This document shows, piece by piece, positions 1-64,000 of a stretch of DNA of 64,000 nucleotides. A program made the position numbers and the translations under genes. Source of the stretch: Norana najaformis (Eukaryota > Annelida > Clitellata > Crassiclitellata > Hormogastridae); assembly GCA_964023275.1 (NCBI GenBank), contig OZ029915.1:38713238-38777237 (forward strand), given 5' to 3'. Each line of letters starts with the position of its first letter. The stretch's first letter is position 1. Under the pieces are notes generated by a model that was not told the origin of the DNA, made no database searches, and saw nothing but the letters and a program-made list of their open reading frames with translations.

Positions 1-2413
1 GAAATGGATGATAATATTATTATGTTCTGAAACTTGGGGAGAAGGTCGTGATCCCAAGGCCGAGTTGCGCTTAGGATTTGGTCAAAGTTGACCATTCAGA
101 ATTGCCAGAAATAATTACTACAATAATATGACTTGGTTTTGCTCTGCCATATCATAAAATATAAAATATAAAAATATCCAGTCCAGAGATGATTACATGA
201 CATGACATGATATCATGCCAAGTGCTTCAGACTTTTTCTTCCTTAATCTTCAGGGTTTTATTCCTGGGTAAATTCCTATGTAAATTTGGTGATTAATAGT
301 ACTCACATTAATGCATCATATACGATGACATTTCCTGTGCAATACCAATGCTACATAAGATAATACTGGCATAACAATCAAAAATAATTTGATTATTTAA
401 TGATCCTGTTAATCAAAGATGGAATATTTTAAATGAAAATCTACTTATGCAACTGCAGTCTATTTTGACTTTAAATTATATTTCTTATCAGTGTCTACTG
501 CTGCATTTACAGTGAAAATTGTTTTAACATGAAATGCAGGGGACTAGTGTCTTAACCGAATTTTGCATTAAACGTCTGATCAACTAAGCCAAGTCAAAGC
601 TACTATGGGAATCATATGTGCTGTACTGGATTTAAGACAGCACTTATACATGATGATTGTCACTGATTTCACACAGTTTAGCAGCAATACGATGTGTGTC
701 TAACCCATGTTGCAGAGGCTAAGGCCAAGGCGTTAATTGCTTGGCTAAATTTCATGTATCTGATGACATTGTAAGCCATGTGTCACTATGCCAGTCCAGA
801 TTCCATTGGCGTCTACTACAACAGGTGGCAATTATCTACTACAGTCTTATAGGTCAGTCCTTATAAATGCTCCATACTATATTCTGTTTTGCATTAAAGA
901 TTTTCCCATGAATACAAACGTCGTTACTAATGTTGAGAGCTGGTGGTGCTATAAATGATGTAGGTAAAAAGTGTCACCTCTGGCATTGAATGTCTCACCT
1001 GCCACCAGTGCACACCAAACCTAGACTCGAAAGTTAACAAAAATACGACCATTTACGTCAGATGAGAGGAGGCAGATGTTGCAAATAAATCAACATTTCG
1101 TGTTGTCCAAGGTTTTTTATTGCATTTTCTTTTGCATGACTAACATTTTTTGTGTTAAACAATATTTTTATGTTATCGGTTTCGTGATAAAGGAAATAAT
1201 TTACGTTTAAAACCATTGATGCTGGAAGGGACTAAGCATCGTTTTCGTGTTGGCCAATATTTCGTGTGAAACGTTTTCGTGTTAAGAGTTTTCCACTGTA
1301 GCAACAGAGCTAGAGCTGTGTTATACATTCCCCGCAGAGATAGCCCACGGTGTGGGACTTACTAATATGAACTGCGTTCGCTAATATCAAGCAGATGAGC
1401 GTTCTGGCCGGGCGGCACTGCGGCAATCCTCTCCAAAGTAGTTTGTTTGCAACTTGCCTTCTTTTGTTGACGGTCCAGCACAGCAGCAAGGAACTACTCG
1501 ATCGGCTTATTCCGCAAAATACTTTGCAGTACTGCAACTATACAGCAATAGCCCAGTCGCATAGCCCAAAGTAACATGACGAGGCCAGAAGCCCTGAGGC
1601 TAACAAATGAGGTAGGCATAGAACCACCGAATGTAGGCATGTGTTTTAGTTGCCGCCAGACGCAACTGAGTGACGTGTTGTGTAACGACGTTGTATGACG
1701 TCACGTTCGTTAGGCCCACATTAGGCCAGTAGCTGGCCGGCCACCAGCTGCACATTGCGGGCCCACTCTGTCTGGGATCAAAGGCCATTTCTGCATGCCG
1801 CATTGACCGTTTCTCCTATAATTATAACACAAAACAAAGGACCTGTCCACCGAAATAAATACCGTATTGTAACTACGTCACAGTCAGTGCTTCGAGCATT
1901 GACGAAACGTGGATTGCAACGTAGTGATCTTGCGCGGTCATTTAATTACGAGTGTCAATCAAGATCTAATGAAAAATATCGCGACTTACCGGTAAACATA
2001 ACCAATGTGTTTGGTTGAAACGACATGTGGAGACAACGCCGCCTTCATCAGCTTTGCCTTCTTCCTCGTGGGGTGTTTACGCTTAGCAAATTATTTTATC
2101 GTTTAATTCGCCAGATGGCAGTCTTCTCAGGTTAATGCTGCTACAGAACGAGCAAATTCGAAACAAGTCTTCGCCTGGCATGTTATGCAGTTTATCATCG
2201 TCGTCGTTATTATCATCGTCACTAAAATGTAAGTGGCCAGAGGCTGACCTTTACCTCAAAACCTTGAATCTTGTTGAAGCAGTTCTGCTTACTTCAGTGG
2301 CGTAGCAGTGTATTTTGGCGCCCGGAGCGAGTGATGGCATCGCCTGCTCCCCATAATAGAAATTTTGATGAAAAACAGAAATTTAGAGGAACGTCATGTG
2401 TTAAACATTAATT

Positions 2414-2506
2414 AATGACATAATACTATGACACTTTAAAAACTAAACTAAACTTTATTGATGACATAATATTATGACATTTTAAAAATTCAAAACAAAA
2501 CTTCTA
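2414..2506. repeat. Diverged tandem duplication, about 47-bp unit
   Basis: Two consecutive copies of a unit beginning ATGACATAATA, running through ATGACA and TTTAAAAA, and ending in an A-rich AAACTT-like tail. The copies start near 2414 and 2461 and differ at several positions. Probably a local slippage or duplication product; no function is implied. Confidence 0.6.
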
Positions 2507-3230
2507 GCCTTGATAACTGCAAAGTCTTTAAGAACGTCATACAGAAGGAGAGGGAGCCATTGCCCCACTCGAAAAGTTGGGAACAGAGGTGGTCCTCGCT
2601 TCTGACCCTAAAGGTAAAATATTTTGATGCATAATTTTTGTGGATGGGCTAAAAGGCTGGGTAGAAGTCTGCCAAAGAAAACGAAGAAAGGGAAGACTCT
2701 TAATCAGGAAAGAAAAACAGGAAAGCTAAGAGCATAGGACAGTGTAGGAGAGTTGGATGAAACCACCACAAAAATCGTGACCAGCGTTAAGCGATCTTCA
2801 TAAATTTCAGTGACTTGCGACCAATCGTCTAAGTCTCGATGACTAAAAAGATCGTAGAAATTTTTGGCAACATAAAGTCAGAGTCTCTTTTTACTTGCCC
2901 CTTCCAAACTTCTGATTCCCCCAATGGCCACCACTTCTGAAACCCTGCCGACAGACACCCTTGGGTGCCAAATGATTCCATAAAAGATGAAAGAAAAGCT
3001 ATAACATTTGTTTACACGGCTGCATATGGAAGCAGAAAATCTAGAGGATCTTTAGGCTGAAGCGCATACACGACCAGAGCAATCCAACAACAGGGAACCT
3101 GATAGGCCTAACTGCATATTACTCCGCATGCGTTAATCCTGGATGAAGCTGATTTGAATTAATGACGGTCCGTGCAGGCTGACTTTTAATCCATCTCCAT
3201 GCAAAACAGTCGGCCCACGGGTGTTTGCTT

Positions 3231-3236
3231 TTGTCT

Positions 3237-3267
<31 letters not shown>

Positions 3268-3294
3268 ACTATGTGTTTGTGCGTTTGTGTGTTT
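3231..3294. repeat. TG microsatellite
   Basis: Nearly pure TG dinucleotide run with a few TTTG interruptions. The open frames that cross it on either strand (alternating Cys-Val or Thr-His) come from the repeat and are not genes. Confidence 0.9.
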
Positions 3295-4479
3295 CCGTTT
3301 CAGATGAATCATGTATATGTAAATGTAATTCTCAGAATACCTCAGTGCCATACAAAAGCTGCGTCAGGGAGACCAGTTAAGGTCTATACACCCGTGCTAT
3401 ATCACTGGCGGAATCAGTCTGTGCCTATATATCAAGTCAGCAAAAGCCAGGTGCATCGCCCAATGTCTTCGTTTCAAGCGACAAAAATTAGCACTTGTAA
3501 TGAAATGTAGGTGGTTTACCGAAGAAGTTTTCATCTGCATAAGCTTCATGGCTCAGCTATAAAATGCGCAAGAGGCTTCTGTTTGCAAGTGGTTGCAAAA
3601 TCTAGGCCTACTTTATTCCCAAGAAATTGCTAATTATGCCACTTTTTCATTTAAAATAGACTACATAGACTACTTTTAGGCCGTATCATACAACAGCTGG
3701 TTTCTTAGCGAGGAGGGCTCTAACAATATGGATGGTGATTTTTATTATTTCCGCAATCTGAGATTGCGGTAGTAATTATATATAATACGATTCCGGTTTG
3801 GAGAGGAATTAATTGATAAAACTGAATATTAGCATGACTGATATATAGCATGGCACATTTAGCATGCAGTTAAAATTTTGTAGAAACATTTGTCGGACGT
3901 TTAGCAATAATACTTTGCAAATCAGTGCCTCAGTTAGCATGTTCTCGTCAATTCAGTGCTTGACTGGCAAACTAAGCAGATGTGTATTGATTACTTATTG
4001 CTGAATACACACACTCCTCTGCGCAAAGAAGAGGGAGAGGGGTAGAGGGAGGGGATGGGAAGGGAGGACGTGTTGTACATTGACCTCAAGAGAGCACCAG
4101 CGCACAAGGGCATGCAACATCAGACTGATCATGAAACATAATTATATGAACGTGCATATCCACTGCTCTACACCATAATATGCGCGTCTACAAATACTTG
4201 CGAATTTGTGAGTCATTCGAAGTTCTAAATAAAAACCACAATGGCCAAGCAAGCATCAAAAGCAGCAGAGGTCAGTGGTGAAACGCATGAGAGGCCGACT
4301 GACCAGCCGATCACAAACATCAAATATATATATATATTTATTTGTAGGCCTATACATTAATATATATTTATATATATATCCATGTATGCAGAAGTACATA
4401 TCCATGTGTAGTCTGCAGCAGACAGACTGAACGTGGCTGAATTGAGTTCCTGGTAAAACCGTGCAGCAGGGAGAGGCCT

Positions 4480-5660
4480 CGCACGAATCGCTTGCTAAGT
4501 CCGGCGCGCCTTGAATTTCCGCCAACGGAAACGCCATTTCCTTTCAAGCCTAAACGCCGATGGCAGAACCGCGATTGCGGCGACGTCGGATTTAAGTCGT
4601 TGCGAATTGCAAATTGCCCCGAGGGCCACTACCCGCTGTTGATATCAGATACACAGTCTCTCATTTCGCAACTACAGCAATACAGTAACGAGTGCGTAGA
4701 ATATACGAAGTATCTGTTCAAGCCCTGTGTATAATTGTCATAGTAGCGCCGTATTAAAAGAAGTCGCACTTCTATAACTTTTATCGTGTATATGTAGTTG
4801 AATAATTGTGTCGCTTGGATCGGTGGCTGATGTACCTCTCTAGGCCGGACACGTTACATCAATTTGCATCTAAGTGGGTAGCCATGTTTCCATGGTAAGG
4901 GGACCAGGTGACCGAGCATCCGACTTGATGATTCGCCAACCTCACCGTCATCTCTCTACGAACCGGTTACACATCTACCTGCCTCCATCGTCGCGCCGCC
5001 GCCGGCTAACTAAACCGATGCCATAAAAGACCCGTCCGTCCAATCGGCCGCCCGCGTGGATCCGTTCGTTCGTCCGTCCTGAATAGCTGCTGCTTGGGCA
5101 GGCGGGCGGCACATGAAGCGAATCAGCCAGCGTGAAGGTTCTGCATCACAGGACTCGGTAATTGCAGACGGAATATAAATGGTCTAATTATTCGACTGAA
5201 ATAATTATTTCGTCGAGCAAATGGAAGGACGAACGGACGGACGGATGGAGGGGAGGGGGCCAGGTTCATCATCAATCGGTGCAACGGCTGTTATGCTGCG
5301 TGTCGTCTGCTGAGGCGACCGCTGCCCCTCATATAATGCAAGGCTCGTATGGTTGGATGGCTAGAGAGCTGACGCGGCGGGGTTAGAGTGCATACGGACC
5401 CGGCCGGTACTGCTTCTTACAAGTATCTTTGTTGCGCGAGATACAGTAGCGAAGAGTGTGACGCGCACGCAGTCACGATGATCGTTACCAAGCATGGTCT
5501 GAGAAAGTTGTCAGTCGACGCAAGGGATCGAACCGGTGAAGGCGCAGGCCGTCCGACGTCTGCTGAATCGGTGCTACAGCGAAGGTGACTTCGACTGCAC
5601 GGTCTCCGTAAGCTGCGCCACGGTTGAGAAAAGATGTTGCCACGGTGTCGACGTTCACGC
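4480..5660. other. CpG-richer segment without a recognised gene
   Basis: This stretch has visibly more CG dinucleotides than the DNA on either side (for example CGATTGCGGCGACGTCGG near 4571) and alternating CCGTCC/GGACGG runs near 5.03-5.25 kb. An 80-codon open frame at 4492-4734 (+) and several of 60-98 codons at 5.16-5.71 kb match no family I know and have no exon partners. It could be an unmethylated promoter-like island, an exon of an unrecognised gene, or a young repeat. Confidence 0.4.
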
Positions 5661-8479
5661 ATGACTGCAGTGATTTGTATCTGATGATCGTCATGTTGCT
5701 CGCCAGTAAGCATTGATTAATATTTTTTTAAACATTTTGAATAGAAACTGTTCCAAATAAGTAGCTTTCTGAATTCCTTTGATAAGTATCACCGGTCGAA
5801 ATTAAGTTAGATTTGCATCTCTCTGTGATGTCATAAGGTTCAATGAGTCCAAGTAATTACAGTTTGAATTGTAGCCGGAATCGATATCCTATTGTAAAAT
5901 AGTATATTCGACATACTACCGTACTGTTTCAATGTATAGACCTATGTAGCTTTTGATATAGTCTACAGCAAGATGCAAATCAGCCAATGGAATAAACTAC
6001 ACGTGTATGTACAATGCAGAGTAATCGTGGCATACCTGTGAAACTATATTCTGTCGATCATCAGCAGGTGACCGGAAACGCCACACTCTTCCATATCGAA
6101 CTATAGTTTAATAAAGTGATAAGCCTGTGACGGACATACTGGCTAAATGTGAATGACAGATCATCCGTAAATGCAAGGCCTTCTGCATAAGCAAGCACTT
6201 TTAGAGCGTGTGAACAATTTCTTATAAGACACACCAGTGACAAGACCATGTAAAATAACTGGTGAATTGCCATTTGCTTGTTCGCAGTGTGAACAAACAG
6301 TGGCATATATGTGAAAGACTCCACATAGAAATAATTTCATGGGTCTCCAGAGTCATGGGCGCAGTATAGGTCACGCCACTTTCTGATGCCTCCATGCAAT
6401 CCCCATCCTACGCCACTCAACCCCCTCACTTTCTTTGGCCATGCTCTTTCAACAGCTACTGTAATCTCTTCCTTACCATTGTCTTCTCCGTCTATATAGC
6501 TGGTTGGCTATTTCAGCATAAACTTTGAACTTTAACCTAAGTCCAACCTTGAGATCCTGAGCAGAACGTGTCAAGCACCAATGTGCAATAGACAAAGTGA
6601 TGACATGGACATTGCAACAGAGAAGTAGTTTATCACTTAATATGTAACTTTGTGTAATGTATTGTGGCCTACAAAGGGCAGCTATATGGAAGTAAAACTC
6701 CTTTGTCTAAAACTCCACTCTTTCCGCTGTACCACTGATCTCCGACTCGTATGATCCATCGCTCTGTATCTCTCTGTCCCTTTATCGTACTTCGTTCATA
6801 ACACACCAGTCTTCGTATCGCTTCCTTTGTATGCCTCATTCCACCAATTACATTGGGTACTAGACAACAGAATGCAGCAAAGAGCGGACATAGGCTACAT
6901 CCCAGTCTCCAAGGACATGCTCTAGTTTCATAAAACAACATTGTCTGTCTCACAATACATCTAGGCCCACTTATCTCGCCAATCACAATTGTAAAATCAA
7001 TATGTTTTGTAAAACCAATATGGCTTAACTCTTAAACAAATTAGAACAAGGCGGCTTTGTAATAAAATTAATTATCTTGTGTGAAAATTGAAAGATGGCC
7101 AAGCTGTAAATAAAATAGTACTGATAATAGTAAAAACATTTAAAAGCAAAAACTTTCTTTGTGCATCTTCCAAGGTGTGAGCCTACATGTAGGCCTACTT
7201 ATGTGCGCATCTGAGCATTTATATAGTTCATTAGAAGAATCTTACAAAAGCGATGAAGCACGACTATCCAACAACTCTGAAAAGGCGCGGCTTATAATAG
7301 GCTGAAAATGTTTCTTGAGCGCTTTCTGGTGGAATATTTAGCATATTCTTGCGTATATTTAGTGAAACGTATTTCCATAGTACGGCCCAGTACGCAAGAA
7401 GACACGACATAGGTCTATATACTGGCATAGTCGTACGGGAGCTGCCCCCATTTCAACACCGAAATGTGCAACAGGGAGCTCGGGACAAGCATGGGTTACA
7501 GAACGAAAGCTCCGCTACCGACGTACTCGAGTGGTGCCAGTCCAAGCCTGGACAAAGGGAAGGCGATGCTAATCATCTTTTTTACGACATTACGTCGTTA
7601 AACAATAGAAACCACCATTTTGCAGAACGCAGTGACCGTTACAACAATCAACTGAATACAGTAACGCAAAGCTCTGAACTGCGTCCTGCAGCCGCTCCGA
7701 CATTCGAGCCTAGCTCCATCATGATAATCTTCAGTGTAGAAATGTGTTTCGCGTGTACACCTGGGAATGTTGGTAGATTGGCCACGATTCGGGAGGTAAG
7801 GTTGTAGACGAGTGAAACTGACGTATCAGGAACCACGGCTGGGAAAAGACAGATACGGGGAAAGAGTCATACACAGAGGAAGAATTTAATGAATCAAACG
7901 GAAAACGTTGATTACTCCTATCATGTTGATGGAATCCGCGTCGAGATAGCTGGCCTCAGTTCGCCACCGACATGTGTAACAGGGCAGCTAAACTATCTTC
8001 CAGAAGCAATCATTGCACTGAAATCAATCCAACCATAAAAGAAGCCAATACAACAGTGTATCACTGTTATAGTTCTAGGTCAAGCCTTACTATAAGCACA
8101 TACAGCAATCCTATCCGCAACACAAATTAATCGCTATATCAATTAATCGAGTTGAACTAATTGTTAGAGCCAAATGTAGCCTACAGCGCTGTCTGAAAAG
8201 GAAGTCCCTCTGGATTAGATTTTTCCCTTCTAGTGCATTCAAACTTTTTTCATTTGTTCACTTATCCGTTACAAAATCCAAAAGCCAAAAGCCTCTTGTA
8301 TCTTGAAGGTCTTGTTGCAGTTGTTTTTCTGCCATTTTATTCTTTTTCAGAGGTAATGGTTAAATTTGCAGCATGTATAGAGCTTCGGTGAAAAGAGGCC
8401 AAATTGTTTACATTGATAGCAGCTGCGTGGTGATCATCATTAGATAGACTACAATGTATTATTATTTCAGCCTTTGTTA

Positions 8480-8643
8480 AGCGCCACTGCCTAATTGCTG
8501 AGCATCAATCGATGGCGCTGAGCAATTGCGAGTGAAGGATTTACTCAAGATCCCTACACAGTATCCATCTCAAGGGATGCTCGAACCCATACTTTCCTCG
8601 TTACAAGCCGAGCGCTCTAACCAATCGGCTGCTGTGTCCCCAT
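8480..8643 (-). mobile_element. tRNA-derived SINE (family A)
   Basis: Read on the minus strand it starts with GGGACACAGCAGCCGATTGG, then TTAGAGCGCTCGG, a tRNA-like A-box region, and then a degenerate B box (GGGTTCGAGCATCCC). The shared body follows: ACTGTGTAGGGATCTTGAG, then TCCTTCACTCGCAATTGC. Related copies lie at 29.13, 30.84 and 42.39 kb. The tRNA-like head plus a non-tRNA body is the standard SINE layout. It is a pol III-derived repeat, not a functional tRNA. Confidence 0.8.
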
Positions 8644-9800
8644 ATGCTACCGTACCACACACAGAGTATAACATCATTTACTGAACCATTTAAAAACAGA
8701 GTACTTCTATGATTTAATGATACGCACCCACACGTCTATACATACACTCAAATGTATAAATATACGTATAAGTATGTAAGTATAAGTATATAAGTACTTG
8801 TTTGACCTTACTTACAGCACGAGTCAAATTATGATTTCGATCAATAATGAACATATTTATTTCAAATGGAAAGCAATTAGGAAAACACGTGCAGCAGAAC
8901 ATAAATCTAACCATTTCATATTGTTCGCTGTAGACTGAAACTAATTAACTATAGGCATAGGCCTATAGAGCCTACTCGTGCGTTGCAGGCTGCTGTTGCG
9001 AAACTATAATTAAATTTCGTGTGCGAATAATTGCGTTGCTTGAGCCAGTACAGAAATTGAGGTCACACCTGTTGAAAGGCACCTGCAGAAACGTCACCTG
9101 TGCACGGTAGCCTTAGCATATGTGAAGATTCATTTATGCAAGCCTATTTCATATTTTTGTCATTGAACCTATCCATATTTGCCGATCAAATATTGAGACT
9201 TTTAATTTTGAATATATACAGATACATCTGCCTATAATATCTAACAAGTTTGAATATGGGCCTAATTCCAGAAAATTTAAATACTCCTTGGCTAAATCCA
9301 TCAATATACTATACTGTAGCTAAATATATATACGCCCCATTTAAAAATTATCAGAACTGAAATAGACTTACGAAATTGTTTTTAAACCAAACATTATTTA
9401 GAGAAGTGTTCAATAGTAATACGTAAGTCTACATACTACATGGATATGGTATTTATGTAGTAGGCCTATCCATAGAGATGGCAGGCCCCCTACTAATGTG
9501 TAGCAAGTTATTCATGTAATCCAGCGCCTACATGGGCATGCGTGATCGCCTCAAGTGTTCGACGTCATCGAGGCTGGATGAAAAATGGCGACTCGAAGTT
9601 TGACTTGCTCAGAAATTGTACATTAGACTAGTTAGATATATGCTACATCTAGTCTAGTGAACAGTTCACGGGAAGCTCAGACGTGCTCAGCTCAGCACGA
9701 AGGAACAAGACTCGTTCTTCGCCTTCGAGAAAAGAGGATGATCCGTAAAGCATTTTATACAATAGCCATAATCTCACTCAGCCTTAAGGTTTCAGAAGGC

Positions 9801-9869
<69 letters not shown>
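9801..9869. repeat. TAA microsatellite
   Basis: About 23 uninterrupted ATA/TAA units. It runs directly into ACAATTTCTATAGCGCC, which resembles the TTTCTACAGCGCC core of repeat family B elsewhere in the window. The microsatellite may therefore be the simple-sequence end of a dispersed repeat. Confidence 0.9.
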
Positions 9870-9870
<1 letters not shown>

Positions 9871-11164
9871 AATTTCTATAGCGCCTTAACGCGGTCGAGT
9901 TCGAAAAAGGGCGCTGTGCACGAGTTCAAGCGACAATGAAAGAAAATAACTTCAGCCAAAGAATACGTTAAACCGAAACGTCTTTTGCTCTTTCTTAAAC
10001 GTATCCAGGGATGGAGCGTTCTTCACATGGTCGGGAAGGCTATTCCACGCAGTCGAGAAAGCAATCGAGAGAGTTTTCTCCAAACCGTGTGGAAGACCGC
10101 GGCACCTGCAGAATGTGTTTCAGTATAGCTCCCATGACCCAAGAGTATGTTTCACGACCATTGCGAGCCATTTTAGTGTTCGAGAGTTCTGAGGACCGAA
10201 ATTTACTTTCATGTTGCCAAAATATTTAGGGCCTAATACCGTTTTCCATTCGCATTTTCGGCGCGGTTTCCCTCGTTGATTCCTCACTTGCGAGACTTGT
10301 ACCAACTTTCCAGACTTATTCCGATTTGTTTTCCCATTTTCCTCCTATGTCTCCTACTTCATAGCGTTTTTTTTAGGGCCTCGTATTTATGCGGTCAACC
10401 CTGGTTGAAACCGGTTGAGGGCAACTGAATGGCATGCCCCTAAATTAGCCCCTAGATCTGCCCTTGTCGCTGATGAAGCAGCTTAATAATCAACCCTGTT
10501 GTACATGGATGAGCTCTTTTATATACCACATATCTCTTCAATCTTATATAATCTAAGAATTTGTGGCTTATATATATTCTTTATATGTAGCCTAGGCCTA
10601 CATATTCTATCTACATGATTTCTCTATATAGTCTTTATATATATATATCTAAATATAAATGTCTATGTGAGTGTTATACTGTTATATACTGTTACATATA
10701 TGTATATATAAATCTCTCACACGCACATATAGAATATATATATAAGCTTAGATGTCAAAAACCCACAGTCCCAGCCTCTTCGAACCCATTTTAACCAATG
10801 ATTTAGGCTTTGAACTGCATTTAATAAAGAGAAGCGGTGCTGACGCCGGCATGGATCCTGGTGTGAATTGCATCACAAATATATACAGCCTGACCACGTA
10901 TGCATAATTACCGCTATGCCCTCGCTATTATGTATTTAGTTAGGCATATACTCGTCACTCTCGCATACCTCACGCACGGAAGGCATGTTGCGTAGGTCTA
11001 AATTGCGACCGAGTTGCTCAGTGGGTATCCTGGTCTGCAAACAGTTACAGCCAGACTAGTTCATAGCCTGTTGTTACTTCATACTGTCGTAAAGTAGAAT
11101 TCTGGACAAACTTATATTGGGCTAGATCGCGGAAAGAACAGTTACAATCTTATCTAACTGTATT

Positions 11165-11400
11165 TTATTTTATTTGTCATATAATCATACTAGCTCCTAT
11201 CTCAACTTATCTATCTTATCTCTTATTTCATCTTATCATATCTCATTTTATTTTAACTTTTGTCTAACCTCATCTCATCCTACCTATCCTGTCCTATTCT
11301 ATCCTATCCCATCCCATCACATCCCATTTCATCCCATCCCATCCCACCCTGCCTTACATTACTTAAAGTTTCCTTAATTTACTATACTTTACCTCATCTT
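11165..11400. repeat. Degenerate pyrimidine-rich TATCT/CATCC tract
   Basis: About 235 bases of drifting pentamers: TATCT and TCATC units at the left change to CATCCCATCCC at 11.31-11.35 kb. The open frame across it (Ser/His/Pro/Ile-rich) is a by-product of the repeat. Confidence 0.75.
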
Positions 11401-12498
11401 ATCTCATGCATTGTCCATGTACACCCGTAGTGCCAGAAGATGATGGCTTCGAAGTGATGGCGTCGTAGACCTATTCCTAATCCAGTAGACATTCGATCCA
11501 GATCCAGGGACTCAGAGAACTGTACTGCGAACTGTGCCAAGGCAGCACGGTGCCATCAAGAGTCCGCCAACCGACAAAGGCGAACTAGACATCAGTGTGA
11601 CATGTGCGGAAATGAAACAAATGGACAACGAGCTGTTATTGTTTGCAGTATTTTTTATTAACAGCTCGTTGGCCTTTTTGATTCTGCTGAGTCATAATAT
11701 GCAGTGTTTGTACTTGGGTCAAATAATATGGCGTCCAGTAGAATAGTTTCTTGGTCTTGGTAGGCCTATAGCAACCGAACAGGCCTATGAAGCAGTGCTT
11801 ATTGTCATACAGGGCATATATGCGAAAGAGGCATACTATATTAGGTTCAGAAACAATACTGATTTATGAATAGGGCTTTTGTTTAAACGTTCCAGCCACT
11901 TTGGCACATTGCTATACTAAACAGGTGTTAATTGCTGTTGTATACTTAAGTCATGGCTTACAAGAAAGTGTCAATTAAAGTAGGCCCACCAGGATGACTT
12001 CGTGTATTGCGTATAGGCAGTCAATATATATCAAACCCACAGAAGGAGGTAGGCTATATTGATACCTACCGTAGGACTAAATTGTTAACTGCCGAGGGTC
12101 ATTATCTTGAATATGCATGTTTAGACTCAACAAGTGACAATCTGGTCTTACCCTAGCCTGCAGCTAGGTTTTAATATCGGCCTACATGTATCTAAACGCC
12201 AGCGTTAGCTAAATACTAACAATCTAGCATCTATTAGGCCTAACATACAACTCCGAGTGACCTGTGAATATGTCTACGCATGTAGATAAAATTAACTTAC
12301 GAGCCTGAATGTTGGAAATTATGTGCAATGTATTTAATGTGGTAAGCCCTATAAGCCACTTAAATTTCCTTCTTGCCTTTCTATAGACCTGTTTTAAAGA
12401 GGGAAGCCTTCATTTGCGACAATTCTGTGTTCTATAAATGTAGCCTAAATATAGGGCCTACACGGTTTTCGATAGCGACAGTGTGGCCTCGACCCTTT

Positions 12499-12570
12499 TC
12501 ATTTTTCAATGAATTTATCGGGTGAGATCCTTCACCACTGCTGCCCGTTTGAATGGGCACCACGCCCTTT
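12499..12570. repeat. Dispersed repeat module shared with 36.79-36.87 kb
   Basis: Contains CATTTTTCAATGAATTTAT, then GGTGAGATC, TTCACCA and GTTTGAATGGGCACCACGCC. The same module with minor changes occurs near 36791-36869, where it adjoins repeat family B. The minus strands of both copies read a similar peptide containing PIQTGS and SHPINSLKN, so this may be a fragment of a transposable-element product, or just a conserved repeat. Confidence 0.6.
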
Positions 12571-12840
12571 GCGGTCCCTGTGTATATCTTTAGCCTCCTA
12601 TTGATATGACTCGATTTCATAAAATATAATTATAGCCATGCACGCCACTGTTATTAAACTTAGTGTTCTTTTGATGTATCATTTTTGGCCCCAAATAGGA
12701 TTTCAAAAGTACTATTAATAGACCAATTATATACTATGTATGTTAATCTAATCTGGTCAGATCCAATCTAATCGATACCAGACAATTCTCAATTCACCCA
12801 TCCCGTCTTTAAACGAGACATGCGCCTCTCGGTTCCAGAA

Positions 12841-12890
12841 GTCACGTGGCTAGTAACATGACGTCACTTTTTGTTTAAAGATGGCGGAAT
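12841..12890 (+). promoter_or_regulatory. Putative FAM228 promoter: E-box, CRE, YY1-like site
   Basis: Within 50 bases there is CACGTG (12843-12848, E-box core), TGACGTCA (12859-12866, a perfect CRE palindrome) and AAGATGGCGG (12878-12887, close to the YY1 initiator-type motif). There is no TATA box. The cluster lies about 140 bases upstream of the first FAM228 ATG, and the repeat-rich intergenic texture stops here. Such a TATA-less cluster is typical of housekeeping or broadly expressed promoters; the transcription start itself is inferred. Confidence 0.6.
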
Positions 12891-13028
12891 ATTGTTTCAC
12901 TTATGTTGTTATACAATTGCAATTAAATATGGGACATTTTTTATTTTGTTTTACAGAACTGTTATGAGTGTATGAACTTCTAGTTTTTGATGTGTTAAAA
13001 GTGTAGTTTGATCAGCAGACCAGCAGAG

Positions 13029-16000
13029 ATGAGCTGTGCTTCGGAATGCGTCGGTCGCTGCGTTGGTGGCTCAATCGAAGTTCAAAACAGAGAAGTTGTG
13101 GACCAGTTGGTTACAGATGCCGAAAATAATATTATCAGAGTTCGTTGTTTTTCACACGTACACAAATCAGCATGTCTCTCGACTAATTTGTTATGCATTG
13201 GGCTATATGCTTTTTCGTTTACCACTGCTTCAATTGGAGAATGCGGGCTTGGAGTCATCATACAATTATTTATACACTGAAATTATATTCGGATTTAAAC
13301 AGAGTCCACCGTTGTTAGATTGTCCACAGGCTAATTACCAACTGCTCTGTGAAAATATGTACATATAATGTGTGATTTTAAATATATGTAAGGCACTTTT
13401 TAAGGACCTTTAAAATGCTGCAAACGCAGTTGTCGCAAATAAACATATGTTTCTATTGTTTTTAAAGTTGCAGATTTGTAAGAATGCATTTGTGGCAGTG
13501 TAGAGTCATTACTTCATAGGCACATCAGTAGCCTGAATGGGGACACATGTAGGCCTCTAGGCTAGAAGTGAACATCTGTGTAACAGCTGAAAAGATATCT
13601 ATCTTTGCAGCAAACTTTGACAGCTGGTGGTGCTAAGCCTCGTGAATACAATCGTCCAAGATCCCATGGTTTGGCAAACTCTCAACCCACCAGCAGAGGC
13701 TGCCGACTCTACTCTCACATTTACACCGTTCCAGATAATGACCCCGATTTTTCTGTAACTAGACCATGGCTGAACTCCCAGTTGGTGGAAACTTTGCAGG
13801 TGAGGGTCTTCATCTGGTTTATCAGCTTTATTATTTTAAAGAGAAGAAATACTGCTGCATTATTAATGATATACAAGCTATGTTCCATGCATAGATTATG
13901 CACAGATTTGAGCTTACCGCTACGTCTTTCCATGGAAGTGGTAATATGCATAAGTGGTATTATACTGTTAAGCCAGGTCAGTTGAAAGTTAGTGAGGTCA
14001 TGGGTTAGGATGTGCTGTCTCTCCACACTGGTGTCTTCAGTTAGAAAACACTGCCATTGTATGTAGAAGCTTTGACAAGGCCTACTCATTATGGACTATG
14101 CATGCAATTCAGTTGTTTCATTAATCCTTTAATATTTTTCTCGTTTAGTACTAATTGCTGCTAGGTCAATAGCATTACTGGGGGGAGAAAGATCTCATTG
14201 GATGAATTATTGTGGGAAAATGACTTTGGCCTAGACTATGCTATCATCAGGGAGAAATTTCTGATGCACATAAAATGCTATTGTGCACTTTTTTACAATT
14301 ACAGTAATTTTTTTGTCCTTTGCCAACTACAAATTAAAGTCAGAGACGGGCTTGACTGAAAGAGGCATTTAATGGAATAGCTAAAAAGTTCATCTAAACA
14401 AATATAATAAGCAGATTTTTTGCTGTTTGTAGACAGTTTCCAAGCTTTTTATTAACTGGAAAACCAGACTAATTACACATAAGAATCTTGAAATTAATCC
14501 AGCTGACATGGAAACTATCGACCTGTCTGTCACCTTGTTTTCTCATCATGATTATTGAAATAGTAGTTTTTCAGCAAATGTTGTGATATCAGTATTCATG
14601 CACAACCCAATGCCAAAACTGCAATCCAACTTCAGGAAATGCGATTTGACCATAACATTTCTCTTAGTGCTTATCTCTCATGTTTGATGCCATCAAGATC
14701 GGACATCTCATGCTGCTCATGCTTCTAGACCTGAGCATGGCATTTTATACAGTGATAGGATTACAATATCCTATTTACTAGATAAAGCATATTTTATGGA
14801 GTTGTAGACAGCTGTTAGATAGTTTGCTTTTGTCTTTCTTAGATAGACAGAGATCATGGGCACATGTTTTGCCAGTTGATATGGTGTTATTCAAGATGCA
14901 AGGTCTTATCTTTCTGTCCTGTCTTCATTTCATTGCTCATTTGTTTATAGATGGAATCAAATCCTGACTGTCGTACAACAAAAGAAGTTTATGATGGACT
15001 TCTTCACACAGAAGACTTGTACAGACAGGTAAGACATTTAGTTCTTATGTGTGTAACATGTTGACTTGTTCTATTACATCAACATTATTCTGTTTCTGTA
15101 TCTGCTTGTTTAATATGTTAGATATTAAATGGTCATGCTTTTTTATTCCTGTTGCAGTGATTTCCAGTAAATGATGCTTATTTTCACTTTTCTTTAGGAG
15201 CCCTTAACAAAACTACGTCAGGACACCACTTATGCAAGTCCTTTGCATGGTGTTAATAAAAAGGTGATGGAACTAACATGACAACTTATGATAATACTTC
15301 TGTATGAAGAAAGTATTACCACTGTTTTAGAAGTGAAATTCAGAGGATTTCAGTGCCTAGTGTTTCTTGTGATTGACACATTTTTGTTTGCTATCATGAA
15401 CATTAAAAACTTTTTGTAGGATTTCGAGTATTTGACAGTGGATCAGATGATACTGAATAGAAGACGACAGGAATTGTTGCACAAAAAATGGACTGAAAAT
15501 GTCTTTGAACCAGTCAGGTGTGAAATTGAGAAAGAAGTGAATGGTTCAGAGTTGCAAGAACTCCAAGCACGCAAACGACAACTGTACAAAGAATATCTGG
15601 AGCACATTAACAAAAAGGTAGTGAGTGGTGGAATAAGCTGGTGGTGATGAAATTGGTACAGAAGCAATAGTCTACATTTAATTACTTTTCAAGAGGCATA
15701 GCTGGAATTGCCATTGAGTTCATTTCTATGGTATTTGTTTTCAGTAATTTCAAGAGTGGGGTTCAAACTCTTCTGTGCATTAGATGATTTTATCAGAGTG
15801 CTTATGGGGGTGTTGTTGCACTATGAATTGGTTACAGCCTTTGATTTGAGGCTGTTGTCTAGAAAAATCTGGTAAGAGTATGGCAAAAATAATATAGTAA
15901 GCCAAGATATCAGCTTGTGGCATGGTCAGTTCAGCCGAGCATGTTGGAAACTTCATAGTATGAATCATGTTAGCCGCCACAGTGCATTCATATAAGCTGA

Positions 16001-19000
16001 AGCATGATCAGGTTAGGTCTAATAAGAAAGGCAAAGTATCACTTATTTATTATAGACAATAGGTCACATGCTGCATTACTCAGGGACACAGTGCTGCTGG
16101 GTTTGGGGTACAGTGCTACATAGATTTATGCATATGTGTATCTGTGTATGTAAACCAGTACTGAAGTGCATTATAAGAACCCCACAATGATCTTTTGGCT
16201 TTAGTACAGACACAGTCAAACCACATAGCATTTTATCTTGGTTCTAGACTGGTAAGTGCAATGTGGAGCGGATGAAGTGATCAGCTACTGATATTGTGTG
16301 TGTAGAATTTATAATTGTTATATAGAATTGTATTTGATAACTTACAGAACAAACTGCTCGGAGACGCTTCCAGCATGAGAGCTCCTGGGAAATAAGAACG
16401 TCTTTAAACATATGTGATCTTTATGTGATTCATATGGACTATCCTAAATGGTTATGGGTATTTTGCTGAATAGTTTACAATGTTTTTAAGTTATAGGGAC
16501 ACTGTACAGAAAATATTGTAAAGTTTATAGCATCATGCTGAGGTACATACCAGAGAGGGAAAGGATTAGGAAGACTGTTGGCAAACTGATGATTTGAAAT
16601 GTTCTTATGAGGCTGTTATATATGAGTTCTGTTATGATTGTAGGGTCATGTTTTTCTTGATGTTGGTGATCCAGCAGAATATTTTGCATTTAGTCTGAAT
16701 CCTTCACAGCATGTTGCCTTAAAGGTTTGTCATTTCTTTGCTTTAGAAAACTAGTAAAATGAAATTGCATGAATTTATGCTTCTCGTTGCACATATGTAT
16801 GATATTATCAGTATCAGTGGAATGTTATTTCAAACTCTTTCATATATTTTTTTATTTTTATTTATTTTATAATTTCTTGGCTCTTATTGTTCATTTTGAT
16901 ATTAAAATCCAGTATTTGTTGGAAGACATTTCTGCTCTAGCTACCCATGATATATAACTGATTGAACATCTGGAAGATGAGCTGAACATGCAGTCATCTT
17001 AATCCAGATAACAGGAAATTTAGTTTCAGCTGTGAAGACAATTTGGCCACGTACATAAATTATCAATGATTAGGTTCAGTGATTATTTAAAAAATGATTG
17101 CATTGTTATAAACTTGTTTTATCTTTGATGCAAAAACAATTTCAGGTTTTATGTTGAATGTTTTTATTAGAAATTTTGTGCATTTTAGGCTAAAACAGGT
17201 CCACTGAACGATCCACTGCTCTTCCAAGAGAAAGAGAGAAACAAGGAGGATGCCATTGCACTTCGCTGCATGACTGGTTATGCTCTCAGAGACAAGGATG
17301 TAGAACAGATCCGTCTGCCTCCTTTGCCACTGGTGCCTTTGGGAAGACATGGCACCAACTGGAAGACATGGAATGACATGCAGCTCGGTCAGATAGAGAG
17401 TCAAGTTCGATCAGTCAGCAGGTCAGATTCATTAATGTTGTTTGGATGTTTTACATAATGAATTTTGATTTTGAAGACATTATTTAAATTTATTATAATA
17501 ATATATGCCCTTGGACATTAAATCAGCAGTGCTGTTAATTTGTTATTCAAGTGAACGTGGTCATCCCTCATGCAGACGTCTCCACTGAAAATGGATGCTT
17601 TTATATGATGAATTATTCAGATCCAACAGTTAATGATAGCATTTTAATTCAATTTTCTAAATGCCAATGGTTTTTAAAATTATACTTTGAGTTTGCTGTG
17701 TCGCTAATCTAAATGTGTTTGCAAGCCTTCTAAACACTTCATCAGATTCTCATATTTTTGTTGTACTAAATAAAACCTGGATTATACACAGGCGCAGTTA
17801 CTAAGAAGTATGGTTAGGTACCTGTAATCATAATAATAATAATAGAGTCATGTGAGTAATTTAGAAGCATTATATTTTAAAGCATTAATTATAAGGGAAG
17901 CTAACAATTTGACTTAGAGTCTTTTTAACTGTAAATCATTTTACTAATTTTAAAGTCAAGTATTATTATTAAGATATTTCTGCTTGGATTTAGGCTGTAA
18001 GAAGTAAATAAGCAGCTATACCATTGATTTATAATCACCTTTCTCATAGGTCATTATAATATTTAGTTTTTCTGCTGTATTCCTACATGCTGAGCAGCTT
18101 ACAATGATATAAAGTTTTTTCAGTATTTGTTTAAAGCAAAAGCAGATTTCAATACTGAGGAATAAAAGTGATTTTTGAATTTAAATAACAGGGTAAATGA
18201 AGCACGCTCCAAAAAGGGACATACAAAGAAGGTCTTAAACATAGTCTTGCAGCATTATACGTTGTTAAAAGTTTAGTTTTTGCATGAAGTAGTTAGAGTT
18301 TTTCACCATGTTGACGCATGCGACTGCACTGCAATTTTGTTTTTTTTAAATTTAACATTAAATAAGTTTAGAAATAAGACTGTTTCTTTGGCACATTGGC
18401 ATTATTTAATGACGTGTAACACTCTTTTATAGTACGTAGTGTGTCTGATGTTCAGTATGAAAGCTTTTCTAGTTTAGAATGAATGCTAATGATGGCGATG
18501 GTGTAAGTTGCTGATACTGTTGGTTGCTGTTGGCAAAGTGATAATTATTTACTGTTATGTACTGATGTTAGTGTATTGAATAAAGTGTCCTGCTAAGAAT
18601 CTCTCATGTTTCTCTGTTACACTGGTGATCAAGTATTCCTATTCCGTTTATTTAGGTGCCATATAAATTAAACCTTTATGTATTCATGGTGTTAAGGTTT
18701 GTTAGATTCTTAGTTGTATAGACACTTGCTATAGTGCCTTTTAAATACCTGACTAAATCGTAATCGTAATCCCAAGATTTCTACAGCGCTCAGTTAAAGC
18801 CACTTCATGGGGACCAGCTTATTCACAGGCGCTCAGTCAAAACAAAATCAATAGACAAAAGTGTTCAGTTCCAGGTCAAGATCCAAGAGTCAGGCAGAGA
18901 AACAACTTGACAGATATGGTGGGTGACGTTTGGGATTGGAGTGGAAAGAGGGATAAGAGAAAGAAGGGGAGTCAGGATAGGATCTGTTGAAGAGGAATGC

Positions 19001-20790
19001 CTACACTAGCCTACATGGTGTTAAAGTTCATCAGGAACAAAAAGTTCATCAGTAAGCAAACAGTGCATACTGACCTAACTAGAAAAGTCATCAGCGGCAG
19101 GCTCCCATACACAGGCAGAGCCCTGCCAGCAGAGTCCCATCCAGAACTAACAAGGTATCAGCATTTACTGTGTTAGTTTTGACATAAGTTGCATTATTGT
19201 TGCAGTTTAAGATACATGTTTTGGGGCCTACAGCATGCAGTAGCTTTCATGTTGCTGTAAACCTGTTTCTGCAATGCGTTACTTATTATTGTTCAGATCT
19301 AGTGTATGGTCGAATAAGCAGTCTTCATTTGATATTGAAATGAGTCATGTAGAACAGTTTGTATTGCTCATTTGCACAAGATTACATTAGTCACCCAGGT
19401 TGCATGTATATTAGCATCATAGGGTAAACCGGGGCAAGGGTTGCCTTGGTGGTCGGGAACCAGTGACTCGTCTGAATAGTAATAATTCATTATGTGTATA
19501 CACTTTTAAAAAGCAAGCTGGCTGATATTGATTAGGTAATACATTTTTTGGTCAATGTGACAATTTCAGAGACTGCTATGTAGAATCTAACTAGATTTTG
19601 CTCACTGTACTGCGTTTTTACATTATGATTTTTTTTTGATTTAAAAAATTCCTAATTATTTCCTAAGTCTGTTGCAAAAAAAATAAGTAAATACTTTGTC
19701 TTTGTTGAACTACTACATTACTTAAGTGGTGGTACTGGGGTGAGATTGAAGGTGGGGAAAGAGGAACCCATTCCTAGTTCAACCCATACTAAACTTGAGT
19801 GCACTTCACCCATTTTTCAGGTTCCTGCCTACAGGATTTTCCACATCCACTGGTTTCAACCACAAATCACCCTGGGTGTAACTTACATGTTTGCTCTGTT
19901 ACCTTACAATTTCTTACTTTTTGCATTGTGTTTACCTAAATTGCCAAGTAAGGTTTATTAGATGACTGACTAATGTTTTTGGTAATTTATTTCATAAATG
20001 CAGTTGATAATGAAAGTTTGTCCAGTTGGATTAATATTGGTTGTATTAATACATTTGTATAAGGGGCTTTAAACCGAAAAATGTAACATCATACCTTTTT
20101 AAGTAAGTGAGACTGCATGGGATAAGTGTGTGTTGTGCTACATCAGTTCTAGACATTTTGAAGAATCTATTAAATGTGTAGTGTGAATTATTTTGGAAAT
20201 TTAATAGTAGTCATTAGAGCTGATATGTTAGTATTATGGTAAATGTGGATGCATTTCATAATGCCAACCAAGAAAACGGCGCAGAATCAGCTGCAGTGGA
20301 GAGGATATGCATTATTATTAATATGAGCATAATGTTCATTTTAAAGTGGTTCAGAGGTCATTTTGTCTGTTCAGAACCGTTTTAAAACTGCCAATATGTC
20401 AGTGTTAGCATAAATTATGTCTACCTTCCTACAGCCTACAGAGAGGGTTGATGCAGCATACATTGATAAAAGTAGTCTTAACACGTGTTTGATAAGTTCA
20501 TGAGCACCACCTTGATGATGGCCAGTAACAACAAGAGAAACATGTGATTTGCTAGATTAAGTTCAAATCTGTCTTGATTTTTATTTTATTACAGAAGAAA
20601 AATGCGACCAGACAGGAATCATAGCACTGTCGGCCTTGGAGATTGTGAAGATGGTGGTCACGAATTCGTTTACGTAAATATAAAGAGACGTTTACCGAAT
20701 GCCACTAAACCAGTAATACAGTCTAGCTCTGAACTCATTTCCTTGGCCAATTCTACCCCACTGCAACAAGTTGTGCAGGCTGGTCTGTAA
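13029..20790 (+). CDS. FAM228-family protein, 8 exons, about 383 aa
   Basis: Exons: 13029-13139, 13611-13799, 14951-15028, 15198-15263, 15420-15617, 16644-16724, 17189-17421 and 20595-20790 (stop TAA). The first six introns are phase 0 and the last is phase 2; every junction keeps the frame. The family call rests on exon 5, a charged helical block (NRRRQELLHKKWTENVFEP, then ARKRQLYKEYLEHINKK), on exon 6 (GHVFLDVGDPAEYFAF), and on LNDPLLFQEKER in exon 7, which matches the FAM228A/B core as I know it. Family function is unknown; there is no signal peptide, membrane segment or enzyme motif. The start ATG at 13029 has A at -3. The first donor (AGA|GTTCGT) is weak; a phase-0 alternative at 13157 (CAC|GTACAC) would add six residues. 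The first two exons have the least family support. Confidence 0.78.
18757..19000 (+). repeat. Dispersed repeat family B, copy in FAM228 intron 7
   Basis: Begins ATCGTAATCGTAATCCC, then GATTTCTACAGCGCTCAG, GGGGACCAGCTTATTCACAG, GCGCTCAGTCAAAACAAAAT, AGGTCAAGATCC and a purine-rich GGAAAGAGGGATAAGAG tail ending AGGAATG. The same order of blocks recurs at 26.42 and 36.48 kb (same strand) and at 38.5 and 44.06 kb (opposite strand). It has no coding capacity. It looks like a non-autonomous retroelement or SINE-like unit. Confidence 0.8.
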
Positions 20791-21447
20791 TATTGTATGC
20801 AGATGACTGACTTCTTTTGAAGAGTTTACAGTTACAGTCTTTTTATTTTTTTAGTTATAATTGAGAGTGTTATTGTAAAATGATATATATACTCTTGCAT
20901 GCTGTTGTTATCAGTGTGTGTAGCCGTAATAATGCTAAGGGGATGACTGAGATGCAGGAGCCTCTGCTAGACTTAACTCTCAGGATAACATTTTTGGATG
21001 AAATCCAAAAACAGAAGATGAATTCCTCAAGTATTTCCAATCTGGGATGTGGTTTGAGTTATTTCAAATGATGTGTTTCCTTAGACTTAAATGGTTTAGC
21101 CAACTGGGTGGTCGAAATATTCCTCTACTACGATATAACGGCAATAATATTTGCATCTATCTATATCTCGTTTAGAATTAATCACATTTTTAAGGTGATT
21201 GTCTCTTCTTATAAATGAACTGCCTAGTTTCGAATTCCTTGAATTTTGTGGCCAACTTGTAAGCCACCAGTGTCAGTAATTTACAGAGTACAGTAGTTAT
21301 ATGAATTTGAATATTATGTCACCTTTGAGAGGTTCTTCACAAGTGAAGAATGTAGGCAGTCAAATTTTTTGTCACCATTGTCATTTACTTTGAATAAGCT
21401 AAAGCAGATCTTTTATCTAAAATTCACTGTTGAATCTAATAATCCAA

Positions 21448-21453
21448 AATAAA
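21448..21453 (+). promoter_or_regulatory. Possible FAM228 polyadenylation signal
   Basis: AATAAA about 660 bases after the stop codon on the same strand. It is the first canonical hexamer I noticed downstream, but hexamers are common by chance in AT-rich DNA. Confidence 0.35.
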
Positions 21454-22984
21454 TGTTATACAATTTTGTAATTCTTTTTACTTGGCATATATTCAGTGGC
21501 AACGTTTGACGTTCTTTTTTCCATTTGGATGGTCGTTTTGAAACCAATTTCATTATGTCATCTTCGAAAACACTGGGAAAATGATGTCTTATTTCATTAT
21601 GACAGAAGAACGGGTGTAGATTTATTTATTTATTTCTTCTACACATGCACACTTCACTTATGCTAGAATTATCTTTACTTGAGACTGGTGATATCACCCA
21701 TCATTGCTAGGCTATATACTGTTAGACTGAAACAAAAAATCAGAGTTGGAATAAGTTTTTTTTCTCCGAAGTTAGCTTTAATCTTATGGCTTATAATTTG
21801 CTCAGGAGTTGCTTGCAGTTTGAAAAGGAATTTTACTGGTCAGCCTGTTAATTTTTTTACTTTTTGGATGTGAGTGAAACTTCAATTATTTGTTTGATAT
21901 GATTTGAGTGAAGTGCAGCTTTTTGTTATATTTTTAAAATGAAAATATTTATATATTTATTGATGGTTTAAGAATTAAATCATAGGTGGTACTGGTGTAT
22001 GATTTCTAGGAATTTAAACTTATCAGTATTATTACAGCTGCTTAGTTCTTTGAGAATGAATAGCAGACAGTTTTTAATGTAAGTTATCAAATGGTTAGAA
22101 AACTTTCAACATCATGATTCCAGATCATCACAAAAGTCACTGCAATGTGACTTCTGTAATCTCTCCTAATATCTTTGATGTGAGTAAAATTTGTAAATGT
22201 CTAATATTTAGGCTTACCACTTGAAAACTGATGTTCTTCCCTCGGATCAGTTGCGCGTTCCCTGCTGTATGAGCTGCGATTGTTGCTAGACTGATTTAAT
22301 TATTGGTGCAACAGTTCTGAATGCTTGTTGTTATTAAATTTCCTTGTTGAATTGTCTTAAATCATTTGAGTTTAGTTCTGCATCCGCTTGTTTTATATGA
22401 CTTGAAGCCCATTCAAAGAACATATTAATGATTTTACTTTTTAATGTGTGGTAGGTGTAGTGTCATTGTTATTCACCAGACTGAGCGAAATAACTTAATT
22501 AGTGGCAGTAGTTACGTAAGTGGTGTTGTGGTTTACCAGAGCAGAGGCCAGTGCCAGTATGACTCCAGAGGCCAGGGTGTAGCAGAGTCCAGTGCAAAAT
22601 AGAGGCTAAGGTAATGCTGCAAATGTAGACCCAAGGTCAAGGCATATTAATCTGAGGCCAGTGCAGGCGTATGAAATACAACAAAACTAAACGCTATGTA
22701 ATTAGTAATGAAGACTGTCTAGCGTCATACCTTACAACCTAGGCATTACGTGAGGTGGACATGTTCACCCGGGGCCTGACAACAGTTGATCAATGCGAGC
22801 GGCTATTAAACCCGCCCAAAGTCTGGATAAAGGGGAGGCCGAACGAATAGGTGCCGACACATTGCTCGTAAACGAAGACAACAGAAATTCATTGCAAGTG
22901 ATGAACACGAATACACAACACCATCTCGGCCGTCACCCAAGCCAACAAGCTCCTCGAAAGAATTAAATGTTCAGTGGACAGTTA

Positions 22985-23225
22985 CAGACTTTTTAGCCCA
23001 ATGACAAAGATGATGATGATGATGATGATGATGACGACGACGATGATGATGAGTTCTCTGCCCGAAGGCAGGTCCATTGGCTTTATGCCACCCGGGGATG
23101 AGATGAGCGAGGTGGTTTCCCGTTGCCTTCCGCAAAGACAGTTTTGGGCGAGCATCTTGTCCAAGGTCACTACACAGTGGCTTGAGGCAGATTCGAACCG
23201 GACAACTTTAACTTTAGAGGATTAC
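22985..23225 (-). mobile_element. Possible tRNA-derived repeat with GAT microsatellite end
   Basis: On the minus strand GTTGTCCGGTTCGAATCTGC contains a good pol III B box (GGTTCGAATC). It is followed by a non-tRNA body rich in CpG (GGAAACCACCTCGCTCATC and similar) and ends in a CAT/CGT trinucleotide run (23009-23052). Head, body and simple-repeat tail suggest a SINE, but I see no second full copy in this window and no clear A box. Confidence 0.4.
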
Positions 23226-23419
23226 AAGAAGAGAAAAATTGCAATGACAAAGCATAACGTAGAGCAGTAGCGGAAAAGATCAAATATGCAAATTTGAGCC
23301 TTTAGGCCTACAATACTCATGACATTAAAACAGTCTAATTATTAAGCCAAAGTCTCGAGGATCAATACTTTGACGATGGTCCCTGGCATGCATACTATAT
23401 ATCCTAGCCCCGAGATTAT

Positions 23420-24464
23420 TCCAGTCGAATCCTTCGGCAAGTTTCATCTGCATTTGGAAAGCGTTTGACTTCTCTGGGAGAAAGACATCAGCCATCGATT
23501 CAGTCAGTACAAAACAAGGAATTATGTCAAGCCTTCTCTGCTCAAGATAGGTCTGTTGCTCTAAAAACGTTGGCCAATTATGAGCGCTATGAGCAAGGCT
23601 ACATCTAAGGCCTTTGTAGGAATACTATCTTGCAGACCTTAGTCATGACCAAGAACGATGGTCAATCATATTTTTCTCTGGTAGGCTAATATGCCAAAAT
23701 TGTTGAAGAAATCCAACAGATTTCATGCAATGCTTGGAATGTAGAAAGGTGGTAGACTAAAGCAAGACAAGCAGTAATACTTGAGAAAGTTACAACTATG
23801 AGTTATAAATATCTTGGCAGAAATTTTCTGATATCATTGAAGACTGGGCTTGCCAAAATGCCCAGAAACGACAGACGAATTTCTCAGGCTATTAAACAAC
23901 GACCGCCAACCAAAGACTCAATCCAAACTGAAGTTTGAAACACGCTACCTGGCGGCAACAGCTGGAGTTACTCAGTGCATGCAAACTTTTTGAAAGCCGA
24001 CAGCGATATTCGAACTCTTCTTAAGCGTGAAAAAGGCTTCAGAGGTCTGCTTGAAGACTTGACAGAATGGCAATTCTACAACGTCACGGTTACTCTGTTT
24101 GATCTGAAGAAACTACTAAGGATCAGATTTCTTGCCCGCCAGACCACCTTCTCGACGACCACCCATTCATTCTACATCACAGTCTTCTCGAGTACACTGC
24201 GTCAAAATCGTCTTTTTCTCTTGAGTGCATACTTCCATCATCATCATCCTGTCTCTGTCTATCCGCTCACTCGCCGCTTTATATGGGCCTACTCTTCGAA
24301 GACAGCGTAGGTCTATCTTTTCTACCATTCTGAAGCCTTACGTGTCATATCTTGCTAGCGCACTGCGTGCCTTAGTGGGTCAAAGTGTCTCGGGTTCCAG
24401 CGTGTCTCAGCCGGGTACGTCCGTTGGCAGTCTGTCAGATCCTCCGCACAAACATTTGTCCTAA
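23420..24464. other. ORF-rich, unrecognised sequence
   Basis: Between 23.42 and 24.46 kb the plus strand has long reading stretches broken by single stops (for example the 111-codon frame at 23975-24310), with composition more like coding DNA than the flanks. I cannot assign it to a family. It may be a decayed transposable-element coding region or a pseudogene beside the GT92 gene. Confidence 0.3.
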
Positions 24465-24637
24465 TTGATTTTATACAGTAACTGATAATTCGTTGCATTG
24501 GCACTGAGAGCAAATACTTAATTAGGCCTATGCTTACTTCGCAGCTGGTTTTCTATTTAATCGTCTGACCGTTTTTCCTCCAGATTATTATTTGATCTAA
24601 GTTATCCTGAGAGATCATCCGCTGAAATTCCTTCTGT

Positions 24638-26062
24638 CTACAGAATGTTTGTCGTGTTCATTCGAAGAGCTCGGATTCTGTCGATCACCGCTCGTTTCAG
24701 GCGTTCCTTGTATCTGTTCATGTGCTTGTCCTCGATAAACTGGAACTTTTCCGGGTGTTTCCTGAACGTTTCCATCGGGTCTGGGCGATAGTGATGCAAC
24801 ATGGCGAGTTCCGGTGGTAGTAGGTACTCCTCTGCTGTTTCGACCAGTTTGTACGGAAAGTGGATGTCGGCCTTGATGGTGTTTAAGGCGTTGTACATTG
24901 ACTTACAGCGTATCTTTCCCGGTGGGGTAACGACGTCTGTCCGCCAGAGAGATTGTTGCGATATGAGGTACGGTAGTTCTCCGGTCTTGTTCCTTCTGAA
25001 ATACGCATGCTGGAAGAGGTACGCACCGACTTTCGGTCTGTAAAGGAATTTCATCATCGCGGCCCAGTCGGGGTGCTTCCTGGGAGTCATGACCTCGTCT
25101 ATGTCCTGCACGGTGACGTATCGATGCCCGTATCCTGCCCTGTAAAGGCAGTCGTTGATGGCGCCATGTTGATTGAAGTAGTTGGTCAGTTTGTCCTGCG
25201 GGAACTTCCACTGGACGACGTGGATGTTTTCGGATGAGTTAGACAAGTACCCGGCGATGACCCGATCAACGTTTGCCTCCATGGAGTAGTTGTAGAACCA
25301 GGCAGACGTCATTCCAAGGATCTTGTGCAGCTCGATCCACTCGACGAACGCCTGCCAGCCCACCGAGTGTCCGTAAACAGGTGGAAAACAAACGGCGAAG
25401 GAGAATTCGTCGACGGTGGACGGGGAACGGTTGAGCACCATGAGAGTGTTGGAGGCCGGACCGCAAGCAGTTGGCGTGACCGCGACAGCGTATGGAATCC
25501 CAATGTCACCCACCACCGGCATTGGACATAAAATGAAGTGGGCGACCCACATCTGCGGGTAGAGGGTACTTGGATAGATTAGATCGTATATGGCTGGCCC
25601 AACTGTGATGGGGATCTCGTTGTCCTTGTACCACATTGTGCAGAACAGATTGCCGACAGCATTGACCTTCTCCTGCAGTCCGCTTGCAATTATCCGAATC
25701 AGCGGACCCCCAAGTTTTCTGCGATTGTCCAGAAAAGCCGAGAAGACCTGGACGTTCCTGTCAAAAACACCCTGCCACTCTTGTGGCTCTCGTTCGTCGG
25801 GAAACTCCGGCTGCTCGAACTTACTGTCACGACACCACTGGGCTCCGACATCTAGGTGAGGCAGCCTTTTGGTGGAAGGATGATCGACGAGGCGTAACTC
25901 CTCATTTTGCGGACGACTGCATTCAGGATAATCAGGTGACACTGCGCAGTCTACGAACCGTGTCTTGCGAGGTTCTGTCCGATGTCTATAAAAGACAATC
26001 AAGAGTATCGTCGTCACTGGAGCGAGGAAAACGAGCCATCGAAATCGTCTCGTGAACTTCAT
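24638..26062 (-). CDS. GT92 (DUF23) family glycosyltransferase, intronless, 474 aa
   Basis: Predicted Golgi type II membrane glycosyltransferase. Residues 1-8 are basic and cytosolic, 9-25 are a single membrane anchor (WLVFLAPVTTILLIVFY), then comes a stem, and the GT92 domain is about 220-450. Family marks are the CFPPVYGH entry (225-232), the WIELHKILGMTSAWFYNYS block (242-260), the DIDE acidic motif at 320-323 (the DxD-type metal/nucleotide-sugar site) and the LHHYRPDP segment (422-429). N-glycosylation sequons lie at 258, 275, 358 and 469. GT92 members such as worm GALT-1 add galactose to glycans; the acceptor here cannot be read. The frame is complete without introns, and an in-frame TGA at 26081-26083 (minus strand), 21 bases upstream of the ATG, supports the start. 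A noncoding 5' exon is possible (TTTGAGCAG just upstream). Confidence 0.92.
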   Translation of the reverse strand: MKFTRRFRWLVFLAPVTTILLIVFYRHRTEPRKTRFVDCAVSPDYPECSRPQNEELRLVDHPSTKRLPHLDVGAQWCRDSKFEQPEFPDEREPQEWQGVFDRNVQVFSAFLDNRRKLGGPLIRIIASGLQEKVNAVGNLFCTMWYKDNEIPITVGPAIYDLIYPSTLYPQMWVAHFILCPMPVVGDIGIPYAVAVTPTACGPASNTLMVLNRSPSTVDEFSFAVCFPPVYGHSVGWQAFVEWIELHKILGMTSAWFYNYSMEANVDRVIAGYLSNSSENIHVVQWKFPQDKLTNYFNQHGAINDCLYRAGYGHRYVTVQDIDEVMTPRKHPDWAAMMKFLYRPKVGAYLFQHAYFRRNKTGELPYLISQQSLWRTDVVTPPGKIRCKSMYNALNTIKADIHFPYKLVETAEEYLLPPELAMLHHYRPDPMETFRKHPEKFQFIEDKHMNRYKERLKRAVIDRIRALRMNTTNIL

Positions 26063-26422
26063 ACGAAAAATCTGCTCAAATCAATCAGTCAATCAATTAA
26101 TCATAGATCAGTCAAATTTCAGTATGTATAAGGGCTACTTTTCTCCCGCAGGACTGTCGATTTAATAGGCCAAACAGATGAATAATTAACTAAGTCCATG
26201 AGTTCTTCTGTCATCTTGAAAATTATCGTAGCTAATCAATACTGAACTGTTGCAGAGAACAAGCGACTTTGAACTTTATCAACTGTAATCTTAGGCTTAA
26301 TGTATCATGCTGCTTCTACATTTTATAGGCCTAATGATTGCTCGAATGCACAGCTCTACAAAAGCAAGCCTTAATTTTATATGTTAGCATATACGCCTGA
26401 TAAGTGTAACGCAGACTAATAT

Positions 26423-26635
26423 ATCGTAATCGTAAACTCGAGATTCCTACAGCGCCCAAAGAAAGCTAAGTCGCGGGAACCAGCTTATTCACAGGCGCTC
26501 AGTCAAAACAAAATCAATAGGCAGGAGGGGTTAGGTTCCAGATCAAGATACAAGAGTCGGGCAGGCAGACAGCCGGTGGATGGTGTTTGGCATTGGAGCG
26601 GAAAGAGGGATAAGAGGAAGAAGCCTTGGGTTCAC
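26423..26635 (+). repeat. Dispersed repeat family B, copy upstream of GT92 gene
   Basis: Same block order as the 18.76-kb copy: ATCGTAATCGTAAAC, GATTCCTACAGCGCCCAAAG, CCAGCTTATTCACAGGCGC, TCAGTCAAAACAAAATCAAT, then GGAAAGAGGGATAAGAGGAA. It is slightly shortened in the middle. It lies about 360 bases upstream of the GT92 start codon, in opposite orientation to that gene. Confidence 0.8.
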
Positions 26636-27967
26636 CCAGATAAGTCATAGCTGCAAAGGGCACCAACCGGAAATTTTTGTAACGTACGTAGGTAACGTCT
26701 GTGTGAGAAGCTTACACTGCGTTAACTTAAGAACAAACTAATGTAACTTAGAGAAAAACAAACCGGAATTAGGGTCACGAAGACCAAGGAAAGCGTAATA
26801 TATGGGCAGCCTACTACGAGTGCTTGAAAAATAGCTGACAGCCTGTATTGATCTACAAGTGTGAAAGTTAAATTCCTACAAGGCTTAATCTTCCAGTCCA
26901 AGTTTCCTGTATTATAAACATTTGCAGTAATGTAACTGGTGATTGTGAATAGTTCTTCAGATTTGCCCTAATTTCTATTAGTTTCAGCCATAGTAATGTT
27001 AACAGGTCTACAGAAATCTGTGTTGTCGCAATAGACTAATCTAATGTAACCTAATCATAGTTCTGATAAATCCCACCATGGATGGAATGATCGTGGTTAA
27101 GGCCAAGGCCGAATTCCTCAAAACCAAAGTCGCTCTCCCCCTTTTGAGACCAAGCCAACTACAGACCTCGAGATTTTACAGGAAATCTAAATCCACGTCA
27201 AGACTCAAATTGCATACAAAAGAAGCATTCTCCTTGTCTTTGGACTTGTTAGGCTACTACTACTATATGCAGTCCATATAATTATTTGTTCATTTTCTTC
27301 ATTTGCAAATAATACTGATGGAGACATCGATCATTTCGGGCAAACTTTTAGCAATCACCTCAAAGATCATAAACGAAATGAGTGATTTTAGTAGACACCA
27401 CTGTGGCAAGCAGACATGATATGTAGCTGCATGTCTAATAAAGGACATCCAGACAGCTAATATGGCATTTGATGACGACCCGCCTAGTTCTTGACTCTAG
27501 GCAAACAGTGACTAATCGTACTATCATAAAAATGTATTTACAGCTAGGTTATGTTAACAGTTATAGTTACATCGTCGTCACTGAAGCCTTAAGTCATATC
27601 CGTCCTTGTCATGCATGACTTTTAAGAGTCCAAGCGATAAACATTTCGATTTATCCATAAAACGTGTGCATCTGTCACAGTTTGAAAACGATAATGAGGA
27701 TGTTGAATTAAGTAACAATGAGATTATGGCGATGGTAATGTAATGGTAACGCTGATGATGATGATGACGACGACGACGGTGATACTATGTTGGCTCTACA
27801 TGTTAGTCAGTGTTTGCCAGTTAAGACTTGTACCGGCTATTTGAACACTGTCTCCCTGTGAATGAACTTGTTGCTCTTAAACTTTAGTATCAATGTTACA
27901 CCATTTAAACTATCACTGAGGGGTTCTTCGAGGATGGTGCTGTTGATAATGATGGTGATGTGATTAG

Positions 27968-28036
27968 GCTGTTGTGTTGTTGTTGTTGTTGCTGCTGCTG
28001 ACTGCTGCTGCTGACGACGACGACGATGATGATGAT
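27968..28036. repeat. GTT/GCT/GAC trinucleotide run
   Basis: Successive GTT, GCT, GAC and GAT triplets. A similar GAT/GAC run lies at about 27753-27778. The Gln/Thr-rich minus-strand open frame here is produced by the repeat. Confidence 0.7.
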
Positions 28037-28635
28037 TATAATTATGGCAGATAAGTACGTGGTTATAGCCCACATCTACCAAACAAGGGCAGCATGCATA
28101 GAAACTGGATCCATGCCTAATATCAAATACAGTACAAATAGGTGTACTCTAGATTAGATTCGTAAGTACTAGTACATATACAGGTACGTTTGCTGCAATT
28201 TTAAGTATCTAAAAACTGTACTCGATTAGTACTCAAATAAAGTAACAGGTATCAAGTGCTACATCCCTGCTTTGAGAGGTTCTAAAACGGCACTACATAA
28301 ATAACCAAACTGCAAATATATTTACAGCCGACCGAGGTGGATGCGTGGGTTCAGTTGACAATGACACTTTTTTGCGCCATGTAATGCGCATAGGCCTATA
28401 GGCCTAAAGGTCTATGCAGACAGATTCGTTGCTTTCAAACAGTCTTTGTCTACAGGACCGCGCAATCGACGACAGCACTATGCTGGCACTCAATAAATGT
28501 GTAATTACTTTACGTGTATAGCTAAGAGTAAACCATAACCAACACTGCAATCGAAATAATTACAAGAATACCTTCATTCTGGCGAGTAGACTGGAATTTA
28601 TCAGCAGGTGTCGATGCAGATAGCCACGTCCGTTG

Positions 28636-28717
28636 TCCTTCTCCTTCTATTCCTGCTCTTTCTCCTTTTACTTCTCCTCCTCCTCCTCCTTCTCCTTCTT
28701 CTCCTTCTCCTCCTCTT
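28636..28717. repeat. CTT/CTC polypyrimidine tract
   Basis: Almost pure C/T strand (TCC, TTC and CTC triplets) for about 80 bases. The opposite strand reads a Gly/Glu-rich frame, which is an artefact of the repeat. Confidence 0.85.
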
Positions 28718-29130
28718 ATGCTTCTGTTCTTAAGTGTTGTCGCGCTGGCCTTTGCAGGCATGCATGCTGTGTCTAATGGCAATTAGGTCTTACGCAAGGC
28801 CTATAGCTGATGAACAAACATGCTAGGGCCTATAGATACAGCATGTTTGTTTATTCATTGAGATCGATTCGATATAGACCTGTGATGTAGCCTATGAACC
28901 CATGGCCTACGGTCCACAAGAGCGCATCGTCTAGTCACGCATAGGTGTACAAGTGGTAACAAGTCGTTTTGTGTGTATATATATACGTACATGTATATAC
29001 ATTTATATTAGAGTAGGCCTACATAGGCCACTCTTAAACAGTTATTGCCTATATTAGTATAGACATATACGTGTATATTTATGCATGTAAAATTAACAAT
29101 AATTCGATTCACTCAGTGTGCACATACTTA

Positions 29131-29290
29131 GGGGCACGGTAGCCGATTGGTTAGAGAGCTCGGCTCGTAACGCCGAGAGTACCGGTTCGAGTCTCCACTT
29201 GACGGTTACTGTGTAAGGACCTTGAGCAAGTCCTTCACGCACAGCTTTTCAACGCCATCGATTCTCTGTCGTATGGCCGTGCGTGCAGGT
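29131..29290 (+). mobile_element. tRNA-derived SINE (family A), best copy
   Basis: Head: GGGGCACGGTAGCCGATTGG then TTAGAGAGCTCGGC (A-box region), a pairable anticodon-like arm (CTCGGC...GCCGAG) and the B box GGTTCGAGTCTC at 29184-29195. Body: GGTTACTGTGTAAGGACCTT then GAGCAAGTCCTTCACGC. Minus-strand copies are at 8.5 and 42.4 kb, and a short plus-strand copy is at 30.84 kb. The anticodon loop is not canonical, so I do not call a functional tRNA. Confidence 0.85.
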
Positions 29291-30736
29291 CTGAACTCCG
29301 AAAGGAGGATAAAATCAATACAATCGTATACAGTTGTAGCCTATTTAACAAATGCAGAAATAATAAACTTTTAAAATTAAACTCACGGCTAATTACATAT
29401 CTGCCACTGATGCAGCTGAGCTTTCTTTTTAAGGGTAAAATTGCTTTCCGGGCTCAATGATCAGCATAATTAGAGGACCACAGCAATAAACTCAGAAACT
29501 TCATGAGTTTAAGGCAGATGCAAAAGGTGGGGTTTGATTAATATCAGGGTTCAAAGCGTCAAGCCCTCAATAATCTCACTCGTCCTAATGCACACAGGAC
29601 TACAATAATAGGTTTATAGTATCAACGTGAGTTCGTAGCGACACGAACAGCATTAGTCTCTAATTTCCCTATGCCGGCTCTACACGATGTCCAGAAAAAA
29701 GAAGCTCAAAATACATTTCAATAACCGAAGTATATGTACATATTTTAAAATGTTAGAACATTGAAAGACCTGGATATGTCAGTCTCTTGCAGGCTTTTGT
29801 TAAGTCCGTTTAGTAGGACTATCCATCGTCCATCCGGAAATTCTTTCAGTATTTTGGACCGTATTTCTTATTTTGACGCAAAAATCAATAAAAATTCTGT
29901 TTTCTTCATTAAAGCCAGTTTTGGTTAGTGTTAGCGAAAATAATTACTTTTTATACTATAACAAATTATTACTAGCAAATGAATTATTAAAGAAAAGCTT
30001 CTGTTCAATTTAAGTTTCATAAAGTTTTATTAAGTTATTCTGGTTTTCCAAAGCTTATCTCTTTTCTGGACGTACACTGTGTAGGCGATGGTGAATTACC
30101 ATATCGCGTAAGCTTATAGCTCGCTTGGGTCGTAGGCACACTCGCATGCAACCGCGGTCAAAACAGCCGCAGCGCAGCCCTAAGCATAACAGCACACGTG
30201 TCCTGCGAATATGTCACTAGAGCAGAACAGTTTTCTCTTATCAGTTTTTGTTTGATGTTGTGCACTTACAGGCTAAGCTGTGTAACATATCAGACCTTGC
30301 GTGTCAACGCATCTTGTTAGGAGTTAGCCGTCTTTTATTGCAAACACGCAATAACTGAGCATGTCACCGCATATCAATCAAGCGCTGTTTGCATGTATTT
30401 TCAATATAATTCGGCAACCTTAATGTACATTTATCCGTGGCTGTATATGCTGCTATCGATGAAAATAAGGAGCTATAGTAACGGATGTCTGCGTCCTTTG
30501 AATGCAGAGTCTTAATCATTATTTATAAAGGCCTATATACGCTGTCTTATCAAATTCACCGCCTAGTTCAAGGCTAAGTCTAATTATGCGAAGGCCCATA
30601 GACTATAGGCCAATATAATATAAGCCTATAAGCCTATAGACTTAATTATGTAAGCTTGTAGTTGCAAAAATGGGGTGTTAGAGTATGATTTATGGCTGGA
30701 GGCAGTTGGGAAGATCTATACGTAAGAGCGAAAGGT

Positions 30737-30783
30737 AACACACACACACACACCTACACACACACACAAACACACACACACAT
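30737..30783. repeat. AC microsatellite
   Basis: CA/AC dinucleotide run with a few interruptions, followed directly by ATATATAT. It lies about 60 bases before a truncated family A SINE. Confidence 0.9.
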
Positions 30784-30843
30784 ATATATGTATATATATA
30801 TCTCTTTCCTAACCAATCTAAGCTCACCGGAGCTCACTGAGTG

Positions 30844-30935
30844 TGGGGCACGGTAGCCGATTTGTTAGAGCGCTCTTTTAACGCGAAGAGAACGGATTCG
30901 AGCCTCCTCCTCGGGAGGGTTACTGTGTATGCGAT
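30844..30935 (+). mobile_element. Truncated tRNA-derived SINE (family A)
   Basis: GGGGCACGGTAGCCGATTTG, then TTAGAGCGCTC and a decayed B box (GGATTCGAGCC), then GGGTTACTGTGTATGCG, where similarity to the body ends. It is the head plus a short piece of the body. Confidence 0.75.
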
Positions 30936-33820
30936 TAATTTAGAAGAAACTAAAGCTTCAGCGTTAAAATTTACGATTTCACAGTAATTATTAGATGCAG
31001 ATATAGGCCTAGGAATGGATGGTAGATTTATTCTGGACTATCTATATAATATTGCTAGTCATAGGCCTACCAGTTCCTTATCGCACGACAATGACTGATC
31101 GTGGTATAGTGCAAAGGAGGTGGATTTCATAACCACTTATTGCATGGTATGGGTTAACTTAGCCTATATTTAATTCTAGACTATCGGCTTTCGTGGTATA
31201 GCCTATACTCTAGTATGCCTATGTAGGTCTATAAATGGACGTTTGAAAATTTGGAGGGTATTGATTAATTATCAAACTGTAGAGCCATAGAGGACATCAG
31301 ACTATCGGGCGAAGGTAATTGGCCACCGAAACTGCAGAAACATAGATTTAGATTTTAGACTATAATTGTAGATGCAATTAGGCCTAAGAAAGTTTGTTTC
31401 CGCCGTAGTATGCACTGCATGAACACATGGAACGTTCTCAGTGAAGACAGAGTTGGGTATAAGAGGAGAATAGCGATCGAATTAGAAGATTGGGATAGTG
31501 GGTTATATAGAAGTAGGGCCTAGTCCTCCCACTCGTACCACCTCGGCTGGCGGTTGACTGTGTATTTGTTCATGTTACTGTAAGACGGAACAGAAATGAC
31601 AACAATTATAATTAATCAATATCGCATTCCATCGTTCTAAAGCAAACAGCCTGTAGCCTGCAAGCCTATATAGGCCTAATATCAATTACAGAAATGCAGC
31701 GGAGGCAAGCAGTTAGGACTGTCAGAAATAAATCAGTAGGACTTCTAAGTGCAGAAACAAAATATTTACTTTGGTGCTCTTTAGTCCACTCCAGTAATAG
31801 TCCTTAGACCTGTGTATAATTGTTAATTGGCGGCTATAATAATAATCTATTAGGTCCTACTGACTGCGGAAAATGGGTCCTCAAGTTCAGTTCAATTAGT
31901 TGGCCAAGCATAGTTGGATAAGATGCGCATTTCAGGCCTCCTCTGTAAAATTAATGGATAGGTAGATGGTAAGGCACAAGGTTGGTGGCTAGCTATAGCT
32001 AGGTAGCAATGTTTCCTCTAATTTTTTTTCGCCGTGCGCGCACTGGTCTAACGCGTTGGTCCTGAGACTTTGCGCTCTGGTGCGTGTAAGAATGCACGTC
32101 TGTTGGGCCTAAACTACAAGGCTATAAGACCACATCGTGTAGGCAAACAAAAAGATCATAAGGACAAGTTAAACTTATCTTAAAGATTGTCGTCACAACC
32201 TAGGCAGGCCGTGTGGTTTCGCATTATAAAGTATGGAAACTTTCGCCGTCTGAGCATAAATACGTCTAAATATGTTAATAGGCTAAATATGTCAGAAATT
32301 GTAACAATAGCTAAATTTAACTTTTATGTAACTTGAACGCTCTCGAAAAGTAGGAAATTGTGAGCGCTATCATCAAAAGTCTGGTACTCTTCCACGCTCA
32401 GCTTAGAGGGAACATTAGTAGGTAGATCGATATGTAGGTAGGTACATAGACAGACAAATAGACAGGTAGGCAGGCAGGCATCGAAAGGAGAGACAGATAT
32501 GCCAAGAAAGGCTATAAATGCAGCTGCTATATCCGAAGCGAACGTATTGTATGAAGAAGTATATTTTGTGAAGTCTATATAAATATCTCTCTTCTCTCTT
32601 CAGGTATTCTCTTTTACATCTTTTATTAACATCTCTGTTTAGCTGTTAGGCCTACAGGCCTTCCTATCGATTCGTGTTTCGGCTATCTATATATACATGC
32701 AGTTTAACCTGATACCTTATTAGTACTTAAAATGCTGTGACGTGAGGCTTAATTTCGTGCCCAGCATACTTCTATATATGTGTATACACCCTGACGTGTT
32801 TCATTCTAAATTAACACTTTGAATCTATATCGAACACGTAGTATGTTATATCCTGAAACTTGCTTATTCATCCACTCCAATTATGTCTGGTATATGAGCG
32901 CAAACACTGTCTGCTATCATGCCTCAGTCTTTAACGTATGCACCTTTATCTACAGACAAAACGATAGACGACGAACGTCGTTCAGGGTATCTCTCATGCT
33001 AGGGCTATTTGGTAAATGTATATGTATGTATATATATATTAATGAAGGCCGCTTCCTGAACATTCCTCGTATCCGCATACCGTTTCCTGAATTCTCTGCA
33101 TACATGATGGCTTGTTCTATAAGCCCACATAGGCTTCTGCGCACAAGCATGAAAACGTCAGGACATAATTTAGCGTGTAAAGTATGCTGTCTATAAATCC
33201 CATAAAAGACCCAGCATATTTAAACTTTAATTATTACGTAACAGTTAAAATGGTAGGCCTAAATCTATATGCATAATTCTGTAAGGGTGGGCGTATGTGA
33301 TTTGCGAATGGATGGGTTTGCCCAAATGTGCCTACGTGTTTATCAAAGTGTCACATTATTCTGTAACAGCGTCACTGTTTATTTCGTGTTGAATAAGACC
33401 TCATTATATCTACTGGCTATATGCCATGTGTCTTAATATATGTTTGGGTCTAGATTCTCACGTCAATTGGCTTGTTAAACTCGACCATGTATCCGTACAT
33501 GTAGTGGGTAGAGTGCTTGACTCGTCAAGTGTAGGCCTATATACATTCAAGGGACGATAGGTTTGCTTCTCAGCGAATGGCAATTCGCACTGCATAACAG
33601 ATTCCAACGAAATCAACAGCAAACTGTTTATAAGATCCTATAGTAACTCAAGTATATTCGTTGGCTTCAACGCCTCGTTTTATCTGCGTCGTGAAGATTG
33701 TATAGGTTTACTGCAGTTTCCCAGACTGTTGTTTCCTTCGGTCAAGTTTATGACTAGCCCTTTGGTTAAACGGCCTTCAGTTCTGGCCTCGGCCATATGC
33801 ATTATATTCCTCGTGTATCT

Positions 33821-33894
33821 GCTGCTAAAGGTAGTGGATACAAGTATATATATTATATATATGTATTATATATATATCCACTACGTTTAGCAGC
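33821..33894. repeat. Near-perfect foldback with TA-rich loop
   Basis: Left arm GCTGCTAAAGGTAGTGGATA (33821-33840). Right arm 33875-33894 is its reverse complement with one mismatch. The 34-base spacer is a TA-rich run that can itself pair. The result is a potential hairpin of about 74 bases. Candidates are a foldback/MITE remnant or a cruciform-prone site; a small-RNA precursor is possible but unsupported. Confidence 0.75.
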
Positions 33895-34140
33895 ATATAT
33901 ATATATATATATATATGGGTGTGTATATATATGGGCTGTAGAAGATTGTGCCACTACACAATTGCACATTCTCAGTCTCTTTCTCTTTCTTAGGTCTATG
34001 AGACTTTTAATCATGACAATATTGCAGCCACTGGCAAGCAGTGAAAATGCACAACAAAAGAAAATTTCAGTTGCTAATTTCCACATCACATTTTGAAAGA
34101 TACTCAAAAGGCGCTACGTTAAGTGCCACACATGTGCATG

Positions 34141-34247
34141 CACACATACATACACACATACATACATACATACATACATACATGCGTGCATGCATACACA
34201 CATACATATATGCATACATGCATACATACTTACATACTTACTTACTC
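34141..34247. repeat. CATA/ACAT tetranucleotide microsatellite
   Basis: CATA units with ATGC variants, drifting into CTTA units at the right end. The Thr/His/Ile-rich open frame across it is an artefact. Confidence 0.9.
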
Positions 34248-34365
34248 TCTTAATTACTTAGTTACCCACTCATTAGTCACCTGATTCTGCTTCTCTTCGT
34301 GCCATTTCTCCGTGCCTTTTGCATGCGTGGGCTTTAATCGTATAAGCACATTCATATGCCAGTGT

Positions 34366-34399
<34 letters not shown>

Positions 34400-36475
34400 A
34401 CTTACATTATAGTCTACAGTGAGGTCGAAAATGTTAAACTTTGGACTAAACTTCTAACCCCTACTCAAATCAAACGTACATAGCGTATCTTGCAGCATAT
34501 GTCAGTTAATCGTAGGCTATTCGTAATAGTTACCAATTTAAAGATCGTTAGTCCCAGTACTACGGTTTCGATGGAAATGTTTTGTCGGACAATCGATATT
34601 TCTGCATAGTGCGTATTCTCTGTAGCAGGATGGCGCACCATGAAGTAGCCTACATCGTGTTAGAAACGAAGATGTTTTGCAGAGAGACGTTCGATTGCAA
34701 CAAAATTCACGAGTCAAACTTGAATCTCGTTGACTGCAGTATATCCGAAGTACAATGCTGAAGAAAGCATCGGGAGCACAATGAACCGAAAGAATAACTG
34801 ATTTGTGGACACATTTTGGGCCACTTAGTTGTTTCTGCAGCGTGATTGTTGCCGTTGGCCATAATAAAGCACGCAGACGATGATGCTTCAACTATACTTA
34901 GAACAATAAATTTAAAATAAGCTGTTTTGGCCGTCTGTGTTTTGTATGGTGTTGGCAGCTGTTGTGCATTCGGCATAGGCCCCTATATATAAATACAGTT
35001 GTTTGAGTGTAGTGTAGCCGCACATCTATGTTTTGTTTTACTTCAAGTGACAAAGCAGTCAGACTGCTAAGGCTTGCTGGAAAGATTACACCACTTCACG
35101 AGGAAGCGTAAAGAACAGTGCACTTGACAAAGCTTTAAAAAGTCCATAAATGAAAAGTAGGCCTAGACTGCCGCTTTCAATGAACACCGTATAAACTGTA
35201 TTATAATATTTATGCTACGATCGAGGACGCTTATCTGCCAGATTGAAATCGTAAAAGTAATCGTAATTTAAGCCTGTCAATTTCGACAATAATTTAGGTT
35301 CTGTATAGGCATGCCATGGTTTGAACGGCCAATATTGTAACTGAGCCACCTAGGAACTATTAACGATGCATGGGAATGGATGACAAGGGATACATGAAAG
35401 CTGGAGTTAAGGAATGAAAGGAAGAAAAACTGGGAAGAAACAGCAGGCATATGGAAATGACTAGGCATAGGGGTCTAAAAAGGAGAGAAGTGTAAGCTTA
35501 ATTGCCCATTCACTCCTAAATAAATGAGACAACTTTACGCCAACAAGTGCGAGAAAAACTAGACTGAAACTGTAATGGATGCAAAAATAATGATACTTTA
35601 AAAAATACACCACACAAAATGAGCATTAGATGAATGCCTACGAATATGCCCATCAATCTTAGGCCCTATACGTAGCTACAATATTACACAGGATATAACA
35701 AGATAAAGCTTACAGTGCCGTAGACACGGATATATGAAGCCTATAAATTAGTCTATATACACTTGCAATTATAGCTGCCAAACGTCATTAATGCCTGGAG
35801 AACAACATGATAACTAACAATTAACAACAGTAATTATTTGGTCTAACAAAGTCTATAATTTGCATCGTGCTTTCAGTTATTTTGTACTGTCAGAGATAAA
35901 TTTTATAAGTTGATCAAAGGTAGCACAGGCCTAATTGTTTGATTATATAGCATTCATTAGACAAGCCTATACCGGAAATACAATCTCCATCAGCAACGTC
36001 ATAGGTCCTTATGCAGAACACATGAAGCCCATGTGACAATATTCCCACAGTGGCTTCGCATGTCCTAGACATGACGTTGTAGTTGGTGATGTAAAGTCGT
36101 GTAGGCCGGTGCAACAGGAACTTTCATGGGGTCAAACCCAGTGCAGTGAGGGCGTCAAGATTTGAAGTGGGTAGGCCGAAACCTCGCAGCGCTTAGGAAG
36201 TTGAATGGTGCTAAACTCCCTAAGACGCACTGCATACAAAGAGAGCAAGCGCAATTTTTTGTGTTGTAGCATGGACTACAGAAGTTGATTTAATTGAAAC
36301 AGAATGAAAAGCAGGAATCTCCCAATTAGTCAGAGTTTAATGGCGCCATAAAGTCATTATCATTGGAGCATCGCCAATTCAGGAATGGACAGCTATAAGA
36401 CAGCTGGACACCAATAAGGAAGGTTTAGACCTCAAATGTAGGCCTAAAAGTAACTTCACGCATTTTTCTGTAGCA

Positions 36476-36960
36476 ATCGTAATCGTAATTACGAGATTTC
36501 TACAGCGCCCAACGAAAGCCGCGCCGCGGGGACCAGCTTATTTACAGGCGCTCAGTCAAAACAAAATCGATAGACAAAAAGGGTCCGGTTCCAGGTCAAG
36601 ATCCAAAAGTCAGACAGAGAGACAGCGTGGCAGCTACGGATGGTGGCGTTTGGGGTTGGAGAGGAGAGAAAGAGAGATAAGAGGAAGAAGGGGTGTCAGG
36701 GTACGATCTGTGAAAGAGGAATGTTTTGAGTTTTGAGTGAAAGGCCGAAGCAGAAATTGCAAGCGGTGGAGCACCGTATCTCCAAACCCTGGTCATTTTT
36801 CAATGAATTTATTGGATGAGATCTTCCACCAGCTTCACCAATACTACCTGTTTGAATGGGTGTCACGCCAGTTAAGGAAGGGAAACCCATCTAGCAGAGA
36901 TAGCCGGGGTACTAAGGGCTTTTGTAAGTTCCCCAAGCTACCCAAGAGGCTATAAGGCAA
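36476..36960 (+). repeat. Longest copy of composite repeat B
   Basis: Starts ATCGTAATCGTAATTACGAG, then TTTCTACAGCGCCCAACG, GGGGACCAGCTTATTTACAG, AAACAAAATCGATAGAC, TCAAGATCCAAAAGTCAGAC, GGATAAGAG-like purines, GAGGAATGTTTTGAGTTTTG and AAATTGCAAGCGGTGGAGCA. It continues into the second module at 36791-36869 that also exists alone near 12.5 kb. The reverse-strand copy at 44.06-44.35 kb carries everything up to AAATTGCAAGCGGTGGAG, so the unit is at least about 300 bases, with the second module perhaps an add-on. Confidence 0.8.
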
Positions 36961-38499
36961 GGCTCTGCTCGTTAGTGATTTTCATGTATTTTAGATGTAA
37001 ATAGGCCTATTATTATCACGTATGGAAGGATCGAATAAATTACTAATTTCATATTAAAACAAAAATACTATCAATGCTAGCAGAGAGTTTGATGTAGAAG
37101 CAATTCTGGGTAATAAAAGATCTTTGTTCTTTTAGAAGCAAATATAAGAAATTAGACCTGAATAAAAGCAAGTGATCAAGTTTTCATTAGAGTAATTCTT
37201 ATCTGAGGAATTTATAGCAAATAATTTTGTAAAGTTTAAGGGGATAATTTTATTCTTTTGTAAAACGTAGGCCTGCTTTACTCTTTATTTTGTACTTTTT
37301 GTAGGCCTACTTTTTCCTTTTTACTCTTAGTGGTGGGGGGAGAATCGGCCTTCCAGTGCTGGTTGAGGTTTTGTATAATCTAAAATTTTCATTACCCAAT
37401 GGCGTGTCCCCAAATAAAATGCGAAGGGGCATGGATTCCCTTGAAGTATATTGGATTATTTTAGAATTAAATAATTATTATTGGTGGAATGAATGTAGAC
37501 TATAAACGCATTCTAGGCATCCATTTTAGAAATAGGCCTAGACGTTGAATCATGGAGCCATGCGATCTCCGGCGCCTGTACGTGGGAATTTTGTCTTCAG
37601 GTTAGTCTGAAGTAGGGCCTATATATCAACTAGAACAAATAATATGGGCCTAAGCATACTGTACAACGATCAGTTGCATCAATCCATGGGAACGGCATTA
37701 AATATGATATAAAATTAACATGGCTTGTCCAGGGTTCTTCGCTACATTCATAGACTAATTGCTGTAGTAGGCTTATACAAGTTGGCCATAAGCCCACTCA
37801 TATGCATGTCATTAGTTCTGCTGCTACAGATGATTGAAGTGGTATTTCTTTGAAGTTATTTTGTGTTTGCAGTCATTGATATACGAGACTTAGGCTTACA
37901 TTGGCTAACTACTTTTGACTGGTAGCTTGAAGTGGATCCTATACTTAAGAGGTGTGCTTAAGTTGTTTGTTCGTGAAAATATGAATCAGCCGTGAAGTAG
38001 CGCTAAAAAAGTAAGACTGATGATGTTGTGCGTGACTATATTTATAGCTTGACCGTAAGAACCAAATCGCAACGAGTGAGGTAAGGAACGTTGTTCAGTA
38101 ATGGAAGCAAAACAGCACACAGTTCATATTGTTACAAGCATTCCACAAAACAGCTTACCGCACTCAGTGGCATAGTAACACAGACTACTCGGCGCTAGCG
38201 GTGGCGGCGGCAAGATTACGTTGAAATGTGCGACTTTTTTCGTATGGAATGGCTGACTTTTAAAGGCACAGTTCCTGTGTTGCTCAGTTCTCGGTTGTAC
38301 GAGGTTGTTTTCACCGAAATCTGGTGACGGTGTATGTTATCTGATGTTTATGAGTAAAAATTGGTGTAGAGATTGTTACTTTGTCTGTCACGGAACGAGG
38401 TAGGTCTTAATTGCAGGTATTTGCCGATGTCGACGGTGATATGGTGCGTCGATGCATTTTATGTAGCGCATGTTCAAGTATGTTGTGTAGAATGTTTGG

Positions 38500-38640
38500 A
38501 TCCCCATAGCGCGCTTAGACTAAGCGAACCCTTTTTGGCTATCGATTTGGTTTTTGACTGAGCGCCTGTGAATAAGCTGGTCCCCGCGACGTGACTTTCG
38601 TTGGGCGCTGTAGAAATCTCGGGATTAGGATTACGATTTT
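38500..38640 (-). repeat. Dispersed repeat family B, 5' part
   Basis: Reverse-strand copy: the plus strand reads TATCGATTTGGTTTTTGACT, GAGCGCCTGTGAATAAGCTG, GTCCCCGCGACGTG, TTGGGCGCTGTAGAAATCTC and GGGATTAGGATTACGATTTT. It holds only the 5' portion of the family B unit. Confidence 0.8.
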
Positions 38641-41600
38641 CTCACGGTAGGTATCGATTGGGAAGGTTCATCTGTTCGGTACAAACAAAGATCGATTGAG
38701 TATATCACATAGCGACTTAATCCATGTTTTAAAATTTATTGTTGTGATCAGGTTTATTGAGGGGTTCGGAACTTCAAACTAGCATCCTGAGGTATAACCA
38801 TCATGTCAGCCACAAGTAAAGAACCGGGTAAACCAAGAATAAATCATAGAATAACCATATTATTAAATTTGATGATGAATAGAGGAATTTAAATTAGCTG
38901 CGTCCTTGTATAAGTAAGGTGAAATGGACACGATGTGTGCTACTCAGTAACATGGTTTGATTAAGCAATGTGTCCAAGGCTGCTTTTAGCATTTGTTTGT
39001 CACAGGCAAAATCTTACCATAGTTAAGGAACATCCCTTCATTGCACTGCATGCCTTTATTAGTTTGCCGTAACTGTGATGTATGGCAAGGTGTCTCTCAG
39101 ATTGGGCTCTGTGATAATGTATGTGTTGCCCTTCTGCAACCAGTCTGATTCGGGTGGCTTTTGCTTTATTTCTGCGTGATTGGCCTGAATAGGTGTTTGA
39201 GATGCTGAATGATGGAGGGATTGGCAGTGAAAGAGGAAAAAGAAAGGTGTGAGAAGGAAATGAGGGTGAATGAGAGGATAGTGAAGTGATATTCCAATCA
39301 GGAGGCAATCTAAGCAACAAAAACTGCAGAGAATTGTAGACTTAGTCTAAGGCTTGGTGACAATTCATTTGACTTTTGTCATGTTTCTGCACACTGTGTG
39401 CAATGACGTTGAACCAGTTTGGGAATTTGTTGCTTGGCATTTTTTATGAGATAGTCGGTTTGAGCTCACTACAGCTTAAAAAGGATTAGCTTCCCCAACT
39501 AAAATGCATGTCTGTTTTAACAGCTTTACAGACTAGAAATGCAGAACTAGCTAAATATTCAGAAATCCAGTTTGTAATGGAAAGCCCTCTAATATTCAGA
39601 AAAAGCCACTCAGGTGATTGATAACTTGCCCAAGCACACAACCCAACAATATTTTAGTTCTTAGAGTTGAACTCCTATTACCCTAGACAGACACCTACAT
39701 GATGACTGTGCTGCTTAGATCCGAATTAATTAATGCTATATTGCTTGGTTGATCATCATTGATACTGTTGCTTTATCTTGCCAGTCAGACTTTTACTGCT
39801 GTACTTGTACTTCTGTCTTGCTATGCTGAAGCATTTTCCAGTATTAGTGTTAAAACATCTAAAAGTACTGTTGTATCAAGCAGCCAAGTTGCAGTGGTCT
39901 CTCTTATGTCTTTGCTGGCATGTTAGAAAGGATAAGGCCCAATAAATTCCTGATTATATTGTTGTGCTAAAATGCAGACAGTTCCTGACTTCTGCTCTCA
40001 ATTTCTCTGAGTGCATAAACTGCTTCCCTCAGAAATGTTGAAGGTATAAGACACACAAAGGCTTTGAATGCTAGTATAATATATATTCAGTTGGCTGCTG
40101 GAGTAATAAAAATTACACCTCTTGGCCTCCTAATGAGCTCCAATGCGTGCGTAATGGCCTGTGTGTTGGCCAGTGCTGTGCCTCAGCCCTGGGATCTGGA
40201 GCAGTGTCCCCAGGCTAGAGTTTCATGAGGGAAGGACTGATTTAATCAATTGCTTCAAAGGAGCTACAATTACCTTGTGCCTGCCAATAAATTTGGTTAT
40301 CTAGATGGAGCGTTTTTGGGCTCTGCAGAGTTTGCAATTATGGTTGCATGTTTTATTCCAGGATAGTTGATTGTTAGGTTTGGATTGTTTGCTGATTGTG
40401 CAGCAAAGACAGCTGCTTTTAATAAAATAAATATGCAAATAAATAATATGCTTGATTGATATAACCTTCATGTTCATCAGAAAATTTGATTTGCTGTAGC
40501 AAAGTTTGTGAACGTGGGTGCAGTTGTAACCTGTACCTCACACTGTTGGTTATGCATGATGGTTTTCCAAAACCGGGGCATGTTGCTAAGCCGTACCACT
40601 TTTATGCTTTTCCCCACTGCCTTGGGTGAGGCCTTAACCATAAACATACCAGCCCTGCTTGAACAGCACTTTAGCAGGTTTTGGCAAAAATTTGAAATTA
40701 TTTGTGGATGAGACATGGGTCTTTCCTTGCATTTAACACCAGGTTAAGTTTATTGTATCATGAAAGATAAGGATGAGGGACAAGATTGGGCAGACGGACT
40801 TTCTTAGTAGATTGACACTGCTGGCAGTTGTCTGCTTTAGAAACAAGCCTTGATAGCTTATTGCATCTTCCTTAAATGAAATTTGAGTAAACAGTTTTAA
40901 ATGTAACTATATTATTGGCACTTCATGTGTATTATGGATCTTTAGTTTGTAGGTTTTGCTGTGCTCCCTCATTCAAATACCCAAGATACCACAACCACTG
41001 CCAGACAAACCATGTTAGGCTGACTTCAAAGCTGGAAGTGAATTTTTTATTCATAGTGTCGAACTTTTAAAATATTATTTTTGTACTGTTGTCTGGGCTT
41101 TTCTATCATAAACTGACTGTCTTTGTTATGTTCCTGCTTTCGTGAGCCTGTGGAAGCCTACTATAACCTTCCAATGAACTGACTGATGACTTAAAATGAG
41201 GCAGTGGAAATGCTAAGGCATGGTGCACGTGTCAGGTTTTCCGGGTAGTCATTATGGTTCCAGTTACTGGGCTGGGTAGTTGGCCATGGAGTGGATGTCT
41301 GATCTGGCAATCTGAGCCTTTTAATTGAGCTTAGTCTGGCAGGTGTAAAGTTGAACTTGATCTATAGCTACAACTTATCTTGAAAATAAACATTTGTGAT
41401 GGATTTAAGAATGACCCAGTAGATAAAGCTTACCCTCCAGCCTTGCTAGCTGGCATTGTCCGTATCAGCCTCATAAACTTCACCTGCCTTCTGCTATGCT
41501 TCAGGTTGTTATCTGACCTCATTTAATCGAAGGCAGTCTTGGAGGCCTGTGCTGTAAGCTTTATCCGTTTCATGCTCCTGGAATATTGTTGATAGATTGT

Positions 41601-42385
41601 TGGGGCAGATTGTTGGATAGAATCCATTCTTGGAATGGTGCCTTCCAGGGCTTTGTTTTTGCCACACAGCCTTGTATACGCTCAGTTAATGTGCTAGCCA
41701 GGTGCTTTTCGTGAAACCTTTTGACCTGAGAAACCTGGAATGCCAGTTACAGGGGTTACATGCCCTATAGGGTATTCCATTCACCCTCTTTGTTTCATCA
41801 ACAGTGTCTTATTTGCAGCACTTTATAGTCAAGCACTGTCCCAAGGTTTAAAGATCTTGACCCCAGTTTTACAAGTGATGCCATGAAATATTTTGAACTT
41901 TTTAAACCTGACAGCGAGTTAATTTGCATGAAAGACATAGCCAATCTGGGAGTTGCACAAGAAAAGGCAAGCAAAATATAAAATTGTAAAAGTAGTTTTT
42001 AAAAAATAGTATAAAAGTATCGTATAAAAATATATAAAAGTAGTTTTGTGAATCAATGCAGCTTTAGTTATATTTAATCACACATGTCTGTCTTATATTT
42101 TGCTGTATTATAATCTTGTAAATGTGGATGAAACTGATCTATACAGTGCAATGCATGTACGCCTGTCTAATGCTAATAAAGGCTACTTACTTACTTACAC
42201 ATCAAAGGACTATTTAGTATCACAATTGGTGAATTTCATCCTGAGTGGCCTGTTCAGGCAGTCAGCATCAATATTTATTTGTTTATTTATTCATATGGGC
42301 ATATTATCTTCATGGCCTGTACTCCCAAGGCTGTCATGGGCTCACTTAACATGACCATACAGCAGAACATTGATAGCACAGAGCA

Positions 42386-42502
42386 CTTGTGAGTGAAGGA
42401 CTTCCTCAAGGTTTCTACACAGTAACCATTTTGAGGGAGGCTTGAACCTGTATGCCTGGATTACAAGCCGAGCGCTCTGACCAATCAGCTACCGTGTCCC
42501 CC
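42386..42502 (-). mobile_element. tRNA-derived SINE (family A)
   Basis: On the minus strand: GGGGGACACGGTAGCTGATT, GGTCAGAGCGCTCGGC, a decayed B box (AGGTTCAAGCCTCCC), then GGTTACTGTGTAGAAACCTT and GAGGAAGTCCTTCACTC. It shares the same head and body as the 29.13-kb copy. Confidence 0.8.
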
Positions 42503-43670
42503 ACAACATACCTGTGTTGTCTGCAGAGAAAAGGTCAACAGATATTTGAGTGCAAATCCTTGTACACGTGCCAAAGATGTTCCATTCAAGAAGTCAAATT
42601 TTGTTATACAACCTGTAATGCTTACCCATGCATACAGGAAGGCAGCAACTGTTGGATGGACTGCCATTCCAAAGTACAGTTTTAGCATTTGTAATTTAAA
42701 GGAAAAAGTTTCCCTGCATGTAAATTAAGTTTTATGTCTTCTGTACTTTGATGTTGGTGGTTATTTCATGAACTTGTAAAGAGCAGTTTTCCCTGGAGAG
42801 CCCAGGGGTATGGATTTATTGTTTTGGGGAGACGGGAGGGGGAGCAAAAGGGTTTAGCTTGCAACTTCCTTAGTTAGAGATCGTTAGCAAGCAGATAACA
42901 GGCTCCCACTGGAGAAGGAATTAATTGAAATTAACAACTGCTTTGTGTGATGAATTCTTTGATGGATTCTTCTGATCTAACCTTAAGTGTACCTGACAAT
43001 CATTCTTTCCTTTCAGCTGTTTTTGATGTCTCTTTCTGTGGATGGGTTCCTGATGTGTGATATACTTACCACATTCTTGCCTAATGTTTTATTCTTTCTG
43101 TTACTTTAATTTTCCTTGCCACTTATTTTGTATTGAAGTTTAACATCTATTACGTACATGTATTCACTCTGCTGTTTATGTATTATCTCAGCTTCAGTTA
43201 AATTGTGGGTATGTTGAACTTTTGGTTTTAGTCTGTATTAACTATTTATGTGCTTGCTTTGTAAATTTTCTTTTCCATGTATGATCTAGAATGATGTGAA
43301 TTAAGGAAAAGCTTTATATTTCATTTTCTCTTTTGTGCTTAACATTCCAAGATGTTCTCCGCTTTTCACAAACTCACATGTACTGTGAACTTACATTGCA
43401 GAACACCTGCAATTCTTTGGGTAGATGAGATTTCTTTGTATAGGCAGACTCATTATAACTTTTGTGGTGTCAGGTGGTAGCCTAGACTGTGTCACCTGGC
43501 TGAAAAGGCCTCAGTTGTGAGACTTTATTGAATGACATTACCATCTTTAATTGATGGAGAGGCCCAGTGGAAGACTGAGAGGCTTTTATTACCTCCCTCA
43601 ACAGGATCAGGATGACATCTTTGGCTGACTGCGCACTGGGTCACTGGCACATAAGAGGTCAGCTGATAGC

Positions 43671-43682
43671 TGTGTGTGTGTT

Positions 43683-43715
<33 letters not shown>

Positions 43716-43716
43716 G
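43671..43716. repeat. TG microsatellite
   Basis: TG dinucleotides with TTTG interruptions; similar in make-up to the run at 3.23 kb. Confidence 0.9.
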
Positions 43717-43834
43717 CACAGACTTTGTCCTGTTGGTATAGGCCAGAGGAAAGAAAGATGTCAGAATACCAGATTGTTGGCGGTTGACTTCACATGGATC
43801 ATTTGCCCTCTAATTGCATGCTGGCATGCCTGTA

Positions 43835-43879
43835 ATGTGCACCAACATTTGCCTGACATTATGTGCACCAACATTTGCC
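43835..43879. repeat. 26-bp tandem duplication
   Basis: ATGTGCACCAACATTTGCC occurs at 43835-43853 and again at 43861-43879, identical over 19 bases with a short spacer. Confidence 0.85.
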
Positions 43880-44063
43880 AAACAGTTGAATGGCTAACGT
43901 ACACAGAGGTAGTCCACTCTGATTGCAGTAATAACAGTTTGAAATAATTAACATAGTTTCTCCTGGCTGTTCCAGCTAAACCCTGGAGTTACAAATATTT
44001 TGCTTTGAAAATTGGAACATACTGAAGCAGTTAGAAGCAATATTTGTGACTCACTGGGCGAAA

Positions 44064-44354
44064 AAGTGCTCCACCGCTTGCAATTTCTGCTTCGGCCTTA
44101 CACTGAAAACTCAAAACATTCCTCTTTCACAGATCGTACCCTGACACCCCTTCTTCCTCTTATCTCTCTCTCTCCTCTCCAACCCCAAACACCACCACCC
44201 CCATAGCTGCCGTGCTGTCTCTGACTTTTGGATCTTGACCTGGAACTGAACCCTTTTGCCTATCGATTTTGTTTTGACTGAGCGCCTGTGAATAAGCAGA
44301 TCCCCACGGCATGGCTTTCATCGGGCGTTGTAGAAATCTCGGGATTACGATTAT
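44064..44354 (-). repeat. Near full-length repeat family B
   Basis: Reverse complement of the 36.48-kb copy from TCCACCGCTTGCAATTTCTG through CACCCCTTCTTCCTCTTATC, TTGGATCTTGACCTGGAACT, TTTTGTTTTGACTGAGCGCC and TGTAGAAATCTCGGGATTAC. Its two clear ends (TTGCAAGCGGTGGAG on one side, ATCGTAATCC on the other) help define the repeat unit at about 290 bases. Confidence 0.85.
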
Positions 44355-45021
44355 GAAACTGGGGTGTGTATGTACAGTGAAAACAAATTTTAATGTATAT
44401 GGGGTCATTTTTTACAAATTATGTTTTTGCTGGTTTGGGTGGTACTTAATCAAAATAATGCTGGTACATTAAAATTTTATTTTTATTGAGTAAGTTAAGC
44501 TTATTTATATTGCAAAAATGGTAACTAAGATAAGGTATCATAAGTGGAGCACAGCTTAATTTCTTTGTTTGCATATTACTATGGTCTTTTTGAAGTATGT
44601 TAATTTATAAACACAGATCAAGTTTTTTTGAGTTTATGTATTCAATAGTTTATGCTGATTTTCCTCATTTTAGAGTAAAACAGATTTGTTATAAAGTCTT
44701 GCTTTTTTACTTATGAATACAGTGTACTTTTAGTGATTAAAGTTAAAAATTGCTGTGTAAGTTACAGGTAAATTGATGATATTTGACCTTTGGTTTGTGT
44801 TATGTATGGCAGTCTATGGTGATTTGTGTCTACTGTATGTTTGACAGGCATGAACAAAATTAAGATTTTTGTAGGACTAGCTCAAGCGAACCCAGTTGTG
44901 GTACCTTTTCTAGTGAAATAGTGTATCTCGCGTTTCTGCATTGGTAGTGATTCTTTGTAAATGTTAACATAAGTAGAATTCCGGCAAAGATACACATTAT
45001 GGAAAGTGGATGTAGTATAGC

Positions 45022-47000
45022 ATGCCGTATTATTTTTCCAGTTATCCTTGTGCATTTAGTATGTTATTTATGATGCCTGCTCAGGCTGCTCCGTACCAAT
45101 CCAGCATTCAAAACTGCAAAAAAAGACGCCTGATAAATGTGATTATAGGAGTTTTGTTTTATAGTTGTGAGAGTCGAAAATCATGTTTAGACTGCAGAAC
45201 ATCGTTTAAACCTCAACTCTTTTGAACTGGACACCTCTGATGATCTTCAAGATGTCAATCAGGAATTTTTCTTTGAAAATGGTAGGAAGATGATAGTAGT
45301 GATGATGATTTTGCAGATGAGAATACAGCAGAAGCTATTCTGCCATCCCCAGGAGATGTTTCAAATCTCCATCACCAACTTGGACTTTGATCGACCTGTT
45401 TTGACCTTTGGTTGCAGTGACATAGCCAGTGAGCTACACACTGGTGTCCCACAGACTATAGTGATGCCAGTCTTCCACCTGCCTTCAATTGTCTTCAGTT
45501 GCGTTTGTCTCACCGGCTTCAGTCCTATTTGTTCCATAGAATTTACCAGCACATGCTGGAAGACAACCAAGACGTACCCTCCACAGCCAGAATTAGTGAG
45601 TACTAAATCTGATTCAGAGCGAGATGCCAGCACATACAAGCAGCCTAGCTATAGTAAAACCTGCTGCAAGTTTCTGTTACACGTGTTCTTTAGTAAGAAC
45701 AAGCCATGAGAGTGAATGTTGACAGTGCTTCACATACCACCACCGGAGTGACCAGACTATAGCCACTCCTGAAAGAAAACCACCTAAGTATTCTAGCTGT
45801 TGTGAAGTCGGACCCTTGCCTTCACATTGTCCAAAGTGGATAAACAAAGTTAAGTACTACAAGTGGCAAATTTCAGTAACTCAAGACTTATTTTGGCGGT
45901 TGAGTGGTTTTGAGTTTACTTACAATTAGTTTATTTCATTGCAAGATTAGATTGAAGAACTATTATTGGCTTTTTGACCTCTAGTAAATGACTATTCAAT
46001 GCAAAAATATGCTGTTTTGTCCTTGATTTTTGATGATGATGTGGCATTTTGGTAGATCACCATGTAAAAGTTGGAACTTATTACAGATGAAACTTTACAG
46101 ACTTTATAAGGCCTTGTCATATAACTTGTCCGAAGTTTTAGCCATACCTATGCATAACTGAGCTGTGGTTGTTTAAATATCTGCAGTTTTCTATATGGAT
46201 TTTCTCAGAAATGCAGTTTTTAAATAGTCATCTTTGGAATTTAAGTTTGGTAGGATTTAGGAGACATATTGAGATAAAATTTGGTAAATATGTTCCAGTA
46301 ACATCCACCCATTTGGTACCTTTTCTCCCAGTGGACCAGGGCAATCGAAGCAGTGGAGCAAAGCAAACTTATTAGTTGATTCTGAAAGAATTTCTCTGAG
46401 ATGTTCAATTTGTCATTTCAGTTATGCCTCAGATTCACACTGCTGTGCACTCTTGTGTGTTGTAATAAATTTTGTGATCTAGATATAATTTAATAAGTTA
46501 AATAATTTAATAAGTTAAATGCCTATGTATGGGCCACAATGCTGTTTTCGGAACAGAGAATTGTCCGAGACGTTCAAGAAAAACTGCAGTTTAACCTGTT
46601 AGTCCAAGAGAAGGTGGGCGGTTTTGATTTTTAGCAACATGAGATAACAATTGATCATTGTATAGCTTGCTGTGCTTCTAAATTGTACTTCTAAATTTGT
46701 GAAGTCTGCATCGTCAAGGCAGAATTTACCTTCCATAAAGCTGTTCTGTTATAGTCTCATTAATTTCTATGGATTTGTATAGCACCGATTTATGAAAATG
46801 AAGAGGAATTGGTCCCGATTGTTAAAAGTGGTGCTTCATTTTTTTCTGCAGATTTGGACATTTTGATTAAAGCATTAGACTTTTTACCATCTTACAACTG
46901 GATGCATCTTTGTCATGTTGCATTTTCCATTAGAGACTTCTTGGATTTGAGAACTGATGAGTGCAGCGTTTATAAGGCTATTATGGGGGAATTAGTGTAG
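45022..47000. other. Scattered short ORFs, not assigned
   Basis: Open frames at 45022-45225, 45290-45709 (139 codons) and 46809-47000 on the plus strand have no recognisable domain and do not join through convincing splice sites. The 45.24-45.36 kb segment also reads an acidic stretch in another frame (DDSSDDDFADENTAEAIL). It may be a decayed retrocopy or transposon; chance is equally possible. Confidence 0.2.
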
Positions 47001-50000
47001 GGATCTAGGATGCATTTGATAGCCCTGCTCATACTCAACAGTCAATAAGCAAATGAGCATTCTTTAAGGTTTAACTGAATGTTTAGTTGGAAACGAAGAC
47101 TTTTGACATAAGTTTTTAACAAAGCTTTTGATGTACATTCTCCTCATGTCACTGTATCACTAAATTTTAACAGTTTAAGTAAATTTTGAAGGTAGCTTTT
47201 GGATCCAGTTTCAATTTTCAGAAAGCGTTTGGCTGGTTTACATTAGACTAAAAGCATGTGACAACTGCTGTGAAATTTACAAAGAGCTTATATGTCTAAA
47301 TGACTGGTAATTCCTGGACCATTATCTCTCACCTTATTCTGAACTCTGATAATTATGTAATATGTTTATGAAGCACAATTTGTTGACTTGTGTTTAATCT
47401 GTGTTCAGTATAGGCACAAGTGAATGATGATAGGACTGTATCATCAGAGTTTAAAAGTAAATTGTAATGTTTAATTAATGCTGTACAGTTAATCAGGCAA
47501 TGTTGATTATGACAGTTACTTTTATTACCGTAAAAATACAGTTAGGTATAATTTATTATATTTGGATGTGACACCACTTAATGGTACTTTTGCTAGCAGC
47601 TTAATAATTACCTCTTGACCTTATATAACACATTAAATATCATTTTATATTACTAGAGTGTTGTTTGTACCAGACTATTACTTGATTTGAATGTGTTTCA
47701 ACAGTTCTGAAAATTTCATTCAGGAGGTCAGTCGTGTGTAAACTTCTGTGGCAGAGTATCCTGGAATAGTGTTTGGTGTTCAACCACAAGTCACCTAATT
47801 GCTTTGTGCAGCCTGGAGCTGTAGGACAGTAATACTACAACCATTTAACCCCAACCTTATGTGTGAGTCAGCATAATTTGACCGTTTGTGTGGCCAGTTT
47901 CCTGGTATGCACTTACAGTGCATTTATGAGAACTGCAGGGTGCCATAGCTTGACTTGCATAGCTTGACTTGTGTTGCACAGGTCAGGATTTCTCAGAGGC
48001 TGAAGCTTATCTAATAAAAGGATTTTCATATTCCAGGGATAAGGATGTCTTGAGCCTTGCTTGGCTTCCTATCACTTGTCACTTGAGTTCGTCCAAACTG
48101 TTGGTGGCCTTTTAATCGTACACTTATTCTGAAAACATTGGAGTGACAGCTGGAAGGAATTCTTTGGACATTAAGTCATCTGGAGGAAGATCAATGGAAG
48201 TTAAACAGCCTGTCTAGAGGGTTTGTGTCTGTGACATTTGGAAGGAGAGCTCTTCAGTTGATGTCAGTCTGAGGAACATCCATGACAACTGGTCAAGAAA
48301 GGATTATTTCAAATCAGCCTTCTGAGCTTTTAGGGTTGTGAATGGTAAGAAGGATTTCGTTATGTTGCCATCTTTCCACAGAAGCTGTATTTTGATTGAA
48401 ACATTTTTGGAAACAAATTTTTCAGTCATGATATCATTTATTTGGTCAGTCAGTACCAGTGTTGTTTGCATTAACCAGTTTGTGAAATGGAAGGTATAGA
48501 GATTATAAATTTCTCTGATAGACTGCTTCTCTTGTTATGTTAAACTGAACCCAGTAAACTCAAACTCCTTTGAGACCTTCAAGGTAGAATGAATCTAAAA
48601 ATGGAGATTAATAGACTCGAGTTATTTGTGTGGTGTTAGAGGACAGAAGACCTTTATTCAGCTTTTTAAATTTGATATCTACTGACTTTGAAAATGAATC
48701 CATCCAGGTGAGTATAGTGCATAATATATGATCTTGAATTCAGTTTGAGTTCGGTTGTATTGTTTGAATGGAATGCCAAAAATCAGTTTGGGTTTCAAAG
48801 TACATTGAAAACATCGGAGTGGTTCACAAATGGTTAATGACTAAATGACAGAACTTTAAATGACAGCACATTAGCTGTTAGTAACGACTGCAAACTACAT
48901 TAAGTAATCAACATCTGTACTGTAGAAGCGGGACCTAGTGAATGGAGGGGGGTTACAAAACCATCTGATGTGGCATTGATAAAAAATTGCCATGTAAGTG
49001 TACTCCCTACATATAAATTATCACTGAAATGAATTTCATGTCAGTATGGTGAAAATGTACTAACTAAATCGAACAAGGCCAATAACCATGGTTTCAAAGA
49101 AAACACTGTATATAACTGAACTTGAGTGAAAGGTCAATTCGTTACTGCTGAATGAAAGAACTTTGTGATTAGGATGATCATCTTGGGTAGCTTGAGATTC
49201 TGTTTTCTTCAGTGGATCCATATAAATTGTATACCACTGCAGCAGACCTTATTAGTTTTGGTTTAGACAGTGAGAATGATGATGAAGAAACATTCTCAGC
49301 CCTTTGTAGGATGCACCTTTTTGGAACTGCTAGATAGTCATGCTGCAGCACCTTTGTGAGGTTCTTAGAATGCGCTATATAAGTTTTGGATACTTACATA
49401 CATACATAAGTGGTTATATGTTTCAGAAATATATTTAATGCTTATGAAGGAAGAGCCGTAATATCGTACTATGTATTACCATCTAAATGATTTGATACTT
49501 GCGTACATACATTTATATGCAGGCATTTATAGTATAAGTCAATTGTATAAATAAGCTGGTGAATCAGAGCAGATGATATATCAGGTTTTGTTGTTTTGGT
49601 AGGTGCTTATGATGCATGAAGTGTGTTTGTTGTTAGGGTTGTCTATGTTCTGAATGATGTATGACTTCAGTTGACAATAGTAGTTATGACTAAATTGCTG
49701 ATCAGTCAGAGTGTTTAATTTCAAATAGCTTTGATGGAAGAAAAGTAACAGGCTTAATTATAGTTATTATGGTTTCCTGTTGTTTAGAATTATACTGGTC
49801 GGAAAACATCCTGTACAGGGTGTGTGCAAAAATCCAAGTTTTCTGCTTTCTTTTGGTCCTCGGTCTTGCATTCTCTGGTTGCTTGCACGTTTCTCATGCC
49901 GAACCCTTTTCTCACTGTCTTTCACCCTTCCTGCTGTTGAACACTTAGTGAGCACTACCGCCATGTAGCAGCAATTCTACCAGCAACTGGCAAATGATTG

Positions 50001-50584
50001 CAGGGTTAGGTTCTTATTGCCTCGTGTAGTTATTTCTGTCCCTTAACTTTTTGATGATGGAATGTAGTAGTTGGTCTCTTAAATGGAGTTGATAAGGAAT
50101 TGCAGACTAACGACTATTCCAGAGAAAGATTTCTTGAACTTATGATGTGTCTGGCCTGAAATAATCTATGGTTGTAAAGTTATATTACCTCATAAAACTG
50201 CCAAAGGCTTGTGAGATTAGCATCTGATTGACTCATTCGTGGACCTTTTATGAATAAACAGCTTAGCAGGAAATAACCCCATGGCACAATATATGTCGTT
50301 GTTTAGGCTCATTCTGCCTGTGGTTGTACTCCTTTCCAAATCTGGATTAGCTAGACCTCTAAATACTGTGGCTACGTAACGACAACATTTGTTAGTGTGA
50401 TAACCTAAAAACAGTATGAGCTAAAAGCTAACGGTTAAACCATTCTTAAAATTTGCTACTTTTGAAGTTATTTTATTTAGCAGTTTTAATAATAAGTTGG
50501 TTATAGACTAGACAAATCTTTTTGTAGGAGATAATTAATCTTGGGCATGATGTTAATTTTGCCAGGTGTCTTTGAAGCTGCAGC

Positions 50585-53492
50585 ATGCCACTGTTCAAAA
50601 AGGTGAGCGTAGACACTGGTTCTATGCTCGAGACACACTGCCGATCTCTGAGACGATGTCGCTTCCTCTTTCTGAAGGATCTGGATGTTTCGCAAGTGAT
50701 GGATTACATGGCACCAGATGAAGGTTTTCGACAGGAGCAGCGGGACACAATCTTTGCATGTCCAACACGTGAGCAACGGGTTGCAACATTCCTCGATTAT
50801 TTGGAGTCACGAGGGGAGCGAGCCTTTAGTCTGTTCGTGGAGGCACTAAAGGTGCGATACAAGCATCTGTACACGTATCTTGAGGAAACCATACAGACCA
50901 TTGATGAGTGGGATAACAGTCAGCATTCTGAGAACTCTTCTGTCAGTGGCTTGGTACTGCGCAGGATGTTACAGAAGCGCAGGATGGAATTGGCGGCACA
51001 GAGCGGTGAAGAAAGTGAAACTGTGATGGACAAGATCAGTGGCGACTTGCAGGGCAGTATCGCTAGTAATTACATAGACTGTTATTCGATCACTGCCAAA
51101 GGTCATCTACAAAAAGACAAATGGATCTTGCACATCGATGACTGTAAGCCCTGTTCTCTGCAGGGAAACGAAAAATCCTACATGGCAGTTGTCTGTGCAA
51201 ATCTCATCTGTAGGCAGATTGACTGGTCAACTTTTAAACTTCCACCAGATTTCAAAAGACCTCCAAGTGACTTAATACCAGCTTATGTGTTTGAAAAAGA
51301 AAGTAGCTATGTTTTTTCATCTATTTCAAGACAGACAAGTCGTGATGTGGGAGATTCTGTGATGACTGGGCACAGAAGGAGAGAGAAGACAGATCCCGGA
51401 AACAAATGTGATATGCGTGGTTGCATTCCTACTGCTTCTTTTCGTCTGCGTTCATCTATGCCACCACCACCTGTTCCTCCAAAACCAGAAAATTTGCCTA
51501 TGTGGGGCATAGCAGGCAGCCCACCTTTGCCAAAGCCACGTGCTGCATCCGATACTCTGAGTGTTACTCCACCACCGAGAACAACAAGCAAGATTTCACT
51601 TCCGAACGGTCAAGTCAAACCTCCGGTGCCAAAAAACAAGCCATGTATCCGCATACCTCATAGTCAGTCAGCTCACAGCGCTCTCACAACCCGAACAAAA
51701 GTTTCTGTCATTCCTTCTGTGTCTGAAGAAATGGAGGAAAAAACAGGAATTTCGAAATCATCTTCTTTAATTGAGAGAAACTTTGATGAGACAGACAGCG
51801 AAGATGCTGATCGTGTGTCACTTGATTATAACGTGAGCGTGGCCAGTACCCTGGAGCCAGAGGAAGAAGCAAAAGATGCTGGAGACGTGGAAAACGACAG
51901 TGATACTGCAAATGAAGATCCAGAAGCTGGAGGTTCTTTACTGACTGTGATCATCAATGGTTCTAGTTCAAGTCTTGGTCATTTGGACATCAATAAAAAT
52001 AGAACAAAAACCTCAACAGGAGAACAAATGCTGGAAGAATATACAGAGCAAGTGCTGGCTCAGAGACAAGATGAACTGGTGCCAGAGGTACAGATACAGG
52101 AAGAACCGATAAACAAAGAACAAGTTCAGGCTTGGGAACAAGAACAGACAGACGATCAAGCAGATAATGAACAGCAAATGGAACAACCATGTGATGTGCT
52201 GGCTTTGCCTGTTACTGGCACCCTGCTTTCTCCTGCAGAAGATTGCAAAGAGGAAGTCAAATATGATTTGCCACCAAGAGAAGACCTTGAAGATTATGGG
52301 TCACGGCAAATGGAAAATGATTCAGACTCACCAAATGCTAACGATCAGTGTACGCGTCTTCCAAAACCTTCTGTTGACCAACCAGCATTTGCGGATGATG
52401 AATTTTCGTCTGATAATTCATATTATGAGGAAATTGAACAGTTCTTTGTTGACTGCCCATCTCCTCCTGTACAGAATTGTGCGGCTTATCTTGATCCGTC
52501 TACGTCATCCTTGAGAAAGAGAGCCTCAAATCGATCTTCGTATCATTATACACTGAACGAGTTCAGAAAATCTGGCCGAAAGTTTCTATGCAGAAATTCA
52601 CTTCTGCTAGTAGAAACAGATTCTTCGTGTTTAGACTCAAAATCTGTAAGTGATCATCTGAATGCTGTAATTAATGGTGAACCACAGCAAGAGCAGGACT
52701 CATCAGATGTTTTCAAAGGTACAGTCTTAGGTTTTGATAAAGAAGGATTTGCTTTCTATATCCCTAGTCATTTGTTGAAGAAATATGGCGAGCCAGAAGG
52801 TGAACCGTGGTTTTATCCAACAAGTATGACATCAAGGCAGGCGTCTTTGTTTCTGTCCAGCGTGAAACAGGAAGGCTGTTTTGTCGTGTATTGTCCAGAA
52901 GACAATAAGTCCAATGTAGCCTACAACCTTTCAGTCTGTCTGGCAAACGGAGATGTTGTACACTATCACATCCTTGAAAACATTCATGGTGATTTTGGAA
53001 TAGAAGGACATGATCATACTTTTATGACTGTCAGTGAACTGGTAGAATACTTTAGGCGAAATAAGAGCTCGTTGGCAACTCGTCTCAGGCGCCCAATGAG
53101 ATGTGCAAAGCATCCCATAACACCAGGTTACCATTATGACATTCGGTACGAACTTAATCGCAGTGATCTGTCTCTGACTGGAAACATAATAGGTCAGGGC
53201 AACTTTGGGGTCGTCTGCTCTGGTCTGTATCGCAATACATCAGTTGCTGTCAAAGTGTTGCAGAAGTCAGATAATTTAACTCCTGCTGATGAAGACGATT
53301 TTATTGAAGAAGCACTTGCAATGATGGAGTTAAGACATGATCACATTGTGTGTCTGGTGGGAGTTAGTTGCAGGCTGCGTCCTTACTTCCTTGTTACAGA
53401 GTACATGCAAAAAGGGAATCTCAAAGATTGTTTGCGTAATGGTGTTATACAATTGGACAACATGGACATGCTGTTTTGTTGTCTGTATTCAG
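50585..53492 (+). CDS. Kinase gene exon 1: CARD, linker, SH2-like, kinase N-lobe
   Basis: Single 2.9-kb exon of 969 codons plus one base. The start ATG has A at -3 and an in-frame TGA 12 bases upstream. The CARD resembles the CARD9/10/11/14 type: VMDYMAPDEGFRQEQRD, then TREQRVATFLDYLESRGERA and FSLFVEALKVRYKHLYTYLE. The linker has PPPPVPPKPE (293-302, a class II SH3 ligand), PPLPKP (313-318) and a YEEI site (614-617). SH2: WFYPTSMTSRQAS start (742), CFVVYC (765-770) in the place of FLVRES, and HYHI (793-796) on strand D. Kinase N-lobe: GQGNFGVV glycine loop (870-877), catalytic lysine in VAVK (K890), helix C glutamate E909, hinge LVTEYMQKGNL. It ends at the donor CAG|GTATGT. Confidence 0.88.
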
Positions 53493-56400
53493 GTATGTAG
53501 TAATCAGAATGTTTGATAAATAATCTTAGATGATGAGATTGTTAGTTTTTGGATGATTTTAACTCTGTTGCATTTTGTAGGGAAGGTTATCCATAAGTAA
53601 GATCGAGTAGGGATTTATATATTGTGTTCAAATTATTAAAAGTGTGAGTCTTTTAAAGGTAACCTATATCACCACTGTATGATTCGCTTCTTTGCAAATT
53701 TGTCTCTATCATGTGATCACTTTGAGCAAATCCACTATGGCCTTTTCACTGCCTGTGCCCCCAGTTTCATTTTCATTTGAAACAGATGTACAAAGTTGAG
53801 GTCAGTAACTTGTGTAATAAATAGTGTTCACTCATAATTAATCAGTTTTACAGTTGTCCTCTGATTTCCATATTCTTGTATGGTTATGACATTACACTTA
53901 TCCTTTGTTGAAATTGATATCTACCTTAAGGGGAATTACGTCTTATAGATGATTTCAGTCTTTAGATAGAGTTTGAAATTATTATTATTTAAGACAAACA
54001 TGCATAAAGCAATGACCTTACTCTACCTATTTGGCACCAATTGAATTTAGTATATAGTTATCTTATCTTTGGGGTTGAAAGGAGTAATGGAGATTTTCTG
54101 CTGCAAGAGACAACATCATGAGCATGTTTAAAGCATCAGGTGCAAAGAGTCCAAACTGGAATACTTTAAGTAGGGTTCACAGTTCAACAAACTTTGATGT
54201 ATCAGGAACTCAGTTATAGCCAGTCCACAGGTTGGTTGTTAGAAGTAAACTGCTGGAAAGAAGCGATGACATTCATGAAGATTCCTTGCTGTTATTCCTT
54301 GTGCAATATTGCTGAGTCATAGGGGTGTCAAAACAGATGTTATTAAATGGTAAAATACACTAAATGACTAATGGATCCTTATACACTATTGAAACTTTTA
54401 TTTATTCAATTTAAACAACACCAGTGATGGCAGCCAATGAGATCTTGTTTAAAATCTCGAAAGTCGGTAAATGCATAATTAAGAGCCGAAAATTAAACAG
54501 TTGTTCAACAGGCCTACTGAGTCGCAATACTTAAATAAACAAACAAGTTATTTGATTGAAGTGAAATAGCTATATATGGCATGATCTAGAGCTGTACCTG
54601 GTTTCATGATATACCGTATGCACTCTTCTTATTTCCTTGAGAAAAAGAGCCTCAAATCAATCTTCATTTGGGTAATGCAATTGACTGTAAGCTCAGAATA
54701 GATGGAATCCTCATACATACAGTTTGTTAGAGTCGAAAATATGAATAAACTAAATTAGGAGTTTTGAAGTAAATTAAGATGTGAAGTTCTGAGGTAAATT
54801 GAGATGCCTGATCTTAAAGATGTTAAATAATGTTTCAGAACTTTCAGTTGACAAGATATGCATTATTTTTAGTTCTTAAATATGTTTTGTTTAGTACAAT
54901 TCTTTTAATATAATCAGAACAGCATTTGGTTCATGAGCTAGAAAGCTTGATTACATGATTCTGTATTTATATATCTGGTCTATGGGCCACCCAGACCTCC
55001 TTAACTGTTATCTTTTTGGGGCCACCCTGTACATTTTGGTTTCACAACCTTCGCCCCTGAGGCAATGTCAGGTAGCCACAAGAGGTTGAAGACTACTGAC
55101 AATATGATAGACTGAAACTCCATTAATCGTCTCTGAATACCTAACCACCTACCAGAGCCTAAGATTTTGAGATGATCGATAGCCCTTTGTCTCCGATTTC
55201 TGAAGCTATCACGAATTCTCGTAGACTCTGAGGAAATAACATTCTTGTGGCAGTATGAGTTGGTGTGAGCTACCACTGTCTGCTGCATGGCCGCCAGTTT
55301 GCCTCCAGTGATTACCATTACTAACCAGAGCTGTTTAATGTACCAGCATCCTGTTGCAGAGGTTAATACTGCATCGTCATTCCATTTATCTTTCACTGGT
55401 CTGAGCTGAACTGCCACTGTGTAGGCAACACATGTAATGATCAAGTATTTGTTTATCTCAGGGTGCAATTAGAAGTGTTGCCCAGCGACTAGTGGGTGGA
55501 TTGGTGGCCTGGATAAATGATTTTGTCCAATTCCAGAGTGGAGTTCAACTAGATAACAACTCCTTAAAGAACACCATACGGTCTTTCAGTTCCTGCAAAG
55601 TGGTGCAATGTTAGCTTGAAGATTAAGAGTTCAGTTGTATTTCTTTTCGATTGCTTCATTAACCAGTATTCGGCATTTCTCTGGTATGTTGCAAGCTTTT
55701 CGGCAGAACAGATAAGGAACATAAGTGAATGCTTTAGAACCTCTTATTATCTGGACTGCCTGCAATGTTATCAGAAAACTTGCAGCACTCTGGTGCACTG
55801 TCGGTTAAGTGGTGCAACAGTCAGTTTGCAAAGTTACACAACAGTCAAACTGAAGAGGGACAAGATTCAGCTGTGTTGGCAAGACGAGGAAAGTTGCTTT
55901 TTAACAACTTTAGCTGGACTGGCATTGACTTGAGAATTGTTTGCAAGAATGCACTGGATAACCCATTACCATCACATTCTGTTGATGTTCTTTTGACAAT
56001 AATCTGTTCAGACTCTTAAAACATGACCGAGGGCCAGCACTGTTTAACTGTGTTTGTCACACCATAAGGAATTTCATCCGTTTTTTTTCATGTCTAGCTC
56101 TGCCTGACCATAATCTTGTTAAAGACATTTTGCTTATCTTCCAGCTATTTTTCCAATTACTGTAAATATAAATCTTGGAAATTTCTCAGCACTACACAAA
56201 GCCTCATCAGAGAACAGCTTATGCACTGGCACAGTATAAAATCAAGCCTGCAAGAGTTCATTTTCAGTGCCACATGGGGTCAAATACCAAATAAAATACA
56301 GGTTGTGGTGCATTGCACTTTTTCTTATTGTTGAATGTGTAATTACTTTGTTTAATTTTTCAGTTGGTGTCTGCGATGCAATACCTCGAGAGTCTTCACT

Positions 56401-57269
56401 TCATGCTGCACAGAGACCTGGCAGCACGAAACTTTCTAGTCGATGACCACCTAAGTATTAAGCTGGCTGACTTCGGGAGGGCACGACTTGTTTCTGACGA
56501 CTACTACCAGGCTCCTCGGACTGAGAAACTCTGCATCAAATGGGCGTCTCCGGAAGTGCTAATCTACTCCCACTACAGCACAAAATCAGATGTTTGGGCG
56601 CTCGGCGTGGTGTTTTGGGAAGTGTTCAGTTCAGGTGCACGACCATTCAGTTTATTTTCCGGTGAACAGACAGCTATGTATGTTACAGGAGGTGGTCGAC
56701 TGGATAAGCCACCAGGATGCCCTCCAGATCTTTATGACATGATGAAGAGCTGCTGGCTGGAAGATCCTGATGATCGGCCATCGTTCCACGATCTTGACGA
56801 GATTCTAAAAAGCAAATCGAGCATCTATTACTCAAAACCATCAATTCAAACACTGAATCACAGGCGTCCTGTATCTGATGCTCCCAAACAGGTGTCCCCT
56901 CTTCCACCAAAGCAGAAAACTCCATCTGGCAAATCCGTCACTTCTCCGACTTCAACTGGAACCAATTCGCGCAAGTCTAACGTTCGTGATAAAAGCTCCA
57001 AATGCGACCCAACAAATGAAAATCTGCTGAAGAGTAAGGGCGACACACGATACATTCTTAACCACGAAGGCCCGTTCACAAACTACTTATCTGATATTTC
57101 CATCGCCACTGTCTCATCAGAAATCATGGACATCGACCAAGATGTTTCACGAGGTGATCGAATTCGAAAAAGTTTGCGTAGGTTAATCAATAAAAAGTCC
57201 AAGACAAAGATAAATGAACTTGGTGGCAAAGTAGTCCATGTTTCACAAGACTACCCTGCAGCACACTAA
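50585..57269 (+). CDS. CARD-SH2-tyrosine kinase (gene level)
   Basis: Predicted cytoplasmic non-receptor tyrosine kinase of about 1270 residues in two recognised coding exons (50585-53492 and 56364-57269). Domain order: CARD (about 15-102), an unassigned conserved-looking block (about 160-226), proline-rich and acidic linkers, SH2-like domain (about 742-835), kinase domain (about 855 to exon 2 residue 150) and a basic Ser/Thr-rich tail. There is no signal peptide or membrane segment. By family knowledge a CARD joins oligomeric signalling platforms through CARD-CARD contacts; fused to a kinase it could couple assembly to tyrosine phosphorylation (inference). The two exons do not join in phase as written (donor after one base of a codon, acceptor in phase 0), so the model has either an indel or a missing small exon. 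It converges with the DEX1-like gene downstream. Confidence 0.85.
53493..56363 (+). other. Intron inside the kinase domain
   Basis: 2.87-kb intron with GTATGT donor and TTTTTCAG acceptor, interrupting helix E just before the catalytic loop. It holds a 155-codon minus-strand frame (55001-55468) next to TACAGGGTGGCCCC, which resembles ends of small DNA transposons, and open plus-strand stretches at 55.46-56.02 kb. None is recognised. A segment at about 54635-54670 resembles a piece of exon 1. A small in-phase exon of 3n+2 bases may be hidden here. Confidence 0.5.
56364..57269 (+). CDS. Kinase gene exon 2: catalytic loop, C-lobe and tail
   Basis: 301 residues after the acceptor TTTTTCAG. It starts in helix E (LVSAMQYLES) and carries the catalytic loop HRDLAARN (16-23), DFG (36-38), paired activation-loop tyrosines (47-48), KWASPEVL (APE replaced by SPE, 62-64), DVWALGVVFWEVFSSG and the closing CWLEDPDDRPSF motif. 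HRDLAARN, rather than HRDLRAAN, argues against the Src family proper and fits Fer, Csk, Abl or Syk-like kinases. All catalytic residues are present, so activity is expected. The last 150 residues are a low-complexity Ser/Thr/Lys tail with PLPPKQ and a basic RKSLRRLINKKSK stretch. Stop is TAA at 57267-57269. Confidence 0.92.
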   Translation: MVSAMQYLESLHFMLHRDLAARNFLVDDHLSIKLADFGRARLVSDDYYQAPRTEKLCIKWASPEVLIYSHYSTKSDVWALGVVFWEVFSSGARPFSLFSGEQTAMYVTGGGRLDKPPGCPPDLYDMMKSCWLEDPDDRPSFHDLDEILKSKSSIYYSKPSIQTLNHRRPVSDAPKQVSPLPPKQKTPSGKSVTSPTSTGTNSRKSNVRDKSSKCDPTNENLLKSKGDTRYILNHEGPFTNYLSDISIATVSSEIMDIDQDVSRGDRIRKSLRRLINKKSKTKINELGGKVVHVSQDYPAAH

Positions 57270-57343
57270 ATCTAGTTTGACTGATAATAGTACCAATACT
57301 GTTATTATTAAATTATTGATAATAATTTAATAGTATCCACTAT

Positions 57344-57349
57344 AATAAA
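57344..57349 (+). promoter_or_regulatory. Polyadenylation signal of the kinase gene
   Basis: AATAAA 75 bases after the stop codon, the first canonical hexamer on this strand. Others may be used further on. Confidence 0.5.
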
Positions 57350-57419
57350 TTTGTGCTGTGGTCTTCACAGTTTTGTTCCCGCTTGTCAACATTTGTACCT
57401 GTTTAGCATGACAGACTGT

Positions 57420-57485
57420 ACTCATAAACTTGAGATTTCTACAGCACCCAAAGAAAGTAGTAGTGGGAACCAGTTTAGGCTTACA
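57420..57485 (+). repeat. Fragment of repeat family B
   Basis: ACTCATAAACTTGAGATTTC, then TACAGCACCCAAAGAAAG and GGGAACCAGTTTAGGCTTAC, matching the first 65 bases of the family with several changes. It lies in the putative kinase 3' UTR or just beyond. Confidence 0.6.
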
Positions 57486-58299
57486 GATGATTTTAAGCAG
57501 TCTAGTTTTAAGTTATCCAAAATGTGTTACAATTTTGGTGAACACATTTTGCTTACAATCGAGTTTTTATAATTCTGAGTATTTTTACTACTACTTGTAG
57601 TTCGGTTAGCATTTTCCGTGCTGGTCACAGTTGAAGATGTTTTTGGCAATTTGTAGTTTTTACAGTAATGTCTGTGTATATATTTTTGCTGTTGAAGAAC
57701 GTTTTTGTTCATTCTTGTAACCAAACCCTGAAGCATCTACTGTATATTGTCTGAACGACTGCAACATGAGATACAAAGTTGTCAAATGAGTTGTACGAGT
57801 TAATCTTGACAGTCAGTACAGGACATAAACAGATTTAGGAAACCTATTTATGGTTCATAACTAATTATATACAGATGTTTAATTTTAATGGTGTTCATTT
57901 AATATTTGCACAATATTAGGCAAGAATCATGTGTATACATGATACAATTTATTAAAGTTTGTATACAATACAAGTTATTAAAGTTTATACCAAAACTGTT
58001 TGGTTTCTTAAGCCTTTTGTACGTGTTGGAAATTTGTACGCTGTAGGGTTTTAGATTGATCGGTAGTTTGTGTGATTAAGTCTTCCTTGACTATCAGTTG
58101 TCAAATGCATTGTTTTCTAATTCAAAATTCCTTGGCCACCATTAGCTGTGATCCATGTGATCAGCGAGAGAATCCACGTCAGAAGCTTGCATTTGTTGAT
58201 CTGGGGCTTATCAATAATGTTCAAATCTGTCTGCTTCAGCAAGTTGCTATACCAATTTAAAGACTAAATATCAATCATTTCAACAGCAGGCTTATAACC

Positions 58300-58605
58300 C
58301 TCTAACACCCTGCAATTGACCAGGTGGCGAGTCTCCATATCCCAATGTGGGGCTTAGGGGAGGTACTCTTTTTATACTTAGACTCCCAGTCAGCAGTGGA
58401 TGAATTTCCAATTAAAGGCCCTGGACATGAGGACAGCACATTGTGAGGATTTGCCGCTTACTTGCCAGTTCTTGCCGATAGCAAACTAAACTGCTCAGTG
58501 ACAAAGGCATTTGTGCACAATGAACTTGCCCAGCATCATTACCAGGAGTCTGCTCAGGAGGCTCAAACCCACAATCGTTAGATTACAGACTAGGTGCACT
58601 ACCGA
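58300..58605 (-). mobile_element. Possible tRNA-derived SINE (family C)
   Basis: On the minus strand the head reads GGTAGTGCACCTAGTCTGTA, ATCTAACGATTGTGG and a B box GGTTTGAGCCTCC, the pattern of a tRNA-derived head. The body (GAGCAGACTCCTGGTAATG and on) runs towards GGAGACTCGCCACC. It differs from family A. A single copy was seen here, so the boundaries are approximate. Confidence 0.5.
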
Positions 58606-58830
58606 AAAGAACATGGTGTTGCACTCGTATGCCAGCTGACCAATGTGACTGCATTTGTTGCTCTGTCTCAGGTCTGGCTGGCAACCAATATGTTCACCCC
58701 ACAGTCTGGGATAAATTGCACCTTCAGTGTAATTTAGTGTCGAGCCTTGTTAGGAGTTGGCCATCAGGTTGGAATGGAATTCCTCTAGAGCTGCATATTA
58801 TGATTATAACCACCGATACTACATGCACAT

Positions 58831-58836
58831 TTTATT
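58831..58836 (-). promoter_or_regulatory. Possible polyadenylation signal of the DEX1-like gene
   Basis: TTTATT on the plus strand is AATAAA on the minus strand, about 520 bases after the DEX1-like stop codon. It is a plausible but not unique hexamer. Confidence 0.35.
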
Positions 58837-59352
58837 AAAGCTTATCAATTGTTCTCTATCTTTAAAAGGCGCTACACAAATTTACTAAATATTTGATACA
58901 CAATTAATAACTAGTGGCGATTATAGAGAAGTCTCTTCCAGTAGATTACTCAAGTCAGAGTATAAATAAACAGAAGACAGAACTGTGGAAGCGGTCTGGC
59001 TATATTACAAGATATTCACCTATCGAAATGATAAAATGCAGCACTCATAAATTAATCTCCCACATGTCTTGAGAGTCATCTAATAATGAGAACATCCAGA
59101 CCACAATCCCCTGCCAGAGATCATGACTTTGCAACAGTAACTGAACAAAACTTAGCTTCATGCAGATGACAGGAATTCTGCCTACTCTGAAATACATCAA
59201 TAACAAAGTCCATTTTGGATGTTAAACTTCTGTTGAAACACACTCTTGCATCAACTTGCGATGCCTAGATCGTGAGGACTTTCAGCCTCCGAGGAATGTG
59301 CAAACTGTAAACGACTCTCTGTGGTTGCAAACTGGTGCTGTTACCAAAAGAA

Positions 59353-62300
59353 TCATCTGTGTTTGGCTACAGTTGTGACTGGTAAAATATCGACTGCTGG
59401 AAAGCCATACAAGAAGAGAAGCAGCAGAAGTGTGGCTAATGTTGGACATATCAAAAGCCACTGCAAGTCGTTTAGAAATGTAGTGTGGAACCTGAAAGAG
59501 AAAAACAACACAGTTCTTCATAATGAAATGTAATGGAAGCCCTTCTAATCTGAAAATATCCATTTTGAAATCTCCTCTTTTTTAACCCAATGGCTTCTAG
59601 AACACAGTTATCATAATGGCCAGAACATCATTCAGTCGTTGCTTCAGTTCATACAGTCTGCAGACATAAGCGGTAATATTAGAACTGAAACAGAAATAGA
59701 CATAAAATTCCTTGGGACATTTTTTCTTTATATGTCTAACAGTAACTCAACAAACATCACATTTGTTAATTACATACTAATTCACCCCCATCAAGAACAA
59801 ATGATCTGCAGTTATCAGCGAGTCAGAAACACATACTTGACTGCAATGATGTCTTTGAGAATTTTTCCAGTTTTAGTTCGACAGATGATCACTAAATGAG
59901 CTACAAGTGGCTTAGATGGGCTGTCGACATCAAGGCTATAAATTCCAGGATGCACATATGAAACATTCACAAGTACCACACTTCCAAGCATCACCTAGAG
60001 AGCAAAAATAATTCTTTACAAAAACAGAACATAGATGACAAAAGAAAATATTAACCAAAATAGTAGTAGGCTAATAAAATGTTGCACCACTTTATCAGAA
60101 AATCATAGGTGGATAAAAATCTGGATTACAGCAGAACATAACAAGGATAGATGATGTATAATGCAGTTAAAGAAATCTTAAAAGGTGCTACATAAATAAA
60201 AATAGATTAAGGTAACACACTTGCACATACAGCTTCATAGAAATTTCTCGTGTGATTCTGGGGAAGAAGGGTCTCTTGCCCAAATATGAAATCTAATGAC
60301 TCCTATACCACTGTTTTCACAATGCCCATGGCATCAATCGATGGTTGCTTGAAGCAAAATCATAATTAAAATCATATTGGAGAAGCCAGGCCGAATTCTG
60401 ATAGGTCAAAGAAACCAGAAGTTAGGCTATGGTGGGTAAGCAAGTTGAAAGAGAAGAAAACTACCACAGAAATCCAATATCAGGACACTCGTTACATAAC
60501 TACAGGTACATTTATTTACCATAAAGGTAGAAAATACAGAAACAATTAAGTACATACAGATGTAAAATGTCCAGATACATGTGTGTATGTATATAGGTAT
60601 CTATGTATGTACATGTATCTACCTATGAATTTATGTATGTTTGCATGTATCTAAATATGTATAAAGTGCCTCATAATGACCTCTTAAAGGTGCTAAAACA
60701 AGGCTACCTGACAGGTCGATAAAGGCACAACTAGGTAGGCTTAAAATTATAAGCATACAGCACGTGTATAATTTCAACCATTTATTTCTGTGCATGTAAT
60801 TTTGCACTATGTTACATTAATCATCGTCGAGTAGTAGAATGGGTCAAAAAATGCACAGCACAGAATGAAGAAAGAATGTTTATGGCATATGTATTACCTG
60901 GCAGTGATAGGGAGAGGACAGCGTGCTGTCAGCAATTGTAAATGTGACAAGAAATGTAGACTTTGTGTATTCTGGAACATTGTATATTCCACTTCGGTCT
61001 ATCCAAACACCAAGCTTCAATATAAAAAACATATTTAATTGAGAAATGCATCTTGGCAGTGCTTATGCAAATCTGTTATACACACCATACACCAAGTTAT
61101 TTGGATTAGTTTATGAGCAAAACAGTAAACCTCTGCATGGTTCAACACTGAACTGTCGATTTCACATGAAAGGAGATTTGGAACTTCCAAGGTGAAGGCC
61201 AAAATGTTACTAAGCTCTAAGTTAAATCAGATTTAAGTAAGAACTGTTTACCCGGTCATAGAGAAATGTGAAGTCATTGTGTGTCTTGGTTTCTGCAGGC
61301 CAAGCCAGATAGGATGTCTCATCATCGTCTGCTGGCTCCTCAGACTGAGTTGTGTTGTCCTGCATCAAGCACATCAGAACACCATCTTTTGTTGCTATGA
61401 GTAGTTCCACACCAGGAATCGTTGGCAGGAGATCATGTGATGCCAGTGGAACAAATGTTGTCTCACCCAAACTGACAGAGTATCGACAGGCAATGTCAGT
61501 TGACAACAGGTGCAGCATTCCCTCTTTGCTTAGACCAACCTTCACAAAACAGCAGTCAGCAAATACCATAACTGAAGCCAGGGTTTGAAGTTAGGTGACA
61601 ACTTACTGATGTTAGGGTTTGAAAAATTTCAGCCAGTAAGTCAGTCTACCAAGCCATTGTTTTTAAGGATGCCCTAAATCCATCATGTTAAAGAACATGA
61701 TGGTTGAATGGCATTTCTTTGCATCAGCCACACTGGAAAGACAAAATTAATTCAAAACACTGATTAAATACCTGTCAGATCAACAGCTGAATCAGAGTTG
61801 TATCATGGATTTTAATACATAATTTATAGCATATTGGTAAATTTTAATATTCACTGCTATCTAGGACAGTGGTTCTCAAACTTTTTCAGACTGGCAGACT
61901 TGGCAAAGCAAATTTCTGTTGTGGCGCACCAATGTTCTTAATGCTGGACTTTTGTGTAATTAACTGTATATTTATAGCATTTTGCAGTATTGACTATATT
62001 CAAATTCTATTACAATATAACCAATGTTACATAAATATTAGGTTGACAAAAGTTTTTATATAAATATAACTGTATAAATAGGCAAAAGTGTGCTGCAAGT
62101 TAGACAAAAATATTTTTACTATCAAAATTTGGTGGCAACTCTGGCTCTCTCATGGCACACTGGCGTGCCACGGCACACAGTTTGAGAAACTCTGATCTAG
62201 GATACTGCAATAACAAATACTTTTTCAGGGGTTACCAGAATTGTCAAATCCAGTTGGTGCATCCGGGTTATGAGTGGAGGTCCTGTGAAACTCTGCCCCA

Positions 62301-63855
62301 TATGTACTGGCCAACCATGTAGAACTTTACCTGTCTCTCCTGACAAGACCCAGAAATGTCTAAAAAACATGATATATACATCACAGACAACATACAAAAC
62401 TTAGCCTTACTTTGGGTAAAAAATAATAATAACTAGAGGTGGGCATTTAACGTGCTATTAACGCGATTAATGCGTTAAAATTTTAAAATGACTAAAAAAT
62501 TTTTACGTGACAAAAATTTTTAACGTGAGCACAAATTTTTAACACAACAAAATTTTTAAAGCGATTTAATTTATAACAGAGTAACCGGATATTGGGCTAA
62601 AGCAGCTGAAAGATATACGCTATAACAACTGCATACTACATGTATTATTATTTTCTCATAGACATCATGAATATTAGGCACGTTGTTCATATCCGGTAGC
62701 CACTGTTTCGAATTGCATGAGTTTAACTGTCTTTAAAGCATGTGAAGCCTAGCTTTAAGTAATTCTTTTTGTGAATATTTAAAATACAATGGATTCCAAA
62801 AGTACTTTCTAGATGGACAATTTCACTTAAAAAATGAACATACGGCCATCTGTACGTAGGTCTACAGCGGTAAACAATTCGAATATCATCGGAGTCTCAC
62901 CACGCTACAGCATCATCTTAGAAATAAACACACGTTTACTCTTTTTTCGAGCACTAATGGTGCAACCACGCCTGGCTCAACTTCTTCTTCTGTCTTTACA
63001 AATACCACACAGCCTATAAATAACGCCAAAATGGATGCAATTATGCACTGGATTGCCAAGGATTGCAGACTGTACAGCGAGGTGAATTATTTCATAAAAA
63101 AGAGACAAAATGTCCATTGTAGCAGATATCACCAATGTAGCAATAATGGCTGATTACTGGAAGTCATTGGCAAATGAAAGTTATTTAGGAATTTGCTGCC
63201 ATTTTGTCGACAAAAACTGGACTCTTCAATCATTTACCCTAGGAATATTTATTTCAATGAGAGACACACATCAGAAAATGTTGTAAGTTTTAACAGTTTC
63301 TCTATAAAAAGAAATTGATGTTGCCATTAAGAATTTAAAATATATGAATGTTTTTAATATATATGCATATTTATATGTCTGGTTTTTTTATTTAACCAAA
63401 CCCTATTAGAAAAATATCACTTGAAGACCCTGAACATTTCTAATTAATTTTATTTGGGTAATGCAACTAAAAACATAATGCGATTAAAATGCGATTAATC
63501 GCACGATTAAAATTTTTAATCGATGCCCACCTCTAATAATAACAATTTATCTAGTGCATTAATACAAAAAGGCCAAAGCAAAACGTGCTGTACAGACAAT
63601 GAGTTACTTAACAGTCATTTGAGATACTGAACACAGATTATAGTGAAAATCTACTCACCCAGTGGAACCTGCTACGACAACTTCTAGCAGTCCATCATTG
63701 TTTGCATCAGTCACTCTTGTGCCAAGTGGTGATGCTCCTGGCACCTCTGTCTCCCACAGCCTCTGACCATGGACATCAAAGCAGAAGACACTACCGCTGG
63801 AATCCTGCACAATCAGCTCTGGCTCTCCATCACTGTTGATATCCTCAACAGTAAC
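59353..63855 (-). CDS. DEX1-like FG-GAP repeat membrane protein, C-terminal six exons
   Basis: Partial gene running off the right edge. Exons in transcript order: 63659-63855, 62236-62359, 61252-61539, 60898-61014, 59837-59994 and 59353-59491 (stop TGA 59353-59355). Junction phases 2, 0, 0, 0, 2 all match. The first exon has two FG-GAP/VCBS calcium-type loops (DINSDGEPE, DANNDGLLE); then VLSGETGKVLHGWP, a run ending ELLIATKDGVLMCL, then a beta-rich segment and HPGIYSLDVDSPSKP. The last exon has one membrane helix (LLICPTLATLLLLLFLYG) and a short tail. The order FG-GAP propeller, beta domain, C-terminal membrane anchor is that of DEFECTIVE IN EXINE FORMATION 1, a plant protein with animal homologues. 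It is probably a type I secretory-pathway or surface protein; the animal function is not established. Some acceptors (TTTTGTGAAG, TATTGAAG) are weak. Confidence 0.85.
60584..60662. repeat. ATGT/GTAT tetranucleotide run
   Basis: Interrupted GTATGTATAT, ATGTATCTA and TATGTATGT units in an intron of the DEX1-like gene. Confidence 0.7.
62426..62433. repeat. hAT target-site duplication, left
   Basis: ATAATAAC, identical to the eight bases after the right end of the element at 63536-63543. Confidence 0.9.
62434..63535 (+). mobile_element. Degenerate hAT DNA transposon with intact ends
   Basis: A 1102-bp element. Its ends are the inverted repeat TAGAGGTGGGCAT (left) and its reverse complement (right), flanked by a perfect 8-base target duplication ATAATAAC (62426-62433 and 63536-63543). 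Both the length of the duplication and the terminus fit the hAT superfamily. Inside, plus-strand remnants of a BED-type transposase are readable: TTLQHHLRNKHT near 62.90 kb (end of a BED finger), MHWIAKDCRLYSEV near 63.04 kb, and ADITN...ESYLGICCHFVDKNW near 63.12-63.23 kb (start of the catalytic domain). Frames are broken and most of the transposase is missing, so it is inactive. It sits in an intron of the DEX1-like gene. Confidence 0.9.
63536..63543. repeat. hAT target-site duplication, right
   Basis: ATAATAAC, identical to the eight bases before the left end of the element at 62426-62433. Confidence 0.9.
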
Positions 63856-64000
63856 CTATACAATTTATAACAGAAGTTAGCAGAATAATAGTTCTGAATG
63901 GTAGAATAATATTTTACCATCAAGTTAAATATTTCTACCAGCCAATCCTGTGAAATTAAGACTCTGCCGTGGACAACAAAAATTGATGTGTGGCCTTTAA
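63856..64000. other. Probably intron of the DEX1-like gene
   Basis: Read on the minus strand, one frame stays open over the whole segment, but it lacks the FG-GAP pattern expected just before the 63.66-63.86 kb exon, and GTATAG at its end is a normal acceptor. The next upstream exon lies outside the window. Confidence 0.5.

Follow-up and report, generated by a model that had tools for sequence, protein, structure and literature searches.

Within the window (the whole stretch of 64,000 nucleotides of Norana najaformis analyzed here), positions 50585 to 57269 of the forward strand carry a gene with two coding exons. At least five dispersed paralogues are present in the genome (hereafter C1a, C1b, C5, C11 and C12), making a family of at least six members. 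The genome also encodes haemoglobin linkers of the annelid kind, on which ground a mollusc origin was rejected; PF14830 gave no match, which carries no weight as the controls gave none either. The features of the window copy are the following:

50585..53492, forward strand: coding exon 1, encoding a CARD, a linker, an SH3-end-like stretch, an SH2-like domain and the kinase N-lobe (donor GT at 53493)
50645..50887, forward strand: CARD, residues 21-101 (Pfam PF00619, 54.2 bits, E 1.5e-14)
51068..51301, forward strand: conserved block YIDCY...YVFEKE, residues 162-239 (present in 6/6; the paralogues are 30-33% identical to the window copy here)
51461..51487, forward strand: proline-rich PPPPVPPKP, residues 293-301 (PPxPPK, 295-300, invariant in 6/6)
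52421..52438, forward strand: YYEEIE motif (Tyr614 invariant in 6/6)
52487..52498, forward strand: YLDP motif (5/6 members, gap in C12)
52718..52795, forward strand: SH3-end-like stretch ahead of the SH2-like domain (phmmer alignment starts: BTK at residue 718, SRC at 721, HCK at 704)
52811..53053, forward strand: SH2-like domain, residues 743-823 (Pfam PF00017, 19.1 bits, E 0.0014)
52889..52891, forward strand: Tyr769, replacing the SH2 beta-B5 (FLVRES) arginine (Tyr in 6/6)
53183..53473, forward strand: tyrosine kinase N-lobe, residues 867-963 (Pfam PF07714, E 8.8e-19)
53474..53477, forward strand: TTTT run, one base more than in the paralogues, breaking the frame to exon 2
53493..56363, forward strand: predicted GT...AG intron within kinase helix alpha-E (same place in paralogue C1a, phase 0)
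56364..57269, forward strand: coding exon 2, encoding the kinase C-lobe and a C-terminal tail (Pfam PF07714, E 4e-48)
56409..56417, forward strand: HRD catalytic motif
56469..56477, forward strand: DFG motif
57159..57188, forward strand: basic motif RIRKSLRRLI of the C-tail (the alignment shows a similar motif in the paralogues)

The frame of exon 1 (50576-53497) runs for 974 codons without a stop, versus a maximum of 209 codons in 200 simulated sequences of 64 kb with the dinucleotide make-up of the window (three frames, one strand), which rules out a chance open frame. As the original prediction had it, this single open exon joins the CARD, a linker of more than 600 residues (~640), the SH2-like module and the kinase N-lobe. 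The coding sequence starts with MPLFKK, and MP[LI]F[KR]K is found in three of the four CARD-bearing paralogues, C1b being the one that deviates. A 32-base copy of exon 1 lies isolated inside the intron and is not a duplicated exon.

Regarding the N-terminal domain, the profile search for a CARD around residues 15-102 returned the match listed above, and the Pfam curated cut-off for PF00619 (23.9 bits) is exceeded in five of the six family members, C12 having no CARD match. Across the whole genome, which contains at least 150 CARD exons, the window CARD ranks second by Pfam score among 150 scored exons (507 candidates). The domain had been proposed to be of the CARD9/11 type: a strong CARD it is, but its kinship lies elsewhere, since caspase-9, APAF1 and NOD1 are the closest solved CARDs by sequence and outrank CARD9/11 among solved chains, with the single sequence as well as with a five-member profile.

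Ahead of the SH2-like domain, the alignments to BTK, SRC and HCK take in a stretch which we presume to be the end of an SH3 domain, no Pfam match to SH3 being obtained in exon 1 at E<=1. The SH2 fold announced in exon 1 was retrieved as an SH2-like domain: with a Pfam cut-off of 21 bits for PF00017, C1b (23.2 bits) and C12 (22.1 bits) are above, the window copy, C5 and C11 reach 18.6-19.4 bits, and for C1a PF00017 is not among the Pfam matches at E<=1. However, the phosphotyrosine-binding arginine is replaced by tyrosine in every member, so that phosphotyrosine binding of the usual kind is not supported for this family; elsewhere in the genome, an arginine pattern is present at 20/20 SH2 loci, in about 18 cases inside a recognisable SH2.

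Within the linker, the YIDCY block has no Pfam family at E<=1, and its best PDB sequence match has an E-value of 0.71. Tyrosine is enriched in the invariant linker columns (4/22, versus 14/598 residues for the linker of the window copy; Fisher p 0.001, post hoc test), and the YEEI of the YYEEIE motif presumably resembles pYEEI, the Src-type SH2 ligand.

The tyrosine kinase is encoded in two halves, as originally proposed, and PF07714 recognizes the N-lobe in exon 1 and the C-lobe in exon 2; with phmmer, residues 718-964 align to BTK (E 6.7e-26). The beta-3 lysine, the HRD...N and the DFG motifs are retained in the window copy (HRDLAARN, across the frame break), in C1a (HRDLASRN) and in C12 (HRDIAARN). 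The catalytic motifs are altered in C1b (HRA, NFD), in C5 (HRS, Ser for Asn, GFD) and in C11 (Ser for Lys, HRS, Ser for Asn, RFE), and these three of the six members are, by motif, predicted to be dead kinases. With outgroups added, the tree gives 68/83 for the dead and 49/27 for the intact members, and kinase death may have been one event or several. An activation-loop tyrosine is found in five members, C1a having Trp-Phe at this place.

The paralogues give the gene architecture its weight. Indeed, a single open frame contains the whole fusion, i.e., CARD, SH2-like domain and complete kinase, in each of C1b (1295 aa), C5 (1229 aa) and C11 (1156 aa), while C1a has two exons, a CARD scoring 26.9 bits and both kinase halves. 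The five CARD-bearing members are spread over four chromosomes (C1, C3, C5 and C11); for C12, no CARD was found in its frame or in the ~19 kb scanned upstream with a five-sequence profile. Across members, mean pN and pS are 0.38 and 0.81 for the CARD, 0.29 and 0.83 for the SH2-like domain, 0.32 and 0.81 for the N-lobe and 0.28 and 0.81 for the C-lobe. With pN well under a saturated pS in all four, the copies are old and have been under purifying selection, CARD included. The C-lobes of the window copy and C1a are 72% identical (pN 0.19, pS 0.89), and those of C1b, C5 and C11 share 61%, 58% and 61% identity, respectively, with the window; the window copy and C1a also separate from C1b, C5 and C11 in the CARD tree and in the ingroup-only SH2-kinase tree. 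The CARD-kinase fusion is thus real, and the order CARD, linker, SH2-like domain, tyrosine kinase is near certain. Since this single order has been kept within one protein in the paralogues, the direct link from CARD to tyrosine kinase, as first suggested, is its natural reading.

As assembled, the window copy itself has a frame defect. Its C-lobe is present in exon 2 as predicted but not in frame with exon 1, whose 2908 bases exceed by a single base what the phase-0 acceptor at 56364 requires. Neither this break nor the family, with its three kinases dead by motif, figured in the original prediction. By-eye comparison with C11 and C1a places the extra base in the TTTT run, just before the splice site, and C1a has the same two-exon layout in frame (predicted splice phase 0). 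Nine in-frame GT-AG joins preserve HRDLAARN (donors 53380-53560, acceptors 56200-56449), none of which (0/9) preserves the helix alpha-E length of the paralogues, as judged by eye, and a splice bypassing the break was hence rejected. If the break is real, the product would be truncated and lack the C-lobe. It is a serious possibility, if not the one we expect, that the break is real and the gene in the window is dying, its CARD-linker-SH2 fragment being dominant-negative or inert: the extra base relative to the paralogues and the failure of all nine joins to restore the helix favor it, but both exons are otherwise devoid of stops, the motifs of exon 2 are retained, and a T run that differs by one base may also stem from an error of the assembly or represent a minor allele. 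This reading concerns the window copy alone and is compatible with what follows for the family.

The best explanation, to which we assign a probability of roughly one half, is that the family comprises at least six annelid cytoplasmic tyrosine kinases of the BTK/ABL/SRC type, five with an N-terminal CARD, which would be activated by clustering. The CARD would join or nucleate a CARD assembly, and the kinase domains, being crowded together, would undergo trans-autophosphorylation. The active kinase could then phosphorylate the conserved tyrosines of its own linker (YxxCY, YVxx, YEEI, YLDP) as well as neighbors within the assembly, creating putative docking sites for ordinary SH2 proteins. The arginine-less SH2 may serve as a structural clamp beside the kinase rather than as a phosphotyrosine reader, and the pseudokinase siblings, co-assembling via their CARDs, may have the role of allosteric partners, scaffolds or brakes. 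Counting against this mechanism are the Trp-Phe in the activation loop of C1a, the frame break of the window copy as assembled and the CARD missing from C12 in its frame and in the ~19 kb scanned; nor was a CARD partner identified. In a more specific form, which we advance only tentatively, kinases and pseudokinases would co-polymerise via their CARDs, and filament nucleation would lead to phosphorylation of the linker tyrosines (YEEI, YLDP), with the SH2 as an internal clamp and with no need for PKC, a receptor or a separate adaptor. If this were true, the very large CARD repertoire of the animal would be connected to SH2-based outputs, in a type of signalling without earlier description.

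With half of the family catalytically dead by motif, phosphorylation may not be its main output. The members could instead be mainly CARD-bearing scaffolds and pseudokinases, in which the SH2-like and kinase folds would be binding modules and catalysis secondary or fading. The three members without catalytic motifs yet with conserved C-lobes (58-61% identity to the window) and the loss of the SH2 arginine throughout the family argue for this view, which we nevertheless consider rather unlikely as three members retain all catalytic motifs checked and as the window and C1a C-lobes have stayed close, with pN far below pS. Somewhat less probable still, the CARD could serve only for dimerisation or autoinhibition in an otherwise ordinary kinase of growth or adhesion, acting outside immune or death assemblies: no CARD partner was identified, and MALT1_Ig gave no match, although the controls gave none either; against this stand the second rank of this CARD in a genome so rich in CARD exons and its proximity to those of caspase-9, APAF1 and NOD1. 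Finally, that CARD and kinase belong to separate transcripts sharing an open frame by chance would be consistent with C12, where the kinase part is present and the CARD was not found, but appears highly improbable given the single-frame paralogues C1b, C5 and C11 with their whole kinase, the fact that five of six members, on four chromosomes, carry the CARD in the same frame and order with, at a minimum, the SH2-like domain and the N-lobe, and the conserved linker motifs lying between CARD and kinase.

Returning to the proposed activation by clustering, the fusion may provide a direct route from CARD assembly to tyrosine signalling. A fused family long kept in at least five CARD-bearing copies, active and dead, would offer a test of the CARD filament as a kinase-activation platform and of the role of an SH2 once its phosphotyrosine arginine has been lost, as well as a candidate module for knock-down in annelid immunity or cell death. 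The original prediction knew of no described kinase with the order CARD, SH2, tyrosine kinase, and likewise none appears among the literature matches listed (titles and abstract beginnings, open-licence PMC), though it may be present in other papers or in database entries. In the vertebrate examples considered here, separate proteins make the connection between tyrosine kinases and CARD assemblies (PMC5978004, PMC5087076).

Among known systems, BTK and the Tec kinases share with the family the SH3-SH2-kinase order and a proline-rich stretch upstream, a Tec feature, and among solved chains BTK matches the SH2-kinase module best, for exon 1 of the window copy and for C12. For the module of C12, BTK reaches 255 bits, ABL1 205 and SRC 198, whereas the 238 bits of an EGFR chain are the sum over its two kinase copies; for the C-lobe alone, BTK is outranked by an EGFR chain and by a construct of a Src-Abl ancestor. 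In contrast to BTK, the family has a CARD in place of the PH-BTK N-terminus (no Pfam match to PH or BTK-motif in exon 1 at E<=1), a linker of some 640 residues, only the end of an SH3 and an SH2 without its arginine. RIPK2 likewise has kinase and CARD within one chain, but it is a Ser/Thr-type kinase with a C-terminal CARD and no known SH2, whereas the window CARD is N-terminal and tyrosine kinases head the solved kinase matches shown; membership in a RIPK2-like group was rejected on these grounds, the RIPK2 CARD being moreover a weak match to the family CARD (E 0.013 or worse). The closest solved CARDs, those of caspase-9, APAF1 and NOD1, are joined to a protease, an NB-ARC or a NACHT module and not to a kinase. 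Pyk2 is a tyrosine kinase not known to carry a CARD. In PMC5087076, Pyk2 or Syk acts on ASC, and Pyk2 phosphorylates ASC Tyr146, a case of a CARD being tyrosine-phosphorylated in trans within an assembly, which speaks for the mechanism proposed here; the likeness is tyrosine phosphorylation within a CARD-containing speck, and the difference is that the kinase is recruited in trans. Similarly, according to PMC5978004, Syk/Zap70 act via PKC on CARD9/11, upstream and on separate proteins, and Syk homologues and CARD-CC/BCL10 co-occur in invertebrates. The CARD9/CARD11-BCL10-MALT1 system thus ties tyrosine kinases to a CARD assembly in immunity, whereas in the earthworm family the CARD is nearer to those of caspase-9 and APAF1, and kinase and CARD are one protein.

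Reading 974 codons without a stop (50576-53497, + strand), the window frame compares with a longest open frame of 209 codons in a chance control of 200 simulated 64 kb sequences read in three frames. Its first ATG, at 50585, opens a protein that starts MPLFKK, a start kept as MP[LI]F[KR]K in three of the four CARD-bearing paralogues and different in the fourth, C1b (paralogues are named by chromosome). The G+C codon-position bias is present in both exons and absent from the intron. The domains are as follows, in residues of the exon 1 protein where numbered.

Residues 21-101, + strand: CARD, Pfam 54.2 bits, E 1.5e-14
Residues 743-823, + strand: SH2, Pfam 19.1 bits, E 0.0014, slightly under the cut-off of 21
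Residues 867-963, + strand: tyrosine kinase N-lobe, Pfam E 8.8e-19
Exon 2 (56364-57269), + strand: kinase C-lobe, Pfam E 4e-48

The original prediction of an N-terminal CARD followed by an SH2 fold and a kinase is thus borne out by profile for the CARD and the N-lobe, but its SH2 stays slightly under the Pfam cut-off in the window copy; the C-lobe is indeed encoded by exon 2, but its join to exon 1 is out of frame as assembled. With phmmer against the PDB, BTK aligns to residues 718-964 (E 6.7e-26), spanning the SH2 and ending in the N-lobe, and ABL1, SRC, HCK and CSK follow below it; the alignment starts, at residue 718, within what we take to be the last part of the SH3 segment.

In the genome (17 contigs, 608 Mb), the exon 1 protein as query hit five more loci at E 3e-111 to 5e-88, the next gene lying at E 1e-7 (scores were computed for 47 of 86 candidates). 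With the C5 protein as query (38 of 649 candidates scored) the same six genes were recovered: the other five reach 283 to 509 bits with their best segment, and the next kinase 118 bits. As both searches agree, the family has at least six members, located on chromosomes C3 (window copy), C1 (C1a and C1b), C5, C11 and C12.

C1a: two exons as in the window; CARD 26.9 bits, both kinase halves
C1b: single frame of 1295 residues; CARD 29.9 bits, SH2 23.2 bits (cut-off 21), whole kinase
C5: single frame of 1229 residues; CARD 29.1 bits, SH2 18.6 bits (cut-off 21), whole kinase
C11: single frame of 1156 residues; CARD 31.8 bits, SH2 19.4 bits (cut-off 21), whole kinase
C12: single frame; SH2 22.1 bits and kinase

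The CARD is over the Pfam cut-off in five of the six members; for C12, none was found in its kinase frame or in the ~19 kb scanned upstream. Regarding C1a, Pfam lists no SH2 at E<=1, and the region is 68% identical to the window SH2 over 105 residues. Given these members, it is very unlikely that the CARD segment belongs to a separate mRNA, most of all for C1b, C5 and C11, which each carry CARD, SH2 and whole kinase in a single frame. The kinase is intronless in four members (C12, C1b, C5 and C11; L020-L023), and the window copy and C1a share an intron in helix alpha-E, a pattern that would come from gain in one line or from retroposition loss in the others.

At the position of this intron, the C11 frame is continuous and C1a has a predicted phase 0 splice site. 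In the window, exon 1 up to the donor at 53493 comprises 2908 bases, a multiple of three plus one, and exon 2 requires phase 0, so that this copy is out of frame as assembled; TTTT at 53474-53477 has one base extra relative to C11 and C1a (compared by eye). This may reflect a mistake in the assembly, a minor allele or a genuine lesion of recent date. As for an alternative splice bypassing the break, the ranges tried hold nine in-frame GT-AG joins that retain the catalytic loop, and none of them, judged by eye, has a helix alpha-E of paralogue length. The case for the family is built on the paralogues, and the window copy is dispensable to it.

Between members, synonymous sites are saturated (mean pS about 0.8), whereas nonsynonymous differences reach 0.38 for the CARD, 0.32 for the N-lobe, 0.29 for the SH2 and 0.28 for the C-lobe. 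Constraint on the long linker is much weaker (0.60 vs 0.78). In trees of the CARD (five members) and of the SH2-kinase region (six members) alike, C1a groups with the window copy, apart from C1b, C5 and C11; support is moderate (93/93; 82-84/87) and no branch is starred. This split is expected if the two parts were already joined when the family duplicated, and stayed so. In a further tree, which took four receptor-like kinases from this genome as outgroup, the members form one clade of six (100/100), inside which the groupings of intact (49/27) and dead (68/83) kinases do not fix the branching order.

The glycine loop, beta-3 lysine (VAVK), HRD...N and DFG are all kept in the window copy, C1a and C12. 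By motif, the other three of the six are pseudokinases: C1b has HRA and NFD with lysine and asparagine retained, C5 has HRS, serine for asparagine and GFD with lysine retained, and C11 has serine for lysine, HRS, serine for asparagine and RFE. Their C-lobes are 58-61% identical to that of the window copy. An activation-loop tyrosine is found in five of six members, C1a having Trp-Phe there.

The FLVRES arginine is the phosphotyrosine-binding arginine of SH2 domains. By our assignment of the SH2 positions, its place is taken by tyrosine in all six members (GCF[VLI]VY), while the alpha-A arginine is kept in five (lysine in C5) and the beta-D histidine in all. As a control, 20 loci out of the 131 genome SH2 matches were scanned in any frame for [FY][LIVMYF][VILAF]R; all 20 loci contain it, outside a recognisable SH2 in at least two (L033, L042), leaving about 18 real cases. 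The loss of this arginine throughout the family argues against a canonical reading of phosphotyrosine by its SH2.

Across the six members 22 of 598 linker residues are invariant. Among them are those of a PPxPPK motif and the tyrosines Y163 and Y167 (YIDCY), Y234 and Y614 (YYEEIE), four in all; Y635 (YLDP) is retained in five. Tyrosine thus makes up 4/22 invariant columns versus 14/598 residues (Fisher p 0.001, the test being picked after the motifs were seen). YEEI and YxxP presumably resemble Src-type and Crk-type SH2 ligands. The conserved block at residues 162-239 matches no Pfam family, and its best PDB sequence match has E 0.71. A 32-base stretch of linker (52508-52539) recurs, 94% identical, in the intron (54634-54665); the copy is isolated, no similarity being found in its flanks.

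Elsewhere in the window, a frame open for 480 codons scores 124 bits as a member of glycosyltransferase family 92:

24641-26080, - strand: glycosyltransferase family 92 domain frame

At least 150 exons of the genome encode a CARD. Among the 150 listed, about 125 form long arrays on C2 (5-16 Mb) and C8 (L003, L006, L007), in which some look by eye like adjacent pairs. Downstream of C1b, open frames at L021 8266-9546 resemble, by eye, a LINE-type reverse transcriptase. Four loci (L058, L059, L060, L061) each have a single-exon frame, 390-518 residues long, that encodes a tyrosine-kinase domain preceded, as judged by eye, by a membrane segment; L060 has HGD instead of HRD. PF16915, the linker family of annelid extracellular haemoglobins, is matched 29 times, at up to 118 bits, with a cluster of weak to moderate matches at C5 34.4-36.9 Mb; its best exon matches haemoglobin linker L1 of the PDB (2gtl, from Lumbricus) at 186.8 bits over 120 residues. 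On this basis the animal is very probably an annelid, and probably an earthworm, rather than a mollusc.

Domain order, family, conservation and motifs are established at the sequence level. Mechanistically, the CARD would cluster, clustering would activate the kinase in trans, linker tyrosines would become docking sites, the SH2 could act as a clamp and pseudokinase siblings may modulate the active members. All component domains are already known; there is a real chance that the way of working of this family is new. No description of the order CARD, linker, SH2-like domain and tyrosine kinase was found in the open literature searched. The oyster kinome, whose main text lacks "CARD" as a whole word, counts five unique tyrosine kinases with domains not given in the relevant passages, and an analogue could be among them (PMC4883820). 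In invertebrates, Syk/Zap70-like kinases co-occur with CARD-CC proteins and BCL10 (PMC5978004). Within the ASC CARD, Tyr146 is a phosphorylation target of Pyk2, a kinase that also relocates to ASC specks (PMC5087076). Such a scheme is thus known in trans; in the present family its two halves would work in cis.
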